Below, piece by piece: positions 1 through 64,000 of a stretch of DNA of 64,000 nucleotides. The notes beneath the pieces are model-generated. The model was not told the origin of the DNA. It saw nothing but the letters and a program-made list of their open reading frames with translations, and ran no database searches. Source of the stretch: Planctomycetota bacterium. Its GTDB lineage: Bacteria > Planctomycetota > PUPC01 > JACPCR01. Location of the stretch: NCBI GenBank assembly GCA_016179685.1, contig JACPCR010000052.1, forward strand, positions 1 to 64,000, read 5' to 3'. The position numbers and the translations under genes were made by a program. Numbering within the stretch: the stretch's first letter is position 1; every line of letters starts with the position of its first letter.

Positions 1-582
1 AAGACTCCCACCTTGCAGCCCCCCCAGCCGCCCAAACACGAGCTGACCGCGCTCTCTCCACCCCAACTGAAGGCGGGCGATGCCCGCAACCGAAGCGTCT
101 GTCAATATCGGTTTGAGAATGTACCATCCGTCGGTCGGCCGTTTACCACGCGTCGGGCGTCGGTGTACCACCGGGGGGGCGCGCAGGCATGAGTGAGGGA
201 TAGGCTGCAGGCTTGGTTGGGAGTTGAGCGGGTCATGAGATGAACGGTATCCGGTGCTAGGAATTCCTCGTGAGTGACCGCCGGTGGGGCCGGCCCCACC
301 GGGGGTCACAGTGAGAGGGTTGTGTCTCCCGAATCGATGGTCGGACGCCCTCCAGCGGCGCCGCTGCCTGACAAAATACCGCACCTCACTTATCATCTGG
401 CTCGTGAATCATTCGGATAAGGCAGGCGCGGCGCGGAGTTGTTTAAACAGGCTTCGGGTGTCCGGTGTCCGCAACGTCGAAAGGGCCAGCGGCTGAGAAT
501 GGGCCATTGACTCTGGAGAGCCATGAGACCCCTCTGAGGTTTTCCGACACCTGACACCTTCCCCTCTACAGTGTGCCTCTCT

Positions 583-1458
583 ATGGCGATCCTCGATTCG
601 GAATTCATGCAGAAGCTCGAGCAGCTCGAGTTGGTTTCCCGCAAGATCTTCACCGGCCGGATGAAGGGGGAACGGCGCTCCCGCAAGCGCGGGGTCAGCA
701 TCGAGTTCGCCGATTACCGGGATTACACCCCGGGCGACGACCTGCGCTTCGTGGATTGGAACGTCTACGGCCGGCTCGATCGCCTGTTTCTGAAGCTGTT
801 CATGGAAGAGGAGGACCTGTTCCTGTACCTGCTGGTGGACCGGAGTGCGTCGATGGATTTTGGATCGCCCACCAAGCTGGACTATGCGAAGAAGGTGGCG
901 GCCGCCCTCGGCTACATCGCCCTGGTCAACAGCGAGCGCGTCGCCGTCGGGGCCTTCAACGACGGACTCCGGGACTACTTCCGGCCGGCCCGCGGCCGCA
1001 AGCAAATGTGGAAACTGTTCCAGTTCCTCGAGGCCGTCCATGCCGACGGTTCCACCGTCCTGGCCGACTCCTGCCGCCACTTCGCCCTCCGACACCGCAC
1101 CAAGGGCGTCGTCGTCCTCCTGTCGGACTTCCTCGATCCCGCTGGCTACGAAAATGCCTTCCGCTTCTTCGTGGGACAGAAATATGACCTCTTCGCCATC
1201 CACGTCCTCAGCGAGGAGGAGGTCCATCCGCCGTTTGCGGGCGACCTCCGGCTGGTGGACGCGGAAAACGGCAGCCGGGCCGAGATCACCGTGAGCGGGC
1301 CGCTCCTGAAGACCTACCAGCGGCGGCTCGGCTTCTTCTGCGACTCCCTCAAGTCCTTCTGCACCCAGCGCGGGATCGCCTACTTGTACGCGACCACCGG
1401 GATACCTTTCGATCAGCTCATCCTCAGCTACCTGCGGCAAGGGGGCCTGGTGAAATGA
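583..1458 (+). CDS. DUF58 domain-containing protein
   Basis: RRSRKRGVSIEFADYRDYTPGDDLRFVDWNVYGRLDRLFLKLFMEEEDL and LLVDRSASMDFG are typical of DUF58; next to a BatA/VWA gene. Confidence 0.9.
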   Translation: MAILDSEFMQKLEQLELVSRKIFTGRMKGERRSRKRGVSIEFADYRDYTPGDDLRFVDWNVYGRLDRLFLKLFMEEEDLFLYLLVDRSASMDFGSPTKLDYAKKVAAALGYIALVNSERVAVGAFNDGLRDYFRPARGRKQMWKLFQFLEAVHADGSTVLADSCRHFALRHRTKGVVVLLSDFLDPAGYENAFRFFVGQKYDLFAIHVLSEEEVHPPFAGDLRLVDAENGSRAEITVSGPLLKTYQRRLGFFCDSLKSFCTQRGIAYLYATTGIPFDQLILSYLRQGGLVK

Positions 1459-3329
1459 GCACGTTCTTCGAAAGCCACTTCCTCGACGCCTCGGCACTCG
1501 GGTGGCTGGCAGGCCTCGCCCCTCTCATCATCCTCCTCTACTTCCTCAAGCTCAAACGCGAGGAATGGACCGTTCCCAGCACGCTCCTCTGGCAGCAAAG
1601 CATCGAGGACCTGCGGGTCAACGCGCCTTTCCAGCGCATCCGGCGCAACCTGCTCCTCTTCCTCCAACTCCTGATCTTGCTGCTCGCCGTGCTCGCCCTC
1701 GCCCGGCCCCTCTGGAATCTGAAACAGGAGCAGAGCCGGCGCACCATCGTCCTGATCGACACCTCCGCCAGCATGGCCGCGGAGGACATGGAGGGCACAC
1801 GGCTCGCCGCAGCCCAGCGGGCAGCCCTCGAGCTCGTCTCCAATATGGTCGCCGCCGATCAGATGGCCGTCATCCGGTTCGCCGCACAGTCCTCCGTCCT
1901 CTCCCCCTTTACCAGCGACCGCGGCCGCCTGCGCGAGGCCATCGAAGGCCTTCAAGTCGAGGCCACCGAGACGAGCCTCCGCGACGGCTTGACCATCGCC
2001 TTCTCCCTCGCGAGGGCGCAGCCGGGCGAGGACCGCCGGGCCGAGGTCCATCTCTTCAGCGACGGCCGCTTCGGCGACCTGGGGGAGCTGGGCGCCCTGT
2101 CCGGCGAGGTGACCTACCATCCGATGGGCCGCAGCGGCCGCAACGTCGGCCTCGTGGCCCTCGACGTCGGGTACTCCTCAGGCCCCGAGTCCTCCAGCGA
2201 AATCTTCTACAGCCTCGAGAACTTCGACGCCGCCGAAACGGAGGTCACCGTCGAGTTCACCTTCAATGATGCGCTCATCGGCGTCAAGAAGGGCAAGATC
2301 GGGCCAGGACTCCGGCTCTCGGACCTCGCCCCCTCCACGGGCAACCGCGAGGGGATTCTCAAGGTCCAGATCATCGGCAACGACGCGTTCCCCCTGGATA
2401 ATACCGGCTGGGCCGTGGTCCGCCGGCCCGGCAGGACCCGCGTGTTCCTCGTCGGCGAGGGCGATTTCTTCCTCACCCGGGCGCTCCAGGTGTCCGGCGC
2501 CGAAATCACACCCATCGCGCCCGCCGATTACCGGCCAGCCATGGCCGAGGAGGCCGACATCGTCCTCTTCGACGGCTGGTCGCCCCCTCAGACCGGCCGC
2601 GGCAGCTTCATCTTCCATAACGCACACCCGGTCATCCCGGGCCTGTCCGTCGGCGAAAACGCGGAGTCCCCTCTCATCCTGGACTGGGATCAGACGCATC
2701 CGCTCATGCGCTTCTTCTCCCTGGCCGAGGTGTTCGTCCTGGAGATGCCCCGCATCACCCACCCCAACTGGATGAGGGTCCTGGCCCAGACGACGGAGGG
2801 ACCCCTGATCCTCTGCTCGGAACAGGAGAATTTCCGGGCTCTTTACCTGCCGTTCCATATCAGCCGGGTATCGAATTTCTCCGCGCAAGGGACATTCCCC
2901 ATCTTTGTCCTCAATGCCCTGCGGTGGCTGCCGACGCGGGGCGTCCACGGCCCCCGCCAGTTCCGGACGGGCGAGACGCTGATCGCGGCGGCCGGAACGC
3001 ACTCGGAGCTGATGGTGGTGGACCCTCTGGGCCGGCGTCACAACGTGGCCGCAGCCAACGGGCGCGTCCTCTTCCCCCTCACGACCCAAACGGGCGTCTA
3101 CCAGGTCCTGGGCGCCGGTCCACAGCCCGAGCCCTATGCCTGCAACCTCCTGAGCGCCGCCGAATCCAGGATAGCCCCCGTGGAGGACTTCAAGCTCAAG
3201 GGCGCCGAGGTGAAGGCCGAGGCGGGCGTGGCGCGGGTCAATCGCGAGATTTGGCACTGGCTCATCCTCGCTGCCTTCTTCATCCTTCTCTTCGAATGGT
3301 ACGTCTACAACGCCAAGGTCTACATTTAA
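1455..3329 (+). CDS. BatA/VWA domain-containing membrane protein
   Basis: N-terminal BatA-like LGWLAGLAPLIILLYFLKLKREEWTVPSTLLW, VWA motif IVLIDTSASM, C-terminal TM helix; overlaps the DUF58 stop. Confidence 0.85.
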   Translation: MSTFFESHFLDASALGWLAGLAPLIILLYFLKLKREEWTVPSTLLWQQSIEDLRVNAPFQRIRRNLLLFLQLLILLLAVLALARPLWNLKQEQSRRTIVLIDTSASMAAEDMEGTRLAAAQRAALELVSNMVAADQMAVIRFAAQSSVLSPFTSDRGRLREAIEGLQVEATETSLRDGLTIAFSLARAQPGEDRRAEVHLFSDGRFGDLGELGALSGEVTYHPMGRSGRNVGLVALDVGYSSGPESSSEIFYSLENFDAAETEVTVEFTFNDALIGVKKGKIGPGLRLSDLAPSTGNREGILKVQIIGNDAFPLDNTGWAVVRRPGRTRVFLVGEGDFFLTRALQVSGAEITPIAPADYRPAMAEEADIVLFDGWSPPQTGRGSFIFHNAHPVIPGLSVGENAESPLILDWDQTHPLMRFFSLAEVFVLEMPRITHPNWMRVLAQTTEGPLILCSEQENFRALYLPFHISRVSNFSAQGTFPIFVLNALRWLPTRGVHGPRQFRTGETLIAAAGTHSELMVVDPLGRRHNVAAANGRVLFPLTTQTGVYQVLGAGPQPEPYACNLLSAAESRIAPVEDFKLKGAEVKAEAGVARVNREIWHWLILAAFFILLFEWYVYNAKVYI

Positions 3330-3335
3330 GGCGGG

Positions 3336-4403
3336 CTAAGACGGGACTTGATACCGCCGGAGCCTGTCCTCATCGACTTGTACGCCGAGCCCGGGCCCCT
3401 GGGGCACCCGAAGCGTCCCGCCCTGGAACTCGAAAGGCTTGGCCAGCACGTCGTCCGTGAGGCCGTGGTAGCAGGTGTCGTTGGGGCCTGAAAAATTGGG
3501 GGTCGAAGCCGCCATGTGCAGGACGGCCGCGGTCTTCAGCCCGAGATCATGCGAACAGTGCATCATGCAGGGGACGCCCCAAGCCTCGGCCGTGATGGCC
3601 ACCTTCTTCACGCGCCAGAGGCCGCCGGCCGCCGGAGTATCCGGCATCAGCATGTCCGCCGCTCCGGCCGAAAGGATCGGAAGCACGGATTGCGGGTTGC
3701 CGATAGGCATGTTCAGGAAGAGGCGCACTCCGATTTCTCGGCGGAAACGTGCCAGGATGCGCGGGTCTTCAGCGGGGCAGGGGTCCTCGAAGCATTCTAC
3801 GCCCAGGCTTTTCACGGCTCTGAGGAGCTTCTCCGCCCGCTCCACGCTATGGCCCGAGTTGGCGTCGGGCCGAAGGACGGCGCTGTGGCCGACCGCCTTC
3901 TGGATGGCCTCGGCGATCTGGATGTCCTCCTCGACCTCTCTTCCGGCTTTGGTCTTCAGGAAGCGAAATCCCCATCGTTCCACGTACTCCCGGGCCGTGG
4001 CGGCCGAATCACCCGGCTTCTTGAGTCCCATGCACGCGCAGAAGTCCACGACGTCCCGCAGTCTCCCTCCCCAGAGCTCGCACAAGGGCAGCCCAGCCTT
4101 CTTGCCGAGGAGGTCCCAGAGGGCCATCTCGACGCCCGAGATGGGGCCGGCTTGGAGTCCCGCTTTTTCCATCTGGACGACCGCACTTTCGATGCCCGTG
4201 ACGGATACGCCCGCCAGGACGGTGTTCGGGTCCAGGGTAAAGTTGCCCTGGCCTTCTCCCCAGCCGACAAGGCCCGCATCCGTCGTCACCCGGACGATGA
4301 GGGGTGAAGCCGCGGTGGCATCGCCCCGGCGGCCAGTGTAGGGGCCCAAGGGAGGCGCATAGGGAATTCGCACGCGTGTCCAGGAAATCTGTTGGATGTT
4401 CAT
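3336..4403 (-). CDS. mandelate racemase/muconate lactonizing enzyme family protein
   Basis: enolase-superfamily architecture: KTKAGR, RPDANSG, FEDPCP, MHCSHDLG. Confidence 0.85.
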   Translation of the reverse strand: MNIQQISWTRVRIPYAPPLGPYTGRRGDATAASPLIVRVTTDAGLVGWGEGQGNFTLDPNTVLAGVSVTGIESAVVQMEKAGLQAGPISGVEMALWDLLGKKAGLPLCELWGGRLRDVVDFCACMGLKKPGDSAATAREYVERWGFRFLKTKAGREVEEDIQIAEAIQKAVGHSAVLRPDANSGHSVERAEKLLRAVKSLGVECFEDPCPAEDPRILARFRREIGVRLFLNMPIGNPQSVLPILSAGAADMLMPDTPAAGGLWRVKKVAITAEAWGVPCMMHCSHDLGLKTAAVLHMAASTPNFSGPNDTCYHGLTDDVLAKPFEFQGGTLRVPQGPGLGVQVDEDRLRRYQVPS

Positions 4404-4426
4404 AGGCGTCATGGAAACACGAGGCG

Positions 4427-4567
4427 CTTGGGGCGTCAAACCTGAAAAAACTTTTTGAGTTTGAGTTGCACCTTAAAGGCTTCCCTTTCCGCGTCCGGGT
4501 TGGGCCGGCGAAGCCGGGCCAGCCCTGGCTTCGAAATCCGCGTAGCCCGGATGGCGCAGCGGATTTC
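4427..4567 (-). repeat. composite hairpin leader, copy I
   Basis: minus strand: GAAATCCGCTGCGCC..GGGCTACGCGGATTTC, then GGCCCGGCTTCGCCGGCC, then GTGCAACTCAAACTCAAAAAGTTTTTTCAGGTTTGACGCCCC; lies just upstream of the 4403 start. Confidence 0.75.
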
Positions 4568-4631
4568 ATGAGGTTCGCTTCCGTGGGGAACCGAAACCGC
4601 TATAATACAAGTAATTCTGGGGAAATTCGAT

Positions 4632-6314
<1,683 letters not shown>

Positions 6315-6399
6315 GTGCCGGGGTGGCGCCGTTCGGACAACGGCTTAGGCCGTCACTCCAACTGGCGTTGCGACCAAAGATTGCGGTAGGAGGCCTGCT

Positions 6400-6837
6400 A
6401 TGAATACCGAGCCATCTGTTCCAACACCCATCCCTCGGCGCGTCCTGATTGCCAAGATCGGTCTCGATGGACACGACCGCGGTGCCAAGATCATCGCCGC
6501 CGCCCTGCGCGACGCGGGTATGGAAGTCGTCTATACCGGCCTGCATCAGACCCCGGAGATGATCGCCGCTACGGCGGTTCAGGAGGACGTGGACCTGGTG
6601 GGCGTGAGTATCCTGTCCGGCGCGCACCTGACGCTCGTGCCGAAGCTGCTGAAGCTGCTTGCCGAGCAGCAGGCCGCGGACATCCCGGTCGTCGTGGGCG
6701 GAATCATCCCCCGGTCGGACAGCCAGGCCATGGAGAAGCTCGGCGTTGCCCGCGTCTTCACGCCGGGCGCATCGCTTTCCGAGATCACGGCGGCCGTCCG
6801 CGAGCTGGCTTCGAAGGCAAGAGCTGCCGCGTCGTGA
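6400..6837 (+). CDS. icmB: cobalamin-binding small subunit of acyl-CoA mutase
   Basis: [69 protein letters not shown]: DxHxxG B12-binding domain. Confidence 0.9.
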
Positions 6838-7119
6838 AATAGGCCCGCCGCCGTGCGGCAGGGAGTAGCGAAGCGCTCGTGCGCTTCGACCGCGTTTCTC
6901 GGCCCGCACGGAGCAGAGCCGCCGCTCTGCGGCGGGTGTCGGTGGTTGACGCCGCCGCGGTCGGTATCGGGGGGCATGAATCCAATATGGCTTCGGCGCT
7001 CGCAGCCGGAGTGCCACCGCGACAATTCCCAATCGGACGCCGCTTGCTCCGCTGCGTGGGTGACGACCACGACAGCGTTAGATTCTGGCGTAAGTCGTTG
7101 GAGTGACGGCAATAGTCTT

Positions 7120-7162
7120 TAGCCCGGATTTCTCATCCCGCCGGGACGAGAAATCCGGGCTA
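7120..7162. repeat. 43-nt near-perfect palindrome
   Basis: TAGCCCGGATTTCTC-A-TCCCG-C-CGGGA-C-GAGAAATCCGGGCTA. Confidence 0.8.
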
Positions 7163-7167
7163 AGGAG

Positions 7168-8046
7168 TCACAAGCCAGGCCAGTCGCGAGGCAGGAAAAG
7201 GATTTGATCTGACCCCAGCTCGCCGTCTCGTAGCACCACGAACAGCACGGCGGCAACGAGGTCCGCGGACGTGCCCGGGTTGCGGGCATGTCCGCCCTCG
7301 CGCAGCCACTCATCCAGGCGGGATATCGCCTCGGCCGACCCCGCGCCTTCGGGCCAGCCGGCGTCCAGCACCTGGCGCGCCCGCCGAGCCGCTTCTTCCG
7401 ACTCCGCCCGCCCCCGCTTGCGCGCGATCAGGGTGTCCGGGAATTCCGCCATCAGGGACAGGTGCAGTCGAATGATTGGCGTCTCCAGGCCTCGGAAACG
7501 GGCACGCTCGGACCGGAATGTGGAGAGGCCGAATCCCAGGACGTCCTCAAAATCGTTCGCATACTGCCGGGCAATCCTGTCCCGGTCCGCGGCCAGAGCC
7601 ATGGCTTGCCGCAGGGTGCAGGCCGGCGGCTGCGACACGTCCTGGGCATCGACGCGGCCGAGGCCGCCCGGATGGGCGCGGCGGATGGCCTCATAGGCCC
7701 ACTCCGCGTCCTGGCGCGTCAGGCCGGCGAGCACCTGGGCCACGCCTTCCCGCATGGGTGCACCTCGGGGGACCGCCGCGAGGGGCGCGAACAACAGGAT
7801 CATGCCGAGGTTGGTATTGCTGGGGACCCGGCGCTGGGTCGCCTCGACCGCCTCGAGGATGGTCCTGCCCACCCCTGCGTCCTCTGCCCGGCCCATCGCT
7901 GGCGCCATCGCCATGGCGCTCAAGATGAAGTCCAGATAGGTCACGTCCTCGAAATCGGCGAAGCGGTGCACGTTGCCCGGCTTGCGAGCCGTCACCTCGA
8001 GAAGACAGGCGATTTGGGCACATTCCACGATGGAAGGGGGTGTCAT
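7168..8046 (-). CDS. triphosphoribosyl-dephospho-CoA synthase (CitG/MdcB)-like protein of the H4MPT C1 cluster
   Basis: EVTARKPGNVHRF, SNTNLGMILLFAPLA typical of the CitG family; located in an mch/fhc cluster. Confidence 0.8.
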   Translation of the reverse strand: MTPPSIVECAQIACLLEVTARKPGNVHRFADFEDVTYLDFILSAMAMAPAMGRAEDAGVGRTILEAVEATQRRVPSNTNLGMILLFAPLAAVPRGAPMREGVAQVLAGLTRQDAEWAYEAIRRAHPGGLGRVDAQDVSQPPACTLRQAMALAADRDRIARQYANDFEDVLGFGLSTFRSERARFRGLETPIIRLHLSLMAEFPDTLIARKRGRAESEEAARRARQVLDAGWPEGAGSAEAISRLDEWLREGGHARNPGTSADLVAAVLFVVLRDGELGSDQILFLPRDWPGL

Positions 8047-8157
8047 GGTTCAAAAACGAATCGCGTGAGAAAACGCTCCTTCGGCTGCGAATGAAATCCG
8101 CGGCAGGAGATAACGGGTCTCGGGCCCAGTGCCCGGTGAACAGTATACGCCGGATCA

Positions 8158-9036
8158 TCAAGGCCGTGACGCCGCGAAGGCCAGAAGACGCGCGGCCACG
8201 TCCACGCCGGTCGCCGCCGAGATCGCCTGCCAGCCGGGCACCGAATTGGCCTCGATCACGTATGGGCCGCGGCCGTCGGGTCCGTAGAGCAGGTCGATGC
8301 CCGCCACTTGCGCATCCAGCGCCCGGGCGGCGGCAACGGCCAGTCTGGCCTCCTGGGCGGAAAGCTCAACCGGCTCGGCCGCGGCCCCTTGAGCCACGTT
8401 GGTGCGCCAATCGCCAGTGGACCGGCGTCGCATCGCGGCAATGACCTCGCCGCCCAGCACCAAAGCCCGGAGGTCCCAGCCGGGGTGGTGGATGAATTCC
8501 TGGACATACAACACGGCGTCAAGGCGCTCGAGCGTGGTGAAGGTCCGGTACGCCAGCTCCTCATCGTTCACCCGGACCATCCCTTTGCCCAGGGAGCCGA
8601 ACAGCGGCTTGACAACCACGTCGCGACCCAGCCGGTGGAAAGCATCGAGGGCGGCCTCGGAGTCCTCGCAGACCACGGTACGAGGAACGAGAAGACCCGA
8701 GGCTTCGAGCCGGGCGCTGGCGAGAAACTTGTCCACACAGGCCTCGATGGCCCTCGGGCCGTTGATCACGCGAACACCGGACCCCACGAGCCGGTGGAGA
8801 AAATCCATCCGGAAGACGATCTGCTCGAGCGATCCGGGAGGAAGGGTGCGAACCAGGACGCAGCCGGTCTCCCGAAGAGAGATGCCTCCGCCCTCGGTCC
8901 GGGGAGCGGCCTCCCCCAGGCCGGCGCGCAGCAGCCGGAAGGAGATGGGAACGATGTCGTGGCCGGCCGCCCGGGCGGCCCGTTCCAAGTCCCGCACGTG
9001 CCAACCCTTGCTCGAAGTCAGGACGGCGAAGCGCAT
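8158..9036 (-). CDS. ATP-grasp (RimK-like) protein, probable tetrahydromethanopterin-associated glutamate ligase-type enzyme
   Basis: VVKPLFGSLGKGMVRV, YVQEFIHHPGWDLRALVLGGEVIAAMRRRS, YVIEANSVPGWQAI. Confidence 0.8.
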   Translation of the reverse strand: MRFAVLTSSKGWHVRDLERAARAAGHDIVPISFRLLRAGLGEAAPRTEGGGISLRETGCVLVRTLPPGSLEQIVFRMDFLHRLVGSGVRVINGPRAIEACVDKFLASARLEASGLLVPRTVVCEDSEAALDAFHRLGRDVVVKPLFGSLGKGMVRVNDEELAYRTFTTLERLDAVLYVQEFIHHPGWDLRALVLGGEVIAAMRRRSTGDWRTNVAQGAAAEPVELSAQEARLAVAAARALDAQVAGIDLLYGPDGRGPYVIEANSVPGWQAISAATGVDVAARLLAFAASRP

Positions 9037-9042
9037 GGCCGA

Positions 9043-9086
9043 GACCTCCAGGACGGGGGTGAGGAGACATCCCCGTCCTGGAGGTC
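9043..9086. repeat. 16-bp perfect-stem hairpin upstream of the ATP-grasp gene
   Basis: GACCTCCAGGACGGGG-12 nt-CCCCGTCCTGGAGGTC. Confidence 0.8.
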
Positions 9087-9132
9087 TACCTTCCCGGGTT
9101 CAGAAGTGGCGGAGCACTTCCACACTCGATGA

Positions 9133-10089
9133 CTACTGGAAAAATGACCGTTCAAGGAGGGCGATGTTCCTGCTTCCGAACTGGAAGGACCGGCCCGTAT
9201 CGACGTTCTCAAAGGTGATCTCGGCCGGGCTGAAGAGCAGCTTATCGATCTTGTAGAAGTCGTGGTTGTAGCGTTTGAAGATTTCGGAGAACGGATCGCC
9301 GTAGTCCGGGGAGGCGCTGGAGGGCGTCTTCGGCCCGATGGTCTCGAGGCTGGCGTCGTCGCCCCGAACGCGGAGCTTCACGGAAGCCCCGTACAGGATG
9401 GCGTCATTGGTGCGTCCGATGGCGGCGAGATCGTCCTTGGCGACGGGCGGCATCGGGGCCGAGCCCTCTCCACAGACCACCCGATGAAGGTCAAAGCCAA
9501 GCTCCAGGAGCTTGTGCAAAGCGGTCTCCACGGAGCGCGCGACCACCTGGAAGCCGCCAGCCATGCTGGCCGTCGGCGCCAGGAACAGGTAAATCTTCTG
9601 GGGCGGGAGGTGAAGCTTGTCCGCCAGGTAGTCGACCACTTCCGCGGAGGGGAACTGGCGGGTTTCGAGCACGCCGAGGGCGACGTCGCATTTTTCACGG
9701 CATCCGATGACGTCGAAGAGCGGCTCGGCCCCGTAGAGGGCCCGCATGGGACCCGAGCCGATGGCGAAATACTTGCCGGACGCGATCTGCCATCCCGCGT
9801 ATTGCGACCCCATGCAGGCCTGGACCGGATACTCGGAACGGACGCACACGAGGGGGCAGGAGGTTCCGGACACGGCATGCTCCTTCCAGCCCACCGTGCC
9901 GAGGTTGGCCAAGCAGACGCGGGCGAGCCAGGCGCCGGCGCTGAGGCCGCCCTGAGCCTGGATGCCGAAGTCGAATCCTCGGGCGCCGCGGGGCAGCTCC
10001 AAAGGCTTGACGCCCAGGCCCTCGGCGTAGTGCGTGACCTCGCTGACCAGTTGATAGGCCCGATGATTCAGGGATAGGGATGCCGGCAT
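9133..10089 (-). CDS. mch: methenyltetrahydromethanopterin cyclohydrolase
   Basis: LSLNHRAYQLVSEVTHYAEGLGVKPLELPRGARGFDFGIQAQGGLSAGAWLARVCLANLG; YLFLAPTASMAGGFQVVARSVETALHKL. Confidence 0.93.
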   Translation of the reverse strand: MPASLSLNHRAYQLVSEVTHYAEGLGVKPLELPRGARGFDFGIQAQGGLSAGAWLARVCLANLGTVGWKEHAVSGTSCPLVCVRSEYPVQACMGSQYAGWQIASGKYFAIGSGPMRALYGAEPLFDVIGCREKCDVALGVLETRQFPSAEVVDYLADKLHLPPQKIYLFLAPTASMAGGFQVVARSVETALHKLLELGFDLHRVVCGEGSAPMPPVAKDDLAAIGRTNDAILYGASVKLRVRGDDASLETIGPKTPSSASPDYGDPFSEIFKRYNHDFYKIDKLLFSPAEITFENVDTGRSFQFGSRNIALLERSFFQ

Positions 10090-10102
10090 AAGACCTCCTG
10101 CT

Positions 10103-10142
10103 CTTCCACGATGAAGGTGCGGCTGCACCTCCATCGTGGAAG
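10103..10142. repeat. 40-nt hairpin
   Basis: CTTCCACGATG-A-AGGTGC-GGCT-GCACCT-C-CATCGTGGAAG. Confidence 0.85.
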
Positions 10143-10143
10143 A

Positions 10144-10193
10144 TGATGAGAAGGGTGCGGAAGTGCTGGTGCGCTTCCGCACCCTTCTCATCA
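10144..10193. repeat. 50-nt hairpin overlapping the fhcC stop codon
   Basis: TGATGAGAAGGGTGCGGAAG-TGCTGGTGCG-CTTCCGCACCCTTCTCATCA, 20-bp perfect arms. Confidence 0.85.
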
Positions 10194-11027
10194 CGCTTGC
10201 CAGACGAGTATCTCTCCTTTTCCGGACTCCACCAGGTCGCCGCTGTAGCGTCGATATCGGCCCTCTCCCGCGGGGACCGGGAGCGACAATTTCCAGGATT
10301 GTAGCTTTTTCAGGTACAAAGAGACGAAGGGTGGGCGATAAGTGCAATCATAGCTAAAGGTAGGCAGAAGCTCGACCTGCCTCTGTGAGTCCCCCGGCGT
10401 TTCGCCAAAGAAGATCAGGCTGCCGCGCCTCATGCCCGCGCCGGCGCGCACGCCCGGGAGACCTCCCACGAGGATGTTTCCGGCGTGCATGGAGACGCCG
10501 GGGAAATCGCCGACCTGGCCTCGGACGGCGATGAGGCCTCGCCGCATGGAGCAACCGACCTCGTTCCTCGCGCTGCCTTCGACGAGGATGACGCCGCCCC
10601 GCATCCCGGTCCGGCTGCCGCGGTAGGCCCCGCCAAGAAGGTGTCCAGCGTCGCCTCGGATATGGATTCTGCCAGCCCTCATCTCGGCGCCCGTCCAGTC
10701 CCCCGCGTTCCCTCGGACCTCGAGACGCCCGCCAGACATCTCCGCTCCCGCGTGCATCCCCGCATTTCCGTCCACCACCAGCAGGCCACGGGTCATGCCA
10801 GCCCCGATGTGCTTCACCCGGCTGCAGTCCCCTTCGATGACTGCGGCCTCGTTCCCATCCCGCAGTCCCACTTCGAAGAAGTCCGCCACCCGAGCCCGCT
10901 CGTTGCCGTGGTCAACCTCCAGACGCTCGATCTCCTTCACCGCCAGGCCCTCCAGCCGGTCGGGGCTCAGGCATTCGGCCTCGATAGGGATCGGCGACGC
11001 GTTTCTCAGGCGCAAAAGAATCGACAT
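10191..11027 (-). CDS. fhcC: formylmethanofuran dehydrogenase subunit C
   Basis: repeated G-x-M-x-x-G parallel beta-helix (GAGMTRGLLVVDGNAG, GAEMRAGRIHIRGDAGHLLGG); overlaps fhcD by TGATG. Confidence 0.9.
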   Translation of the reverse strand: MSILLRLRNASPIPIEAECLSPDRLEGLAVKEIERLEVDHGNERARVADFFEVGLRDGNEAAVIEGDCSRVKHIGAGMTRGLLVVDGNAGMHAGAEMSGGRLEVRGNAGDWTGAEMRAGRIHIRGDAGHLLGGAYRGSRTGMRGGVILVEGSARNEVGCSMRRGLIAVRGQVGDFPGVSMHAGNILVGGLPGVRAGAGMRRGSLIFFGETPGDSQRQVELLPTFSYDCTYRPPFVSLYLKKLQSWKLSLPVPAGEGRYRRYSGDLVESGKGEILVWQA

Positions 11028-11926
11028 CACCGCCCCTCCGATTTTAGAATCTCGTGCAGGCGGATCAGGTGGGGGCCCAACTTCCCTCCATAGTTTCCGG
11101 CCGAGATCCGGAGAATACCCGGCCCGCACGACGCGCGAATGCCCGCCCGCATCGCCTCCTCGACCGGCCCCTGGGCCAGTCCGTCGATGACGATCTCGTA
11201 AACCGCGTTCGTGCCCTCCGGCAGCGCGCTCTTCGCCAGGCCGCGCAGCGTGGGACAGAACGCGTCGTTCGTGCTCGCACGGAGCTTCCGGTATCGGCTG
11301 CCCACCTTGCTGCCGGAGCGCACGACACCGCCGGGGAAGGGCAGGATCACGTCCCCCCGTCCGGAGATCGCGGCGACCGCCGCCTCCGAGGCCTTCAGGG
11401 CCGCCGCCTGGCTCTCCCCCAGGATGAGGAAGTTCCCGCCCGCCACGCCTTTCTGCGTGCCAAACTTGTCCTCGCAGGTAAACTCCCCATCCATGACTGG
11501 GATACGCCAGTAACGCCGTCCCGACAGCCACTTGCTGATCTGATAGCCATCCCCGAAGAAGCGGAGCTGCCCACCGATCTGGATGTGCTTCTCGGTCACC
11601 GGGAGACCATTGTAGCAGGCGGTCGTCGGACAGGTCATCACGCATTGGCCCACCCGGTTCATCACGGCCTTCTGGAGCGCGTCGCGGTTGAAGGCGAAGA
11701 AGAGCAGGCTGACGCCGGGCCGGCCGTCCGGCGTCTCCTCCGGGGCCACCATGCGCTCGATTCCCGCCTCCGCGTCGCACGAGATGACCGACGTCGCGTA
11801 GCCGGTGGCCACCTGCGCCACGGTGCGGACCCAGGGCTCGGTTTCCGCGGTGACGACGCACCGGGCCGCGGTCATCGGAAACGCTTCGGCGAAGGTGTCC
11901 TCGATCTCGACTTCGTTGAGAATCAT
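11027..11926 (-). CDS. fhcD: formylmethanofuran--tetrahydromethanopterin N-formyltransferase
   Basis: MILNEVEIEDTFAEAFPMTAARCVVTA, CPTTACYNGLP, RYWRIPVMDGEF, GRGDVILPFPGGVVRSGSKVGSRY. Confidence 0.95.
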   Translation of the reverse strand: MILNEVEIEDTFAEAFPMTAARCVVTAETEPWVRTVAQVATGYATSVISCDAEAGIERMVAPEETPDGRPGVSLLFFAFNRDALQKAVMNRVGQCVMTCPTTACYNGLPVTEKHIQIGGQLRFFGDGYQISKWLSGRRYWRIPVMDGEFTCEDKFGTQKGVAGGNFLILGESQAAALKASEAAVAAISGRGDVILPFPGGVVRSGSKVGSRYRKLRASTNDAFCPTLRGLAKSALPEGTNAVYEIVIDGLAQGPVEEAMRAGIRASCGPGILRISAGNYGGKLGPHLIRLHEILKSEGR

Positions 11927-12102
11927 TTCGGGATTTTCTACCCCAAGTGCCGTTGAAAAGCAAAGACTGACGCTGCCCCATCCGGACGCCGCGTCCAGTG
12001 GATTCCGAGCGCTTCTTGAATATCTCCGCATTCCCCAGCGTCTAACGCGGAAATTCGAATGCAGGACCCAGGGAGGCCTCTGCGTAAGAACAAGTATCTA
12101 TT

Positions 12103-12340
12103 GAAATCCGCTGCGCCCTTCGGGCTCGCGGATTTTAGAGGCAGGGTCGGCCCGGCTTCGCCGGCCCAACCCTGGCGGGTGAGCAGAAGTCAGTAACTCA
12201 AATTTCCAACTTCTGAGTTTATCTGAGATCATCTCGATTGGACGCACGTCGAGATCGGGATCGGGATCGAGAAAAATCTTATATGATTAAAGCGCAACTG
12301 AAACTTGAAAAGTCTTTTCAAGTTTGGCGCCCCAAACGCC
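12103..12340 (+). repeat. composite hairpin leader, copy II
   Basis: GAAATCCGCTGCGCCCTTCGGGCTCGCGGATTTT, GGCCCGGCTTCGCCGGCC, and perfect palindrome AACTTGAAAAG-T-CTTTTCAAGTT at 12302-12324. Confidence 0.75.
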
Positions 12341-13695
12341 TATGTCCAAGACATGTGGTTTTTCTTCTACTGGCGGGTCTAATGGACGCTGGGGACGCCG
12401 GGTCAGAGGCTATCCACGCGCAGGAAGCGCCCAGAGCGGAATTCGAATACACCCTGGAGGGGCCATACACCCACCGAAATCTGGGCCTCTTCCTTGTCCA
12501 TGGCGCCGATCGGTCTCTCGGAAAGAAATTTCTGACCTTGCAGGAGGCTCTCAAGGGCCAGCAAGCGGTGGTCCATGAGACGGAAAATGTCAATGAGCTT
12601 GCCGTGGAGAATGTGAACGAGGAGTCGTTCGTTTACATCCAGGCCGGGGACGTCGTCACGGGAGGAAAGCAAGACAGAGTGCTTGCGCTGGACCTCCTCT
12701 TGGGGCCCCGATCCGGCAAGGTGTCCATCGCCTCTTTTTGCGTGGAACGTGGTCGATGGAGTCGCCGCGGAACTGAGTACGACTCGATTTTCGGCGGCTC
12801 CGACCACCAGCTTCCAACCAAGGGTCTCAAGTTGGCAATGAAATCGCAGCAGTCCCAGTCGCAGGTGTGGTCGGAAGTGGCTATGAGCAATAACGCGATC
12901 TCGCTCAATGCAGCCTCGGTCCTCACTGAATCAACGCGGGAACTTCGAGATTCGGACGTAGAATCCGGGAAGGCATCGACCTTTTCCGCGACGGCCGGTG
13001 AGTATAGCGTGCCGCCAGCGCTTGCGGGTACGGGGAGTGAATCCTCCGCGCGCCAGCAGCCTGAGGAGGATGGGGGATCCGCAATTTCAAATGGAGGAGG
13101 TGCCGTCATGGCCTCGGATGATTCGCAGGCCATGACGGGCGCGGTCACCGTGATTGGCATCACTGACCATGTAGGGACAGTCACGGGTCTGGCTATCGTC
13201 AGCGTGGATGGGATTGCTGAAACGGTTTCTGGAGGTCTTACGATTGCGGCAGATTCAAGCCTCAACGCGACCCTCGATAACCCGGAGGTCCAGAAGGCTG
13301 CCCAGGAATACCTCGAACCGCTTCTGGCCATCACCGAAGGAAAGGAAGACGTGATCGGCTTCGTGTATGCCGTCAACGGGAAGATCAGCTCGGCCGAGGT
13401 GTATGGGTCGAGTGATCTTTTCAAGAGGATGTGGCCGAAGCTGCTCCAGGCAAGCGCGATGGAGGCTATCGCTGACTTTCGGAAGGAACAGGCCTTCGAA
13501 GAAGTCACAAGCGACGCGGTGCAGGCCTTCCTGGTGAAAGCGAAGGCAGGGAAACTCTCGGAGAAAGAAATTCAGAAGGGTGTGAAGCTCTTGACCTGCG
13601 AGACGGATGAAATCCTATTCTCCGAGACTCGTGAGGTGAGCGATGGCGATGCGTGGATTCACCGGAGCTATCTGAGTCAATCGTCCCGGGAATAG
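12283..13695 (+). CDS. ARPP-1-like domain protein with low-complexity insert
   Basis: KKFLTLQEALKGQQAVVHETENVNELAVENVNEESFVYIQAGDVVTGGKQDRVLALDLLLGPRSGKVSIASFCVERGRW resembles the ARPP-1 family; start codon uncertain because the ORF begins in the repeat. Confidence 0.65.
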   Translation: MIKAQLKLEKSFQVWRPKRLCPRHVVFLLLAGLMDAGDAGSEAIHAQEAPRAEFEYTLEGPYTHRNLGLFLVHGADRSLGKKFLTLQEALKGQQAVVHETENVNELAVENVNEESFVYIQAGDVVTGGKQDRVLALDLLLGPRSGKVSIASFCVERGRWSRRGTEYDSIFGGSDHQLPTKGLKLAMKSQQSQSQVWSEVAMSNNAISLNAASVLTESTRELRDSDVESGKASTFSATAGEYSVPPALAGTGSESSARQQPEEDGGSAISNGGGAVMASDDSQAMTGAVTVIGITDHVGTVTGLAIVSVDGIAETVSGGLTIAADSSLNATLDNPEVQKAAQEYLEPLLAITEGKEDVIGFVYAVNGKISSAEVYGSSDLFKRMWPKLLQASAMEAIADFRKEQAFEEVTSDAVQAFLVKAKAGKLSEKEIQKGVKLLTCETDEILFSETREVSDGDAWIHRSYLSQSSRE

Positions 13696-13777
13696 TTCGG
13701 CACTATTTCCGGGACGATTGACTATCTCAGGCAAGACCTGAAACATGGATTCAAGTATCGGCTTACTGCTGACTACC

Positions 13778-13924
13778 ACGACGGCGCTAAATCCTTGCGG
13801 AGACTCGATTCTCGGGCCGCAGGACGGCCATCCTCGCTGGAGTTACGCCTTTAGGCGTGGTTCTACTCGGACAACGGCTAAAGCCGTCACTCCAACGACT
13901 TACGCCAAAATGTAGCGCCGTCGT
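13778..13924. repeat. repeat element with 12-bp perfect inverted ends (R3 family)
   Basis: ACGACGGCGCTA at 13778 and TAGCGCCGTCGT at 13913; contains ACAACGGCTAAAGCCGTCACTCCAACGACTTACGCC. Confidence 0.65.
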
Positions 13925-13932
13925 ACTACTTA

Positions 13933-15594
13933 CTATTTACTTCCCAAACTGGCGACGCATTCCCCGCGGGGCAGGTAATGTTCGTCAACCGCGTAATTGG
14001 CGAACTGGATCGTGTAGTGTTCCTCAAACCACTCCTGGATTTCTGAAACCAGCTTCTCATCGTAAGCGGGCGCCACGTGGAACGTCCGGCCCGTGGGGGC
14101 ATTCCGGATCTGCCCCTCCTCCACGATGACTTCCCCGTCCTTCAGCACTATCCGGGGCAAGGAAAACATCTTCGTCCGGTCCGGGTCCGGCGTGTAGATC
14201 GTGATATCCGCATCGGCCCCAGGTCCGAGATGTCCCTTGTTTCGAAGGCCGAGAATCCGTGCCGGCGCAGCCCGAGTGATAATGGCGATCTCGGAAAGCG
14301 AGTAGGCCCGGTCGAGGTCCTTCAGGACGCTTCTTTTCATCACTCGTGGATGGACGCTTTGAAGGACCTCACGCCGGTAGTCCGGCTCCATCAGCAGATG
14401 GATGATCTGGGGGTAGGACAGGAACGTGCCGCCGTTGGGATGGTCCGTGCTCAGGACGATGCGCCAGGGGTCCCGGGCGAGGAGAAACCACTCCAGCCCG
14501 ATGGCCCATTGCATGGCGTGGATGAAGCTGTGGTCCTTGTACTCGATGGGCACGATTCCGCATCCTGCTTCGTTCTCGGTATCCGCGCTGAACCACTTCC
14601 GGCCGGTGACCTGATGGAGGAAGTATCCCAGGGGCCCGTCGCCCGTCATGGACGTGGTGTCGCCGAAGACGACCTGCCCGACGTCGACGGTCAGGTTCTC
14701 GTGGGCGTTGACGACATCGACCAGGGGTGCGACTCGGGAGGCGAAGCTGCCGCCGTCGTCGGGGCCTCCGCCATAGCTGTGGAACTGGACGTGGGTCAGG
14801 TGGGCGCGGCGTCCCTCGAGGGCCTCCATCGTCGCCAGCGTCGTCTTCCAGTTGCCCGGCAGACCGAGGTTGTTACAGTGGATGTGCAGCGGATGGGGCA
14901 GCCGCAGGTCCGACGCGGCCTGGGCCAGTTCCACGATGATCTGCCTGGGCGTGACGCCAAAATGTTCCACCGGGTCGTCCAGGCCAGTCACGTTGCCGTG
15001 CCCGGCCTTCCACTCCTCCACGCCGCCGGGATTGACGGCCTTGACCGCATAGCCCTTGGCCGCGCCCAGCAGCCAGGCGACGTAATGGCGCAGGCGAGCA
15101 CGGTCGCCCGACCGGATTTGCTGCATGACGTAATGATTGTTCCCCATGAGCACGAAGAAGCCCTTGTCGATGATGGGCGTATCGTGGAGCTCCTCGTGGG
15201 CATGGCGGGCCGCCAGGGGCGGTATGGCGGCGTCGAAGGCCGTAGTGTAGCCCAGGCCGGTATACTTGTAACCGGTAGCAAACGTGCTGGGAACGCTTCC
15301 GGTGGTGCCCGAGCGCGTCCGCGGCGTGCGCCGCACCGGCTCGGCCCTTCGCTTCTCCTCGGGCCTCATTTTCCGGGCGACATTGACCTTGGGCCCCGCG
15401 ATGTGACAATGCATATCGACGCCGCCAGCCATGACGACCAGGCCCGAGGCGTCCAGGACGCGGTCAGGCCGCACCGACGGGACAGCCGGAGGCGGGATGA
15501 TCTTGCCGTCCCGAATCCAGACATCCCGGACCTCACCATCGAGTCCTTGGACCGGGTCGACAACTCGACCGTTGACGATCTGGAGGAGCGACAT
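13933..15594 (-). CDS. fhcA: formylmethanofuran dehydrogenase subunit A (amidohydrolase)
   Basis: MSLLQIVNGRVVDPVQGLDGEVRDVWIRDGKI, GGVDMHCHIAGPKVNVARKMRPE, HPLHIHCNNLGLPGN, LSTDHPNGGTF. Confidence 0.93.
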   Translation of the reverse strand: MSLLQIVNGRVVDPVQGLDGEVRDVWIRDGKIIPPPAVPSVRPDRVLDASGLVVMAGGVDMHCHIAGPKVNVARKMRPEEKRRAEPVRRTPRTRSGTTGSVPSTFATGYKYTGLGYTTAFDAAIPPLAARHAHEELHDTPIIDKGFFVLMGNNHYVMQQIRSGDRARLRHYVAWLLGAAKGYAVKAVNPGGVEEWKAGHGNVTGLDDPVEHFGVTPRQIIVELAQAASDLRLPHPLHIHCNNLGLPGNWKTTLATMEALEGRRAHLTHVQFHSYGGGPDDGGSFASRVAPLVDVVNAHENLTVDVGQVVFGDTTSMTGDGPLGYFLHQVTGRKWFSADTENEAGCGIVPIEYKDHSFIHAMQWAIGLEWFLLARDPWRIVLSTDHPNGGTFLSYPQIIHLLMEPDYRREVLQSVHPRVMKRSVLKDLDRAYSLSEIAIITRAAPARILGLRNKGHLGPGADADITIYTPDPDRTKMFSLPRIVLKDGEVIVEEGQIRNAPTGRTFHVAPAYDEKLVSEIQEWFEEHYTIQFANYAVDEHYLPRGECVASLGSK

Positions 15595-15674
15595 CGAAGC
15601 GTCCGGTGGAAAGAGGAGACGTGTTCCGGGCCTTGTGGCCCCGACGATTCGTTGTTTCGACACAAGAATCTATT

Positions 15675-15814
15675 GAAATCCGCTCCGCCCTTCGGGCTAC
15701 GCGGATTTCAGATTTGCCGTCCATGGCAAAAAGCAGAACCTTCAAGACCGCGGAAGGATAACTCGCGAACTGGAAAAAATCTAAAACATTTTCGAGTTTG
15801 GCGTCGGAAGCGCC
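15675..15814 (+). repeat. composite hairpin leader, copy III (diverged)
   Basis: ATCTATTGAAATCCGCTCCGCCCTTCGGGCTACGCGGATTTC, then AACTGGAAAAAATCTAAAACATTTTCGAGTTTGGCG. Confidence 0.65.
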
Positions 15815-16008
15815 TTGTTCACCTGGCGAGGAATGGCAAACGCGGCGTGGTTGCTCTTCCCCGCAGGCGCAGCGGCGTGGCTGCTCCGCCTGGAAGCGAA
15901 ATAGGGGACAGGACGATTGCGACGGCCACGAGAAGGCACTAACATGGCGATTCTATTCTTTGGAATTCGCGCCGCGCCGCATCCGAACGGATGGGTCAGG
16001 AGGTTGCC

Positions 16009-17133
16009 ATGTCGATTCGAGCTGCGGTCATGCAGAGGCCGGGGGAAATCACGGTGGAGACGTTTCCTCGGCCGGCCACCGATGCCCATTCCCTGCTGTT
16101 GCAAATCTGCGAGGTCGGGGTCTGTGGCAGCGATCGCCACATGTACCTCGGCCATGCGAACGTCCGTTTTCCCCTGATTCCCGGCCACGAGATGGTGGGA
16201 ACGGTGGTGGAACGCGGGACGGCCATCGAGGACCGCATGGCGGTCCTGGGGGGGCAGGTGAAAGTGGGCGACCGCGTGACGGTAGTGCCCAGCTCGCGCC
16301 CGTGCGGCAAGTGCTGGTACTGCCTGCACGTGCCGCACAAGCCCGCCCTGTGCATGAGCCGGACGATTTATGGCTTCCGGACCTGCACCGAGCCGCCGCA
16401 CCTGTTCGGCGCCTTTGCGGAATTCATGGCGGTCCACGCGCACTCATGGGTCTTCAAAATTCCCGATTCCCTGCCGCCGGACCGGGTGGTACTCATCGAG
16501 CCTGCGGCCGTGGCGACTCGGGCCGTGGAGCGCGCCCTGGGGGTCGGCATTCCGCACATCGGAGAAGGCTACGGCATCGGCAAGCGCATCGTGGTGGCCG
16601 GCGCGGGCCCCATCGGCGTCCTTGTCGCCGCCGTCCTCCGCTCGACCGGGGCTGGCCTCATCGTGGTCACGGACGCGGTGGAAAGCCGACTCGACCTGGC
16701 CCGGAAGATGGGAGCGGACGAGACGCTGAATATCACCCGGACGTCCTCGGAGGAGCGGGCGGCCCGCATCCGGGAGCTGACGGATGGGGTAGGAGCCGAC
16801 GTGGTGATCGAGTGCGCTGGGGTCCCGGCCGCGTTCCTGGAGAGCCTGCAGCTCGCTCGGAGGGGCGGCCGGGTGGTGGAGCTGGGGCACTATACGGACT
16901 CGGGCGAGGTGCCCGTGCGCCCGCACCAGGTCTGCCAGAAGGATTTGGACGTCCTCGGATGCTGGTCCTATCCGCCGATGCAATTTCAAACGGCGATGGA
17001 CTTTTTGGCCAGGACACCCGTGCCGGTGGAACGGATGATCACGCACCGCATGGCCATCCAGGACCTGAAGCCGGCCATCGAAATGCTGGCGCAGCCGGGC
17101 GTCATGAAGGTGGTTCTGACGCCCGGGCGATGA
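16009..17133 (+). CDS. zinc-dependent alcohol dehydrogenase
   Basis: EVGVCGSDRHMYLGH, PGHEMVGTVVERG, CGKCWYC, GAGPIGVLVAAVL, GADVVIECAG. Confidence 0.92.
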   Translation: MSIRAAVMQRPGEITVETFPRPATDAHSLLLQICEVGVCGSDRHMYLGHANVRFPLIPGHEMVGTVVERGTAIEDRMAVLGGQVKVGDRVTVVPSSRPCGKCWYCLHVPHKPALCMSRTIYGFRTCTEPPHLFGAFAEFMAVHAHSWVFKIPDSLPPDRVVLIEPAAVATRAVERALGVGIPHIGEGYGIGKRIVVAGAGPIGVLVAAVLRSTGAGLIVVTDAVESRLDLARKMGADETLNITRTSSEERAARIRELTDGVGADVVIECAGVPAAFLESLQLARRGGRVVELGHYTDSGEVPVRPHQVCQKDLDVLGCWSYPPMQFQTAMDFLARTPVPVERMITHRMAIQDLKPAIEMLAQPGVMKVVLTPGR

Positions 17134-17146
17134 GGGGAATTCGAGG

Positions 17147-17749
17147 ATGAAGTATCCAACGCTGCTGCTTTTCGGCGCCCCGGGCACTGGCAAGGGAACG
17201 TGGGGCAAGGTGCTGGGCGGGGTACCCGGCTTCCATCATCTCTCCAGCGGCGACCTGTTCCGCAGCCTGAATGCCTCCTCGCGGATCGGTGCGCTCTCCA
17301 TGTCCTATATCCTGCGCGGGGAACTGGTGCCCGACGACGTCACGGTCGATCTCTGGCGGGAACACATGGACGGACTGAACCAATCGGGCCGATTCAACCC
17401 GCAGAAAGCTCTGCTGCTCCTCGACGGCCTGCCACGGAATCGGAGACAGGCCGAGTTGCTGAAGGATGACCTCGAGGTCAAGCTCATCCTGTCGCTGGTT
17501 TGCAGCGACCGCCAGGTTCTTCTGAGCCGCCTGAGGCGGCGCGCCGCCATCGAACACCGCCATGATGATACGAACGAGGAGACGATCCGGCGGCGCTTCG
17601 AGGTGTACGAACAGCAATCGGCGGACATGCTGGCGTGGTATCCGAAATCGTTGATTGCTGAGATCGACGTGGTAACGTCCGTGGTGCAGATTCTCCACCA
17701 GATTAGCTCGGTGCTGGCCTCCCGGCTCGTCGAGGGGCCCCCGGCGTGA
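17147..17749 (+). CDS. adenylate kinase-like nucleoside monophosphate kinase
   Basis: FGAPGTGKGTWGKVL, HHLSSGDLFR, LLLDGLPRNRRQAELL, RHDDTNEETIRRRFEVY. Confidence 0.85.
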   Translation: MKYPTLLLFGAPGTGKGTWGKVLGGVPGFHHLSSGDLFRSLNASSRIGALSMSYILRGELVPDDVTVDLWREHMDGLNQSGRFNPQKALLLLDGLPRNRRQAELLKDDLEVKLILSLVCSDRQVLLSRLRRRAAIEHRHDDTNEETIRRRFEVYEQQSADMLAWYPKSLIAEIDVVTSVVQILHQISSVLASRLVEGPPA

Positions 17750-17759
17750 AAAGGTTCTC

Positions 17760-18821
17760 ATGCGCGAGTCATCTCTGAAATTCCTGAAGGAGCTCCTGGA
17801 GACCCCGAGCCCGTCGGGCTACGAGCAGCCGGTTCAGCGGGTGGTCCGCGCGTGGGCCAAGAAGCATGCGGATGAGGTTCGGACCGATGTGCACGGGAAC
17901 GTGATTGCGGCGTTGAACCCGAAGGGCCGGCCGCGGGTCATGTTGGCGGGCCACTGCGACCAGATCGGGATGATGGTCCAGCACGTGGATGACAAGGGTT
18001 TCATCTTCGTGAATCCGATCGGCGGGCACGACACGATGGTCCTTCTGGGCCAGAACGTGACGGTGTGGGGCGAGGACGGTCCCGTGCACGGCGTCATGGC
18101 GCGCAAACCCATCCACCTGCTGCGCGGCACGAGCGAGGAGGCCAAGCCGCCCAAATTTACGGACCTCTGGGTGGACATCGGCGTCCGAACCAAGGACGAG
18201 GCGCGCCAGTACGTGCAGATTGGCGATCCCGTCACCTTCCGACTGGGCTTCACCGAGCACATCAACCATCGCGCCAGCGCCGTCGGGTTCGATGATAAGA
18301 GCGGCGCGTGGGTGGTCATGGAGGCCCTGCGACTGCTTCAGGGCAAGCGGCTCGACGCGGCGGTCTTCGCCGTCTCCACCGTGCAGGAGGAGTTGGGACT
18401 CCGCGGCGCTCACACGAGCGCGTTCGGGATAGACCCGCAAGTCGGCATAGCCGTGGACGTCACCTTCGCCACGGACCATCCGGGCATGGACCCGAAGGTT
18501 TCTGGCGAGGTGCAGGTGGACGCGGGGCCCGTAATTGCCCGGGGCCCGAACATCAATCCGGTCGTCTGCACGCAGCTTCAGAAGGTGGCCCGGCGACGGA
18601 AGATACCCTACCAGCTCAACGGAGTCTCAAGGCCTACGGGTACCGATGCCAATGCCATCCAAATCTCACGGGCCGGCGTCGCCGCCGGGCTGGTCAGCAT
18701 CCCCAACCGCTACATGCACAGCCCCGTGGAACTGGTCTCCTTGAAGGACCTCGAGCACGCCTCCAGGCTGCTGGCGGAATTCGTCCTGGCGGTGAAGCGG
18801 GACACGGATTTCACCCCTTAG
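17760..18821 (+). CDS. M42 family metallopeptidase
   Basis: LLETPSPSGYEQPVQ, MLAGHCDQIGMMVQHVDDKGFIFVNPIGG, VQEELGLRGAHTSAF, TDANAIQISRAGVAAGLVSIPNRYMHSPVE. Confidence 0.93.
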   Translation: MRESSLKFLKELLETPSPSGYEQPVQRVVRAWAKKHADEVRTDVHGNVIAALNPKGRPRVMLAGHCDQIGMMVQHVDDKGFIFVNPIGGHDTMVLLGQNVTVWGEDGPVHGVMARKPIHLLRGTSEEAKPPKFTDLWVDIGVRTKDEARQYVQIGDPVTFRLGFTEHINHRASAVGFDDKSGAWVVMEALRLLQGKRLDAAVFAVSTVQEELGLRGAHTSAFGIDPQVGIAVDVTFATDHPGMDPKVSGEVQVDAGPVIARGPNINPVVCTQLQKVARRRKIPYQLNGVSRPTGTDANAIQISRAGVAAGLVSIPNRYMHSPVELVSLKDLEHASRLLAEFVLAVKRDTDFTP

Positions 18822-19081
18822 TTTTTGTTGCGGGAACGGACTTCCGCCGTTTCATCCACGGAATCTCCATCGGCGGTCTGACGGCCGCCCGGCACGGAGA
18901 AGCCGTCAGACCCTGGAAGAGCCGGGAAGAAAATTCTGGGTTCTCTGGCTTCTCGCGGTCTTGGCACGGGCAGACCCGCTCATTTCGATTTAACGCTTTC
19001 TTCATCAGCAATTTACAATTCATTGAGAACCTTACTAGGGATGCGACAAGAGGCAAAATCCGGCCTGGAGAATGAAAAAGG

Positions 19082-20014
19082 ATGAACACGAGAAGTAAGG
19101 GGGAAGCACACGGGTCACGGCCCCGGCGAGGGAATCGGGCCCCCGGGTTGGTACTGGCTGTGCTGTGCCTCTCCGGGTGCGGCGTGAGCAGGAAGGCCGT
19201 GATGATCAAGGGCTCGGATACGATGGTCAACCTGGTCATGGCCTGGGCCGAGCAGTTTCGTGCGGACCATTGGGGCGTCCTGGTTGGGGTGACGGGGGGA
19301 GGATCGGGCACGGGGATCGCCGCCCTCATCAACGGGAGCACGGACTTTGCGATGTGTTCACGCGAGATCAAGCCGAAGGAGGTGGAGATGGCGCGGGCCC
19401 GCGGGGTACAGCCCAAGGAATACCTGGTGGCCCTGGATGGCTTGGCCGTGGTCGTGCATCCGGACAATCCCGTGGATGCTCTAACCTTGGAGCAGCTTTC
19501 GGCGATTTTTTCTGGGAAGATTCGGAACTGGAAGGAACTGGGGGGACGGGAAGCTGAGATTGTCGTACTGTCCCGGGAAGTGAACTCGGGGACGCACGTG
19601 TATTTCAAGGAGGCCGTGCTCCAGATGGGGAGGAAGGACCGGCACGACGAATTTGGGGAGGAGGCGCTGCTGCTTCCCTCCTCGCAGGCGATTGCGGATG
19701 AGGTGGCGGGCAACCCGGCGAGCATCGGGTACTACGGCATGGGCTACATCAGCGCGCGCCAGAAGGTGGTCCGGGTAGCTCAGGACAACCGCAGCGGGTA
19801 TTTTGCGCCGACGGCGGAGAACGTGGTGTCGAAGAAGTATCCCATCTCACGGCCGTTGCTGTTTTACACGAATGGCGAGCCGGAGAAGGGAAGCCAGGCT
19901 GCGGAGTTTCTGGGATTCATTTCCAGCGCCCGCGGCCAGGCCATTGTGCTCAAAGAGGATTTCGTGCCGGCGCGCTCGCCGGACGACTCCGCTGCTGAGG
20001 AGAAGGAGCCATGA
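19082..20014 (+). CDS. pstS: phosphate ABC transporter substrate-binding lipoprotein
   Basis: lipobox LCLSGC, KGSDTMVNLVMAWAEQF, TGGGSGTGIAALINGSTDFAMCSREIK. Confidence 0.92.
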   Translation: MNTRSKGEAHGSRPRRGNRAPGLVLAVLCLSGCGVSRKAVMIKGSDTMVNLVMAWAEQFRADHWGVLVGVTGGGSGTGIAALINGSTDFAMCSREIKPKEVEMARARGVQPKEYLVALDGLAVVVHPDNPVDALTLEQLSAIFSGKIRNWKELGGREAEIVVLSREVNSGTHVYFKEAVLQMGRKDRHDEFGEEALLLPSSQAIADEVAGNPASIGYYGMGYISARQKVVRVAQDNRSGYFAPTAENVVSKKYPISRPLLFYTNGEPEKGSQAAEFLGFISSARGQAIVLKEDFVPARSPDDSAAEEKEP

Positions 20015-20886
20015 ATCGCTGGTCCGAGCGGATGATCGAGGCGGCCATCCGGTTCAGCGGTTTCGTCTCCATCGCCTTCGTGGTGATGATATTTTTGTTC
20101 CTCCTCACCGAGGGGCATGCCCTTTTTCGCGTGACGGGCCTGACGGATTTCCTGCTGGGCCGGAACTGGCATCCCATCTCGACCCCTCCTCAATTCGGCA
20201 TTCTGCCTCTGTTGCTGGGCTCCCTGGCGGTGACGGCCGGGGCCTCGATGATGGCCGTTCCCCTCGGCATCGGCACTGCGGTCTTCATCGCGGAGGTGGC
20301 CCCCAAACGGCTGGCAGGCATCCTGAAGGTCGGTGTCGAATTGATCGCCGCCATCCCGAGCGTGGTCATCGGCTTCGTGGGCATGGTGCTCGTCGCCCCG
20401 GTGGTCCGGGAATTCTTCAGCCTCCCGGTCGGCCTGACCGCCTTCACCGGCTCCCTGATGCTGGCGCTGATGTCGATGCCGACGATGGTCAGCATTGCGG
20501 AGGATGCGATCCATGCGGTGCCGAGGCAGTACAAGGAAGCGGCGCTGGCCATGGGTGCGACGCGCTGGCAGGCCATCTACCGCGTGATCCTGCCTGCGGC
20601 CCGGCCCGGCATCCTGGCGGCCGTCATGCTGGGCATCGGCCGGGTGGTCGGCGAAACCATGGCCGTGATGATGTGCACCGGCGGGGCCGTCGCCATCCCT
20701 TCCACGCTGCTCCAGCCGGTGCGGACCATGACCGCGACGATCGCTGCTGAGATGGGTGAGACGGTCCGCGGCAGTCCCCATTACAACGCGCTTTTCGCCA
20801 TCGGCATCGTCCTGTTCCTGATCACCTTGATCATCAATGTGACGGCCGATCTGGTCATCCACCGGGGCCGGAGGGACAGCCCATGA
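20011..20886 (+). CDS. pstC: phosphate ABC transporter permease PstC
   Basis: binding-protein-dependent permease loop YKEAALAMGATRWQAIYRVILPAARPGILAAVMLGIGRVVGETMAV; overlaps pstS. Confidence 0.9.
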   Translation: MNRWSERMIEAAIRFSGFVSIAFVVMIFLFLLTEGHALFRVTGLTDFLLGRNWHPISTPPQFGILPLLLGSLAVTAGASMMAVPLGIGTAVFIAEVAPKRLAGILKVGVELIAAIPSVVIGFVGMVLVAPVVREFFSLPVGLTAFTGSLMLALMSMPTMVSIAEDAIHAVPRQYKEAALAMGATRWQAIYRVILPAARPGILAAVMLGIGRVVGETMAVMMCTGGAVAIPSTLLQPVRTMTATIAAEMGETVRGSPHYNALFAIGIVLFLITLIINVTADLVIHRGRRDSP

Positions 20887-21728
20887 GCGCGCGCCATGCC
20901 CAAACGATAGCTTTCGCCCTGCTGGCCCTCTCGACCCTTCTCGTCGTCCTGCCCGCGCTGTTCATGGTCTTCTTTCTGGTGAGGAACGGCCTGCCCGCCC
21001 TGAGCGCCGAGTTCCTGCTTGGAGAACCGAAGGACGGGATGAGAGCGGGCGGCATATTCCCTGCCATCGTGGGGTCCTTCTGCCTGGTCGTCGGGGCCAT
21101 CACGGTCTCCGTGCCGATCGGCGTACTGACCGCCATCTACCTTTCCGAGTACTCGAGCGATAGCGCCTTCACGCGGCTCGTGCGCCTGGCCATTCTCAAC
21201 CTGGCGGGCGTGCCTTCCGTCGTCTATGGGCTCTTCGGCATGGGTCTGTTCGTCTACTTCCTGGGGTTCGGCCAGTCCATCATGGCCGGCGCCCTGACCC
21301 TCTCCATCATGAACCTGCCCGTGATCATCACGGCCACGCGGGAGGCGCTCCAGAGCGTCCCGCCGTCGTTCCGGGAAGTCAGCCTGGCCCTGGGGGCCAC
21401 CCGGTGGCAGACCGTTCGTTACGCGGTGCTGCCCAATGCGATTCCTGGGATTCTGACCGGCGTGATCCTGGAGGTGAGCCGGGCGGCGGGCGAAACGGCC
21501 CCGATTCTCTTCACGGTGGCGGCCTTCTACCTACCGGGACTTCCACAGTCGGTGTTCGATCCCGTCATGGCGTTGCCCTACCATCTCTACTCGATCTCGA
21601 CGCAGGTGCCGAACATCAGCGCCGGAATGCGGTACGGGACGGCGTTGACTCTGGTCGGCCTGGTGCTGAGCGTCAATGTTGTAGCTATCTTCTTACGGGC
21701 GCATTTGCGCAGGAAGCGGCGATGGTAG
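20883..21728 (+). CDS. pstA: phosphate ABC transporter permease PstA
   Basis: VSLALGATRWQTVRYAVLPNAIPGILTGVILEVSRAAGETAPILFT; overlaps pstC. Confidence 0.9.
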   Translation: MSARHAQTIAFALLALSTLLVVLPALFMVFFLVRNGLPALSAEFLLGEPKDGMRAGGIFPAIVGSFCLVVGAITVSVPIGVLTAIYLSEYSSDSAFTRLVRLAILNLAGVPSVVYGLFGMGLFVYFLGFGQSIMAGALTLSIMNLPVIITATREALQSVPPSFREVSLALGATRWQTVRYAVLPNAIPGILTGVILEVSRAAGETAPILFTVAAFYLPGLPQSVFDPVMALPYHLYSISTQVPNISAGMRYGTALTLVGLVLSVNVVAIFLRAHLRRKRRW

Positions 21729-22495
21729 CAGCACAGCCCGACATCCGGCCGAAAATCCGATCGGAGGAATGGAGTGTCTGGTACGGGGAACGCCAGGTTC
21801 TGAGGTCGGTCACCCTCGGCGTGCGGGCGAACGAAATTCTGAGCATCATCGGGCCGGCCAACAGCGGGAAAACGACTTTTCTCAGGTCTTTGAACCGCCT
21901 GATCGATGTGGCCCGCGGCGTGCGGACGTCGGGGCGTCTGTACCTGGACGAAGAGGACATCCGTGAGGCCCGTGAGGTCGAGGCTCTGCGGAAGCGCGTG
22001 GGCATGGTACTGGCGCTGCCAGCCCCTCTCAATCTGAGCGTATTCGAGAACGTGGCGTATGGCCCTCGCCGCCACCACATCGGCGAGCGCGCCCGACTCG
22101 AGGAAATCGTGGAAAAAAGCCTGCGCGCCGCGTACCTGTGGGATGAGGTGAAGGACCGGCTTCACGTGTCCGGTTTCGCCCTCTCGGGGGGCCAGCAGCA
22201 GCGCCTCTGCATCGCGCGGACCTTGGCCGTCGAGCCGGAGGTGATCCTTTTCGATGAGCCCTGTTCGGGCCTGGACCCGATTTCGACTGCTCGGGTGGAA
22301 GAGGCGATGATCGGATTGAAGAAAAAATACACCCAAGTCCTCGTCACCAACAACAACATGCAAGCGGCGCGGGTGGGGGATCGGACCGCATTCTTCCTCA
22401 TGGGGGAGCTGATCGAGCTCGGGGAGACTCGGGCGATCTTTACGGCCCCGAAAAACCAGAAGACCGAGGGGTATCTCTCCGGGAGGTTCGGATGA
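21722..22495 (+). CDS. pstB: PstB-like ATPase 1 (degenerate Q-loop and H-loop)
   Basis: [55 protein letters not shown] replaces canonical [13 protein letters not shown]. Confidence 0.88.
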
Positions 22496-23364
22496 ACGAG
22501 GGGAATGCCGGAAAGCCTCCCGGGGCAATGGCCGGACCGCCACGGCGGACGGTGACCGCGTTGGAGGCCGCGGAAAGAGTGTCCGGTCCGACGCCGCTGG
22601 CTGAGGCGCCTGAGACGATCGTCGAGGTCCGGAATTTCAATCTCTATTACGGCGCGTTCCAGGCCTTGAAGAACATCAACGTGAAGATCGTGCGCCGGGC
22701 CATCACGGCCATCATCGGACCCTCCGGTTGCGGAAAGTCCACGCTGCTGAGGTCGGTGAACCGCATGAACGACCTGGTGCCGGGAGTGAAGACGGCGGGG
22801 CAGATTCTGGTGGACGGCGAGGATATCCACGGCCTCGGGGCCGAACCCGTGGCCTTGCGCAAAAAAGTCGGTATGGTATTCCAGCGTCCCAATCCCTTCC
22901 CGCTCTCGGTGTTCGAGAACATGGCCTTTGGGCCAAGAATCCACGGGACGTTCCGGAAATCGGAAATCCACGAAGCGGTGGAGCGAGGCCTTCGCGCGGT
23001 GCTGCTATGGGACGAGCTGAAAGACCGGCTGAAGGCCTCGGCCCTCTCGCTTTCTCTCGAGCAGCAGCAGCGCCTCTGCATTGCGCGGCTTCTGCCCGTC
23101 AAACCGGAACTTCTGCTCATGGACGAGCCCTGTTCGGCGCTGGACCCTCTGGCGACGGAGCGCGTCGAGGAGTTGATGCAGGAAATGAAGGAGAATTACA
23201 GCATCGTCGTCGTAACGCATAATATGCAGCAGGCATCCCGCGTCTCGGACCACACGGGCTTCATGCTGCTGGGTGAACTTGTGGAATTCGGCGAGACCCG
23301 TGAAATCTTCACGCATCCGCACGACCACCGTACCGAGGATTACATCACGGGCCGGTTCGGGTAG
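22492..23364 (+). CDS. pstB: PstB-like ATPase 2 (degenerate signature motif)
   Basis: [39 protein letters not shown], but LSLEQQQR replaces LSGGQQQR. Confidence 0.9.
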
Positions 23365-23371
23365 TAGACGA

Positions 23372-23399
23372 CTTCGCAAGTGCATCCGCACTGCCGAAG
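23372..23399. repeat. apical-module hairpin
   Basis: CTTCG-CAAGTGCATCCGCACTGC-CGAAG between pstB2 and phoU. Confidence 0.5.
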
Positions 23400-23483
23400 A
23401 CGTGGACTCTGGACATCGGTCGAGCACGCCAGTGGGGGAAGCGCCTCGGATTCCGGTGAGACGTGCGAGGAGGGAGCAGAAGC

Positions 23484-24170
23484 ATGAGCACTCATCTTGA
23501 GCGGGACCTCAACCAGTTGAAGCGCAATCTCCTGGAGATGGGCCAGATGGTCGAGACGGCCATCACCCAGGCCCTCGAGGCCCTGGTCCAGAGGAAAGCG
23601 GGAATTGCCGAGGAGGTCATCACCCGGGACGACCTCGTGGACCAGCGGGAGATTGCCATCGAGGAGGAGTGTCTAAAAATCCTGGCCTTGCATCAGCCGG
23701 TGGCGGCGGACCTGCGTTTCCTGGTTGCTGTGATGAAGATCAACAACGATCTGGAGCGCATGGCGGACCACGCCGTGGATATCGCTGAACGGGCCATCTC
23801 CCTCCTCTACTACGATGACGTTCCGCTCAAGAATGAGCTCCAGGCCATGGCCGTCGAGACCAACACCATGGTCCGGAGCAGCCTGACCAGCCTCGTGAAC
23901 AACGACGTCGATATCGCCCGACGCGTCATCGAGCATGACGAGGTCGTGGATGGACTCAACCGCCAGATCATCAGCGAGGTGCGGGAGGGGATGCGGTCCC
24001 AGCCGGAGGTTGTGGACCCGGGCAGCCACGTTCTGAACATTGCGCACCACATCGAGCGGGTGGCGGACCTCTCCACCAATATCGCACAAGACGTGCTCTA
24101 CGTGGTCGAGGGAAAGATCGTGCGGCACGAGCGGAGACCGGTCGATCGTCCTGCCGGCCCCAAATCTTAG
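23484..24170 (+). CDS. phoU: phosphate signalling protein PhoU
   Basis: LKRNLLEMGQMVETAITQALEAL, LALHQPVAADLRFLVAVMKINNDLERMADHAVDIAERA. Confidence 0.95.
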   Translation: MSTHLERDLNQLKRNLLEMGQMVETAITQALEALVQRKAGIAEEVITRDDLVDQREIAIEEECLKILALHQPVAADLRFLVAVMKINNDLERMADHAVDIAERAISLLYYDDVPLKNELQAMAVETNTMVRSSLTSLVNNDVDIARRVIEHDEVVDGLNRQIISEVREGMRSQPEVVDPGSHVLNIAHHIERVADLSTNIAQDVLYVVEGKIVRHERRPVDRPAGPKS

Positions 24171-24221
24171 CGAAGAGGCTTTGCTTCGCAGAGCCGCCGT
24201 TTCTCAGGGAAAAAAAGGTTG

Positions 24222-25256
24222 ATGAAGATCGCTCTCATTGAAGCGGGACATTGGCATGCGCCTCTGTACGGCCAGGCGCTCATCCAGAGCGGGGTCACGG
24301 TGTGCGCGGTCAGCGATCAAGACCCTGCCGCGTCGGAACGCGTCGCGCAGAAATTCGGATGCCCGAGCTACCCTTCACCCGAGGCCCTGGTGGAGAAAGA
24401 AGGGCCCGATCTTCTCTTCGCATTCGGCGTCCATGACGAGATGCCGGGCCTCGCACTGAGACTGGTCGAGATCGGAGTCCCTTTCGTCATGGAGAAGCCG
24501 ATGGGACTCCGATGGAAGGATGTCCTCCGCGTGGCCGAGGCCGTGGAAGCACGAGGCCTCTATGCCGGCGTGGACCTGGTCTCCCGCTGCTATCGGCTGA
24601 TGGAGCGGCTGGCCGCACTGCGGGCCGCCCGAGAATTGGGACAAGTCAACGTGTTTTATCACCGGCTTCTCGCCGGCGATCCCCTGCGCTATGCGCAATG
24701 GGGCGTGCCCTGGGTCATCCAGAAAACCCGGTCCGGCGGAGGCTGCCTGTACAACTTCGGGCCCCACGTGCTCGATCTCTTCATGCTCCTCACCGGTGAA
24801 CCCATCGAGTCGGTCTACTGCCTGACCTCGACCGCGGTGCATCGCCTCGAGGTGGAGGAATACGCTGCCATCACTGCCCGGACGCCGTCCGGAGCGATTG
24901 GCAATCTCGAGGTGGGTTACCTGTGTCCCGGGGGCGGGTACGAGCGCGCCTACAGCGTTTCGACCACGAGATTGCTCGTCTCCACGTCCAATCCGAACGG
25001 CGGAGTGATCCAGTACCGCGACGGGCGGACGGAATCGCTCGGTGATGAGGCGGTGGACTGGGCGCTCCTCTACGTCCGGGAGACGTTGCGGCGCTTCCAG
25101 AACGGAGAAGCGCCGGTGGCCACGATCCGAGACATGGCCAGGGCGCTCCAGGCGGTCAATGCGGCCGAAGAGTCCTCTGCAACCGGTCAGGTGGTTCGGC
25201 TGGCCGAGTCGCCGCAGCTTCAGGCCAAGCTCCGGGGAGCTTGCGGCCCCTTCTAG
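24222..25256 (+). CDS. Gfo/Idh/MocA family oxidoreductase
   Basis: N-terminal Rossmann region, VCAVSDQDPAASERVAQKFG, VMEKPMGLRWKDVLRVAEA. Confidence 0.85.
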   Translation: MKIALIEAGHWHAPLYGQALIQSGVTVCAVSDQDPAASERVAQKFGCPSYPSPEALVEKEGPDLLFAFGVHDEMPGLALRLVEIGVPFVMEKPMGLRWKDVLRVAEAVEARGLYAGVDLVSRCYRLMERLAALRAARELGQVNVFYHRLLAGDPLRYAQWGVPWVIQKTRSGGGCLYNFGPHVLDLFMLLTGEPIESVYCLTSTAVHRLEVEEYAAITARTPSGAIGNLEVGYLCPGGGYERAYSVSTTRLLVSTSNPNGGVIQYRDGRTESLGDEAVDWALLYVRETLRRFQNGEAPVATIRDMARALQAVNAAEESSATGQVVRLAESPQLQAKLRGACGPF

Positions 25257-25411
25257 GCCCTGGCGGTCCCTGGCGGGACAACGGCGGCCGAAGAAGGTAT
25301 ACTGGAGTTCCAGGAGACGGAATGGCCGCTGCATCTCCGTCCCCGGAAAACAGAAGCGTACTGGTTTTTCTTTTTCATTTTTCGATGGGGGCAGCCGTGA
25401 GCACGGCGGAA

Positions 25412-26353
25412 ATGACGGCTCAGAGAACTCTCGAGGTTGTCGTGGCGAGCAGCGCGGGCACGTGCTTCGGCGTTGAGGCGGCCATCGATATCGCCGAGCA
25501 GCAGAAGAAGCCCATCCTCGGCCCCCTCGTGCATAACCCGCAGATCGTGGCGGACCTGGGCTCCCAGGGCATTCCCATCCTCGAGCGCTACCAGTCCCTG
25601 CCCAGCCTGAAAGCCCAGGGTTTCAGCGAGGTCATTATCACCGCCCACGGCTATCCCAAACAGCTCAAGCAGCAACTCGTCGCTCACGGCATCCGTTTCC
25701 ACGACGCGACATGCCCGGTGCTCCTCAAGTGGGTCTATCGGAAGATCGAGCGGTTCGAAAAAGAGGGCTACCACATCATCCTGGTCGGGAATCCGAAGCA
25801 CGCCGAGATCATTGCAAGCCGGAGCTACTCGGAGCGCATCAGCGTCGTGTACTCGGAAGAGGAGATTGACGGCCTGCCGGACAATCTGGGCAAGACGGTG
25901 GCGATCTGTCAGACCACGATCACCCGGGAGAAGTTCCAGAAGCTTGTGGATTACATCCGGAAGACGAAGTACCCCGATCTGAGGGCGGTGGATACCCGCT
26001 GCAAGCCGGTGAAGAACCAGCAGGAGGCGGTGGAAAGCCTGGCCCAGTGGGTGGACGCCATGCTGGTCATCGGCGGCTTCGACTCGAGCAACACGACGAA
26101 TCTCGCCCGGCTGGCGGCGAACTTTCTTCCGGAGACCACCTATCACATCGACTCGCCGGCGATGATCAAGGTCGATTGGCTGAAGGGCATCCGCTACCTG
26201 GGAATCGCGGCGGGCACCTCGACCCCGAAGAGCCAGATCGAGGACGTGAAGAAGCGGGTGGCGGAGCTGTTCCGCGGTACGGTGCTGTTCCGCGTGGAGA
26301 AGGAAGACGGCGATCCGATGGATTTTGAGGAGGAAGCCAGGATCGAGATGTAG
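25412..26353 (+). CDS. ispH: 4-hydroxy-3-methylbut-2-enyl diphosphate reductase (IspH/LytB)
   Basis: GTCFGVEAAI, LVHNPQIV, TAHGYP, DATCPVL, NPKHAEI, DTRCKPVKNQQ, SSNT: three Cys ligands and catalytic motifs present. Confidence 0.9.
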   Translation: MTAQRTLEVVVASSAGTCFGVEAAIDIAEQQKKPILGPLVHNPQIVADLGSQGIPILERYQSLPSLKAQGFSEVIITAHGYPKQLKQQLVAHGIRFHDATCPVLLKWVYRKIERFEKEGYHIILVGNPKHAEIIASRSYSERISVVYSEEEIDGLPDNLGKTVAICQTTITREKFQKLVDYIRKTKYPDLRAVDTRCKPVKNQQEAVESLAQWVDAMLVIGGFDSSNTTNLARLAANFLPETTYHIDSPAMIKVDWLKGIRYLGIAAGTSTPKSQIEDVKKRVAELFRGTVLFRVEKEDGDPMDFEEEARIEM

Positions 26354-26428
26354 TTGCCGAAGCGCTGCCTCAGACCGACCCGTGGTGCTCGAGCGATTCG
26401 AACCGAACGGGAATGCGGCAAGCGCTTC
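26353..26428. repeat. flanking direct repeat copy 1
   Basis: GCGCTGCCTCAGACCGACCCGTG..GAACCGAA..GCGGCAAGCGCTTC; matches 27036-27116. Confidence 0.75.
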
Positions 26429-26481
26429 ACTCCTGGGTTGGCGGTTCTGCGGACGGCTGCTCAATCCTGAGAACCTGCGCC

Positions 26482-27036
26482 ATGAGGAGTTCTCGGAAGG
26501 TCATTCTGGGCATCGTCGCCATGGCTTCTTGCTGGCTGGCCACGGCCCTGGTGCTTCACTGGGTCGAGCCGGAGCCTTTGACGGCTGACCAAATCCTGGC
26601 GAAGGCGGACTGGAAGCCGGAGGAGCTTGCGGCGGCCCTGGGGTCCGCCACACTCGAGAGCGAATCGTTCGAGAAACGCCGGGCCGTCCTGGAGCATGTC
26701 CGCAGCCATCTCGAAAAGCTGCCCGCTCCACGCCGGCAGGAGATCGTGCGGGCGATCACCGCCCAGCGGCTGGAGCGATTCCGGCAGCACTGGAATCGAC
26801 TCAGCTCCGGGGAGCAGAAGAAGCTGGTCGAGGAGCGTCTCGAGGAGCTTCGGGAGCGGGGCCGGAACGCCACGCCTGAGGAACGCGAGCGGGCCAAGGA
26901 GCGCCTGCAGAGCCCGGAGGGGCAACAGTTCATCAAGTCGGCCATGGAACAGTTCGAACAGGCGCTCAATGCAGACGAACGGGCGGCCCTGACCCCTCTG
27001 GTTCGGGAGTGGCTATCGCAGATGGAGTCGCTGTGA
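26482..27036 (+). CDS. hypothetical membrane-anchored coiled-coil protein
   Basis: N-terminal hydrophobic segment IVAMASCWLATALVLHW then charged helical region; good ORF. Confidence 0.5.
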   Translation: MRSSRKVILGIVAMASCWLATALVLHWVEPEPLTADQILAKADWKPEELAAALGSATLESESFEKRRAVLEHVRSHLEKLPAPRRQEIVRAITAQRLERFRQHWNRLSSGEQKKLVEERLEELRERGRNATPEERERAKERLQSPEGQQFIKSAMEQFEQALNADERAALTPLVREWLSQMESL

Positions 27037-27116
27037 ACTTAGCGAAACGTTGCCTCAAACCGACCCGTGAGCCTCTGGCGACCAGAACCGAAATAGGGTA
27101 CGGCAAGCGCTTCGCC
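27036..27116. repeat. flanking direct repeat copy 2
   Basis: ACGTTGCCTCAAACCGACCCGTG..GAACCGAA..ACGGCAAGCGCTTC. Confidence 0.75.
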
Positions 27117-27143
27117 AAAAAGCACTCGATTTTGGAGGTGCGG

Positions 27144-27689
27144 ATGCGCTTCCAAACTCGAGGAGAAGGACAACGGCGTTCCGCTGGGCTGACTCTGCTG
27201 GAACTGGTCGTCGTGGCGGCCATTCTCGGCCTGCTCGCCGCGATCCTTGTGCCTGGACTGGGTCGAGGCGGCAGCCTGGCCAGGCAGGTCCGATGCCTCG
27301 ACCACCTGCGGCAGGTCGGCCTGGCTCTGAGGGCCTATACGGCGACCAACTTCTACTGCCTGCCGGATTGCACCCGCCGGCCGAGCCTGCCGCCCCTGGG
27401 CGAGGAGAATCTTCCGGGCCTCGCCAGCATCCTCATGCCCTGGTTGGATGAACGCCGCGTGCTCCAGTGCCCCGGCGACGACGGCCGATTCATGCGCCTC
27501 GAGGGGACCAGCTACGAATGGAACTCTCTGCTCAACGGCAAGGCGGTGGGCCAGGAGCGGCTCATCGTCGTTGGCGTCTCCCTCGAAGTGCCCCTCGTGT
27601 CCGACTATGAGCCCTTCCATCTTCCCGCCGGAAAGCCCGGGAAGAACTTTCTGTACGCGGACGGGTGCGTCCTCTCCCAGCTCCGATGA
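27144..27689 (+). CDS. prepilin-type N-terminal cleavage/methylation domain protein
   Basis: RRSAGLTLLELVVVAAILGLLAAILVPGL then pseudopilin-like C-terminal region. Confidence 0.88.
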   Translation: MRFQTRGEGQRRSAGLTLLELVVVAAILGLLAAILVPGLGRGGSLARQVRCLDHLRQVGLALRAYTATNFYCLPDCTRRPSLPPLGEENLPGLASILMPWLDERRVLQCPGDDGRFMRLEGTSYEWNSLLNGKAVGQERLIVVGVSLEVPLVSDYEPFHLPAGKPGKNFLYADGCVLSQLR

Positions 27690-28609
27690 ACGCCGTCGAG
27701 CTTTTTTCCCTGACCAAGCGGTTCGGACGCCGCGTTGCCGTTGAGGCGCTCGATCTCCGGGTGGCCGAGGGGCAGGTCTTCGGCCTCCTGGGACGAAACG
27801 GAGCGGGCAAGAGCACCACCATCAAGATGATGCTCGGCCTGGTCCATCCCGATGCGGGCGTCGTACGCCTGATGGAACGCGACCTGGCGGCCGAACATGA
27901 CCGTGCCCTGGAGCACGTCGGCGCCCTCGTGGAGCGTCCCGCCTTCTACCCGTACCTCACGGGCCGGAAAAACCTCGAGCTGCTCGCCCGGTGCGGCCAT
28001 TCCGCCTTCCGCCAAAGAATGGAATCACTGGCCGAGCGGCTCGGGATCGCGGACCGTCTGGGTGACCGGGTCGGGACCTACTCTCAAGGCATGCGGCAGA
28101 AGCTGGGGCTGGTTCTGAGCCTTCTGCCGGATTCCCGCCTCGTCATTCTGGATGAGCCGACCAACGGCCTTGACCCCCACGGCATTCGGGAGGTGCGCCG
28201 CTTCCTTCAGGAGCTTGGCCGGACCGGCGACGTCACCCTGTTCCTCAGCAGCCATTGGCTCGCGGAGGTGGAGCAGATCGGCACCCACCTCGCCGTCCTC
28301 GAGCTCGGTCGGGTCATCGCCTGCGGCGGCCTCAAGGACCTTCTCCATCCCGGGGGAGAAGTCGAGGTCCGGGTGGACCGTCCCGGGGAAGCAGCAAAAT
28401 TCCTGGAAGGCCTCGGAGGCCATCGTGTGAAGTCGGCGTCGGACGGCAGTTTGCGCGTTTCTCTGGAAGAGATGGACGCATCGGAATTGAACGCCCGCCT
28501 GGTCGCCGCCGGCTATCGCGTCCAGGAGCTTCGGCCGCGCCGCGCCACTCTCGAAGAGTATTTTCTGAACTTGACCGAATCGAGCCTTGACCCGAACCTT
28601 CCGAATTGA
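27686..28609 (+). CDS. ABC transporter ATP-binding protein (ABC-2 exporter type)
   Basis: GLLGRNGAGKSTTIKMMLGLVHPDAG, YSQGMRQKLGLVLSLLPDSRLVILDEPTNGLDPHGI, SSHWLAEVEQIG. Confidence 0.93.
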   Translation: MNAVELFSLTKRFGRRVAVEALDLRVAEGQVFGLLGRNGAGKSTTIKMMLGLVHPDAGVVRLMERDLAAEHDRALEHVGALVERPAFYPYLTGRKNLELLARCGHSAFRQRMESLAERLGIADRLGDRVGTYSQGMRQKLGLVLSLLPDSRLVILDEPTNGLDPHGIREVRRFLQELGRTGDVTLFLSSHWLAEVEQIGTHLAVLELGRVIACGGLKDLLHPGGEVEVRVDRPGEAAKFLEGLGGHRVKSASDGSLRVSLEEMDASELNARLVAAGYRVQELRPRRATLEEYFLNLTESSLDPNLPN

Positions 28610-29432
28610 ACTCTACAAGCTGGCCATGCGAAGGCGCACGTACCTGGCGTTCGCCAGCTACCTGGTCCTCCTGTTCCTCATCTACCTCGGCATGAGCTAT
28701 TCGAAGAAACCCTGGCTCGCGCAGGAGGCCAGGCGCATGAGTCTGAATCTGGTCGAGTTCATGGACGGGACCTTCTTCGCCTTTCTGACCCTTCTTCCGA
28801 CGCTCACGCTCCTGCTGCCCGTGTTTGTCAGCCTCGCGGCTGGCGACCTGGTGGCCGCGGAGAGCCAGGAGGGCACCCTTCGCTCCATGCTGGCCCGGCC
28901 GGTCACGCGGTCGCGTGTCCTCGCCGCCAAGATGGCCGTGCTCGCCCTCTACGTGGCCGCCCTCTGCCTCTTCTTCGCCACGGCCAGCCTTGCCGTCGGC
29001 TCCCTCTGCTTCGGCCCGCCCGGGGACCTCCTCTTCCCTGAAATGGTCTACAGGCTTGGCGACGGCCTGCGCATCGTGCCTCGCGATGAAGCCATCCGGG
29101 CCATCCTGGGGGCCTATCTCTATGCCGCCGGTGCAGGCATGACCCTGGGTGTCCTCGGCCTCCTTCTCAGCGTGGTCTGCCGCCATGCAGCCTCTGCCGC
29201 CATCGCCACCCTCGTCGTCTACTTCATGTCCCATATCCTCGGCGCCATCCCACCGCTTCAAGACATCCGCCCCTTCTTGTTCACCACCTCCATGGAGGCG
29301 TGGCAATACCTCTTCGCCGATCCCGTCCCGTGGGGAAGAATCGTCCGATCGGCCGCGGTGGCCTTCGCATTCACCGCCAGCTTCGCCATCCTCGCCTGGA
29401 TGCTGTTTGAACGTAAGGACATCCTCGATTAG
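28587..29432 (+). CDS. ABC-2 type transporter permease
   Basis: multi-TM, VAAESQEGTLRSMLARPVTRSRVLAAKM; overlaps the ATPase gene. Confidence 0.85.
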   Translation: MTRTFRIELYKLAMRRRTYLAFASYLVLLFLIYLGMSYSKKPWLAQEARRMSLNLVEFMDGTFFAFLTLLPTLTLLLPVFVSLAAGDLVAAESQEGTLRSMLARPVTRSRVLAAKMAVLALYVAALCLFFATASLAVGSLCFGPPGDLLFPEMVYRLGDGLRIVPRDEAIRAILGAYLYAAGAGMTLGVLGLLLSVVCRHAASAAIATLVVYFMSHILGAIPPLQDIRPFLFTTSMEAWQYLFADPVPWGRIVRSAAVAFAFTASFAILAWMLFERKDILD

Positions 29433-29521
29433 GTGACACCTCCCTTTGCAAGCCCGGGGCATTTTGTTAGCATGACGCGCTGATGGACATCGTTTGAGGA
29501 CGCTCTACTGGGAGGATCGTG

Positions 29522-32236
29522 ATGCCCCAATACGTTTACTTTTTTGGCGGCGGAAAGGCCGAAGGCCGCGCCGATATGAAGAATCTCCTCGGCGGAAAAG
29601 GGGCCAACCTCGCGGAAATGACCAACATCGGACTCCCCGTGCCTGCCGGCTTCAGCATCACTACCGAGGTCTGCACCTATTTCTATGAGCACGGCAGAAG
29701 CTACCCGGACGGCCTCCGGGAAGAGGTCGCCCAGGCCATGGCCAAGACCGAGGGGGTCATGGGGACGAAATTCGGCGATACCCGGAATCCCTTGCTCGTC
29801 TCCTGCCGGTCCGGCGCCCGCGTCAGCATGCCCGGCATGATGGATACGGTCCTGAACATCGGCCTCAACGAGAAGACCGTCCATGCCCTCATCGAGCGAA
29901 GCGGGAACGAGCGTTTCGGATGGGATTCCTACCGCCGCTTCGTCCAGATGTACGGCGACGTCGTCCTGGGGCTCAAGCCGCAGTCCAGGACCGAGCACGA
30001 CCCCTTCGAGGTCATCCTCGACGAGGCCAAGAAGAAGAAGGGAGTCCGGCTCGACACCGAGTTGACCGCGAGCGACCTGAAGGACCTGGTGAAGAAATTC
30101 AAGGCCATCATTCGGAAGCGGACCGGGAAGGTTTTTCCGGAGGACCCGCAGGAGCAGCTTTGGGGGGCCATCGGCGCGGTGTTCCATTCTTGGATGAACG
30201 ATCGTGCCGTGGTCTACCGCCGCCAGTACGGCATCCCCCACGACTGGGGCACCGCGGTCAACATTTGCTCGATGGTTTTCGGCAACATGGGGAACGACTC
30301 GGCCACCGGCGTCGCCTTCACGCGGGACCCCGCCACCGGCGAGAAAGTCTTCTACGGCGAATACCTCATCAATGCCCAGGGCGAGGACGTGGTCGCGGGC
30401 ATCCGCACCCCGAAGAAGATTGCCGAGCTTCAGGCCGAGATGCCCGACTGTTACCGGCAGCTCGAGGAAATCCGGAACATCCTCGAGAAGCACTACCGGG
30501 ACGTGCAGGACATCGAGTTCACCGTGCAGAAGGGCAGGCTCTGGATGCTCCAGACGCGAAACGGGAAGCGCACGGGCTTCGCCGGCATCCGTTTTGCCGT
30601 GGACATGGTGCATGAGGGGCTGATCCGGAAGGAAGAGGCGCTGTCGCCCTCGCGGATTCCCCCGGACGACCTGAACCAGCTTCTCCAGCCGATTTTCGAT
30701 CCCCGGGACAAGCAGCAGGCGATGAGGGACGGCCGGGTACTGGCGAAGGGCATCAACGCCGGGCCCGGTGCGGCCTCGGGCAAGGTCTGTTTCCATGCCG
30801 AGGACGCGGAACGGCTCGGCAGAAAGGGCGAAAAGGTCATTCTCTGCCGCCGCGAGACCAGTCCGGAGGATATCCGCGGCATGCAGGCCGCCCAGGGCAT
30901 CCTGACGGCCTTTGGCGGCGCCTCCAGCCACGCCGCCCTCGTCAGCCGCCAAATGGGCAAGGTCTGCGTCGTCGGCTGCTCCGCCCTCCAGATCGACTAC
31001 CAGAAGGGCACCTTGGGCGTAGGCCAGATGGCCCTGAAGGAGGGCGATTGGCTCAGCATCGATGGTTTCACCGGCGACGTCGTAGCCGGGCAGGTCGCTA
31101 CCCAGCCCAGCGAGGTCATCCGGGTCCTCATCGACAAGTCCCTCAAGCCAGCACAGTCCGAGGTCTACCAGCGCTTCGCCGAGCTCATGTCCTGGGCTGA
31201 TTCCTTCCGAAAGCTCCGGGTGCGCACGAACGCGGACCTTCCGGACCAGGCGCGGACGGCCGTGGCCTTCGGCGCGGAAGGCATCGGGCTCTGCCGCACG
31301 GAGCACATGTTCTTCGAGGGCCATCGCATCGACGCCATGAGGGAGATGATCCTCGCCAGCGACGTGCAGGCCCGAAAGAAGGCCCTGGCCAAGCTGCTGC
31401 CCTACCAGCGCCGGGACTTCGAAGGCATCTTCAAGGCCATGGAAGGCCATGCCGTCACCATCCGGACGCTCGACCCGCCCCTCCACGAGTTTCTGCCTCA
31501 TACCCTCGACGAGCAAAAGGAGCTGGCGAAGAAGATGGGGGCGACCGTGGAGCACATCCGCCGGCGCGTGCAGGAGCTCCACGAGTTCAACCCCATGCTG
31601 GGACACCGCGGCTGCCGGCTCGGCATCGTCTATCCGGAGATCACCGAGATGCAGTGCCGGGCCATCTTCGAGGCCGCTTGTAACGTCAAGAAAGCCGGCC
31701 TCCCGGTCCAGCCCGAGATCATGATCCCCCTCGTCGGGTTCATCACCGAGCTGGCTTCCCAGTCGAAGATCGTCCATGAGACGGCCAAGGCCGTCTTCGC
31801 CCGCAAGGGCATCTCTGTCCCTTATCTCGTGGGGACCATGATCGAGCTGCCGCGGGCCTGCGTCGTCGCCGACCAGGTCGCCAAGGAAGCCCAGTTTTTC
31901 AGCTTCGGCACGAACGATCTCACCCAGACCACCCTCGGCGTGAGCCGCGACGACTACGGCACGTTCATCCATTACTACTTGGAGCACGACCTCGTGCCCA
32001 AGGACCCTTTCCAGTCCATCGACGAGGACGGCGTGGGGGGGCTCATGCGCATGGGCGTGGAAAAGGGTCGAAAGACCCGGGCCGAGTTGAAGGTCGGCAT
32101 CTGCGGCGAGCATGGTGGAGACCCCGCTACGGTCAGGTTCTGCCACCGGATCGGGCTCAACTACGTGAGCTGCTCGCCCTTCCGCGTGCCCATCGCGCGC
32201 CTGGCAGCGGCGCAGGCCGCCCTTTACGACAAGTAG
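29522..32236 (+). CDS. ppdK: pyruvate, phosphate dikinase
   Basis: [84 protein letters not shown]. Confidence 0.97.
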
Positions 32237-32443
32237 GTTCGGAACGGAGGCGGACCTCGGCGTACCGCACCTGAAGCTCCATGGGTGGCCTGACGGCCAG
32301 TGCCGGAAGCTCTGGGAAGAAAGGTCGGCTCGCCCCCTTCTCATGTTGCCCTCTCTCGGTGCGGTCCGTGCCTCCGTGGCTGTCCTTCCGCTGGCTCACC
32401 GTGCCCTGGCTTGCCCAGCGGCGTCGCTTTTTCGCAGTAGCCC

Positions 32444-33079
32444 TTGGAGCGCGTGCCTGCCGTGTGTGACCTGGCCCCAGCCTCTTCGCGCAATCCCTTG
32501 CGGCGTCTCTACCGCTGGGTCATCCACTGGTCCGATACGCCCTATGCCGTGCCCGCTCTCTTCATCCTCGCCTTCTCGGAATCGAGCTTCTTCCCCATCC
32601 CGCCGGACGTTCTTCTCATGGCCATGGACCTTGCCCAGCCGCGCCGGGGATTCATCTATGCGGCGGTTTGTTCGGCAGGATCTGTCCTCGGCGGCATGTT
32701 CGGCTACGCCCTGGGCTACCTCCTCAAGGACGCCGTCAAGGGTTTCTGCGTTGCCTATGTCCCCGGCTTCACCGAAAACGTCTGGAATCTCGTCGTCCAG
32801 AAGTACAACGAGAATGCCTTCCTCGCCGTCTTTACCGCCGCCTTCACCCCCATCCCCTACAAGGTCTTCACCATCGCCGGTGGATTCTGCGAGATTCCCT
32901 TCCTCACCCTCGTCGTCGCCTCGCTCATTGGCCGCCCGGCCCGCTTCTTCGCCGTTAGTACCCTCTTCTACTTCTGCGGGGCATGGGCCCAGCAGTTCAT
33001 CGACCGCTACTTCAACCTTTTGACCATCCTGTTCACTGTGCTCCTGATCGGCGGGTTCGTCCTTCTGAAGATGATCTGA
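32444..33079 (+). CDS. YqaA/DedA family membrane protein
   Basis: ALFILAFSESSFFPIPPDVLLMAMDLAQPRRGFIYAAVCSAGSVLGGMFGYALGY; start uncertain. Confidence 0.8.
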   Translation: MERVPAVCDLAPASSRNPLRRLYRWVIHWSDTPYAVPALFILAFSESSFFPIPPDVLLMAMDLAQPRRGFIYAAVCSAGSVLGGMFGYALGYLLKDAVKGFCVAYVPGFTENVWNLVVQKYNENAFLAVFTAAFTPIPYKVFTIAGGFCEIPFLTLVVASLIGRPARFFAVSTLFYFCGAWAQQFIDRYFNLLTILFTVLLIGGFVLLKMI

Positions 33080-33263
33080 TGGAATCCGAAACAACCAGAC
33101 AAGACCCTTCCACACAATCACTTGCTCTTTCCCCATCTTCCCATGCTATGGGCTTGGAGCGCCCTGAACAGGAAGTCTTCATCAGCCCACATTTCTCACA
33201 CGGCGTGTTCGAAATGCGCACTGTGGGCTTCGACTCGGACGACTTGCGTCGTTCTCGCTCAGG

Positions 33264-33376
33264 GCTAACCCGGATCGAGGTGCCAAGAAGGCCGCGTTGA
33301 AGCCTGCATTGCAACAGATTGCTGCACAGGCGGATATCGGGCGTGCCGTTGTGACTTGTGAGAAATCCGGGTTAGC
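33264..33376. mobile_element. 113-bp MITE-like/IS-end remnant
   Basis: 12-bp perfect terminal inverted repeats GCTAACCCGGAT ... ATCCGGGTTAGC in a CDS-poor gap. Confidence 0.45.
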
Positions 33377-33688
33377 TGTGAACAATCATCAGTCAAAAGT
33401 CATCAGTCAACCAGCTTTCCGTGCTCTCCGTGGTTCAATCGGTTTTTGTTTCTCTCTGTCACAAAGAAGCGAGTCCGCAAGCTTCGCAAACCTGGCTCCC
33501 TCCCGGAGGGGACCCCGCCGGGAGACGGGGTCCCTCCCACAGGGACAAGCTGGGGGGGACCAGTGCGGAGACGAACTCCCTCCCAGCGGAACGGGCCCCG
33601 TAGTCCCTCCTGCCGGAATCCTCCCAACGTCCCTCCACAGGATCCCTCCCATGGGGACAAGTTCGGGAAACAGAATCCCTTCGGCCGG

Positions 33689-35686
33689 TCACCGTTTCGC
33701 GTAGCGCCCCACGCCGCCCAAGGTGCCGAACCAGTAGGCCTCGTCGTCCTCGAAGATGCATCCTACCCCGTTGCTCGGCAGGCCCTGCGCCGACGTCAGC
33801 TTGCCCCAGACACGCCCGTCAAAGGTCCCTATCCCTCCGTCCGCAGTCCCGAACCACACCATCCCCTTCCGGTCCACCAGAATCGCCTGAACCTCTCTTC
33901 CGGGCAGGACAGGAATGGCCTCCAGGAGATCGGAGCCTTCGCGTACGAAGTGATTCCAGGTCAGGCCGTCATACTGGGCCGCGCCCCAGGGGCCCCCGAG
34001 ATAGACCTCTCCACGCGGCCCCACGGCCATGGCGCCTCCCTTGAGGCCGGGTAGCCCGCCCTCCTTGCCCGTGAAGGACCACTGTCGGTCGCCTTTCCAT
34101 TGGAAGATTCCCTGACCGGCCCAGAGCCAGAGGTGGCCGGCGGGCCCCGTCGCCATGTTCAGATAGGGTGGCAGGAGGCCGGGCGACTCGCCCGTGTGGG
34201 GGACGGTCCCGCCTCTGTCCCACTCGAGGAGGTCCTTGCCGCCCCCCACCCATAAATGTCCCTGGCGATCGGCATGGATGAAAGAGGGCGGGCCCGTGAC
34301 ACCGATCTTCTTGCCCTCGTTGAGCCACTCGTTTCCGGCCCGGCGGAAAACGGAGCCGCCGGCGACCCAGAGCGAACCGTTCCGGTCCAGAGCCGCGGCG
34401 GAAAGCTCGCCCGAAAGGAGGACCTCCCAGTGGGTGCCGTCAAAACGAGTCAGGGCGCCGGGGTTGCCCGGGCAGGCGAAGTACAGATTGCCGGAGACGT
34501 CCTTCAGGATGGACCGCACGCCTCGATCCTCGGGCGTGGTCGGGCCGTCCAGCTCGGGCACGTGCACCGTCCATTTCAGCCCCCGTCCATGGATCAGGAC
34601 CGCGGGCGGGTCCGGTGCGATCCAGAAGTCCTCCTCCGGCCCCACGGCCAGCTTCCCCGATCTCAGGGAAAGGGGACCGAGGTCCGGGATCGGGGCGGAT
34701 TCCATCTGCACCCCGTCGCCGTCGAAACTGAACACGCCCCTTCGGGTCAGGCCCCAGACCTTCTGATTCGGGCCGGGGCAGAGGTCCACCACGACCTCGT
34801 CCGTCAGTCCCTCTTTGAACCCGAAACGAGTCCACTTCTCCCCGTTCCAGAGGAAGAGGCCGAGAGGCGTTCCGGCCACCAGTCTCCCGTCCGGCAGGTT
34901 CTGCAAGGCGGTGAAGGCCCTGCGGGTGTTGAGCGCCAGGAGATGCGGCGGGGGCGTCACGTCGCGCCACGTTCCGTCCGGCAGGAACTGGACCAGCCCG
35001 CAGCCCTGGCGCTGGGCCGTGCCGGGCCGACCGGGCGACTGCGCCGCGTCGTAGAGGGCGGCCCAGACACGATTGTCGGAGCCCGCGTGAAGCGCATCGA
35101 TCCCGACGCCCTGCAGTCCGTCATGGAGGAGGGAATACTCGATCCAGCGCAATCCATGAAAATGACTCACCGTAGCCGGGATGCCCGATCCTGTCGTCAC
35201 CCAAGGCTGCTCGTCGGCGCCGACTTCGACGTGAGTGAGATGGACGTCCCGCAGCCCGTCACCCCGACGCCAGCTCTTCCAGCCCTGGGCATCCAGGCGG
35301 CTCAGTCCGCTGAAAGTGGCCACCCACAGGGCGCCAGAGGCATCAAACGTGAGGTCCAGGGTGGTGTTGTCCGCCAGCCCGTCCAGGGTGCTGAACCGGG
35401 TCAGCCTTTCTGCAGCCACGTCCAGCCGAATGATCCCTTTGTTCGTTGCCGCCCACAATGCCGTGCCATCAGGCGACATCTTCAGACGATGAAAATACAT
35501 CGCCCCGCCGTAAAAGGTCCATCGATCACGCGTCCGGACCCCGCCGATGGGCAGGTCCTTCGTGACGAGTTCCGGCGTGTGCGGCTCGGCCCAGCCCGGC
35601 ACGCCCGCCAGCACCGTGCAGGCGCAGAGAAGCTCCGAAATCCAGTCTGCGCGAAGTTTCAATCCCTCTCCTCCCGAGAAGTTCAT
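33689..35686 (-). CDS. secreted two-component-regulator-propeller-like beta-propeller protein
   Basis: ALWAATNKGIIRLDVAAERLTRFSTLDGLADNTTLDLTFDASGALWVATFSGLSRLD repeats; N-terminal signal-like segment. Confidence 0.75.
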   Translation of the reverse strand: MNFSGGEGLKLRADWISELLCACTVLAGVPGWAEPHTPELVTKDLPIGGVRTRDRWTFYGGAMYFHRLKMSPDGTALWAATNKGIIRLDVAAERLTRFSTLDGLADNTTLDLTFDASGALWVATFSGLSRLDAQGWKSWRRGDGLRDVHLTHVEVGADEQPWVTTGSGIPATVSHFHGLRWIEYSLLHDGLQGVGIDALHAGSDNRVWAALYDAAQSPGRPGTAQRQGCGLVQFLPDGTWRDVTPPPHLLALNTRRAFTALQNLPDGRLVAGTPLGLFLWNGEKWTRFGFKEGLTDEVVVDLCPGPNQKVWGLTRRGVFSFDGDGVQMESAPIPDLGPLSLRSGKLAVGPEEDFWIAPDPPAVLIHGRGLKWTVHVPELDGPTTPEDRGVRSILKDVSGNLYFACPGNPGALTRFDGTHWEVLLSGELSAAALDRNGSLWVAGGSVFRRAGNEWLNEGKKIGVTGPPSFIHADRQGHLWVGGGKDLLEWDRGGTVPHTGESPGLLPPYLNMATGPAGHLWLWAGQGIFQWKGDRQWSFTGKEGGLPGLKGGAMAVGPRGEVYLGGPWGAAQYDGLTWNHFVREGSDLLEAIPVLPGREVQAILVDRKGMVWFGTADGGIGTFDGRVWGKLTSAQGLPSNGVGCIFEDDEAYWFGTLGGVGRYAKR

Positions 35687-35749
35687 GAGGGCGTCACCCG
35701 CTCATCGCCACGGGTTGTACTCTGCCTCTGAGTACTCGCAAGCTCCTGG

Positions 35750-37558
35750 CTACTCGCTCCTCGCATCACGGGCGTCTTTGAGACCGCCTGGAAAGACGGA
35801 AATTTCCGGCGGAATCCCTGCCGCCTTCAGAAAGACCTCGCCAGGGGCCTCGACTTGAAGCGTCCAGACCTGCCCCCCTTGGGCCGGGCCGACCAGCAGC
35901 CGCACCGGAACGTTACCGTCTGACGCTTCAGGATTCCAGGTGGTTCGGACCACCTGCCGGCCCTCCGAGTCCAGAATCGCCAGTCGATGCGGCGCGGGAA
36001 TCTTTCCCTCAGCCTCCCATTGCAGGAGACCGCCTCGCTCCGGCAGGCGAAAAGCATAGGCCTGAGGTCGCTCCCCAGCCAGGAGCACGCCCCGGGAGAT
36101 ATCCAGTGTAGCCGCACCGCTTTCGGACCAGACGCCCCAGCGGCGTCCTGTCAAAGCACGCACCCGGACGGGCTTCGCCTTCTCACCCTGGAATTCGAGG
36201 AAGCACGCCCCGGCCTCAGGGACCCTCACTCGTTCGATCTCCATCTCCTTGGAGTCAAGGAGGACGAAGACCGAGCCGGGCACTCCGTCCAGTCTCAAGG
36301 TCCGAACCGGGCGATTCGTGTCGAGGAGGTGGAACTCCACGGGAGCGGGGCCGGCCACGCCCCAGGCCCCTGCGAAGACGCGGTCGGCGAGGCCCAGGAC
36401 GCCGGCCGGACCACGAGCCACCTGATTCTCCGGCATCCGTAAGGCCGTCTGTAGAGCCTGGAAGGCGGCCTCGCCCAGCCGCGGGATGCCCGCCGCCTCC
36501 CAGCCGCGGAGAAGCCCATCGGCCCGGATCGGCGAGTCGGCCGGTCCGCTCTCGGGACAGGAGGACCGCCGAAGGCGTCCGTCCGGCAGGATGTAGTGCC
36601 GAGCGAAGTGTCCCGCAGCCGACGCCAGGGCTCGTCCCGCCCTCTCATCCTCGAAGAGCTCCCCGTAGAGCCCCACGGCGGCCAGCAGCTCCGCCATCTC
36701 CTCGGCGGTGTTTCCCCGGTGCGGTGGATCGTGGGGACATCCCCCGTTCCAAAGCCGGTGCGGCCAGCCCCCAGCAGCATCCTGGGCGTCCAACACCTGG
36801 TCCGCAAGACGGCCGGCAAGCGCCTGGAAGGCCTCATCACCCGACTGGCGGTATCGGGAGCAGGCGGCCTGCAGCGCCGCGGCCATCGGGGCCGGCATGA
36901 CCCCATCGCGGCCTTCGACTTCCGCCATCAGCGCTTCCGGCGCTTCCACGGCCCGCGCCGCTGGAGGATGCTCCGGCCCCGGCATGGGAACGTCGCCGCC
37001 GGCAAGAAAGCACCGGAATCGCTGGAGATCGGGAATCGCCCGAGTCGGCTCGGCCTGCCCGTGTGCCCGCCGTAAAGGAGGCGGATGCTCCATGCCGCTG
37101 GAGGCGGGCAAGGGCGGCCGGTGCCTCAGCAGCAAAAAACACTCGACTCGCACGACCGGTTCGGGCTTCAACACTCGAAGCCTCAGGTCCTCATCTTGAC
37201 GCCATCGACGACTCGCCGGGCTGAAATAAATCCTCAGGCGCCGGGTTTCCCCGGCATTCACCGCAGCGCCGATCAACCGTTCGCCTGCCAAAAGCTCGAT
37301 GCGCTGCGCACGGCCCATCATCACGAGTCCCGCGAAGAACTCACCCTCAGCCGGAATCTTCGCTGTCAGCACGGCCTCTCCTTCCTCAGCCAGGACCGAC
37401 AGTTCAGGATAATCGATGCCCCCGTCCACACGGAAACCCGACTTCCCGGCGTCGACTGCGGAAAGGACCGTGGTCTCCTCCTCTTTCTGAATCGCCCGGA
37501 CCAGCCCGATGCCCGAGGTAAATTCAAGCGGCGAAATCTGAGGTTCAGCAGAAGCCAT
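35750..37558 (-). CDS. secreted protein, possible alpha/alpha-toroid domain
   Basis: DQVLDAQDAAGGWPHRLWNG and regular helical repeats; start unclear, a signal-like LLQAVAAAVSVMASA extends upstream and may begin at a TTG inside the leader repeat. Confidence 0.5.
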   Translation of the reverse strand: MASAEPQISPLEFTSGIGLVRAIQKEEETTVLSAVDAGKSGFRVDGGIDYPELSVLAEEGEAVLTAKIPAEGEFFAGLVMMGRAQRIELLAGERLIGAAVNAGETRRLRIYFSPASRRWRQDEDLRLRVLKPEPVVRVECFLLLRHRPPLPASSGMEHPPPLRRAHGQAEPTRAIPDLQRFRCFLAGGDVPMPGPEHPPAARAVEAPEALMAEVEGRDGVMPAPMAAALQAACSRYRQSGDEAFQALAGRLADQVLDAQDAAGGWPHRLWNGGCPHDPPHRGNTAEEMAELLAAVGLYGELFEDERAGRALASAAGHFARHYILPDGRLRRSSCPESGPADSPIRADGLLRGWEAAGIPRLGEAAFQALQTALRMPENQVARGPAGVLGLADRVFAGAWGVAGPAPVEFHLLDTNRPVRTLRLDGVPGSVFVLLDSKEMEIERVRVPEAGACFLEFQGEKAKPVRVRALTGRRWGVWSESGAATLDISRGVLLAGERPQAYAFRLPERGGLLQWEAEGKIPAPHRLAILDSEGRQVVRTTWNPEASDGNVPVRLLVGPAQGGQVWTLQVEAPGEVFLKAAGIPPEISVFPGGLKDARDARSE

Positions 37559-37634
37559 CACGGAGACCGCCGCCGCAACGGCCTGCAGCAGGCCCGGGCA
37601 GGAGCGACGCCCGGGGAGGGGCAGGGCATGAGTC

Positions 37635-37774
37635 GCTTGGCGCGCCAAACTTGAAGAACTTTTTAAGTTGGAGTTGCACTTTAAAGGCTTCCGTTTCCCC
37701 GCCGGAATGGGGCCGGCGCGGCCGGGCAAACCCTGGCTCTGAAATCCGCGAGCCCGAAGGGCGCAGCGGATTTC
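37635..37774 (-). repeat. composite hairpin leader, copy IV
   Basis: minus strand: GAAATCCGCTGCGCCCTTCGGGCTCGCGGATTTC, then a GCCGCGCCGGC hairpin, then TGCAACTCCAACTTAAAAAGTTCTTCAAGTTTGGCGCGCCAAGCG. Confidence 0.8.
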
Positions 37775-37775
37775 A

Positions 37776-38858
37776 TTAGGGCTGCATGTCGATCGGGAGC
37801 ATCTCACGGTCCACATTGAGTATGAGAAGGGCCATCGGGGTGGCATAGGTCTTGCCCATGACCTTGCTGTTTTCCGCGTTGCCCGGCGGAATCGGAAAAC
37901 TCCCGTCCGGGTTCTGATGTTCCTTGAGGGTGTGAAAAATCCGGCGAAAGTGCCGGTCGAAGGCCTGAAGGTCACCGGACAGGCGAGCGTGGTGCAGAAG
38001 ACCGCGCGCCCCGAAAAAGTTGGTCTGATAGAAGATGGGGCCATACCAGAGGGGCGGATGGCTCTTCAACCATTCGACCGCAAGTTTTCTCTTGGATTCG
38101 GAAAGGTCGTAAAGGGCCAGGACGCCGAGGCCAGCGCTCGTGACGCTGATCACGGGCAGGCCGGCGGCGTCGTAGGAGAAGCCTCCCATGTCGTCCTTGT
38201 CGAACTGGACGGCGCCCTCTGAAGGGTCCTTCTGACTGGCGGCAACGAAGGCCGTGGCCCGCGTGAGGGACCGCTTCGGCACCTTGCGGCCCCCATACTG
38301 CATGGCCCGAAAAAAGAGAAGATGCCAGGCGGTGACCATCCGATCGTTCACCTTGACCTTCGGATTCGGAGTCCAGCCCCCGAAGTACTCCGCACCGACC
38401 GCCTGGTTCTGAATCTTCAAGCTATACTGGAGCGCCCGATCGGCCTGCCGGGCGATGGAACGGTTATCGGCAGAGTCCACTCCCATGCCGAGAAGGCAGG
38501 CCGCCAGGAGTCCCCCCACGGCGTGGCTTTCGTGGGGAAAATCGGTGTCACCCATGAAGCCGTCCTCCCCGCTGTGGGAGAAAAGCCAGCGGTAGGCGCG
38601 GACGAGGCCGGGCCCGTGCTGCGGGTCGCTCGGCGTGATGCCGGCGGAAAGCTGGGCAAGGACAGCCAGCGCACTCTGAAGGTGGGTCTGGGTCTGCCCG
38701 AAGGAGCCGTCCGCATTCTGATTGGACCAGAGAAAATCCAGTCCGGACTGGATGACCCGTTCCCGGGCCTTGAGGAATTCCTTTGAACGGACCTCGAAGT
38801 CCGCAGACTGGCTGAATCCCGTTGAGAGGACCACCAGCAGCGACAGGCTTAGGCGCAT
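37776..38858 (-). CDS. prenyltransferase/squalene-oxidase-repeat (alpha/alpha toroid) secreted protein
   Basis: SGLDFLWSNQNADGSFGQTQTHLQSALAVLAQL, HTLKEHQNPDGSFPI; signal peptide MRLSLSLLVVLSTGFSQS. Confidence 0.8.
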   Translation of the reverse strand: MRLSLSLLVVLSTGFSQSADFEVRSKEFLKARERVIQSGLDFLWSNQNADGSFGQTQTHLQSALAVLAQLSAGITPSDPQHGPGLVRAYRWLFSHSGEDGFMGDTDFPHESHAVGGLLAACLLGMGVDSADNRSIARQADRALQYSLKIQNQAVGAEYFGGWTPNPKVKVNDRMVTAWHLLFFRAMQYGGRKVPKRSLTRATAFVAASQKDPSEGAVQFDKDDMGGFSYDAAGLPVISVTSAGLGVLALYDLSESKRKLAVEWLKSHPPLWYGPIFYQTNFFGARGLLHHARLSGDLQAFDRHFRRIFHTLKEHQNPDGSFPIPPGNAENSKVMGKTYATPMALLILNVDREMLPIDMQP

Positions 38859-38900
38859 GGGGCGCCCAACTTGAAAAAACGTTTTAAGCTCGAGTTGCAG
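38852..38900 (-). repeat. composite hairpin leader, partial copy V (AT-rich hairpin only)
   Basis: minus strand: CTGCAACTCGAGCTTAAAACGTTTTTTCAAGTTGGGCGCCCCATGCGCC; overlaps the start codon of 37776..38858. Confidence 0.75.
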
Positions 38901-38950
38901 TTGAGGTCTTTGATAAGTCATTGCACGAGAATTACTTATTTATGGAGGCC

Positions 38951-39064
38951 GTAACTTCTCAATAAGTTCGGGTAATTTAAGACAGTCATATACATAAGTT
39001 GCTGTAAAACAAATGGTTAGAGAAAATGGACAAGCAACTTGCTCGAACTTATTGAGAAGTTACT
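38951..39064. mobile_element. 114-bp MITE-like element with flanking 7-bp direct repeats
   Basis: 19-bp perfect TIRs TAACTTCTCAATAAGTTCG (38952) / CGAACTTATTGAGAAGTTA (39044), AT-rich core, flanked by GGAGGCC at 38944 and 39065. Confidence 0.75.
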
Positions 39065-39419
39065 GGAGGCCTTCCCTCAACCCCTCCCTGATAAAATCCA
39101 GCGCAACGGCAGATTCTTTCATGGCTTCCCTCCCAATGAACAAAAAGATCAAGTCTTTCGGATATCTCAGACTCGCCAGAACACCGATAGCCGCGAGTAC
39201 GTTCGCCTTGGCCCTATTATCCGGCACCTTCGAAGCCGCTTCAACCGCAAGGGTCAGCGGTTCTTCACGGTTCCTGCCATGGGTCAGGCACACCAGGGGA
39301 ATCAGGCCCGGACCGCCTTTTTCGAGTATCTCCGTCGCCTCCCGCTCCGAGCGGCGGACCTCTGGACATTCGAATGGTGATGGGGCGTTCCGGCGAACAC
39401 TAAGGACAAAAGAACTCAA
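39060..39419 (-). pseudogene. fragment resembling Rpn-family nuclease/putative transposase, terminated by the MITE-like element
   Basis: DNRAKANVLAAIGVLASLRYPKDLIFLFIGREAMKESAVALDFIREG; its TAA stop is the first TAA of the MITE TIR; no convincing start. Confidence 0.4.
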
Positions 39420-39533
39420 GGGTTAGACCTGCGGGCCAGCCGGCAGCCGATGAAGCCGTCACCGTTGCCGCGCGCGTTACCGTTCCGGTACGCCGCCCGG
39501 CAGCGGCCCGCGCCGTCGTTCCAACTGCCGCCG
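39408..39533 (-). repeat. VR-like 3' end, copy 1 (FGE-sulfatase/C-type-lectin C-terminus)
   Basis: translates as GGSWNDGAGRCRAAYRNGNARGNGDGFIGCRLARRSNP*; followed by CCTTGAGTTCTTTT shared with copy 2. Confidence 0.7.
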
Positions 39534-39719
39534 AGTAAAACGCGGTTAGCGCCCTGTATGACCTTCACCCCAAAAAAAGCTGCGGCGCAGATTGTGGGTG
39601 TCTGCACGGCGTACGTGCCCTATCAGCCTGACCGCGCTTTGAAGAAATTTATACTCGCTGATCTCTCCATCATTTCACTGTGAGTTGGGCACAGGGTGGA
39701 AATTCGCTACAATTTCTCA

Positions 39720-40205
39720 ATGCCGGCTAAGACCTTTTACATCGAGACGAGTGTCTGGGGTTGCCTTGCCCCGGGGCAACCTCAGGACCGCAAGCGAATA
39801 GTCACGCGCCTTCTGAAACTACTGAATGGGACAGCAGGAACCTGCGCGATTTCCCCCGTGGTAGTCGCAGAGATTAACCTCGCTCCTGCCCGTGAGGCAG
39901 CAGAGATTCGGCGATACATGGCTTTAGTGCGGCCGATTCTCTGTCCTATCACAGAGGATGTGGAAGCTCTGGCTGGCGCATATGTCGAGGCAGGAGTCCT
40001 TCCGGAGCATCGGGAATCGGACGCGCTGCATGTAGCTTGCGCCACGTTTTATCAACTTGACTATGTGGTGAGTTGGAATCACCGGCACATGACCCGCCCC
40101 ATGAAAAGGCTTCAGTACGAAGCTGTTAATAGGCTCAACGGATACCTGAGAAGTCCCCTAATCTGCAATCCTGTGGAGGCTTTCGATGAATTACGAGGTG
40201 GATGA
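39720..40205 (+). CDS. PIN domain protein (putative toxin)
   Basis: FYIETSVWG, SPVVVAEI, ESDALHVACATFYQLDYVVSWNHRHM. Confidence 0.75.
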   Translation: MPAKTFYIETSVWGCLAPGQPQDRKRIVTRLLKLLNGTAGTCAISPVVVAEINLAPAREAAEIRRYMALVRPILCPITEDVEALAGAYVEAGVLPEHRESDALHVACATFYQLDYVVSWNHRHMTRPMKRLQYEAVNRLNGYLRSPLICNPVEAFDELRGG

Positions 40206-40407
40206 CTTGCTTGAGCACGTGGACGATTGGAAGCGGCAACTCCATGAAAAATTGAAAAAGATGAGTGCCTGTGAGCGAACTGCGTTCTGGAAGCGTCTGC
40301 AGAGCATGACTTCCTCTTCGAATCGATCCAGTGCAAAAGGACATGCAACTCCGAAACCGCCATCGAAGCCCAGATTGCGCCGGGTCAGCCGGTTCACAAG
40401 TTCCTAA
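40186..40407 (+). CDS. small partner protein overlapping the PIN gene (putative antitoxin)
   Basis: 73-aa ORF overlapping the PIN stop by 20 nt; charged helical MNYEVDDLLEHVDDWKRQLHEKLKKM. Confidence 0.4.
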   Translation: MNYEVDDLLEHVDDWKRQLHEKLKKMSACERTAFWKRLQSMTSSSNRSSAKGHATPKPPSKPRLRRVSRFTSS

Positions 40408-40440
40408 TTCACACAACAAGAACCAAAAGAATAAAAGGGT

Positions 40441-40560
40441 AAAAGAACTCAAGGGTTAGGCCTACGGGCCAGGCGGCAGCCGATGTGGCCGAAGCGAGAG
40501 CCGGGCGCGATGTTGTTCCGGCACGCCGCCCGGCAGCGGTCCGCGTGGTGCTGCTCGTAC
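40441..40560 (-). repeat. VR-like 3' end, copy 2
   Basis: translates as YEQHHADRCRAACRNNIAPGSRFGHIGCRLARRPNP*. Confidence 0.7.
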
Positions 40561-40630
40561 AACGGCTAGAGCCTGTCCGCGCCGCACAGCAAAGCGGCGC
40601 GGCAGGCAGGCCGTCACTTCAACGACTACG

Positions 40631-40720
40631 GGCTACGGGCCAGGCGGCAGCCGATGCCGCAGTTGCGGTCGCCGGACGCGTCACCGCTCCGGCACGCCGT
40701 CCGGCAGTCGCCCGCGCTCT
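40631..40720 (-). repeat. VR-like 3' end, copy 3
   Basis: translates as SAGDCRTACRSGDASGDRNCGIGCRLARSP*. Confidence 0.65.
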
Positions 40721-41256
40721 TTCGTTCAGTTTCCTCTTCTCCTCCTCCACAAGCCCAACTCAACCTTCTGACAGCAAGCGTTTAGGAAATTCCTCCTTCC
40801 TCCCAGACCTTCTTCGCCTGGTCGATCCGGCCATCCTGGGCCAGCGCCCGGAAGACCGCCGGCGCTTCTCGATCTCTCCATGGTGCGCGGTTTCCCCCTT
40901 CTCTCGCCAGGCCTTCGCCTCGTCCTTCGCCTTGAATTCGTTTTCCGCACCCTCCGCCCGCTTCTGCGTGATCTCGAACCGGTCGACGATCTCTCGAAAG
41001 TCGTCGGGATGCTCTGCGGCATACTCCTCTGCCGCTCGGAACATGCCGGCAATCGCCTCCACCTTATCCGTTGACAACGGTGTGGGGGTGGCGGCAGTCT
41101 CCCGACTGCCGGGTTTTTGCGTGGCGGCAGTCTGCCGGGGGATTTCAACAAAAACTTCTGCTGACCCGCAAAGTCCTCGTGGCGGACCGGGGCTTCATCG
41201 TTCCATGGTAGTATGTGGCCCCTTATTCTCATAGAATCACAATACTAAGAATTAGA

Positions 41257-41441
41257 CGCTTGTGGCCCCAAACTTGAAAAAACTTTTTAGGCTCGAGTTG
41301 CACAAGAATATTGTTGGAGTTCTCAAGCTTTTTTCAAGCAAAGCATTTCACGGTGGTGTTCGGCCTGCTGACCCGATATAACATGGATTCAGGGACAAGG
41401 GACAAATGGAATCCGCGAGCCCGAAGGGTGCAACGGATTTC
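41257..41441 (-). repeat. composite hairpin leader, copy VI
   Basis: minus strand: GAAATCCGTTGCACCCTTCGGGCTCGCGGATTCC, then GTGCAACTCGAGCCTAAAAAGTTTTTTCAAGTTTGGGGCC. Confidence 0.7.
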
Positions 41442-41477
41442 AGAGGAGTTTCGTTTGGACTTGCGACGAAGGCGCTT

Positions 41478-42230
41478 ATGAACCAGGAACCGATTCTTGA
41501 CGAAATGGCTCTGGGGAGGTGGGAACAACTTGGCGGTCCCCGATTGATCCAGGAAATGATCGGTCTGTTTCTCGAGAATATGCCGGAAAAAATAGAGGGC
41601 GCGAGGACGGCTCTGTCCGCCGGGCACCTGGAGGCGTTGTCGCGGGCCGCGCATGGCATGGTCTCCAGCGGGGGGAATGTGGGCGCCCGTCGCTTGCAGG
41701 CGCTCGCCAGAGAATTGGAGGTGGCGGCCCTCGAAGACCGGCCGAATTCAATTCCAGGATTGTTCGAGAATTTGGAAACCACGTTCGAGCAGACGAGAGC
41801 CCTCCTGGAGGAGAAAAAGAGAAAAACCGGGACGTTGAAGAAAATCGCGGTGGTCGAAGATAACCCGGACAATCGCCTGCTCCTCCGGGCGATCCTGGAA
41901 ACGAGGTACGAGATGCTCGAATTTGAGACGGGTCAGGATGCCCTCCAGGGTCTTGAAACGGAGATGCCGGACCTGGTTCTGCTGGACATTTCGCTCCCGG
42001 ACTTGGAGGGGACGGAGCTGCTGAAAAAACTTCGGGCCCACGAGAAGCTTCGATCGCTTCCGGTCATTGCATGGACGGCCCACGCGATGACCGGAGACCG
42101 CGAGAAGTATCTTTCCATGGGCTTCGACGGCTATGTTTCGAAGCCCATCGTGGATGAAGCGGAACTGGTGACCGCGATGGAGCGCTTGCTCGATCGCCGT
42201 GCCGGGAATCCCTCAGCACATTTCTCATGA
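41478..42230 (+). CDS. Hpt domain + response-regulator receiver protein
   Basis: LSRAAHGMVSSGGNVGA (Hpt); IAVVEDNPDNRLLLRAIL...PDLVLLDISLPDLEG...VSKP (REC). Confidence 0.8.
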   Translation: MNQEPILDEMALGRWEQLGGPRLIQEMIGLFLENMPEKIEGARTALSAGHLEALSRAAHGMVSSGGNVGARRLQALARELEVAALEDRPNSIPGLFENLETTFEQTRALLEEKKRKTGTLKKIAVVEDNPDNRLLLRAILETRYEMLEFETGQDALQGLETEMPDLVLLDISLPDLEGTELLKKLRAHEKLRSLPVIAWTAHAMTGDREKYLSMGFDGYVSKPIVDEAELVTAMERLLDRRAGNPSAHFS

Positions 42231-42271
42231 GCAATCTTGCACCATCGATGAATCTCAAAGGCTGAGGCGTC

Positions 42272-44068
42272 ATGAAGTCGGGCACGGAAAGAAAAATCCA
42301 TCTCGGGTTTGGGGCCGCGCTCCTGTTCGTGGGGATCGTCAGTTGGTGTTCCTACCGCAGCACGACCCGCCTGGCCGCAGCGGCGCAACGGCTTGACGCT
42401 GCGCATCTGACGAAGACGAAGTTTGAGGCTCTTTTTTCGGACATTACGGATGCAGAGTCGAGTCAGCGCGGCTACCTGATCACGGGATCGGAGGCCTACT
42501 TGGCGCCTTACCATGAGACTCTGAAAGGGATTGATGACCAGTTCGATGAATTGGAAAGGTTGACCCGGGACCATCCGGGGCTGCGGCGCCACCTGGAGCA
42601 GCTCAAGCCCTTGATTGAGGCCAGGCTATCGCGCCTCGGCGACACCCTGCGGGCACGAAACGAGAAGGGCTTTGAAGCGGCGTTGGTGATGGTTCAATCG
42701 GGTCAGGGGAAGGAGGCGATGGACCGTATCCGGCGAGAGATGGAACAAGTGATCCTGGAGGAGGAGGCTTCGCTGAGCCAGAAGCAAAGCGAGGCGGAGA
42801 TAACCGCTCAGACGACTCTGTGGCTCGTGGCAGGGGGTGGTCTGCTGGCCACGGTGCTGGTGGTGATCGCGGGTTTCTTGGTGCACCGAGACTTTCAGGA
42901 ACGGACGCGGCTTGCGCAGGAATTGCAGGAACGAAATACGGTGCTCCAGAATGCGGTTGAAGGCATCTCGCGCCTAGATGATCAGGGTCGTTACGTGTCG
43001 GTGAACATGGCCTATGCCCAATTCACGGGATATGAGCCCAATGAGATGATCGGAATGGATTGGACAAAGACGGTGCATCCGGACGACTTGGAGAAGGTGC
43101 GAACGGCCTATCAAACGATGTTGCATCAGGGCAAGGGCGAGGCGGAGGCCCGGGGAATCCGGCGTGACGGGTCCGTTTTCTACAAAGCGGTTACGCTGGT
43201 GCGCTTGCTGGACCGAGGCAACCGTCCGGCGGGCCACTACTTCTTCATGAAAGACATCACGGACCGGAAGCAAGCGGAGCAGGCGTTGTTGAAGGCGAAG
43301 GAGGCCGCGGAAAAGGCAAGTCAAGTGAAGAGTCGGTTTCTGGCGAACATGAGCCACGAACTGAGGACTCCGTTGAATTCCGTGATTGGTTTTGCGAATA
43401 TCCTGATGAAAAACAAGGAAAAGCATTTTGCTGATCGGGACCTTCAGTATCTGGAGAGAATCCGAGACAACGGCCTGCACCTTCTCGAGCTGGTCAACGG
43501 CGTGCTGGACATCTCCCAGGTAGAAGCGGGAAAGACGCACCTGGAGATCACGAGGGTCTCCCTGGACTCCCTGATCCGTGAGGTGCTGGCGACGTTGGAA
43601 GGCCAGACGAGAAACAAGGATGTCTCGATGCGCCTCGATTCCCCGGATGGACTGCGGCCCTTCGAGACGGATGAGCGCAAGCTGAGGCAGGTTCTGGTCA
43701 ACCTCATCAGCAATGCGGCGAAATTCACGAAAAAAGGCAGTGTCACGGTGCGGGTCCTGGCCGGCCCTGAGACCGGCGAACCCGCACGTCTGGACGTTAT
43801 CGACACGGGCATTGGCATCCCGCAAGAACGCCTTGAGGCCATCTTCGAGGCCTTCGAACAGGCGGACAGGGATACGGGAAGGCGTTTTGGAGGTAGCGGG
43901 CTCGGGTTGACCATCACCCGATCGTTGTGTCGGCTCATGGGATATCGTCTGGAGGTCAGCAGCGAGGTAGAAAATGGGTCGACGTTCAGCGTCATCTTTT
44001 CTCCGGGAATCGGGGAACGAGAGACGCCGATCGGCGTTGGTCGGGGGGAGAAGGATGTGCTCGTATGA
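42272..44068 (+). CDS. CHASE3-like/PAS sensor histidine kinase
   Basis: CHASE3-like DAESSQRGYLITGSEAYLAPY, PAS, HisKA KSRFLANMSHELRTPLNSVIG, HATPase DTGIGIPQERLEAIFEAF and GGSGLGLTI. Confidence 0.92.
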   Translation: MKSGTERKIHLGFGAALLFVGIVSWCSYRSTTRLAAAAQRLDAAHLTKTKFEALFSDITDAESSQRGYLITGSEAYLAPYHETLKGIDDQFDELERLTRDHPGLRRHLEQLKPLIEARLSRLGDTLRARNEKGFEAALVMVQSGQGKEAMDRIRREMEQVILEEEASLSQKQSEAEITAQTTLWLVAGGGLLATVLVVIAGFLVHRDFQERTRLAQELQERNTVLQNAVEGISRLDDQGRYVSVNMAYAQFTGYEPNEMIGMDWTKTVHPDDLEKVRTAYQTMLHQGKGEAEARGIRRDGSVFYKAVTLVRLLDRGNRPAGHYFFMKDITDRKQAEQALLKAKEAAEKASQVKSRFLANMSHELRTPLNSVIGFANILMKNKEKHFADRDLQYLERIRDNGLHLLELVNGVLDISQVEAGKTHLEITRVSLDSLIREVLATLEGQTRNKDVSMRLDSPDGLRPFETDERKLRQVLVNLISNAAKFTKKGSVTVRVLAGPETGEPARLDVIDTGIGIPQERLEAIFEAFEQADRDTGRRFGGSGLGLTITRSLCRLMGYRLEVSSEVENGSTFSVIFSPGIGERETPIGVGRGEKDVLV

Positions 44069-45657
44069 TCAACGGAACGGACGATCTGAAGCATTTGTAC
44101 CGGCAAGGCATGGCCGCGCGGATTGACGCCCTCGAGGCGGCCAGGAAATCCTTGGAGAAGCAGGGGACTCCGGCGGTGGAATCCATTCGCCGCATCGCCC
44201 ATTCCCTGCGGGGCTCCGGAGGCAGCTTCGGTTTCCCTGAAGTGACGGAGGCCGCTGGGGCACTCGAAGACGCCCCGGACGGGGAGATTCTTTCCAGGCT
44301 CGAGAAGCTCCTCGACGTCCTGCGGGAAATCGCTTCGGGCGGCGACGCGGAAACAACGAAAGTCCTGATCATCGATGACGACCCGGAAAGCACGCTTCTC
44401 CTCCGGGCGGTGCTCTCCAGGCCGGGCCGGGAAATCCTGGCCGCGGAGACCGCAGCAAAGGCGGAATCCATCCTGGCGGATACCCGGGTGTCCCTGATCC
44501 TCCTCGACCTTGTCCTGCCGGACACGGACGGGCGGAATCTACTCGTGCGGCTGCGAAGCCGGCCGGCCACCGCGGCCGTTCCCATCGTGGTCCTGAGCGC
44601 CTTGAGCGGCTCACAACCGAAGACGGAGTGTTTTGCGCTCGGGGCGGACGATGTACTCGAGAAGCCGTTCAACCCGGAGACTCTTTCGGCGTCCCTGGCG
44701 GCGAGGCTGCACCGCTCTGCCGTCCAACTGCGAGAATCGCGCCGGGACGCTCTGACCGGGTTGCCGAACCGGGCAGCGTTCTGCGAGTCGTTCCTCAGCG
44801 CCGTCTCCCTGGCGGCGCGGCATCGGGAGGCGCTTTCCATCGGGATCGCGGACCTGGACTATTTCAAATCGGTGAACGACTCCTATGGGCATGCCACGGG
44901 GGACCGGGTGCTGAGACAAGCCGCTTCGCTTTTTTCGAAGACCCTGAGGAAGTCCGATATCGTGGCGCGGTGGGGCGGTGAAGAGTTTGTGATCCTCTTC
45001 CCCATCACCCAGCAGGAGGGCGCAGTCCGCGCCCTCGAGAAAACGCTCGACGCTTTCCGGGCCGAGGCCTTCCAGTTGGAGGACGGCCGAGCCTTCCAGG
45101 TGACCTTCTCCGCCGGCGTTGTGCCGGTGACGGCGGACAGCTCAGTGGAAGAGGCGGTGAAGGAGGCGGACCGCTTTCTGTACCTTGCGAAAGGGGCGGG
45201 CAGGAATTGCATTCTTCCCTCTGAAGGGCAAATCCCTTCCGTGCGCCGAACGATCCTCCTGGTGGAAGATGACGAGGTCACGGCCGCGCTGATCCGACAT
45301 CGGCTGGGACGGGAAGGCATGGAGGTCCTGCACCAATCGGACGGCAGCGAGGCCGTGACCGTGGCGGCCCAGATTTCTCCCTCCCTCGTGATCCTGGACG
45401 TGAAGGTGCCCGGACTGGACGGATTCGGGGTCCTGAGACGTCTGCGCCTGATGCCTTCGTATGCCGGAGTGCCCATCGTGATGCTGACCTCGCTGGGGAA
45501 CGAAAGGGACATCTCGAGGGGGTTCAGCTTGGGTGCTGACGACTACATCCTCAAGCCCTTCTCGCCCGTGGAGCTGGTGGCGCGGGTCCTGCGCCTCTTG
45601 AGCAGGCACTCGACACCGGCAACCAGCCGTGACCGTGCCCCGGCCTCCAGGTGGTGA
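44065..45657 (+). CDS. Hpt-REC-GGDEF-REC protein (putative diguanylate cyclase)
   Basis: RIAHSLRGSGGSFGF, LIIDDDPESTLLLRAVL, RWGGEEFVILFP, C-terminal LLVEDDEVTAALI...DYILKPF. Confidence 0.9.
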   Translation: MINGTDDLKHLYRQGMAARIDALEAARKSLEKQGTPAVESIRRIAHSLRGSGGSFGFPEVTEAAGALEDAPDGEILSRLEKLLDVLREIASGGDAETTKVLIIDDDPESTLLLRAVLSRPGREILAAETAAKAESILADTRVSLILLDLVLPDTDGRNLLVRLRSRPATAAVPIVVLSALSGSQPKTECFALGADDVLEKPFNPETLSASLAARLHRSAVQLRESRRDALTGLPNRAAFCESFLSAVSLAARHREALSIGIADLDYFKSVNDSYGHATGDRVLRQAASLFSKTLRKSDIVARWGGEEFVILFPITQQEGAVRALEKTLDAFRAEAFQLEDGRAFQVTFSAGVVPVTADSSVEEAVKEADRFLYLAKGAGRNCILPSEGQIPSVRRTILLVEDDEVTAALIRHRLGREGMEVLHQSDGSEAVTVAAQISPSLVILDVKVPGLDGFGVLRRLRLMPSYAGVPIVMLTSLGNERDISRGFSLGADDYILKPFSPVELVARVLRLLSRHSTPATSRDRAPASRW

Positions 45658-45721
45658 CAGTGCAGCGATCATCGCGCAGGATGGGTCTGCAGAAACGAGG
45701 CGTTCCCGCCAAGGCGTTTCC

Positions 45722-46780
45722 ATGAGCTGGGTGACCCGTTTCCCGATGCACGAGCGCGTGATGCTGCTTCTGGTGCTCGGCATTGCGCTGCTGCTGGCCT
45801 TCTCGGCATTCTTCGCCGTCTCCACCGTTGTGCTCCGCATCCGCAACGACCTCAAGAGGAAACGATGGGCGAAGCGTGAGGCTCGCTGGCAGCCGATCCT
45901 GCTGGACGTGCTGGCCGGGGAACGGGAGCCCGACGCCCTGTGGGCGTGTGTCGGCGCGGGGGATCACCTCTATTTCATCGATTACCTCATGCGGTATGCA
46001 CGGCGGCTGCGCGGGGAGGAGCGAATGGTGCTGTCGCGGCTGGCGGGCCCCTATCTGAAGGATGTGGCCAAACGACTGCGTCGAGGCGACGTGGAGCAGC
46101 GGGCCCGGGCCGCAGAGACGCTGGGCACGCTGGACCTGCAAACCTATGCGGCGGAAGTGGTGGGGGCGTTGAAAGACCCTTCTCCGCTGGTCGCCATGGT
46201 CGCGGCGCGCGCCCTCGCCCGGCGCGAGCACCCCCAATTCGTGGTCGCCGTTCTCGACCAGCTCCACCGTTTCGACAACTGGAGCACGAGTTTCCTGGCG
46301 TCCATGCTCGCCGCAGTGGGACCGGATGCCTCGCCGCACCTGAGAGGGATGCTGCCCGACAGGGGAGTGCCGGTCCGGGTGCGTGTGGTGGCCGCGGAAA
46401 CGCTCGCGCGGCTGCATGACGTGGGGGCGGCGGATGGGGCGGCCCGATTGCTCGCGGAGGAGGGGGACCGGGACCTGCTGGCGGCGGCCCTGCGTCTCCT
46501 GGGACAGGTGGGGCGGCCGGTGCACGTGCCGCCGGTCCGAGTCCTGTGCGCCTCACCGGATTTCGTGGTCCGCTCGTGCGCTGTGGAGATTCTGGGACAG
46601 CTTGGGACGCCAGAAGACGCGTCGCTCCTCGGCGCCGCCATGGACGATCCGTCCCTCTGGGTGGCGCGCCATGCGGCCCGGGCACTGCAAAAGATTGGGG
46701 GCGACGGGGCCCTCGAAGCCTTGGCCGCCTCGAACCATCCCCGGGCCGCGCTGGCTCGCGAAGTGCTCGCCCAGGATTAG
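45722..46780 (+). CDS. membrane-anchored HEAT-repeat protein
   Basis: N-terminal TM then helical repeats such as VVGALKDPSPLVAMVAARALAR, LLGAAMDDPSLWVARHAARALQKIG. Confidence 0.8.
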   Translation: MSWVTRFPMHERVMLLLVLGIALLLAFSAFFAVSTVVLRIRNDLKRKRWAKREARWQPILLDVLAGEREPDALWACVGAGDHLYFIDYLMRYARRLRGEERMVLSRLAGPYLKDVAKRLRRGDVEQRARAAETLGTLDLQTYAAEVVGALKDPSPLVAMVAARALARREHPQFVVAVLDQLHRFDNWSTSFLASMLAAVGPDASPHLRGMLPDRGVPVRVRVVAAETLARLHDVGAADGAARLLAEEGDRDLLAAALRLLGQVGRPVHVPPVRVLCASPDFVVRSCAVEILGQLGTPEDASLLGAAMDDPSLWVARHAARALQKIGGDGALEALAASNHPRAALAREVLAQD

Positions 46781-46790
46781 AGGACGCGTC

Positions 46791-48212
46791 ATGCCTGTCG
46801 ATGTGGGTTGGCTGTTCCTCGATTTCTTCAATCTCCTCGTGCTCGCCTATTTCGTGGTGCTCAACACCTTCTACCTCGTCACGTCGGTCTTCGCCTTCAA
46901 CGCCCTCCGAAAATACGCCCGACAACTGAGGTCCGTCGATGTCGAGAGCCTCATGGCGTCGGGGGCCGCCCCTCCGATCACCTTGCTCGCCCCGGCCTAC
47001 AACGAGGAGGCCACCTGCGTCCAGGCCGTCCGGTCGCTCCTGACCCTGAAATACCCGGAATATGAAATCCTGGTGATCAACGACGGGTCTCGGGACCGCA
47101 CGCTCGATCGTTTGACCGAAGCGTTCGACCTGGCCGCCGCCGCGAGGGCGCCCAGCGCGGAACTGCGCACCGCACCCGTCCGCGGCATCTACCACAGCCG
47201 CCAGCATCCCAACCTGTGGGTTATCGACAAGGAAAACGGCGGCAAGGCGGACGCCCTCAACGTGGGCCTGACCTTCTGCCAGACACCGCTGTTCTGTGCC
47301 ATGGACGCGGACAGCCTGCTGGAACGGGAAGCCCTGATGCGCGTCGCCCGCCCGTTCCTGGAAGAGGGAAACACGATCGCCGCGGGCGGCATCATCCGCA
47401 TCGTCAACGGGTGCACGGTCGAAAGGGGGACCCTCTCCGACGTCCAGCTTCCCCGAAAGCTCCTGCCGCAATTCCAGGTGCTGGAGTATCTTCGAGCCTT
47501 CTTGAGCGGTCGCATGGGCTGGGCTGCCCTGGATGCCACCCTCATCATCTCCGGAGCGTTCGGGCTCTTTCGCCGCTCCATCGTCGTCGAGGCAGGCGGC
47601 TATACGACGGATACGGTCGGCGAGGACATGGAGCTGGTGGTGCGATTGCACCGATACTGCCGCGAAAAGCACATCGCCTATCGAATCACGTTTGTCCCCG
47701 ATCCGGTGGCCTGGACGGAGTGTCCGGAATCCCTGCGCGTCCTGGGTCGGCAGAGGGACCGGTGGCAGCGGGGCCTGATCGACAGTCTTTGGCGTCACCG
47801 GCGGATACTTCTGAACCCCTCCTACGGCCGGATTGGCCTGCTGGCCTACCCCTATTTCTTCTTTCTCGAGATGCTGGGCCCCCTGATCGAGGCGGCCGGC
47901 TACGTGTGCTTTGTGATCACGGTCACCCTGGGCCGGGCGTCGGAGTCCTACATGCTGGCCTTCCTCATGGTCGCCCTGGCCTTCGGCGTCGCCCTGTCCC
48001 TCTCGGCGGTCGCCCTCGAGGAGCTTTCCCTGCAGCGCTATCCCCGATTTCGGGACCTTTTGCACCTTTTCTTCCTCGCCATCCTGGAGAATTTCGGTTA
48101 CCGGCAATTGTGCAATTTTTGGCGGGTCCGTGGCACCTTCTCCATGATCCTCCGACGCCGCGGCTGGGGCAGCATGGAACGAAAAGGATTCCAGACGGGG
48201 AAATCCTCATGA
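46791..48212 (+). CDS. family 2 processive-type glycosyltransferase
   Basis: LAPAYNEEATCVQAVRSLL, INDGSRD, CAMDADS, GEDMELVVRLHR, QRDRWQRG (QxxRW), TM helices. Confidence 0.93.
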   Translation: MPVDVGWLFLDFFNLLVLAYFVVLNTFYLVTSVFAFNALRKYARQLRSVDVESLMASGAAPPITLLAPAYNEEATCVQAVRSLLTLKYPEYEILVINDGSRDRTLDRLTEAFDLAAAARAPSAELRTAPVRGIYHSRQHPNLWVIDKENGGKADALNVGLTFCQTPLFCAMDADSLLEREALMRVARPFLEEGNTIAAGGIIRIVNGCTVERGTLSDVQLPRKLLPQFQVLEYLRAFLSGRMGWAALDATLIISGAFGLFRRSIVVEAGGYTTDTVGEDMELVVRLHRYCREKHIAYRITFVPDPVAWTECPESLRVLGRQRDRWQRGLIDSLWRHRRILLNPSYGRIGLLAYPYFFFLEMLGPLIEAAGYVCFVITVTLGRASESYMLAFLMVALAFGVALSLSAVALEELSLQRYPRFRDLLHLFFLAILENFGYRQLCNFWRVRGTFSMILRRRGWGSMERKGFQTGKSS

Positions 48213-49501
48213 CGCGACCGTTACGTGGAATACAGGTCGTTGCGGGCGGCGCATGCTGCCTCCTGCTGGCCTTGGCCGGGCAAATCCGGTCGGAGGAATC
48301 CTCCCTCGCCGAGGCCCGGGCAGCGATGGAACGCGGGGACTACGAGACGGCCATCCTCAGCTTCCGCGCGCACCTCGAGCGCGACCCGGCGTCCTACGAC
48401 GCCCGCTTCGGCCTCGCCCGGGCCCTGTCCTTCCGGGGCCAGAGGGACGAGGCGATCCGACTCTACACGGAGCTGATCGACCGGCATCCGGGCGATCCGG
48501 ACGCGCTGCTGGGCCGCGGGCGCGTCCTGGCCTGGGAGAAGCGGTATTCGGAGGCGGAGGCTGACCTCCTGGCCGTCACGCGGCGCTCCCCGGGTTACGC
48601 GGACGCGTGGTCCGCCTTGGGTGATCTTTACCTCTGGTCCGATAGACCTCGGGAAGCGGTCGAGTCCTATTCGCAATGGGTCGCGCTCCGGCCGGACGAC
48701 CCTGCGGCCTACGAGGCCCGCGGCCACGCCTACAGCTCGGCCAGGGATTTCGCTCGGGCCAGGGATGACTTCTACCGGGCCCTGGCCCTCGGGGCCGACC
48801 AGGCCCGCATCGGCCGCCGGATCGGAAGCCTGAACCGCATCCCCGGCGCATTGCCCTGGCAGGCATCAATTTCCTATTCGTTCGATGGGTTTGCCGACCG
48901 CGCCTTTGAAGCGGAGTCCCTGAAAAGCTCGGTCCGCCGCGAGTTCGAAAAAGGGTCCCTGGCGCTGGAAGCCCTGGGCATCCACCGCTTCTCCCGCTGG
49001 GACGAGGCCATCGCCGCCGACGGCTTTCTCGACCTCTGGCCAAGAGCCTATGGCAACCTCCGGGTCCAATCGGCGGTGGAAAGAGTGCTCTTCCCCCGGA
49101 TGGCCTACGGACTCGAAGTCTTCCAGGGGTTCGGCAAGGGCTGGGAAGCGTCCGGAGGCGTCCGCTACCTCGACTTCCAGTCGTCGAAGGTCGATTTCTA
49201 CACGGCCTCGCTCGCCCGCTACGTCGGCAATTGGTATCTGCGCGGCCGGACGACCTTCGTGCCAGGCGACGAAGGCGTCAGGATTTCCAACTCGATCCTG
49301 GCCCGGCGTTATCTCACGACCGTGGATGATTTTGTCCAGGCCGAGGTCAACTTCGGCAGCGACGGGACGCGCACCTACAGCCTCGGGCTGCAGACGTTCC
49401 TTCACCCGAGGTTCGGTGTCTTCCTCGGAGGAGATGCAACCGATTCTGATGAAGCCCGGACCCGAGGAGGCTTCACGGTCGAATTCATCACCCGCTGGTG
49501 A
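48209..49501 (+). CDS. TPR + YaiO-family outer-membrane beta-barrel protein
   Basis: TPR units followed by a C-terminal YaiO-like barrel ending FGVFLGGDATDSDEARTRGGFTVEFITRW; ATGA overlap with the GT2 gene. Confidence 0.82.
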   Translation: MTRPLRGIQVVAGGACCLLLALAGQIRSEESSLAEARAAMERGDYETAILSFRAHLERDPASYDARFGLARALSFRGQRDEAIRLYTELIDRHPGDPDALLGRGRVLAWEKRYSEAEADLLAVTRRSPGYADAWSALGDLYLWSDRPREAVESYSQWVALRPDDPAAYEARGHAYSSARDFARARDDFYRALALGADQARIGRRIGSLNRIPGALPWQASISYSFDGFADRAFEAESLKSSVRREFEKGSLALEALGIHRFSRWDEAIAADGFLDLWPRAYGNLRVQSAVERVLFPRMAYGLEVFQGFGKGWEASGGVRYLDFQSSKVDFYTASLARYVGNWYLRGRTTFVPGDEGVRISNSILARRYLTTVDDFVQAEVNFGSDGTRTYSLGLQTFLHPRFGVFLGGDATDSDEARTRGGFTVEFITRW

Positions 49502-49594
49502 CCACGCGCTGTCACACAAAAAATTGGAAATTCGTTTCCGGGACTGTTAAACTCTTTTTATAAGCCTCTCCGCGGTCCGTGGATTGCCGCTCTC

Positions 49595-50887
49595 ATGTTC
49601 CACTGGTGGCTTCAACTCCAAGACGTCTCCATCATCAAGAATGGCCTCAAGGGGCTGGCCATTGGCGTCCTCTGCAACATCTATTTCTTCTGCAAGGACA
49701 GTCTGGAGAAGCTCTTCGAGGCCCTGGTGCTCTGGGTGGGCGCAAACTCCAGCGAGGTGTCGAGCCAGCAAATCCAGGCCCTCGTCGCCGAGGCCTCCAA
49801 CGCCTTCACCAGCGCCCCCTTCCTCGAAAGCGGATACCTGATCTCCGGCATCCTCGTCCTCCTGAGCTGCACCCTGGTCGGCGTCTGGGACGGGCTTCGG
49901 GAGCGTAAAATCCGGGAGCTTCAGGGCGAAAGCGTGGCCCGCGCTCGGAGGCTGGAAGAGGCTCAGGACCTCCTCGTCAACGTCCAGCGCCGGCTGGCCC
50001 ACTCGGAACGGCTCGCCGCCATCGGCCGCATGGCCGCCGGCGTGTCTCACGAGATCAACAATCCGCTCGCTGCCATCAGCGGCCATCTCCGCCTCCTTTC
50101 CATGCAAATCCTTCCGGATGACCCGCGCCAGCCGATCCTCGACGTGATGCAGAAGGAGGCCCGGCGCATCCGCGGGATCGTCCGCGGGCTGAACGACTTT
50201 GCACGGCATCAGCCGGACCCCCAGGAAATCCGCAAGACCACCGCCTCCATGCACGAGATTCTCGACGAGGCCGTCCAGGCCTTCCGGCCTCGCCTCGCCG
50301 AATGCCACGTCGAGGTCGTTCGGGAGTTTGCCCCCCATAACCCGGTGGTCTATGGCAAGAAGGACCACCTCCGCCTCGCCTTCAACAATTTGATAGCCAA
50401 CGCCATTGAGGCCATGCCGCAGGGAGGCGTCCTCACCCTTCGCACCGCGTGTTCCGTCATGGAACGCGCGAACGTCATGGAGCTCAAAGGCTTCTCCCCG
50501 GACCTTCCCCAGAAACTCGTCGCCGACGACGGTTCGGCACGCCGCGTCCTCGGCGGGGAGGGAGAATTCTCCCTCCCCATGCTCCTCCGTGAGGGGGACC
50601 CCGTCGTTCGGGTCGAGGTCCGGGATAGCGGGATCGGCATCCCTCCTGAGCTCCTCGGCAAGCTCTTCGAGCCGTTCATGACCACGAAGGAAGTCGGGCA
50701 CGGCCTTGGCCTCGGCCTCGCCATCACCTATAGCATCGTCCGAAGCCACGGCGGCTACATCGAAGTCCAGTCCCGAATCCAGAAGGGCAGCCAGTTCAAC
50801 GTCGTCCTCGCCGCGGCCATGGGACCGAGCGACTCCACACCCGCCACAACCGTCTCCCAGGAAGCGCCATCCGTTCGTTCCGCTTGA
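49595..50887 (+). CDS. membrane sensor histidine kinase
   Basis: LAAIGRMAAGVSHEINNPLAAISGHLRLL, NLIANAIEAMP, GHGLGLGLAITYSIV. Confidence 0.92.
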   Translation: MFHWWLQLQDVSIIKNGLKGLAIGVLCNIYFFCKDSLEKLFEALVLWVGANSSEVSSQQIQALVAEASNAFTSAPFLESGYLISGILVLLSCTLVGVWDGLRERKIRELQGESVARARRLEEAQDLLVNVQRRLAHSERLAAIGRMAAGVSHEINNPLAAISGHLRLLSMQILPDDPRQPILDVMQKEARRIRGIVRGLNDFARHQPDPQEIRKTTASMHEILDEAVQAFRPRLAECHVEVVREFAPHNPVVYGKKDHLRLAFNNLIANAIEAMPQGGVLTLRTACSVMERANVMELKGFSPDLPQKLVADDGSARRVLGGEGEFSLPMLLREGDPVVRVEVRDSGIGIPPELLGKLFEPFMTTKEVGHGLGLGLAITYSIVRSHGGYIEVQSRIQKGSQFNVVLAAAMGPSDSTPATTVSQEAPSVRSA

Positions 50888-50896
50888 GCCCTCACC

Positions 50897-52261
50897 ATGC
50901 CACTGACCCAACCCCTCCACGTTCTGGTCGTTGAAGACGAGCCCTCCATGCGGGCCGTCTGTGAAGGTTTCGTTCGCTCCTTCGGCCATCAGGTCGAGTG
51001 CGTCGAGCATGCGGAAAACGCCCTTTCGAAGCTCAAGGATGCACCGTTCGACCTCGTGCTGGCCGATTACAAGCTGCCCGGCATGGACGGCCTGCACCTC
51101 CTCCAGCACATCAAGGAGGAATACCCCGCCACGGAGGTCATCATCATGACCGCCTACGCGGACATCAGCTCCGCGGTACAGGCGATCCGGTACGACGCCT
51201 TCGACTACCTCCCCAAGCCGTTCGAGCTGGAGGAGATGCAGCGGGCGCTGCGGAAGCTCGAGCGCATCAAGAACCTCACCTTTGAGAACGAGATGCTGCG
51301 CAAACAGCTCAAGAAGGAATACAGCATCCATCGCATCGTGGGAAGTCATCCCGACATCGAAAAGGTCCGTGAGATCGTCGCTCGCATCTGCCAGGAAAAT
51401 TTCACCGTGCTCATCGAGGGTGAGAACGGCACGGGCAAGGAACTCGCCGCCAAGGTCATCCACTACAACAGTCCCCGGGCATCCAACCCGTTCGTCCCCA
51501 TCGAATGCTCCACCATCGCCCCCGAGCATCTCGAGAAGGAGCTCTTCGGACACGAGCGCCCCGCCGGTTCCGCCGCCGCGCCCGGCCCACCCCACCCCGG
51601 CCTGTTCAAGCTCGCCGAGGGCGGGACCGTCTTCCTCGACGAGGTCGGCCAGCTCCCGCTCGAGATGCAGGCCAAGCTCCTCCGCTACCTCCAGGAACGG
51701 ACCATCCGGCCCGTCGGTGGCGTCAGCGAGGCCAAGGTGGACGTGCGTATCATCGCGGCCACCACGGAAAATCTCGAGGAGAGCGTGCGCAAGGACCAGT
51801 TCCGGCAGGACCTCATGTACCTCCTCAACGTCGTCAATCTCCGGCTGCCCCCTCTCCGGGAGAGGAAAGACGACATTCGGCTGCTGATCGACCATTTCAT
51901 CCGGATGCGCAGCACGGGAAGCCGCCGCATCCGCGGCATCAGCCGCGACGCCGTCAACGCGGTGTTGAATTATCAGTGGCCCGGAAACGTGCGGGAACTC
52001 GAGAATATGGTCGAACGCGCCTTGGCCCTCGGCCTGACGGAGCGGATCGAAAAGGAAGACTTGCCGCCCGCCGTCCTCCGCGCGGCGGAAAATCCGGCCG
52101 CCCACCTGATCGCCACCGACGCGGACCTCAAGTCGCTCGATGAGATGGAAAAAGAGGTCATCCTGCGGACCCTGCAGCGGACCGGCGGAGACAAGATGCT
52201 GGCCGCCCAGGTCCTCAAGATCGATCGCAGCACGCTCTATCGGAAGCTGAAGCGCTTCTAA
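50897..52261 (+). CDS. NtrC-family AAA+ response regulator lacking GAFTGA
   Basis: REC VLVVEDEPSMRAVCEGF; Walker A GENGTGKE; GGTVFLDEVGQLPLEMQAKLLRYLQE; HTH VLKIDRSTLYRKLKRF. Confidence 0.9.
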   Translation: MPLTQPLHVLVVEDEPSMRAVCEGFVRSFGHQVECVEHAENALSKLKDAPFDLVLADYKLPGMDGLHLLQHIKEEYPATEVIIMTAYADISSAVQAIRYDAFDYLPKPFELEEMQRALRKLERIKNLTFENEMLRKQLKKEYSIHRIVGSHPDIEKVREIVARICQENFTVLIEGENGTGKELAAKVIHYNSPRASNPFVPIECSTIAPEHLEKELFGHERPAGSAAAPGPPHPGLFKLAEGGTVFLDEVGQLPLEMQAKLLRYLQERTIRPVGGVSEAKVDVRIIAATTENLEESVRKDQFRQDLMYLLNVVNLRLPPLRERKDDIRLLIDHFIRMRSTGSRRIRGISRDAVNAVLNYQWPGNVRELENMVERALALGLTERIEKEDLPPAVLRAAENPAAHLIATDADLKSLDEMEKEVILRTLQRTGGDKMLAAQVLKIDRSTLYRKLKRF

Positions 52262-52408
52262 TTTTTTCGCCGGCTCGACTTACGCCGAATCAGCGAGAAA
52301 AGGCTTGGCAGCAGAACGCGTCTCCGTTTCGCCGCGTGGAATCCAGACTGGGAAGAAGCCCCTAACTCGTCCCTTTATGAGGACTTGTCTATAAAATAGG
52401 ATTTGCCT

Positions 52409-53476
52409 ATGGGAAACCCTTCCATCAAGTCACCACCTCACTTGTTCTCGGGGTGGCAAGGACACCAACGGGAACCCGCCGCCGGCGACTTGTACACACG
52501 AGACCAAGTCTCCATTCACTTTGACCACGCAGAAAAGTTGTATGCGGATTGGCCGACACCGACTTGCATTATCTCGGACGGTCCTTACGGCGTAAGTGGT
52601 TTTCCAGGTGACAACCATAAGGCCGAATCTCTTGCTGAATGGTATGAACCACACATCAAGGCTTGGACTCAGTACTCAACACCGGAAACAACTCTTTGGT
52701 TTTGGAACACCGAACTCGGGTGGGCCACGGCACATCCCGTGTTGGTAGCCAACGGCTGGGAGTACCGCTGCTGCAACATTTGGGACAAGGGGCTGGGGCA
52801 TGTCGCGGGTAACGCGAACACCCAAACTCTACGCAAGTTCCCCGTCGTTACTGAAGTTTGTGTGCACTACGTTAGGGCCGCGATGTTTCAAGTGGGCAGC
52901 CAGTCCTTGACCATGCAACAATGGCTTCGCCACGAGTGGGAACGGACAGGGTTGCCGTTCCGCCTGGCCAACGAGGCGTGCGGAGTGCTCAACGCGGCGA
53001 CGCGAAAATATTTTACGGCCGATCATCTCTGGTATTACCCGCCCGTGGATGCCTTCGCGAAGCTCACACAGTACGCCAACGAACACGGCGACCCGGCGGG
53101 ACGGCCTTATTTCAGTATCAACGGGAAAGACCCTGTTCCCGGCCGCCAATGGGTTAAGCTGCGGGCCAAATTCACGTGCGACGTCGGCATAACGAATGTT
53201 TGGCGTGAACCGCAGGTCAGCGGGTCCGAACGCATTCAGGGTACGCGAGAAGGAATGAAGTACAAATTCAGTAGCCTTCACGGCAGTCAGAAACCGCTGA
53301 AGTTCATTGAGTTGACGATTCGAGCTTCGACGGACGAAAGCGACGTGGTGTGGGAACCTTTCGGTGGCCTGTGTCCGGGCGCGGTGATTTCCTACTATTT
53401 TCGGCGCCGATATTACGGTGCGGAGATCATTCCAGAGTTTTACGCCGCGGCCGTAGAAAGGCTGGCCACGTCATGA
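52409..53476 (+). CDS. type II DNA methyltransferase (N4/N6 type)
   Basis: motif IV-like CIISDGPYG, motif I-like VVWEPFGGLCPGA, HGSQKPLKFIELTI; overlaps the following gene by ATGA. Confidence 0.8.
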   Translation: MGNPSIKSPPHLFSGWQGHQREPAAGDLYTRDQVSIHFDHAEKLYADWPTPTCIISDGPYGVSGFPGDNHKAESLAEWYEPHIKAWTQYSTPETTLWFWNTELGWATAHPVLVANGWEYRCCNIWDKGLGHVAGNANTQTLRKFPVVTEVCVHYVRAAMFQVGSQSLTMQQWLRHEWERTGLPFRLANEACGVLNAATRKYFTADHLWYYPPVDAFAKLTQYANEHGDPAGRPYFSINGKDPVPGRQWVKLRAKFTCDVGITNVWREPQVSGSERIQGTREGMKYKFSSLHGSQKPLKFIELTIRASTDESDVVWEPFGGLCPGAVISYYFRRRYYGAEIIPEFYAAAVERLATS

Positions 53477-54393
53477 GCAGAATGCACAAGCCGGGCGCGC
53501 CGTCCAGAGGATTGCCAGCTATGGACGAGGAGCATTATCAGCTCTACAAGGACGTACGCCAGGCCATCTCGTCTCTGCCGATTTACTTCCGCACGGAAAC
53601 TCATATTTCCGGCATCATGGCGACCGATCTGCACACGCTCAACAATGTGCTGGGCGCGACGATTGAGGAGCAGGTGGTTCGTACCTTGAATTTGATCCGG
53701 AACACGTGGGATGCGGGCGAGAAATACGCCCTTTACAGCTTCGTGAGGCAGGCACAAACATTTCCAGACGTTCTCTTGCGCAAGACGTCCACTGACGAGA
53801 TTCTCTTGGGCATCGAACTGAAGGGATGGTACTTGCTAGCGAAAGAAGCCGAGCCCAGCTTGAGGTTTCAAGCGACCGCCGCCGCGTGTGCAAAGCGCGA
53901 CTTGATCGTCGTAGTCCCGTGGGTCTTGGGAAACGTGATCAGCGGGTCTCCGATTCTCTTTGAACCATTCATTGAGTCGGCAAAGTACGCAGCCGATTTT
54001 CGCAATTACCACTGGCAACATATTCGGGAAACCAGGGCGGATACTCGCATCGAGGTCCCGAAGGGAGTGGGGCCATACCCCTCAAAAGCTGACCAGATTC
54101 TGGACAAACCGCAATCGGATGGCGGCGGAAATTTTGGACGGTTAGCACGCGCGGGAATGATGGATTCATACATGCACAAACTTAACGAGGTGCACCTTTG
54201 CGGCATTAAGACCGTTTATTGGCGGCAGTTCATGAAGGCGTTTCAAGAAAGCACAACCGACGCCGAAGCTCGCACCGCATTGGAAAAATTGAAGCAGGGT
54301 GTGCAGAAGGCGACTGATGTTCCTTCTCCAAAAGCTCGGTCGGCGCTTGCCATCCTCGCGGAGCTTGAACGTCTGCTTGACATGACAGAATGA
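53473..54393 (+). CDS. putative type II restriction endonuclease
   Basis: PD-(D/E)xK-like FPDVLLRKTSTDEILLGIELKGW, coupled to the methyltransferase. Confidence 0.7.
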   Translation: MSRMHKPGAPSRGLPAMDEEHYQLYKDVRQAISSLPIYFRTETHISGIMATDLHTLNNVLGATIEEQVVRTLNLIRNTWDAGEKYALYSFVRQAQTFPDVLLRKTSTDEILLGIELKGWYLLAKEAEPSLRFQATAAACAKRDLIVVVPWVLGNVISGSPILFEPFIESAKYAADFRNYHWQHIRETRADTRIEVPKGVGPYPSKADQILDKPQSDGGGNFGRLARAGMMDSYMHKLNEVHLCGIKTVYWRQFMKAFQESTTDAEARTALEKLKQGVQKATDVPSPKARSALAILAELERLLDMTE

Positions 54394-54588
54394 AACCCGA
54401 ATACCGTACGTACTTGTTTAGAGAGTCGACGGATGCGACCGCACAACCCATTGCTGTACAATAAATTCGGAAGTAAACCCGGGGAATGGGGGTATGTGCC
54501 ACTCCAGTCACCACTCACACAACACATTCTGAGACAATGGGTTACGCCTCCAGGTTGGGAGGCGCTGAATAGGTACTACCATACAACC

Positions 54589-57500
54589 ATGGCTTGCAGA
54601 CCACGTTGCTCCGCTGCGCTCCGCAAGCCCGCTGAAGCCCGCCGATCCGGTGCTGGATCAAGACACTTGCCCTGGACGCATTTCAGCCTTGGAATACTCG
54701 CGGTCGCTTCTTTCACCGCCTCAGTCCACGCCGGACCCGCCTCCGCAGGCGCCCGCATCGAGTGGCGGCAAGGCGCACCCCACCTGGACATCTCCATCGA
54801 GGCCCAGGCCCCGCCCGGCCTCCCCGAGATCGAATGCCCGTTGCAGCTCTTCGACAAGGAGGGCAAGGAGCTCTGGAATACCCGGGCCAAGATCGCTTTC
54901 GGCAAGGAAACGATTCACCGTACCGCCATCCTGATTGAAAAGATCGCCCAGCCCTCCGAGCCCCACCGCATCGAGATTCGTCTCTTTCAGCCCGATCTCA
55001 ACCTTTCATGGACGGAGTCTCTCACCTTCTACCCCGAATCCCATCCCGTTCTCAGCCATTCTTTCCGGAGGATCGGCGATTTCCCCGAACAGCGCATGCT
55101 CCTCGAGGTCCAACTGAACCGGCTGCGTGACCCTAACGTCCGCAACATCGACCTCAGCGCGGCCGTCCGGGACTCCGATGAGAACACCCTCTCGAGCAAG
55201 ACGCTGAAAATTCCGTTCGCCGAGGCGACCTCCTCCGCACGGCTCGATTTCGCCCCGCCGGACGACCGCTCCGTCGGCCCCTACCGGCTCGAAGGAATGC
55301 TGGAGAGCGACGCCCTGGGCCTCCACATCCCCCTGCAGCATCGATTCGCCTTCGCCACCGCCCTCGTGCCCGTCACCAGCCTCGAAACCTCCGATCCCAC
55401 CTGGTTTCTGTCCTTCGTCGACCCCCGGAACGTCGGCAGCTACACCCTGCCGCTACCCCAAAATGAGAAGGACCCCGTGTCCTACCCTTCGATGCGATGG
55501 GACGCCGAGGTCGCCCACAGCGGCCGACAGTCCCTCCGCATCGACTACACGCAAGGCGTCACCGCCCACGTGTTCAGCGACCAGGCCCTCCCGGGCTTCC
55601 CCATCATCGCCCGCCTCTGGGTGAAAGGGAATCTCACGACGGATGCCCTCCACGTCCACTGGCGTGACCGCTGCGAATACGCCCTCTGGGCCCACCAGCG
55701 GCACGTCAACCGCAGCGAGGCCTTCCTCTGCCGGCTGGATTTCGAGGGCTGGAGATCGTTTCGCGTCCCCGTGCTGGGCGACGGCTTCCAGGCCAAGAGC
55801 CGCTACGATAATCCTCGGGCCGTCGCCGTCCCCATCACCACCATGGCCTTGACGATCCACCCGGGTCCCGTCCCCGAAGGTCAGCCTGCAGGCCCCGTCC
55901 CGCGGTCAGTCTGGATCGACGATCTGGGGGTCGAGACGCAAGCCCCTCTGAAGGAACGCGTCTCGCTCGAGCTGGCCACGGATACTCCGGACCGCCTTCT
56001 CCATGATCAGGCCAGGCTATTCATCACCGCGGGGAACGGTTTTCACTCAGAAATCCGGAACGGCCGGATTCAGGTGACGGCCCGAGACCGCGGCGGGCAC
56101 GCGCTTCTCGAGATCGAGGAGGCCATCGAGATCGGGCCGAATGCCTTCGCCGTCAAGGAAATCGCCCTTCAAAAGCTTGCGGCCCAGAAGCCCATCGGAC
56201 CCGTCGATCTCGATGTCCTGCTCGTCGCACCGGGCACGGCCGGATTCCGCCGCTCCGGCCGCCTCACGCTCAAGGCCCCCTCCTCCTACGGCCTCTTCCT
56301 CGACTTCGAGAAGGTGCAGGCCTACAACGGCGCGGCGGGCGGGAAGGGCGGCGTCACCGTGCCCGGCGGAGCTGAAGGCTCCCGCCTGGCCCTCAGCCTC
56401 AAGGTCGACCCAAAGGGCAAGAATTCCGCCATCCTCCACCCCGCCTTGCCGGGCATCACGGACCGCGTCGACCTCCTCGTCCGGGCCGCGGCGGGGCCCG
56501 TCGAGCTTCAACCCCTCTTCCTCGATGCGGGCATCACCGGCGTCGCTGGGCTCAACTCCAACGCCTTCTGGATGCCCCCTGTCCGCGTCGAGGGACCGGA
56601 CTGGCGAAGAATCGAATGCGTCGCGCCCGCCGTCCCCCCTTACTACGCGGACAGCGGACGATCCTTCCTCCTCCGGCCCAGCTACCCGCTCAATCTGGTC
56701 CTCGTCGCCCGAGCCCTCGGCGACCAGCCCGGTGAAATTCACGTCGATCAGGTCCGTGTCCGGACCCATCTGCTCCCCGAGGAGGCGCTCGCCGCCGAAG
56801 TCCTCTACCCCAACGAGATGCGCCTCCTCCCGCCCGGCGGACCCCTGGACTTGCAGCTCACCTCTTTCGCTGAAAAGGAAACAAAACTCGCCCTCTCCTT
56901 CCGCTTCGAGAAGGCCCAAGGCCGACTCCTCAAGGAAGCCACGATCGACGTCGTCCTCCCGCCTTCTTCCCGCTCCTTCACCCGCCTTGTCGATTCCCTC
57001 CCCGCAGGCGTCTATACGCTCGAGGTCCAAGGGTTGGGCGCTCTTCCCTTCCGTGAGACCCTCCAGGCCTTCGACCCTGCCTCCTCCTTCGGCAGCGAAC
57101 CACAGAAATTGCTGAGCAGCCTGCTGGACCTCCGCAAGGCCCTCGGCATGGACGAAGAAAGAATCCTCCTCGACTGGGATAACATGGAGACCGTTCCGGG
57201 CCTGTTCCACTACGGCTGGTTTCACAACGAGGCAAAAAAAGCGTCCGCCGAGGGCCGCTACCGCGTCGTCCCTCTCCTGGGCTTCGCGGCCGATTGGGCG
57301 GGACCCGAGGCGCAGGATGCCATCGCCAAGAATGCTTATCGGCGTTATATGGGAAACAATTTGCAAGTTCCCGTCCGGATCGCGGACTGGAATCGATTCC
57401 TGCGCGAAGCGCTCCGCGAATACCGCGGGAAATTCTCTCGTTGGGTCTTCTGGCAGAATCCGGACATGAAGGACGCCCCGTCCTACATCCCGCCGGAACG

Positions 57501-59172
57501 CTACGCCGGCATGCTCCACCTCGCCAAGCACTGGGTCTCCTTCTACGATCCGCAGGCCAAGGTTGTCGCCGGCGGCTTCAATTACGATAAGGCCATCGAA
57601 TACCTCGGCCAGATCGAGAATCCCGCCTCGCTGGAATTCGATGAACTGGCCGTCCAGATGAATCTCGGCGAACTGTCGCCGGAGCAGGCCGACCTCGAGG
57701 GCTTCCTCGATGAGCTGAATCAACTGCTCCGGCTCGAAGAGACGGGTCGCAAGCTGAAGGTCTCCGAACTGGACTGGGCCGTCAGCGATCTCGTCTCTCC
57801 TGCCGAGCAGGCCGCCTATCATACCCGCGCCTGCCTCATCCTCGCCTCGCGGGGCGCCGATCTCCACAGCTTCTCCCTCGTCAACAGCGGCGAAAGCTTC
57901 GAAGGCTACGGCGTCTTCTACCGGCCCCGCTACGGCAATAGCGAGAACGTCCAGGCCCTCATGCCCCTCTACCTCCCCAAACCGGCCTACTTCGCCCTTT
58001 CCTCTACACGCCAGTTCCTCCAGGATTGGAAGTTTGTCCACAGCGTCCAGATGCCGGACCGCGACCTCCAGGCCAATCGCGCTTTCCTCTATACCCGGCC
58101 CGACCACCCTCCCCTCGCTGTCCTCTGGCGCACCGGCCGAGAACCGCGCTCCTACCGCATACCCGCCGGCTGGACAGGGGCATCCGCCCGTGACCCCTTC
58201 GGTGTCGAAATCCCTCTCCATGAGGAGTTTTCTTGCACATCACTTCCGGCGTTCATTCGCATGCCAGTGGGATATTCCCTTGAACAGCTCTCTGACGACC
58301 TCCGCATGCTTCAGCCCGCGGACGGCAAGGACACCGTGGTGCTGGACCTCCACGTCAGCGATCCGGATTCCTGCCGCAGGGCTCAGTACGCGGCGACGGG
58401 CAACCTCCTGCCCGAAAAAAAAATCGGACGCCTGCCCGACGGCCGCCGGTTGAACGAAGTCTTCGTCCGCGGCCTGACTTCCGAAACCTTCCAGTTCCAG
58501 ATGGAAAAACCGGGAGACCTCATCCTGGCCCGGCGCTGGATGTTCGACGGCAAGGGCGACCGCCTCGTCTTGCGCCTCAACGAGGGGATCGAAATGAACT
58601 GGGACCTCTCCCGGGGAAGGCTTCCTGATTCGGGTCCCCGCGAATCCACCTTTGTGCTCCGGCACTGCAAGGCGGGCATCAATATCCTGTCCGTCCGCTA
58701 TGAAGAGCCTGGCAACGCCGCCGGCTACCGCCTCGAGCCGCTGGAAGTGCCTGACGTGGACATCGCCCGCTGGGGTGTTCTCCATGCCGCTCAGACCAGG
58801 GGCGAAATGCAGAAGTTCAGGAGCGCCAGCGGCACACCCCTGGCCATCGGCAAGACCGCCTATGCCTCCGGGCTCGGCCTCCACGCCGTCGCCTTCCTCG
58901 AGTATCCCCTCGATGGCCTCTTCTCCTCCTTCGAGGTCACCGTGGGGATCGATGCCGTCACCGAGGGACGGGGTAGCGCCTCCTTCGAAATCCACGTCGA
59001 TGGCCAACCCGCCGCGAAGACCGAGATTCTCAACGGCTTCAGCAAGCCGATCACGCTGAAAGTCGAAAACCTGGAAAAAGCCCGCCGCCTGGTCCTCCTC
59101 GTCAAGGACGGCGGCGACGGCAACACGGACGACCTGGCCGATTGGGTGGATGGGCGGCTCGTCCTGAAATAA
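54589..59172 (+). CDS. large secreted protein with GH-like central domain and C-terminal NPCBM-like domain
   Basis: signal-like N-terminus; central TIM-barrel-like region; C-terminal ASGLGLHAVAFLEYPLDGLFSSFEVTVGID...LVLLVKDGGDGNTDDLADWVDGRLV. Confidence 0.7.
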   Translation: MACRPRCSAALRKPAEARRSGAGSRHLPWTHFSLGILAVASFTASVHAGPASAGARIEWRQGAPHLDISIEAQAPPGLPEIECPLQLFDKEGKELWNTRAKIAFGKETIHRTAILIEKIAQPSEPHRIEIRLFQPDLNLSWTESLTFYPESHPVLSHSFRRIGDFPEQRMLLEVQLNRLRDPNVRNIDLSAAVRDSDENTLSSKTLKIPFAEATSSARLDFAPPDDRSVGPYRLEGMLESDALGLHIPLQHRFAFATALVPVTSLETSDPTWFLSFVDPRNVGSYTLPLPQNEKDPVSYPSMRWDAEVAHSGRQSLRIDYTQGVTAHVFSDQALPGFPIIARLWVKGNLTTDALHVHWRDRCEYALWAHQRHVNRSEAFLCRLDFEGWRSFRVPVLGDGFQAKSRYDNPRAVAVPITTMALTIHPGPVPEGQPAGPVPRSVWIDDLGVETQAPLKERVSLELATDTPDRLLHDQARLFITAGNGFHSEIRNGRIQVTARDRGGHALLEIEEAIEIGPNAFAVKEIALQKLAAQKPIGPVDLDVLLVAPGTAGFRRSGRLTLKAPSSYGLFLDFEKVQAYNGAAGGKGGVTVPGGAEGSRLALSLKVDPKGKNSAILHPALPGITDRVDLLVRAAAGPVELQPLFLDAGITGVAGLNSNAFWMPPVRVEGPDWRRIECVAPAVPPYYADSGRSFLLRPSYPLNLVLVARALGDQPGEIHVDQVRVRTHLLPEEALAAEVLYPNEMRLLPPGGPLDLQLTSFAEKETKLALSFRFEKAQGRLLKEATIDVVLPPSSRSFTRLVDSLPAGVYTLEVQGLGALPFRETLQAFDPASSFGSEPQKLLSSLLDLRKALGMDEERILLDWDNMETVPGLFHYGWFHNEAKKASAEGRYRVVPLLGFAADWAGPEAQDAIAKNAYRRYMGNNLQVPVRIADWNRFLREALREYRGKFSRWVFWQNPDMKDAPSYIPPERYAGMLHLAKHWVSFYDPQAKVVAGGFNYDKAIEYLGQIENPASLEFDELAVQMNLGELSPEQADLEGFLDELNQLLRLEETGRKLKVSELDWAVSDLVSPAEQAAYHTRACLILASRGADLHSFSLVNSGESFEGYGVFYRPRYGNSENVQALMPLYLPKPAYFALSSTRQFLQDWKFVHSVQMPDRDLQANRAFLYTRPDHPPLAVLWRTGREPRSYRIPAGWTGASARDPFGVEIPLHEEFSCTSLPAFIRMPVGYSLEQLSDDLRMLQPADGKDTVVLDLHVSDPDSCRRAQYAATGNLLPEKKIGRLPDGRRLNEVFVRGLTSETFQFQMEKPGDLILARRWMFDGKGDRLVLRLNEGIEMNWDLSRGRLPDSGPRESTFVLRHCKAGINILSVRYEEPGNAAGYRLEPLEVPDVDIARWGVLHAAQTRGEMQKFRSASGTPLAIGKTAYASGLGLHAVAFLEYPLDGLFSSFEVTVGIDAVTEGRGSASFEIHVDGQPAAKTEILNGFSKPITLKVENLEKARRLVLLVKDGGDGNTDDLADWVDGRLVLK

Positions 59173-59217
59173 GATTCGAGCGCGGAAATGCATCTGCACT
59201 CCCGTGGCCGAATCTTA
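59170..59217. terminator. bidirectional hairpin between convergent genes
   Basis: AAGATTCG...GGAAATGCATCTGCACTCCC...CGAATCTT; contains both stop codons. Confidence 0.6.
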
Positions 59218-60021
59218 GTGGGTCAGCGTGTAGAAAAGCCAGTTGATGCAGATTTGGTACACCCCTTCACGGGCCTCCTGCGCCATCGGCGTCGGGTCCG
59301 CATGAGCCGGATTCCCCAGCGGATTCAGCGCCGTGGGCTGCGTCGCCACCTCCCAACTGCACCCGTAGTCGTTCGGACAGAATAGAATCGCAGGCCTGCC
59401 GTTCAAATACGCCGCCTGGAACGGCTTCATGAACTGTTCCTTCATTTTCGGATAGCCGTTCAAGGGATAAATCATGTTGAAGAGATCGAAGAACGCTTTC
59501 TCCTCCCGCAGCATGAGATAGAGTTCAGATCCTGGAACGATGAGCTGCACGTTCGCCGGCACGGAGTCCATGAAGGGGCCCGAGCCCGTGCAGTCGTCCA
59601 GCCACAACGTGCCGCCCCGGGCCAGGTATTTCTTTAAGTTCTCTACCTCCTCGTCCGTGAACTTGAACGGGTAATGGCTTGTGAAGTAAATGATCGGGTA
59701 GTCGTAAATCTCGTTCCCGAGCAGCGAGATGCCGTTGTTGTCCAGATAACATGGGAACTTCCCCTGCGTCCTCTCCCGCAACTGGTAAAAAAAATACGGA
59801 AGCGCCGTCGGGTCCGTGTTCCAATCCACCTTGCACTGCGGCTTGATGCGCCGGATGACCACCTTCCCCCTCTGCTGCCTCTCCGTGTCCGATTCCGCCG
59901 TCGGCGTTGTCCCGTCAAAGGTCCTCAGCTTCCCCTTGGCCGCCTGCTTCAGCCAGTCCTCCGCGGCCGCCGGGGAAACCATCACGAGAGCCAGGATAGA
60001 CAAAAGGTCTTTGAACCTCAT
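59215..60021 (-). CDS. DUF4159 domain-containing protein
   Basis: YDYPIIYFTSHYPFKFTDEEVENLKKYLARGGTLWLDDCTGSGPFMDS. Confidence 0.88.
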   Translation of the reverse strand: MRFKDLLSILALVMVSPAAAEDWLKQAAKGKLRTFDGTTPTAESDTERQQRGKVVIRRIKPQCKVDWNTDPTALPYFFYQLRERTQGKFPCYLDNNGISLLGNEIYDYPIIYFTSHYPFKFTDEEVENLKKYLARGGTLWLDDCTGSGPFMDSVPANVQLIVPGSELYLMLREEKAFFDLFNMIYPLNGYPKMKEQFMKPFQAAYLNGRPAILFCPNDYGCSWEVATQPTALNPLGNPAHADPTPMAQEAREGVYQICINWLFYTLTH

Positions 60022-60296
60022 GGTCGTCATTCCCATGAACTCCGGCCTGCACAGGACGTCCAGATGCACGGGTGTCCAAGATAACTCTGATGACCTCACA
60101 GGTCAAGCGAAGATGCTGGTCACCCTTCAATCTGCACGTTCGCCGTCCCGCCGTGAGCCGGAATCCAGGCCGTGGCGGCCAGTGAAGCGGAGGTCCTTTC
60201 ATTGACACCTTCACGGCATCCTGCTAGAGTTTGCCCTGGCGATGAAGCATCGCAGGCCCACCCCTCTGCTCGCTTCTCCCCAGATGGCAGGCTCCG

Positions 60297-61694
60297 ATGA
60301 ATACCGAACGGCAAATCCGTAACCTCAACGCCCTCCTGGAACTCTCCAAGTCCCTCGCCAGTGAGGTGCAGGTCGACAACCTCCTCCAGGTCATCGTCCA
60401 CAAGACGACCGAGGTCATGGAGGCGGACCGCAGCAGCCTCTTTATTTTTGACGAGGTCCGCAACGAGCTGTGGAGCAAGATTGCCGAGGGCGTCGAGCTC
60501 AAGGAAATCCGCTTCCCCGTTGGCGTCGGCATCGCCGGCGACGTCGCCAAGACCCGCAAAGGGGCGAACATCCCGGATGCCTATGAGGATTCCCGGTTCA
60601 ACCCCACCTGGGACCGCAAGACGGGCTACCGCACACGCTCGGTGCTTTGCCTGCCCATCACGAGCACGGACGGGAAGCTGATCGCCGTTGTCCAGGTTCT
60701 CAACAAGAAGACCGGCCCGGTTTTTGACGAGCAGGACGAAAACCTTCTGGCCGCCCTGGGCGCCCACGTAGCCGTGGCTCTCGAGCGAGCGAGGCTCATC
60801 GCGGCTTACGTCGAGAAGCAGCGGCTCGAGGAAACCCTCAAGCTCGCCCAGAAGATTCAGTTGAGCCTCCTCCCCCGGCGCTCGCCGGACGTCAAGTACT
60901 TCGATCTCGCCGCATGGAGCATCCCCTGCGATGAGACGGGCGGCGACTACTACGACTACATCGAGATGCCCGACGGCCGGCTCGGCATCGTCATCGGCGA
61001 CGTTTCCGGCCATGGCCTGGGCGCGGCCATGTTCATGGCTACAGCCCGGGCCTCCCTGCGATCCATCCTCATGAATTTGACGGAGCCGGCGAAAGTCCTG
61101 CATCAGCTCAATAACCGGCTCGTGGCGGACATGCACGAGGAGGCGTTCATGACGCTTTTCTTCGGCATCCTCGAGCCGTCGACGCGCACCTTCCGATACA
61201 CGAGCGCGGGGCACGAGTCGCCCATCCTCTACCGCGACCACGAGGACCGCTGCGAACAACTGGAAAGCACGGGCCTCCCCCTCGGCATGATCGACGATAT
61301 GGAGTTTCCCGAAGGCCCCACCACCCTCTTCAACGAAGGGGATATCCTCCTGCTCACCACCGACGGCGTCTTCGAGGCCATGAATGAACAGGAGGAGCAG
61401 CTCGGACACGCCCGCATGGTACAGGTCCTTCGGGAGTGCAGGGGCCAGCCGGCCGAAGCGATCACGCAGGAGATGCGCCGCCGCACCTACGAATTCATCG
61501 GTAGCGCGCACCCGCGGGACGACATCTCCATCGTCACGATCAAGGCCCTGCGGACACCGCCTCGCGAGGCCGGGCCCGAAGAAACCCTCGAGCTCCTCGA
61601 GATCGAGGAAGCGGTGAATGCCCCCGCGGCCGAACACGCCGCAGGGGAAGCGGCCGGCCAGGGTCTCAAGGTCCTTCCCGCGGAAGAATCGTGA
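60297..61694 (+). CDS. GAF domain PP2C/SpoIIE-type serine phosphatase
   Basis: GAF NLLQVIVHKTTEVMEADRSSLFIFD; SpoIIE DETGGDYYDYIEMPDGRLGIVIGDVSGHGLGAAMFMATARA, LLLTTDGVFEAMN. Confidence 0.93.
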   Translation: MNTERQIRNLNALLELSKSLASEVQVDNLLQVIVHKTTEVMEADRSSLFIFDEVRNELWSKIAEGVELKEIRFPVGVGIAGDVAKTRKGANIPDAYEDSRFNPTWDRKTGYRTRSVLCLPITSTDGKLIAVVQVLNKKTGPVFDEQDENLLAALGAHVAVALERARLIAAYVEKQRLEETLKLAQKIQLSLLPRRSPDVKYFDLAAWSIPCDETGGDYYDYIEMPDGRLGIVIGDVSGHGLGAAMFMATARASLRSILMNLTEPAKVLHQLNNRLVADMHEEAFMTLFFGILEPSTRTFRYTSAGHESPILYRDHEDRCEQLESTGLPLGMIDDMEFPEGPTTLFNEGDILLLTTDGVFEAMNEQEEQLGHARMVQVLRECRGQPAEAITQEMRRRTYEFIGSAHPRDDISIVTIKALRTPPREAGPEETLELLEIEEAVNAPAAEHAAGEAAGQGLKVLPAEES

Positions 61695-62803
61695 AAATCT
61701 CCGACGTCCAGACGTGGGTCCTTTCTGCCCCCTTGAAAAAACCCATGGGGGGCATCTCCCATAGCGGACCGCGTTACTCCCGCAAAACCGCCCTGGTCCA
61801 GGTCGTCACCGACGAGGGCATTTCCGGCATCGGTGAAAGCTTCGCCATCCCCGAGCTGGTGCCCGCCATCATCCAGCACGTCTTCCGCCCCATGCTGCTG
61901 GGCCGAGACCCCCTTGACGCCGCCGGCCTGTGGGACCTCCTGTACGCCGGACTCGGCCACCACGGTCAGAAAGGCCTGCTCGTCGAGGTCCTCAGCGGGA
62001 TCGACATCGCCCTCTGGGACCTCCGGGGCAAGAAGGAAGGGAAGCCCCTCTATCAGATTCTCGGACGCGTGCACCGCACCCGTCTGCCCGCCTATGCCGC
62101 CGGACTCTACTTCGCCCCACTCGACGAGCTGCGGGCCGACGCCGACGCCTGGGCCCGCCTCGGCTTCCCCGGCGTCAAGCTCAAGATTGGCGCGGGCAAC
62201 CTGAACCCGGATGAAGCCTCAGTCCGCGCCGTCCGCGAGGCCGTCGGCCCCAGAGTCCGGGTCATGGCCGACCTCAATTGCGGCTACGACTACGAGACCG
62301 CGCTGGCCGTTGGCAAACGCCTCGAGCCCTACAACCTCCACTGGCTCGAGGAGCCCGTCCGGCCCGAGCGCCTCGACGACTACCGCCGCCTGAGAAGGGC
62401 GCTCAAGATGAAGATTGCCGGGGGCGAGGGCGAATACACCCGCTGGGGCTTCGGCGCGATGTTCGAGAAGGAGGCCGTGGACGTCGCACAGCCGGACCTC
62501 ATGCGGTGCGGCGGCGTCACCGAAGGCCTCCGAATCGCCCATCTCGCCGAGCAGTTCGGCGTCCCCATCTCCACCCACGCCTGGCTCTCCATCGTCGGCA
62601 TGGCCGCTTCAGCGCATTACGCCGCCGCCTGCCCCCTCTTCGAAAGCTACGAGTTCGAGATGACGGAGAATCCGTTGCGCGACGAGATCACGGTTCAGAA
62701 GCTCGAGACGCGCGACGGCGAGCTGACGCTCCCACAGGGCCCCGGCCTCGGCCTCGATTTCATCCCCGAAGCCGTCGCCAAATACCTGGTGCTCCGCACG
62801 TAA
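61691..62803 (+). CDS. mandelate racemase/muconate lactonizing enzyme family protein
   Basis: GVKLKIGAGN, MADLNCGYDYETAL, WLEEPVRPERL, ISTHAWLSIVGMAASAH. Confidence 0.92.
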   Translation: MKISDVQTWVLSAPLKKPMGGISHSGPRYSRKTALVQVVTDEGISGIGESFAIPELVPAIIQHVFRPMLLGRDPLDAAGLWDLLYAGLGHHGQKGLLVEVLSGIDIALWDLRGKKEGKPLYQILGRVHRTRLPAYAAGLYFAPLDELRADADAWARLGFPGVKLKIGAGNLNPDEASVRAVREAVGPRVRVMADLNCGYDYETALAVGKRLEPYNLHWLEEPVRPERLDDYRRLRRALKMKIAGGEGEYTRWGFGAMFEKEAVDVAQPDLMRCGGVTEGLRIAHLAEQFGVPISTHAWLSIVGMAASAHYAAACPLFESYEFEMTENPLRDEITVQKLETRDGELTLPQGPGLGLDFIPEAVAKYLVLRT

Positions 62804-62823
62804 TATCCTGACTAGGTCCGTCC

Positions 62824-64000
62824 ATGAGCCATGACCATTCTTTCCGGCTGTTATCGATCCCCTGCGGCCTCCTGCTCAATCTCCTCTCCGGTGAAACCAT
62901 CCTCGTCAGGGGAAAGATAACGGCTGCGGATTGGAAGACGCCGATTGCGGACGCTACGGTTACGGCGGTCCGAAGTTTCCATAGAAACGATGACGCAAAC
63001 GAACCATTCGAGATACAGACAAGGTCGGATGAGGAAGGCAACTTTCAATTCGAGCTGGAATTGTCCAACGCCTACTCGTACCAAATCAGCGCCACGGCGC
63101 CGGGCTGGTCAACGGGTTACTGCCACGTGACGGGAAGGTATCCGCCTGAAAAACCCCTCACCCTGTGTTTGCTACGAAGCAAGCTGCGAGGCCAGGCCGT
63201 AGGTCCTGATGGCCAGCCGATCCCCAAGACTGCCCTCGGGGTGTTCGTCTGCGTCAGGGATCCTCCGTACGCGCTGGACCACTACGTGACCAGTGGCACC
63301 ACTCATCAGGTGGAGACGGATGATCGAGCAGCCTTCGTCCTTTTTGTGCCCCCGGGCAAGGTGACCTTACAAGTGGTTGCCCGTGGAATCGGGTGCGGTT
63401 CTTCGGAGATGAAAGTCGTGGGCGAGGATGACGAAATCGATATCGGGCCCTTGCCGCTAACACCCTTCGGAACCCTAACCGGACGTGTGCTGGAGGAAGG
63501 GCCCGAAGCTCCGATGGTTGACGTGATTGTGCGTGTCTCCTCTCCTTTGTTCGCATTTGATGAGAGCGTCAAGACCGATGACAGGGGATGCTTCCGGGTC
63601 CAAATCCCGCCAGGTGAAGTCCACTTCTCGGCTCACAAGGAAGGCTTTTACTGGTCTCCTGCCCAGCAACTACAGAAGATGAAGCAGGACATCGTGGAAA
63701 GACAGACCCATGACCGCGGCCTTGATGCCAAGGCCATCATCGAATCCGGCAAGACCGTACAAGGTGACGACCTGAAGCTCGTTCGGCTCGTGGAATTGGC
63801 CGGGCAGGTCATTGATGCTGACGGGAAGCCCGTGCAAGACGCCACCGCGCTCTACTCCCCAGAAGACTTGACCATAGAACTCGGGGGAGGCCACTGGTCC
63901 CACGGATTACCCGGTGCAGAAGGCAAGACCGATGCGGACGGTCAGTTCAGTCTGAAGGTTGTCCCGACAACCGGGACCCTGATGGTCTCAACAGAAAACC
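62824..64000 (+). CDS. carboxypeptidase-regulatory-like (Ig-fold repeat) protein, 3' truncated by the window edge
   Basis: my own translation from ATG 62824 stays open to the end (MSHDHSFRLLSIPCGLLLN...GKITAADWKTPIADATVTAV...LRGQAVGPDGQPIPKTALGV...LAGQVIDADGKPVQDATALY); absent from the ORF track because it is open-ended. Confidence 0.75.
   Translation, partial: MSHDHSFRLLSIPCGLLLNLLSGETILVRGKITAADWKTPIADATVTAVRSFHRNDDANEPFEIQTRSDEEGNFQFELELSNAYSYQISATAPGWSTGYCHVTGRYPPEKPLTLCLLRSKLRGQAVGPDGQPIPKTALGVFVCVRDPPYALDHYVTSGTTHQVETDDRAAFVLFVPPGKVTLQVVARGIGCGSSEMKVVGEDDEIDIGPLPLTPFGTLTGRVLEEGPEAPMVDVIVRVSSPLFAFDESVKTDDRGCFRVQIPPGEVHFSAHKEGFYWSPAQQLQKMKQDIVERQTHDRGLDAKAIIESGKTVQGDDLKLVRLVELAGQVIDADGKPVQDATALYSPEDLTIELGGGHWSHGLPGAEGKTDADGQFSLKVVPTTGTLMVSTEN

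Follow-up and report, generated by a model that had tools for sequence, protein, structure and literature searches.

The hairpin-bearing sequence at positions 37,635 to 37,774 of the window (the whole 64,000-nucleotide stretch of DNA analysed here, bases 1-64000 of contig 127) is one copy of a repeat that most probably represents a species-specific, non-autonomous mobile element of the REP/MITE/BOX-like kind, with asymmetric ends and moved in trans. Across the 7.23 Mb source genome (137 contigs, about 90% complete), scans allowing up to three mismatches recovered 119 left hairpins (63 on the plus strand and 56 on the minus strand) and 81 right ends, and reversed-pattern controls for both returned 0 matches genome-wide. 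Neither end was found by a mismatch scan in 58 relatives, one of them from the same family and seven from the same class; searches with the exact patterns found nothing in 84,980 other species' genomes, and 312 kb of the sole same-family relative show no such repeats. Judged from these genome comparisons, the element is a species-specific or lineage-restricted dispersed repeat. Its anatomy, gene placement and flanks were analysed in 2.0 Mb of the genome, where dispersed repeats taken together make up about 18% of the intergenic sequence.

The original prediction had described six copies in the window, and the sequence it described is present at all six places. The hairpin pattern matches three times in the window as against 0 times in 100 shuffles, and the right-end pattern matches six times where 0.30 matches are expected. 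The copies, with the parts of the named copy given separately, are as follows.

37740..37775, minus strand: the named copy's left end (h1), a TGAAATCCGCTGCGCCCTTCGGGCTCGCGGATTTCA hairpin lying immediately behind the TAA stop codon of the co-oriented upstream gene
37701..37737, minus strand: the named copy's second hairpin module (h2), rich in GC and degraded in part
37629..37681, minus strand: the named copy's right end (RE), consisting of the AT palindrome, GGCGCGCCAAGCGAC and the junction TCA
4420..4568, minus strand: full copy, short form
12102..12343, plus strand: full copy, long form, with flanks TAT and TAT
15674..15817, plus strand: variant copy with h1 and a degenerate RE, the middle being different
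38849..38901, minus strand: right-end-only copy with an A-to-T change, CCAAGCGCC to CCATGCGCC
41252..41442, minus strand: diverged copy with h1 and RE, its middle unlike both consensus forms

The ordered architecture of h1, h2 and AT palindrome was recovered as predicted, but its boundaries, its length classes and the make-up of two copies required correction. The sequence at 38852-38900, previously taken as a partial copy, is a right end alone, and the copy at 15675-15814 joins an h1 and a degenerate right end, as in the family, to an unrelated middle. Because full copies fall into two length classes of about 150 and 235 bp, the copy at 12103-12340 is a long form. In the right-end-only copy (38849-38860, minus strand) the changed base yields the probable ATG (38858) of a toroid-type gene, where it opens the signal-peptide-like sequence MRLSLSLLVVLSTGFSQSA; the repeat may thus have provided this gene with its start codon.

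Both length classes, with consensus lengths of 150 bp (short) and 235 bp (long), begin with the left hairpin h1, TGAAATCCGC...GCGGATTTCA, continue with the h2 hairpin, GCCAGGGTTGGCCCGGC..GCCGGCCCAACCCTGGC, and close with CAAACTTAAAAAGTTTTTTCAAGTTTG-RCGCCCCAAGCGCC-TAA, the long class carrying an additional segment of ~85 bp in the middle. The right end combines the AT palindrome with GRCGCCCCAAGCGCC, and the palindrome is followed by an 18-nt tail that ends in AAGCGCCTAA. The element runs from TGAAATCC to AAGCGCC(TAA), its two ends being TGAAATCC and GCGCCTAA; on the right, information content reaches background 2-3 bases past GCGCC, where the consensus reads TAA. An alignment of full copies shows no inverted-repeat relation between the two termini, and the inverted repeats that the element does carry are internal. 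In the 2.0 Mb, 51 pieces are full-length, 71 comprise the left part only and 59 the right part only; most of the left-only pieces break off either once the first hairpin is complete (36-38 nt) or at around 90 nt, which indicates that the parts behave as modules. Retrotransposition, hinted at by right-anchored truncated copies, was considered and rejected, left-anchored truncated copies being at least as common. No plausible case of a longer version enclosing a gene was found.

Placement relative to genes bears directly on the original prediction, which had read the sequence as a mobile 5' leader or operator, or a structured cis-regulatory RNA, in front of genes. The strong predicted folding of the element fits this reading, as does the fact that five of the six window copies aim at a co-oriented downstream gene. 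Among the neighbouring genes, Pfam confirms the MR/MLE, ARPP-1 and ADH assignments, while of the two proteins called toroids one has sub-threshold Prenyltrans/SQHop matches only and the other has no Pfam match; these window neighbours are unrelated enzymes, which speaks against the leader reading. Genes were called with our own hexamer model (1408 genes, 83% coding), whose stops are more reliable than its starts. In the 2.0 Mb, 149 of the 154 copies that could be classified (97%) are intergenic, though only about 17% of the DNA is. The predicted orientation toward a co-oriented downstream gene, seen in 5/6 window copies, falls to 76/149 in this sample; tandem gaps hold 37 co-oriented and 47 anti-oriented copies (binomial p = 0.33), the share of copies found in each of the three gap classes (tandem, divergent and convergent) is that expected from gap length (p = 0.64), and gene starts within 100 bp are equally common at the right end (31) and the left end (32). 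The regional sample was partly picked for containing right ends, but seven contigs (1.25 Mb) tiled independently of that, with 12 co-oriented, 18 anti-oriented, 17 divergent and 5 convergent copies, likewise show no hint of a bias toward co-orientation. A co-oriented stop codon lies flush with the left junction in 17 cases and a start in 0, and an opposing stop lies flush with the right junction in 15 cases, as against 1 otherwise. Copy position is thus non-random only in avoiding genes and in often abutting stop codons. The 5/6 orientation in the window looks like a small-sample effect, a tempting local misreading that the larger genome sample, free of orientation bias, corrects. The original prediction had itself named random orientation and position relative to genes, together with stems free of compensatory changes, as evidence against a leader, and random orientation with gene starts equal at both ends is what the 2.0 Mb show. 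A leader or operator role is therefore refuted family-wide and very improbable as an account of the element, although single copies could have been co-opted. With more than 100 intergenic copies directed toward and away from genes equally, the element looks like a genomic parasite-like repeat rather than a gene-control leader.

Changes in the stems and a search of Rfam are similarly unfavourable to a structured RNA. The consensus has a much stronger predicted fold than its shuffled versions (z = -5.8). Over 81-99 distinct copies, however, compensatory changes are no more numerous than in shuffles for h1 (5 versus 3.1, maximum 9) and RE (10 versus 12.9); h2 shows a slight excess (16 versus 6.5, maximum 13) that comes mainly from one pair swapped between subfamilies. 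An Rfam search with the element gave no match, so the claim of a structured RNA was not borne out: apart from the small, subfamily-like excess in h2, the stems decay mostly without compensation. The hairpins accordingly look like a property that the element had when it was spreading rather than one of a maintained RNA. On the reverse strand of the long form (for example at window positions 12170-12262) there is a recurrent reading, MDKNSFDPDPDVRSxEMFRDELRSWK. That the long form is a vestige of a short protein gene encoding this sequence is extremely improbable: the frame is open in many copies and a CGGGAT unit varies by 6-bp steps, but substitutions show almost no codon-position bias (dN/dS about 0.78), many copies contain stops, and neither the relatives nor NCBIfam yielded a match.

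The left flank before TGAAATCC has the preference AA(G/A)..YCTA(A/T), and this motif (AAG..YCTAWT) is similar to the terminus at the right end of the element itself, AAGCGCCTAA. Tail-to-head junctions occur, six h1 copies lying four bases behind another right end. In 14 of 47 full copies the 3-mer to the left of the element equals the 3-mer to its right, compared with 6.4 after reshuffling of the flanks (p about 0.001), in an exploratory test for which several offsets and alignments were tried and in which the third base alone is informative, the first two being mostly TA. The match is consistent with a 3-bp TAN target duplication, and because it rests on one informative base after several alignments had been tried, we hold this evidence to be suggestive. 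Among insertions into other repeats no clean empty site was found; one suggestive case, at C82:38157, has the joined flank GCTAAGGCG. An integron attC-like reading, in which GCCTAAC resembles an inverse core site, was rejected when inspection of the right flanks by eye revealed no matching GTTAGGC partner. The many dispersed copies, the tail-to-head junctions, the target preference and the target-duplication-like flank match together support the term mobile used in the original prediction.

We infer from these features a model in which an enzyme acting in trans would recognise the folded ends and insert the element after an AAG..YCTA(A/T) site, making or copying about 3 bp (TAN), with the left end forming a hairpin that abuts the insertion point. 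New copies could insert behind old ones, since the right terminus resembles the target site, and would thereby give rise to tail-to-head junctions. Insertions that break genes would be removed by selection, which would explain why the survivors lie between genes; many of these would sit flush with stops because the site itself, or the TGA at the start of the element or the CTA at its end (TAG on the other strand), supplies a stop codon. Once established, copies would decay without selection on structure.

Identification of the mobilising enzyme was pursued across the genome, in which eight genes match the Y1 transposase family (PF01797). No h1 or RE flanks any of the eight in this about 90% complete assembly. 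The Y1 genes at L151-L154, L156 and L158 are flanked by palindromes of their own, for example GCGGCCGACACAGCGGCCGCGCTACCCC beside L158, suggesting that ordinary REP-RAYT-like systems coexist in this genome with the h1/RE element. A narrower version of our preferred explanation, that the element is a REP/BIME-type repeat moved on single-stranded DNA by a RAYT or an IS200-like Y1 transposase, is a serious possibility but on balance doubtful. It would account for a hairpin at each end without terminal inverted repeats and for a hairpin that occurs alone as a unit, and the host does have Y1 genes. In IS200/IS605 elements the left target resembles the right cleavage terminus, just as the left-flank site resembles the right terminus here. 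Against this version, the palindromes at the Y1 genes are different ones, a GTAG/CGTC tag is present at neither end, and the target-duplication-like match is not expected of IS200/IS605.

A second narrower version, a MITE of a DDE-type insertion sequence making a 3-bp TAN duplication, is quite unlikely. The flank match is consistent with such a duplication, the copies are intergenic and there is no coding selection; the termini, however, are not mutual inverted repeats, and the genome has a single DDE_Tnp_1 gene and lacks DDE_3 genes. Neither the DDE_Tnp_1 gene nor the two IS110 genes bear the element's ends. No long, highly similar repeated insertion sequence was recognised in the 2.0 Mb, and neither an autonomous copy nor a transposase bearing the element's ends was found in the about 90% complete assembly. 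The mobilising enzyme may have been lost, may be encoded in sequence that the assembly lacks or may have gone unrecognised. At least one contig of the assembly, C45, has a copy of the element at its beginning.

The genome also contains other repeat families. A second modular family, CTCCCACTGGGACAAGTCTGG...GGAGAAGTGACACCCTAAGACTCTAA, with 43 matches reported in the genome (for example G000:C82:38374-38473), has its left end GGCGGGCGAAGCCCGC after CTTAA and ends in AAGACTCTAA, similar to the element's right terminus. In several places h1 lies directly behind the end of this second family, and the two are often joined. At about 38945-39065 of the window an inverted pair, AACTTCTCAATAAGTTCG and CGAACTTATTGAGAAGTT, about 60 bp apart, belongs to another dispersed family with 71 copies (up to three mismatches, 2.0 Mb), and a palindrome family, GAGTTCGGAAGTGC..GCACTTCCGAACTC, gives 135 matches counted over both strands in the 2.0 Mb. 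A right terminus common to unrelated families offers a handle for finding the mobilising enzyme. A bolder reading is a distinct class of non-autonomous element whose two hairpin ends are unlike each other and which lacks terminal inverted repeats, with a short TAN duplication, a target site that mimics the right terminus and a recombinase outside the known Y1, DDE and IS110 groups, with the terminus and perhaps the enzyme common to at least two unrelated families; we regard such a class as rather unlikely.

By description the element can be set beside several known repeat systems. Like BOX of Streptococcus pneumoniae (PMC3049150), it is modular, variable in length, intergenic and present in many copies, its variable length arising from combinable modules. 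BOX repeats supply the stop codon at gene 3' ends in 36 cases (PMC3049150), and the junctions of our element likewise often abut stop codons. BOX, however, has terminal inverted repeats resembling those of ISSpn2 (PMC3049150), whereas the element lacks terminal inverted repeats in common with an insertion sequence and has no known partner. YPAL/RU-2 of Yersinia is a 168-bp repeat, not AT-rich, that has internal inverted repeats and duplicates its target on insertion (PMC2229807). By description the element resembles it in not being AT-rich and in having internal rather than terminal inverted repeats; YPAL duplications are reported to span 3-26 bp at or near dyad targets (PMC2229807), as against a match of about 3 bp at AAG..YCTAW here, and the element differs in that its ends are two different hairpins. 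With REP, BIME and REPIN sequences it has in common intergenic palindromes, more than 100 copies and mosaic arrangements (PMC2817692, PMC3733652, PMC3116915), and recognition through the hairpins is plausible, but it shows no bias to convergent or unidirectional gaps. REP itself is defined as a palindrome of 20-40 bp that carries a GTAG or CGTC tag at one of its ends (PMC3733652). The element has the high copy number and intergenic position of REP, yet its ends are TGAAATCC and GCGCC(TAA) with the flank CTA(A/T) and no such tag, and two different hairpin ends take the place of a palindrome that also flanks a RAYT. MITEs are defined by terminal inverted repeats, which the element lacks, and by a host insertion sequence that shares their ends, of which no example was found in the about 90% complete assembly; for target-site duplication, a further MITE feature, the exploratory 3-mer match (14 of 47 against 6.4) is suggestive. 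Because the element shows the defining features neither of REP (tag and RAYT) nor of MITEs (terminal inverted repeats and partner), we file the element under the broad kind alone, that of small dispersed bacterial repeats.
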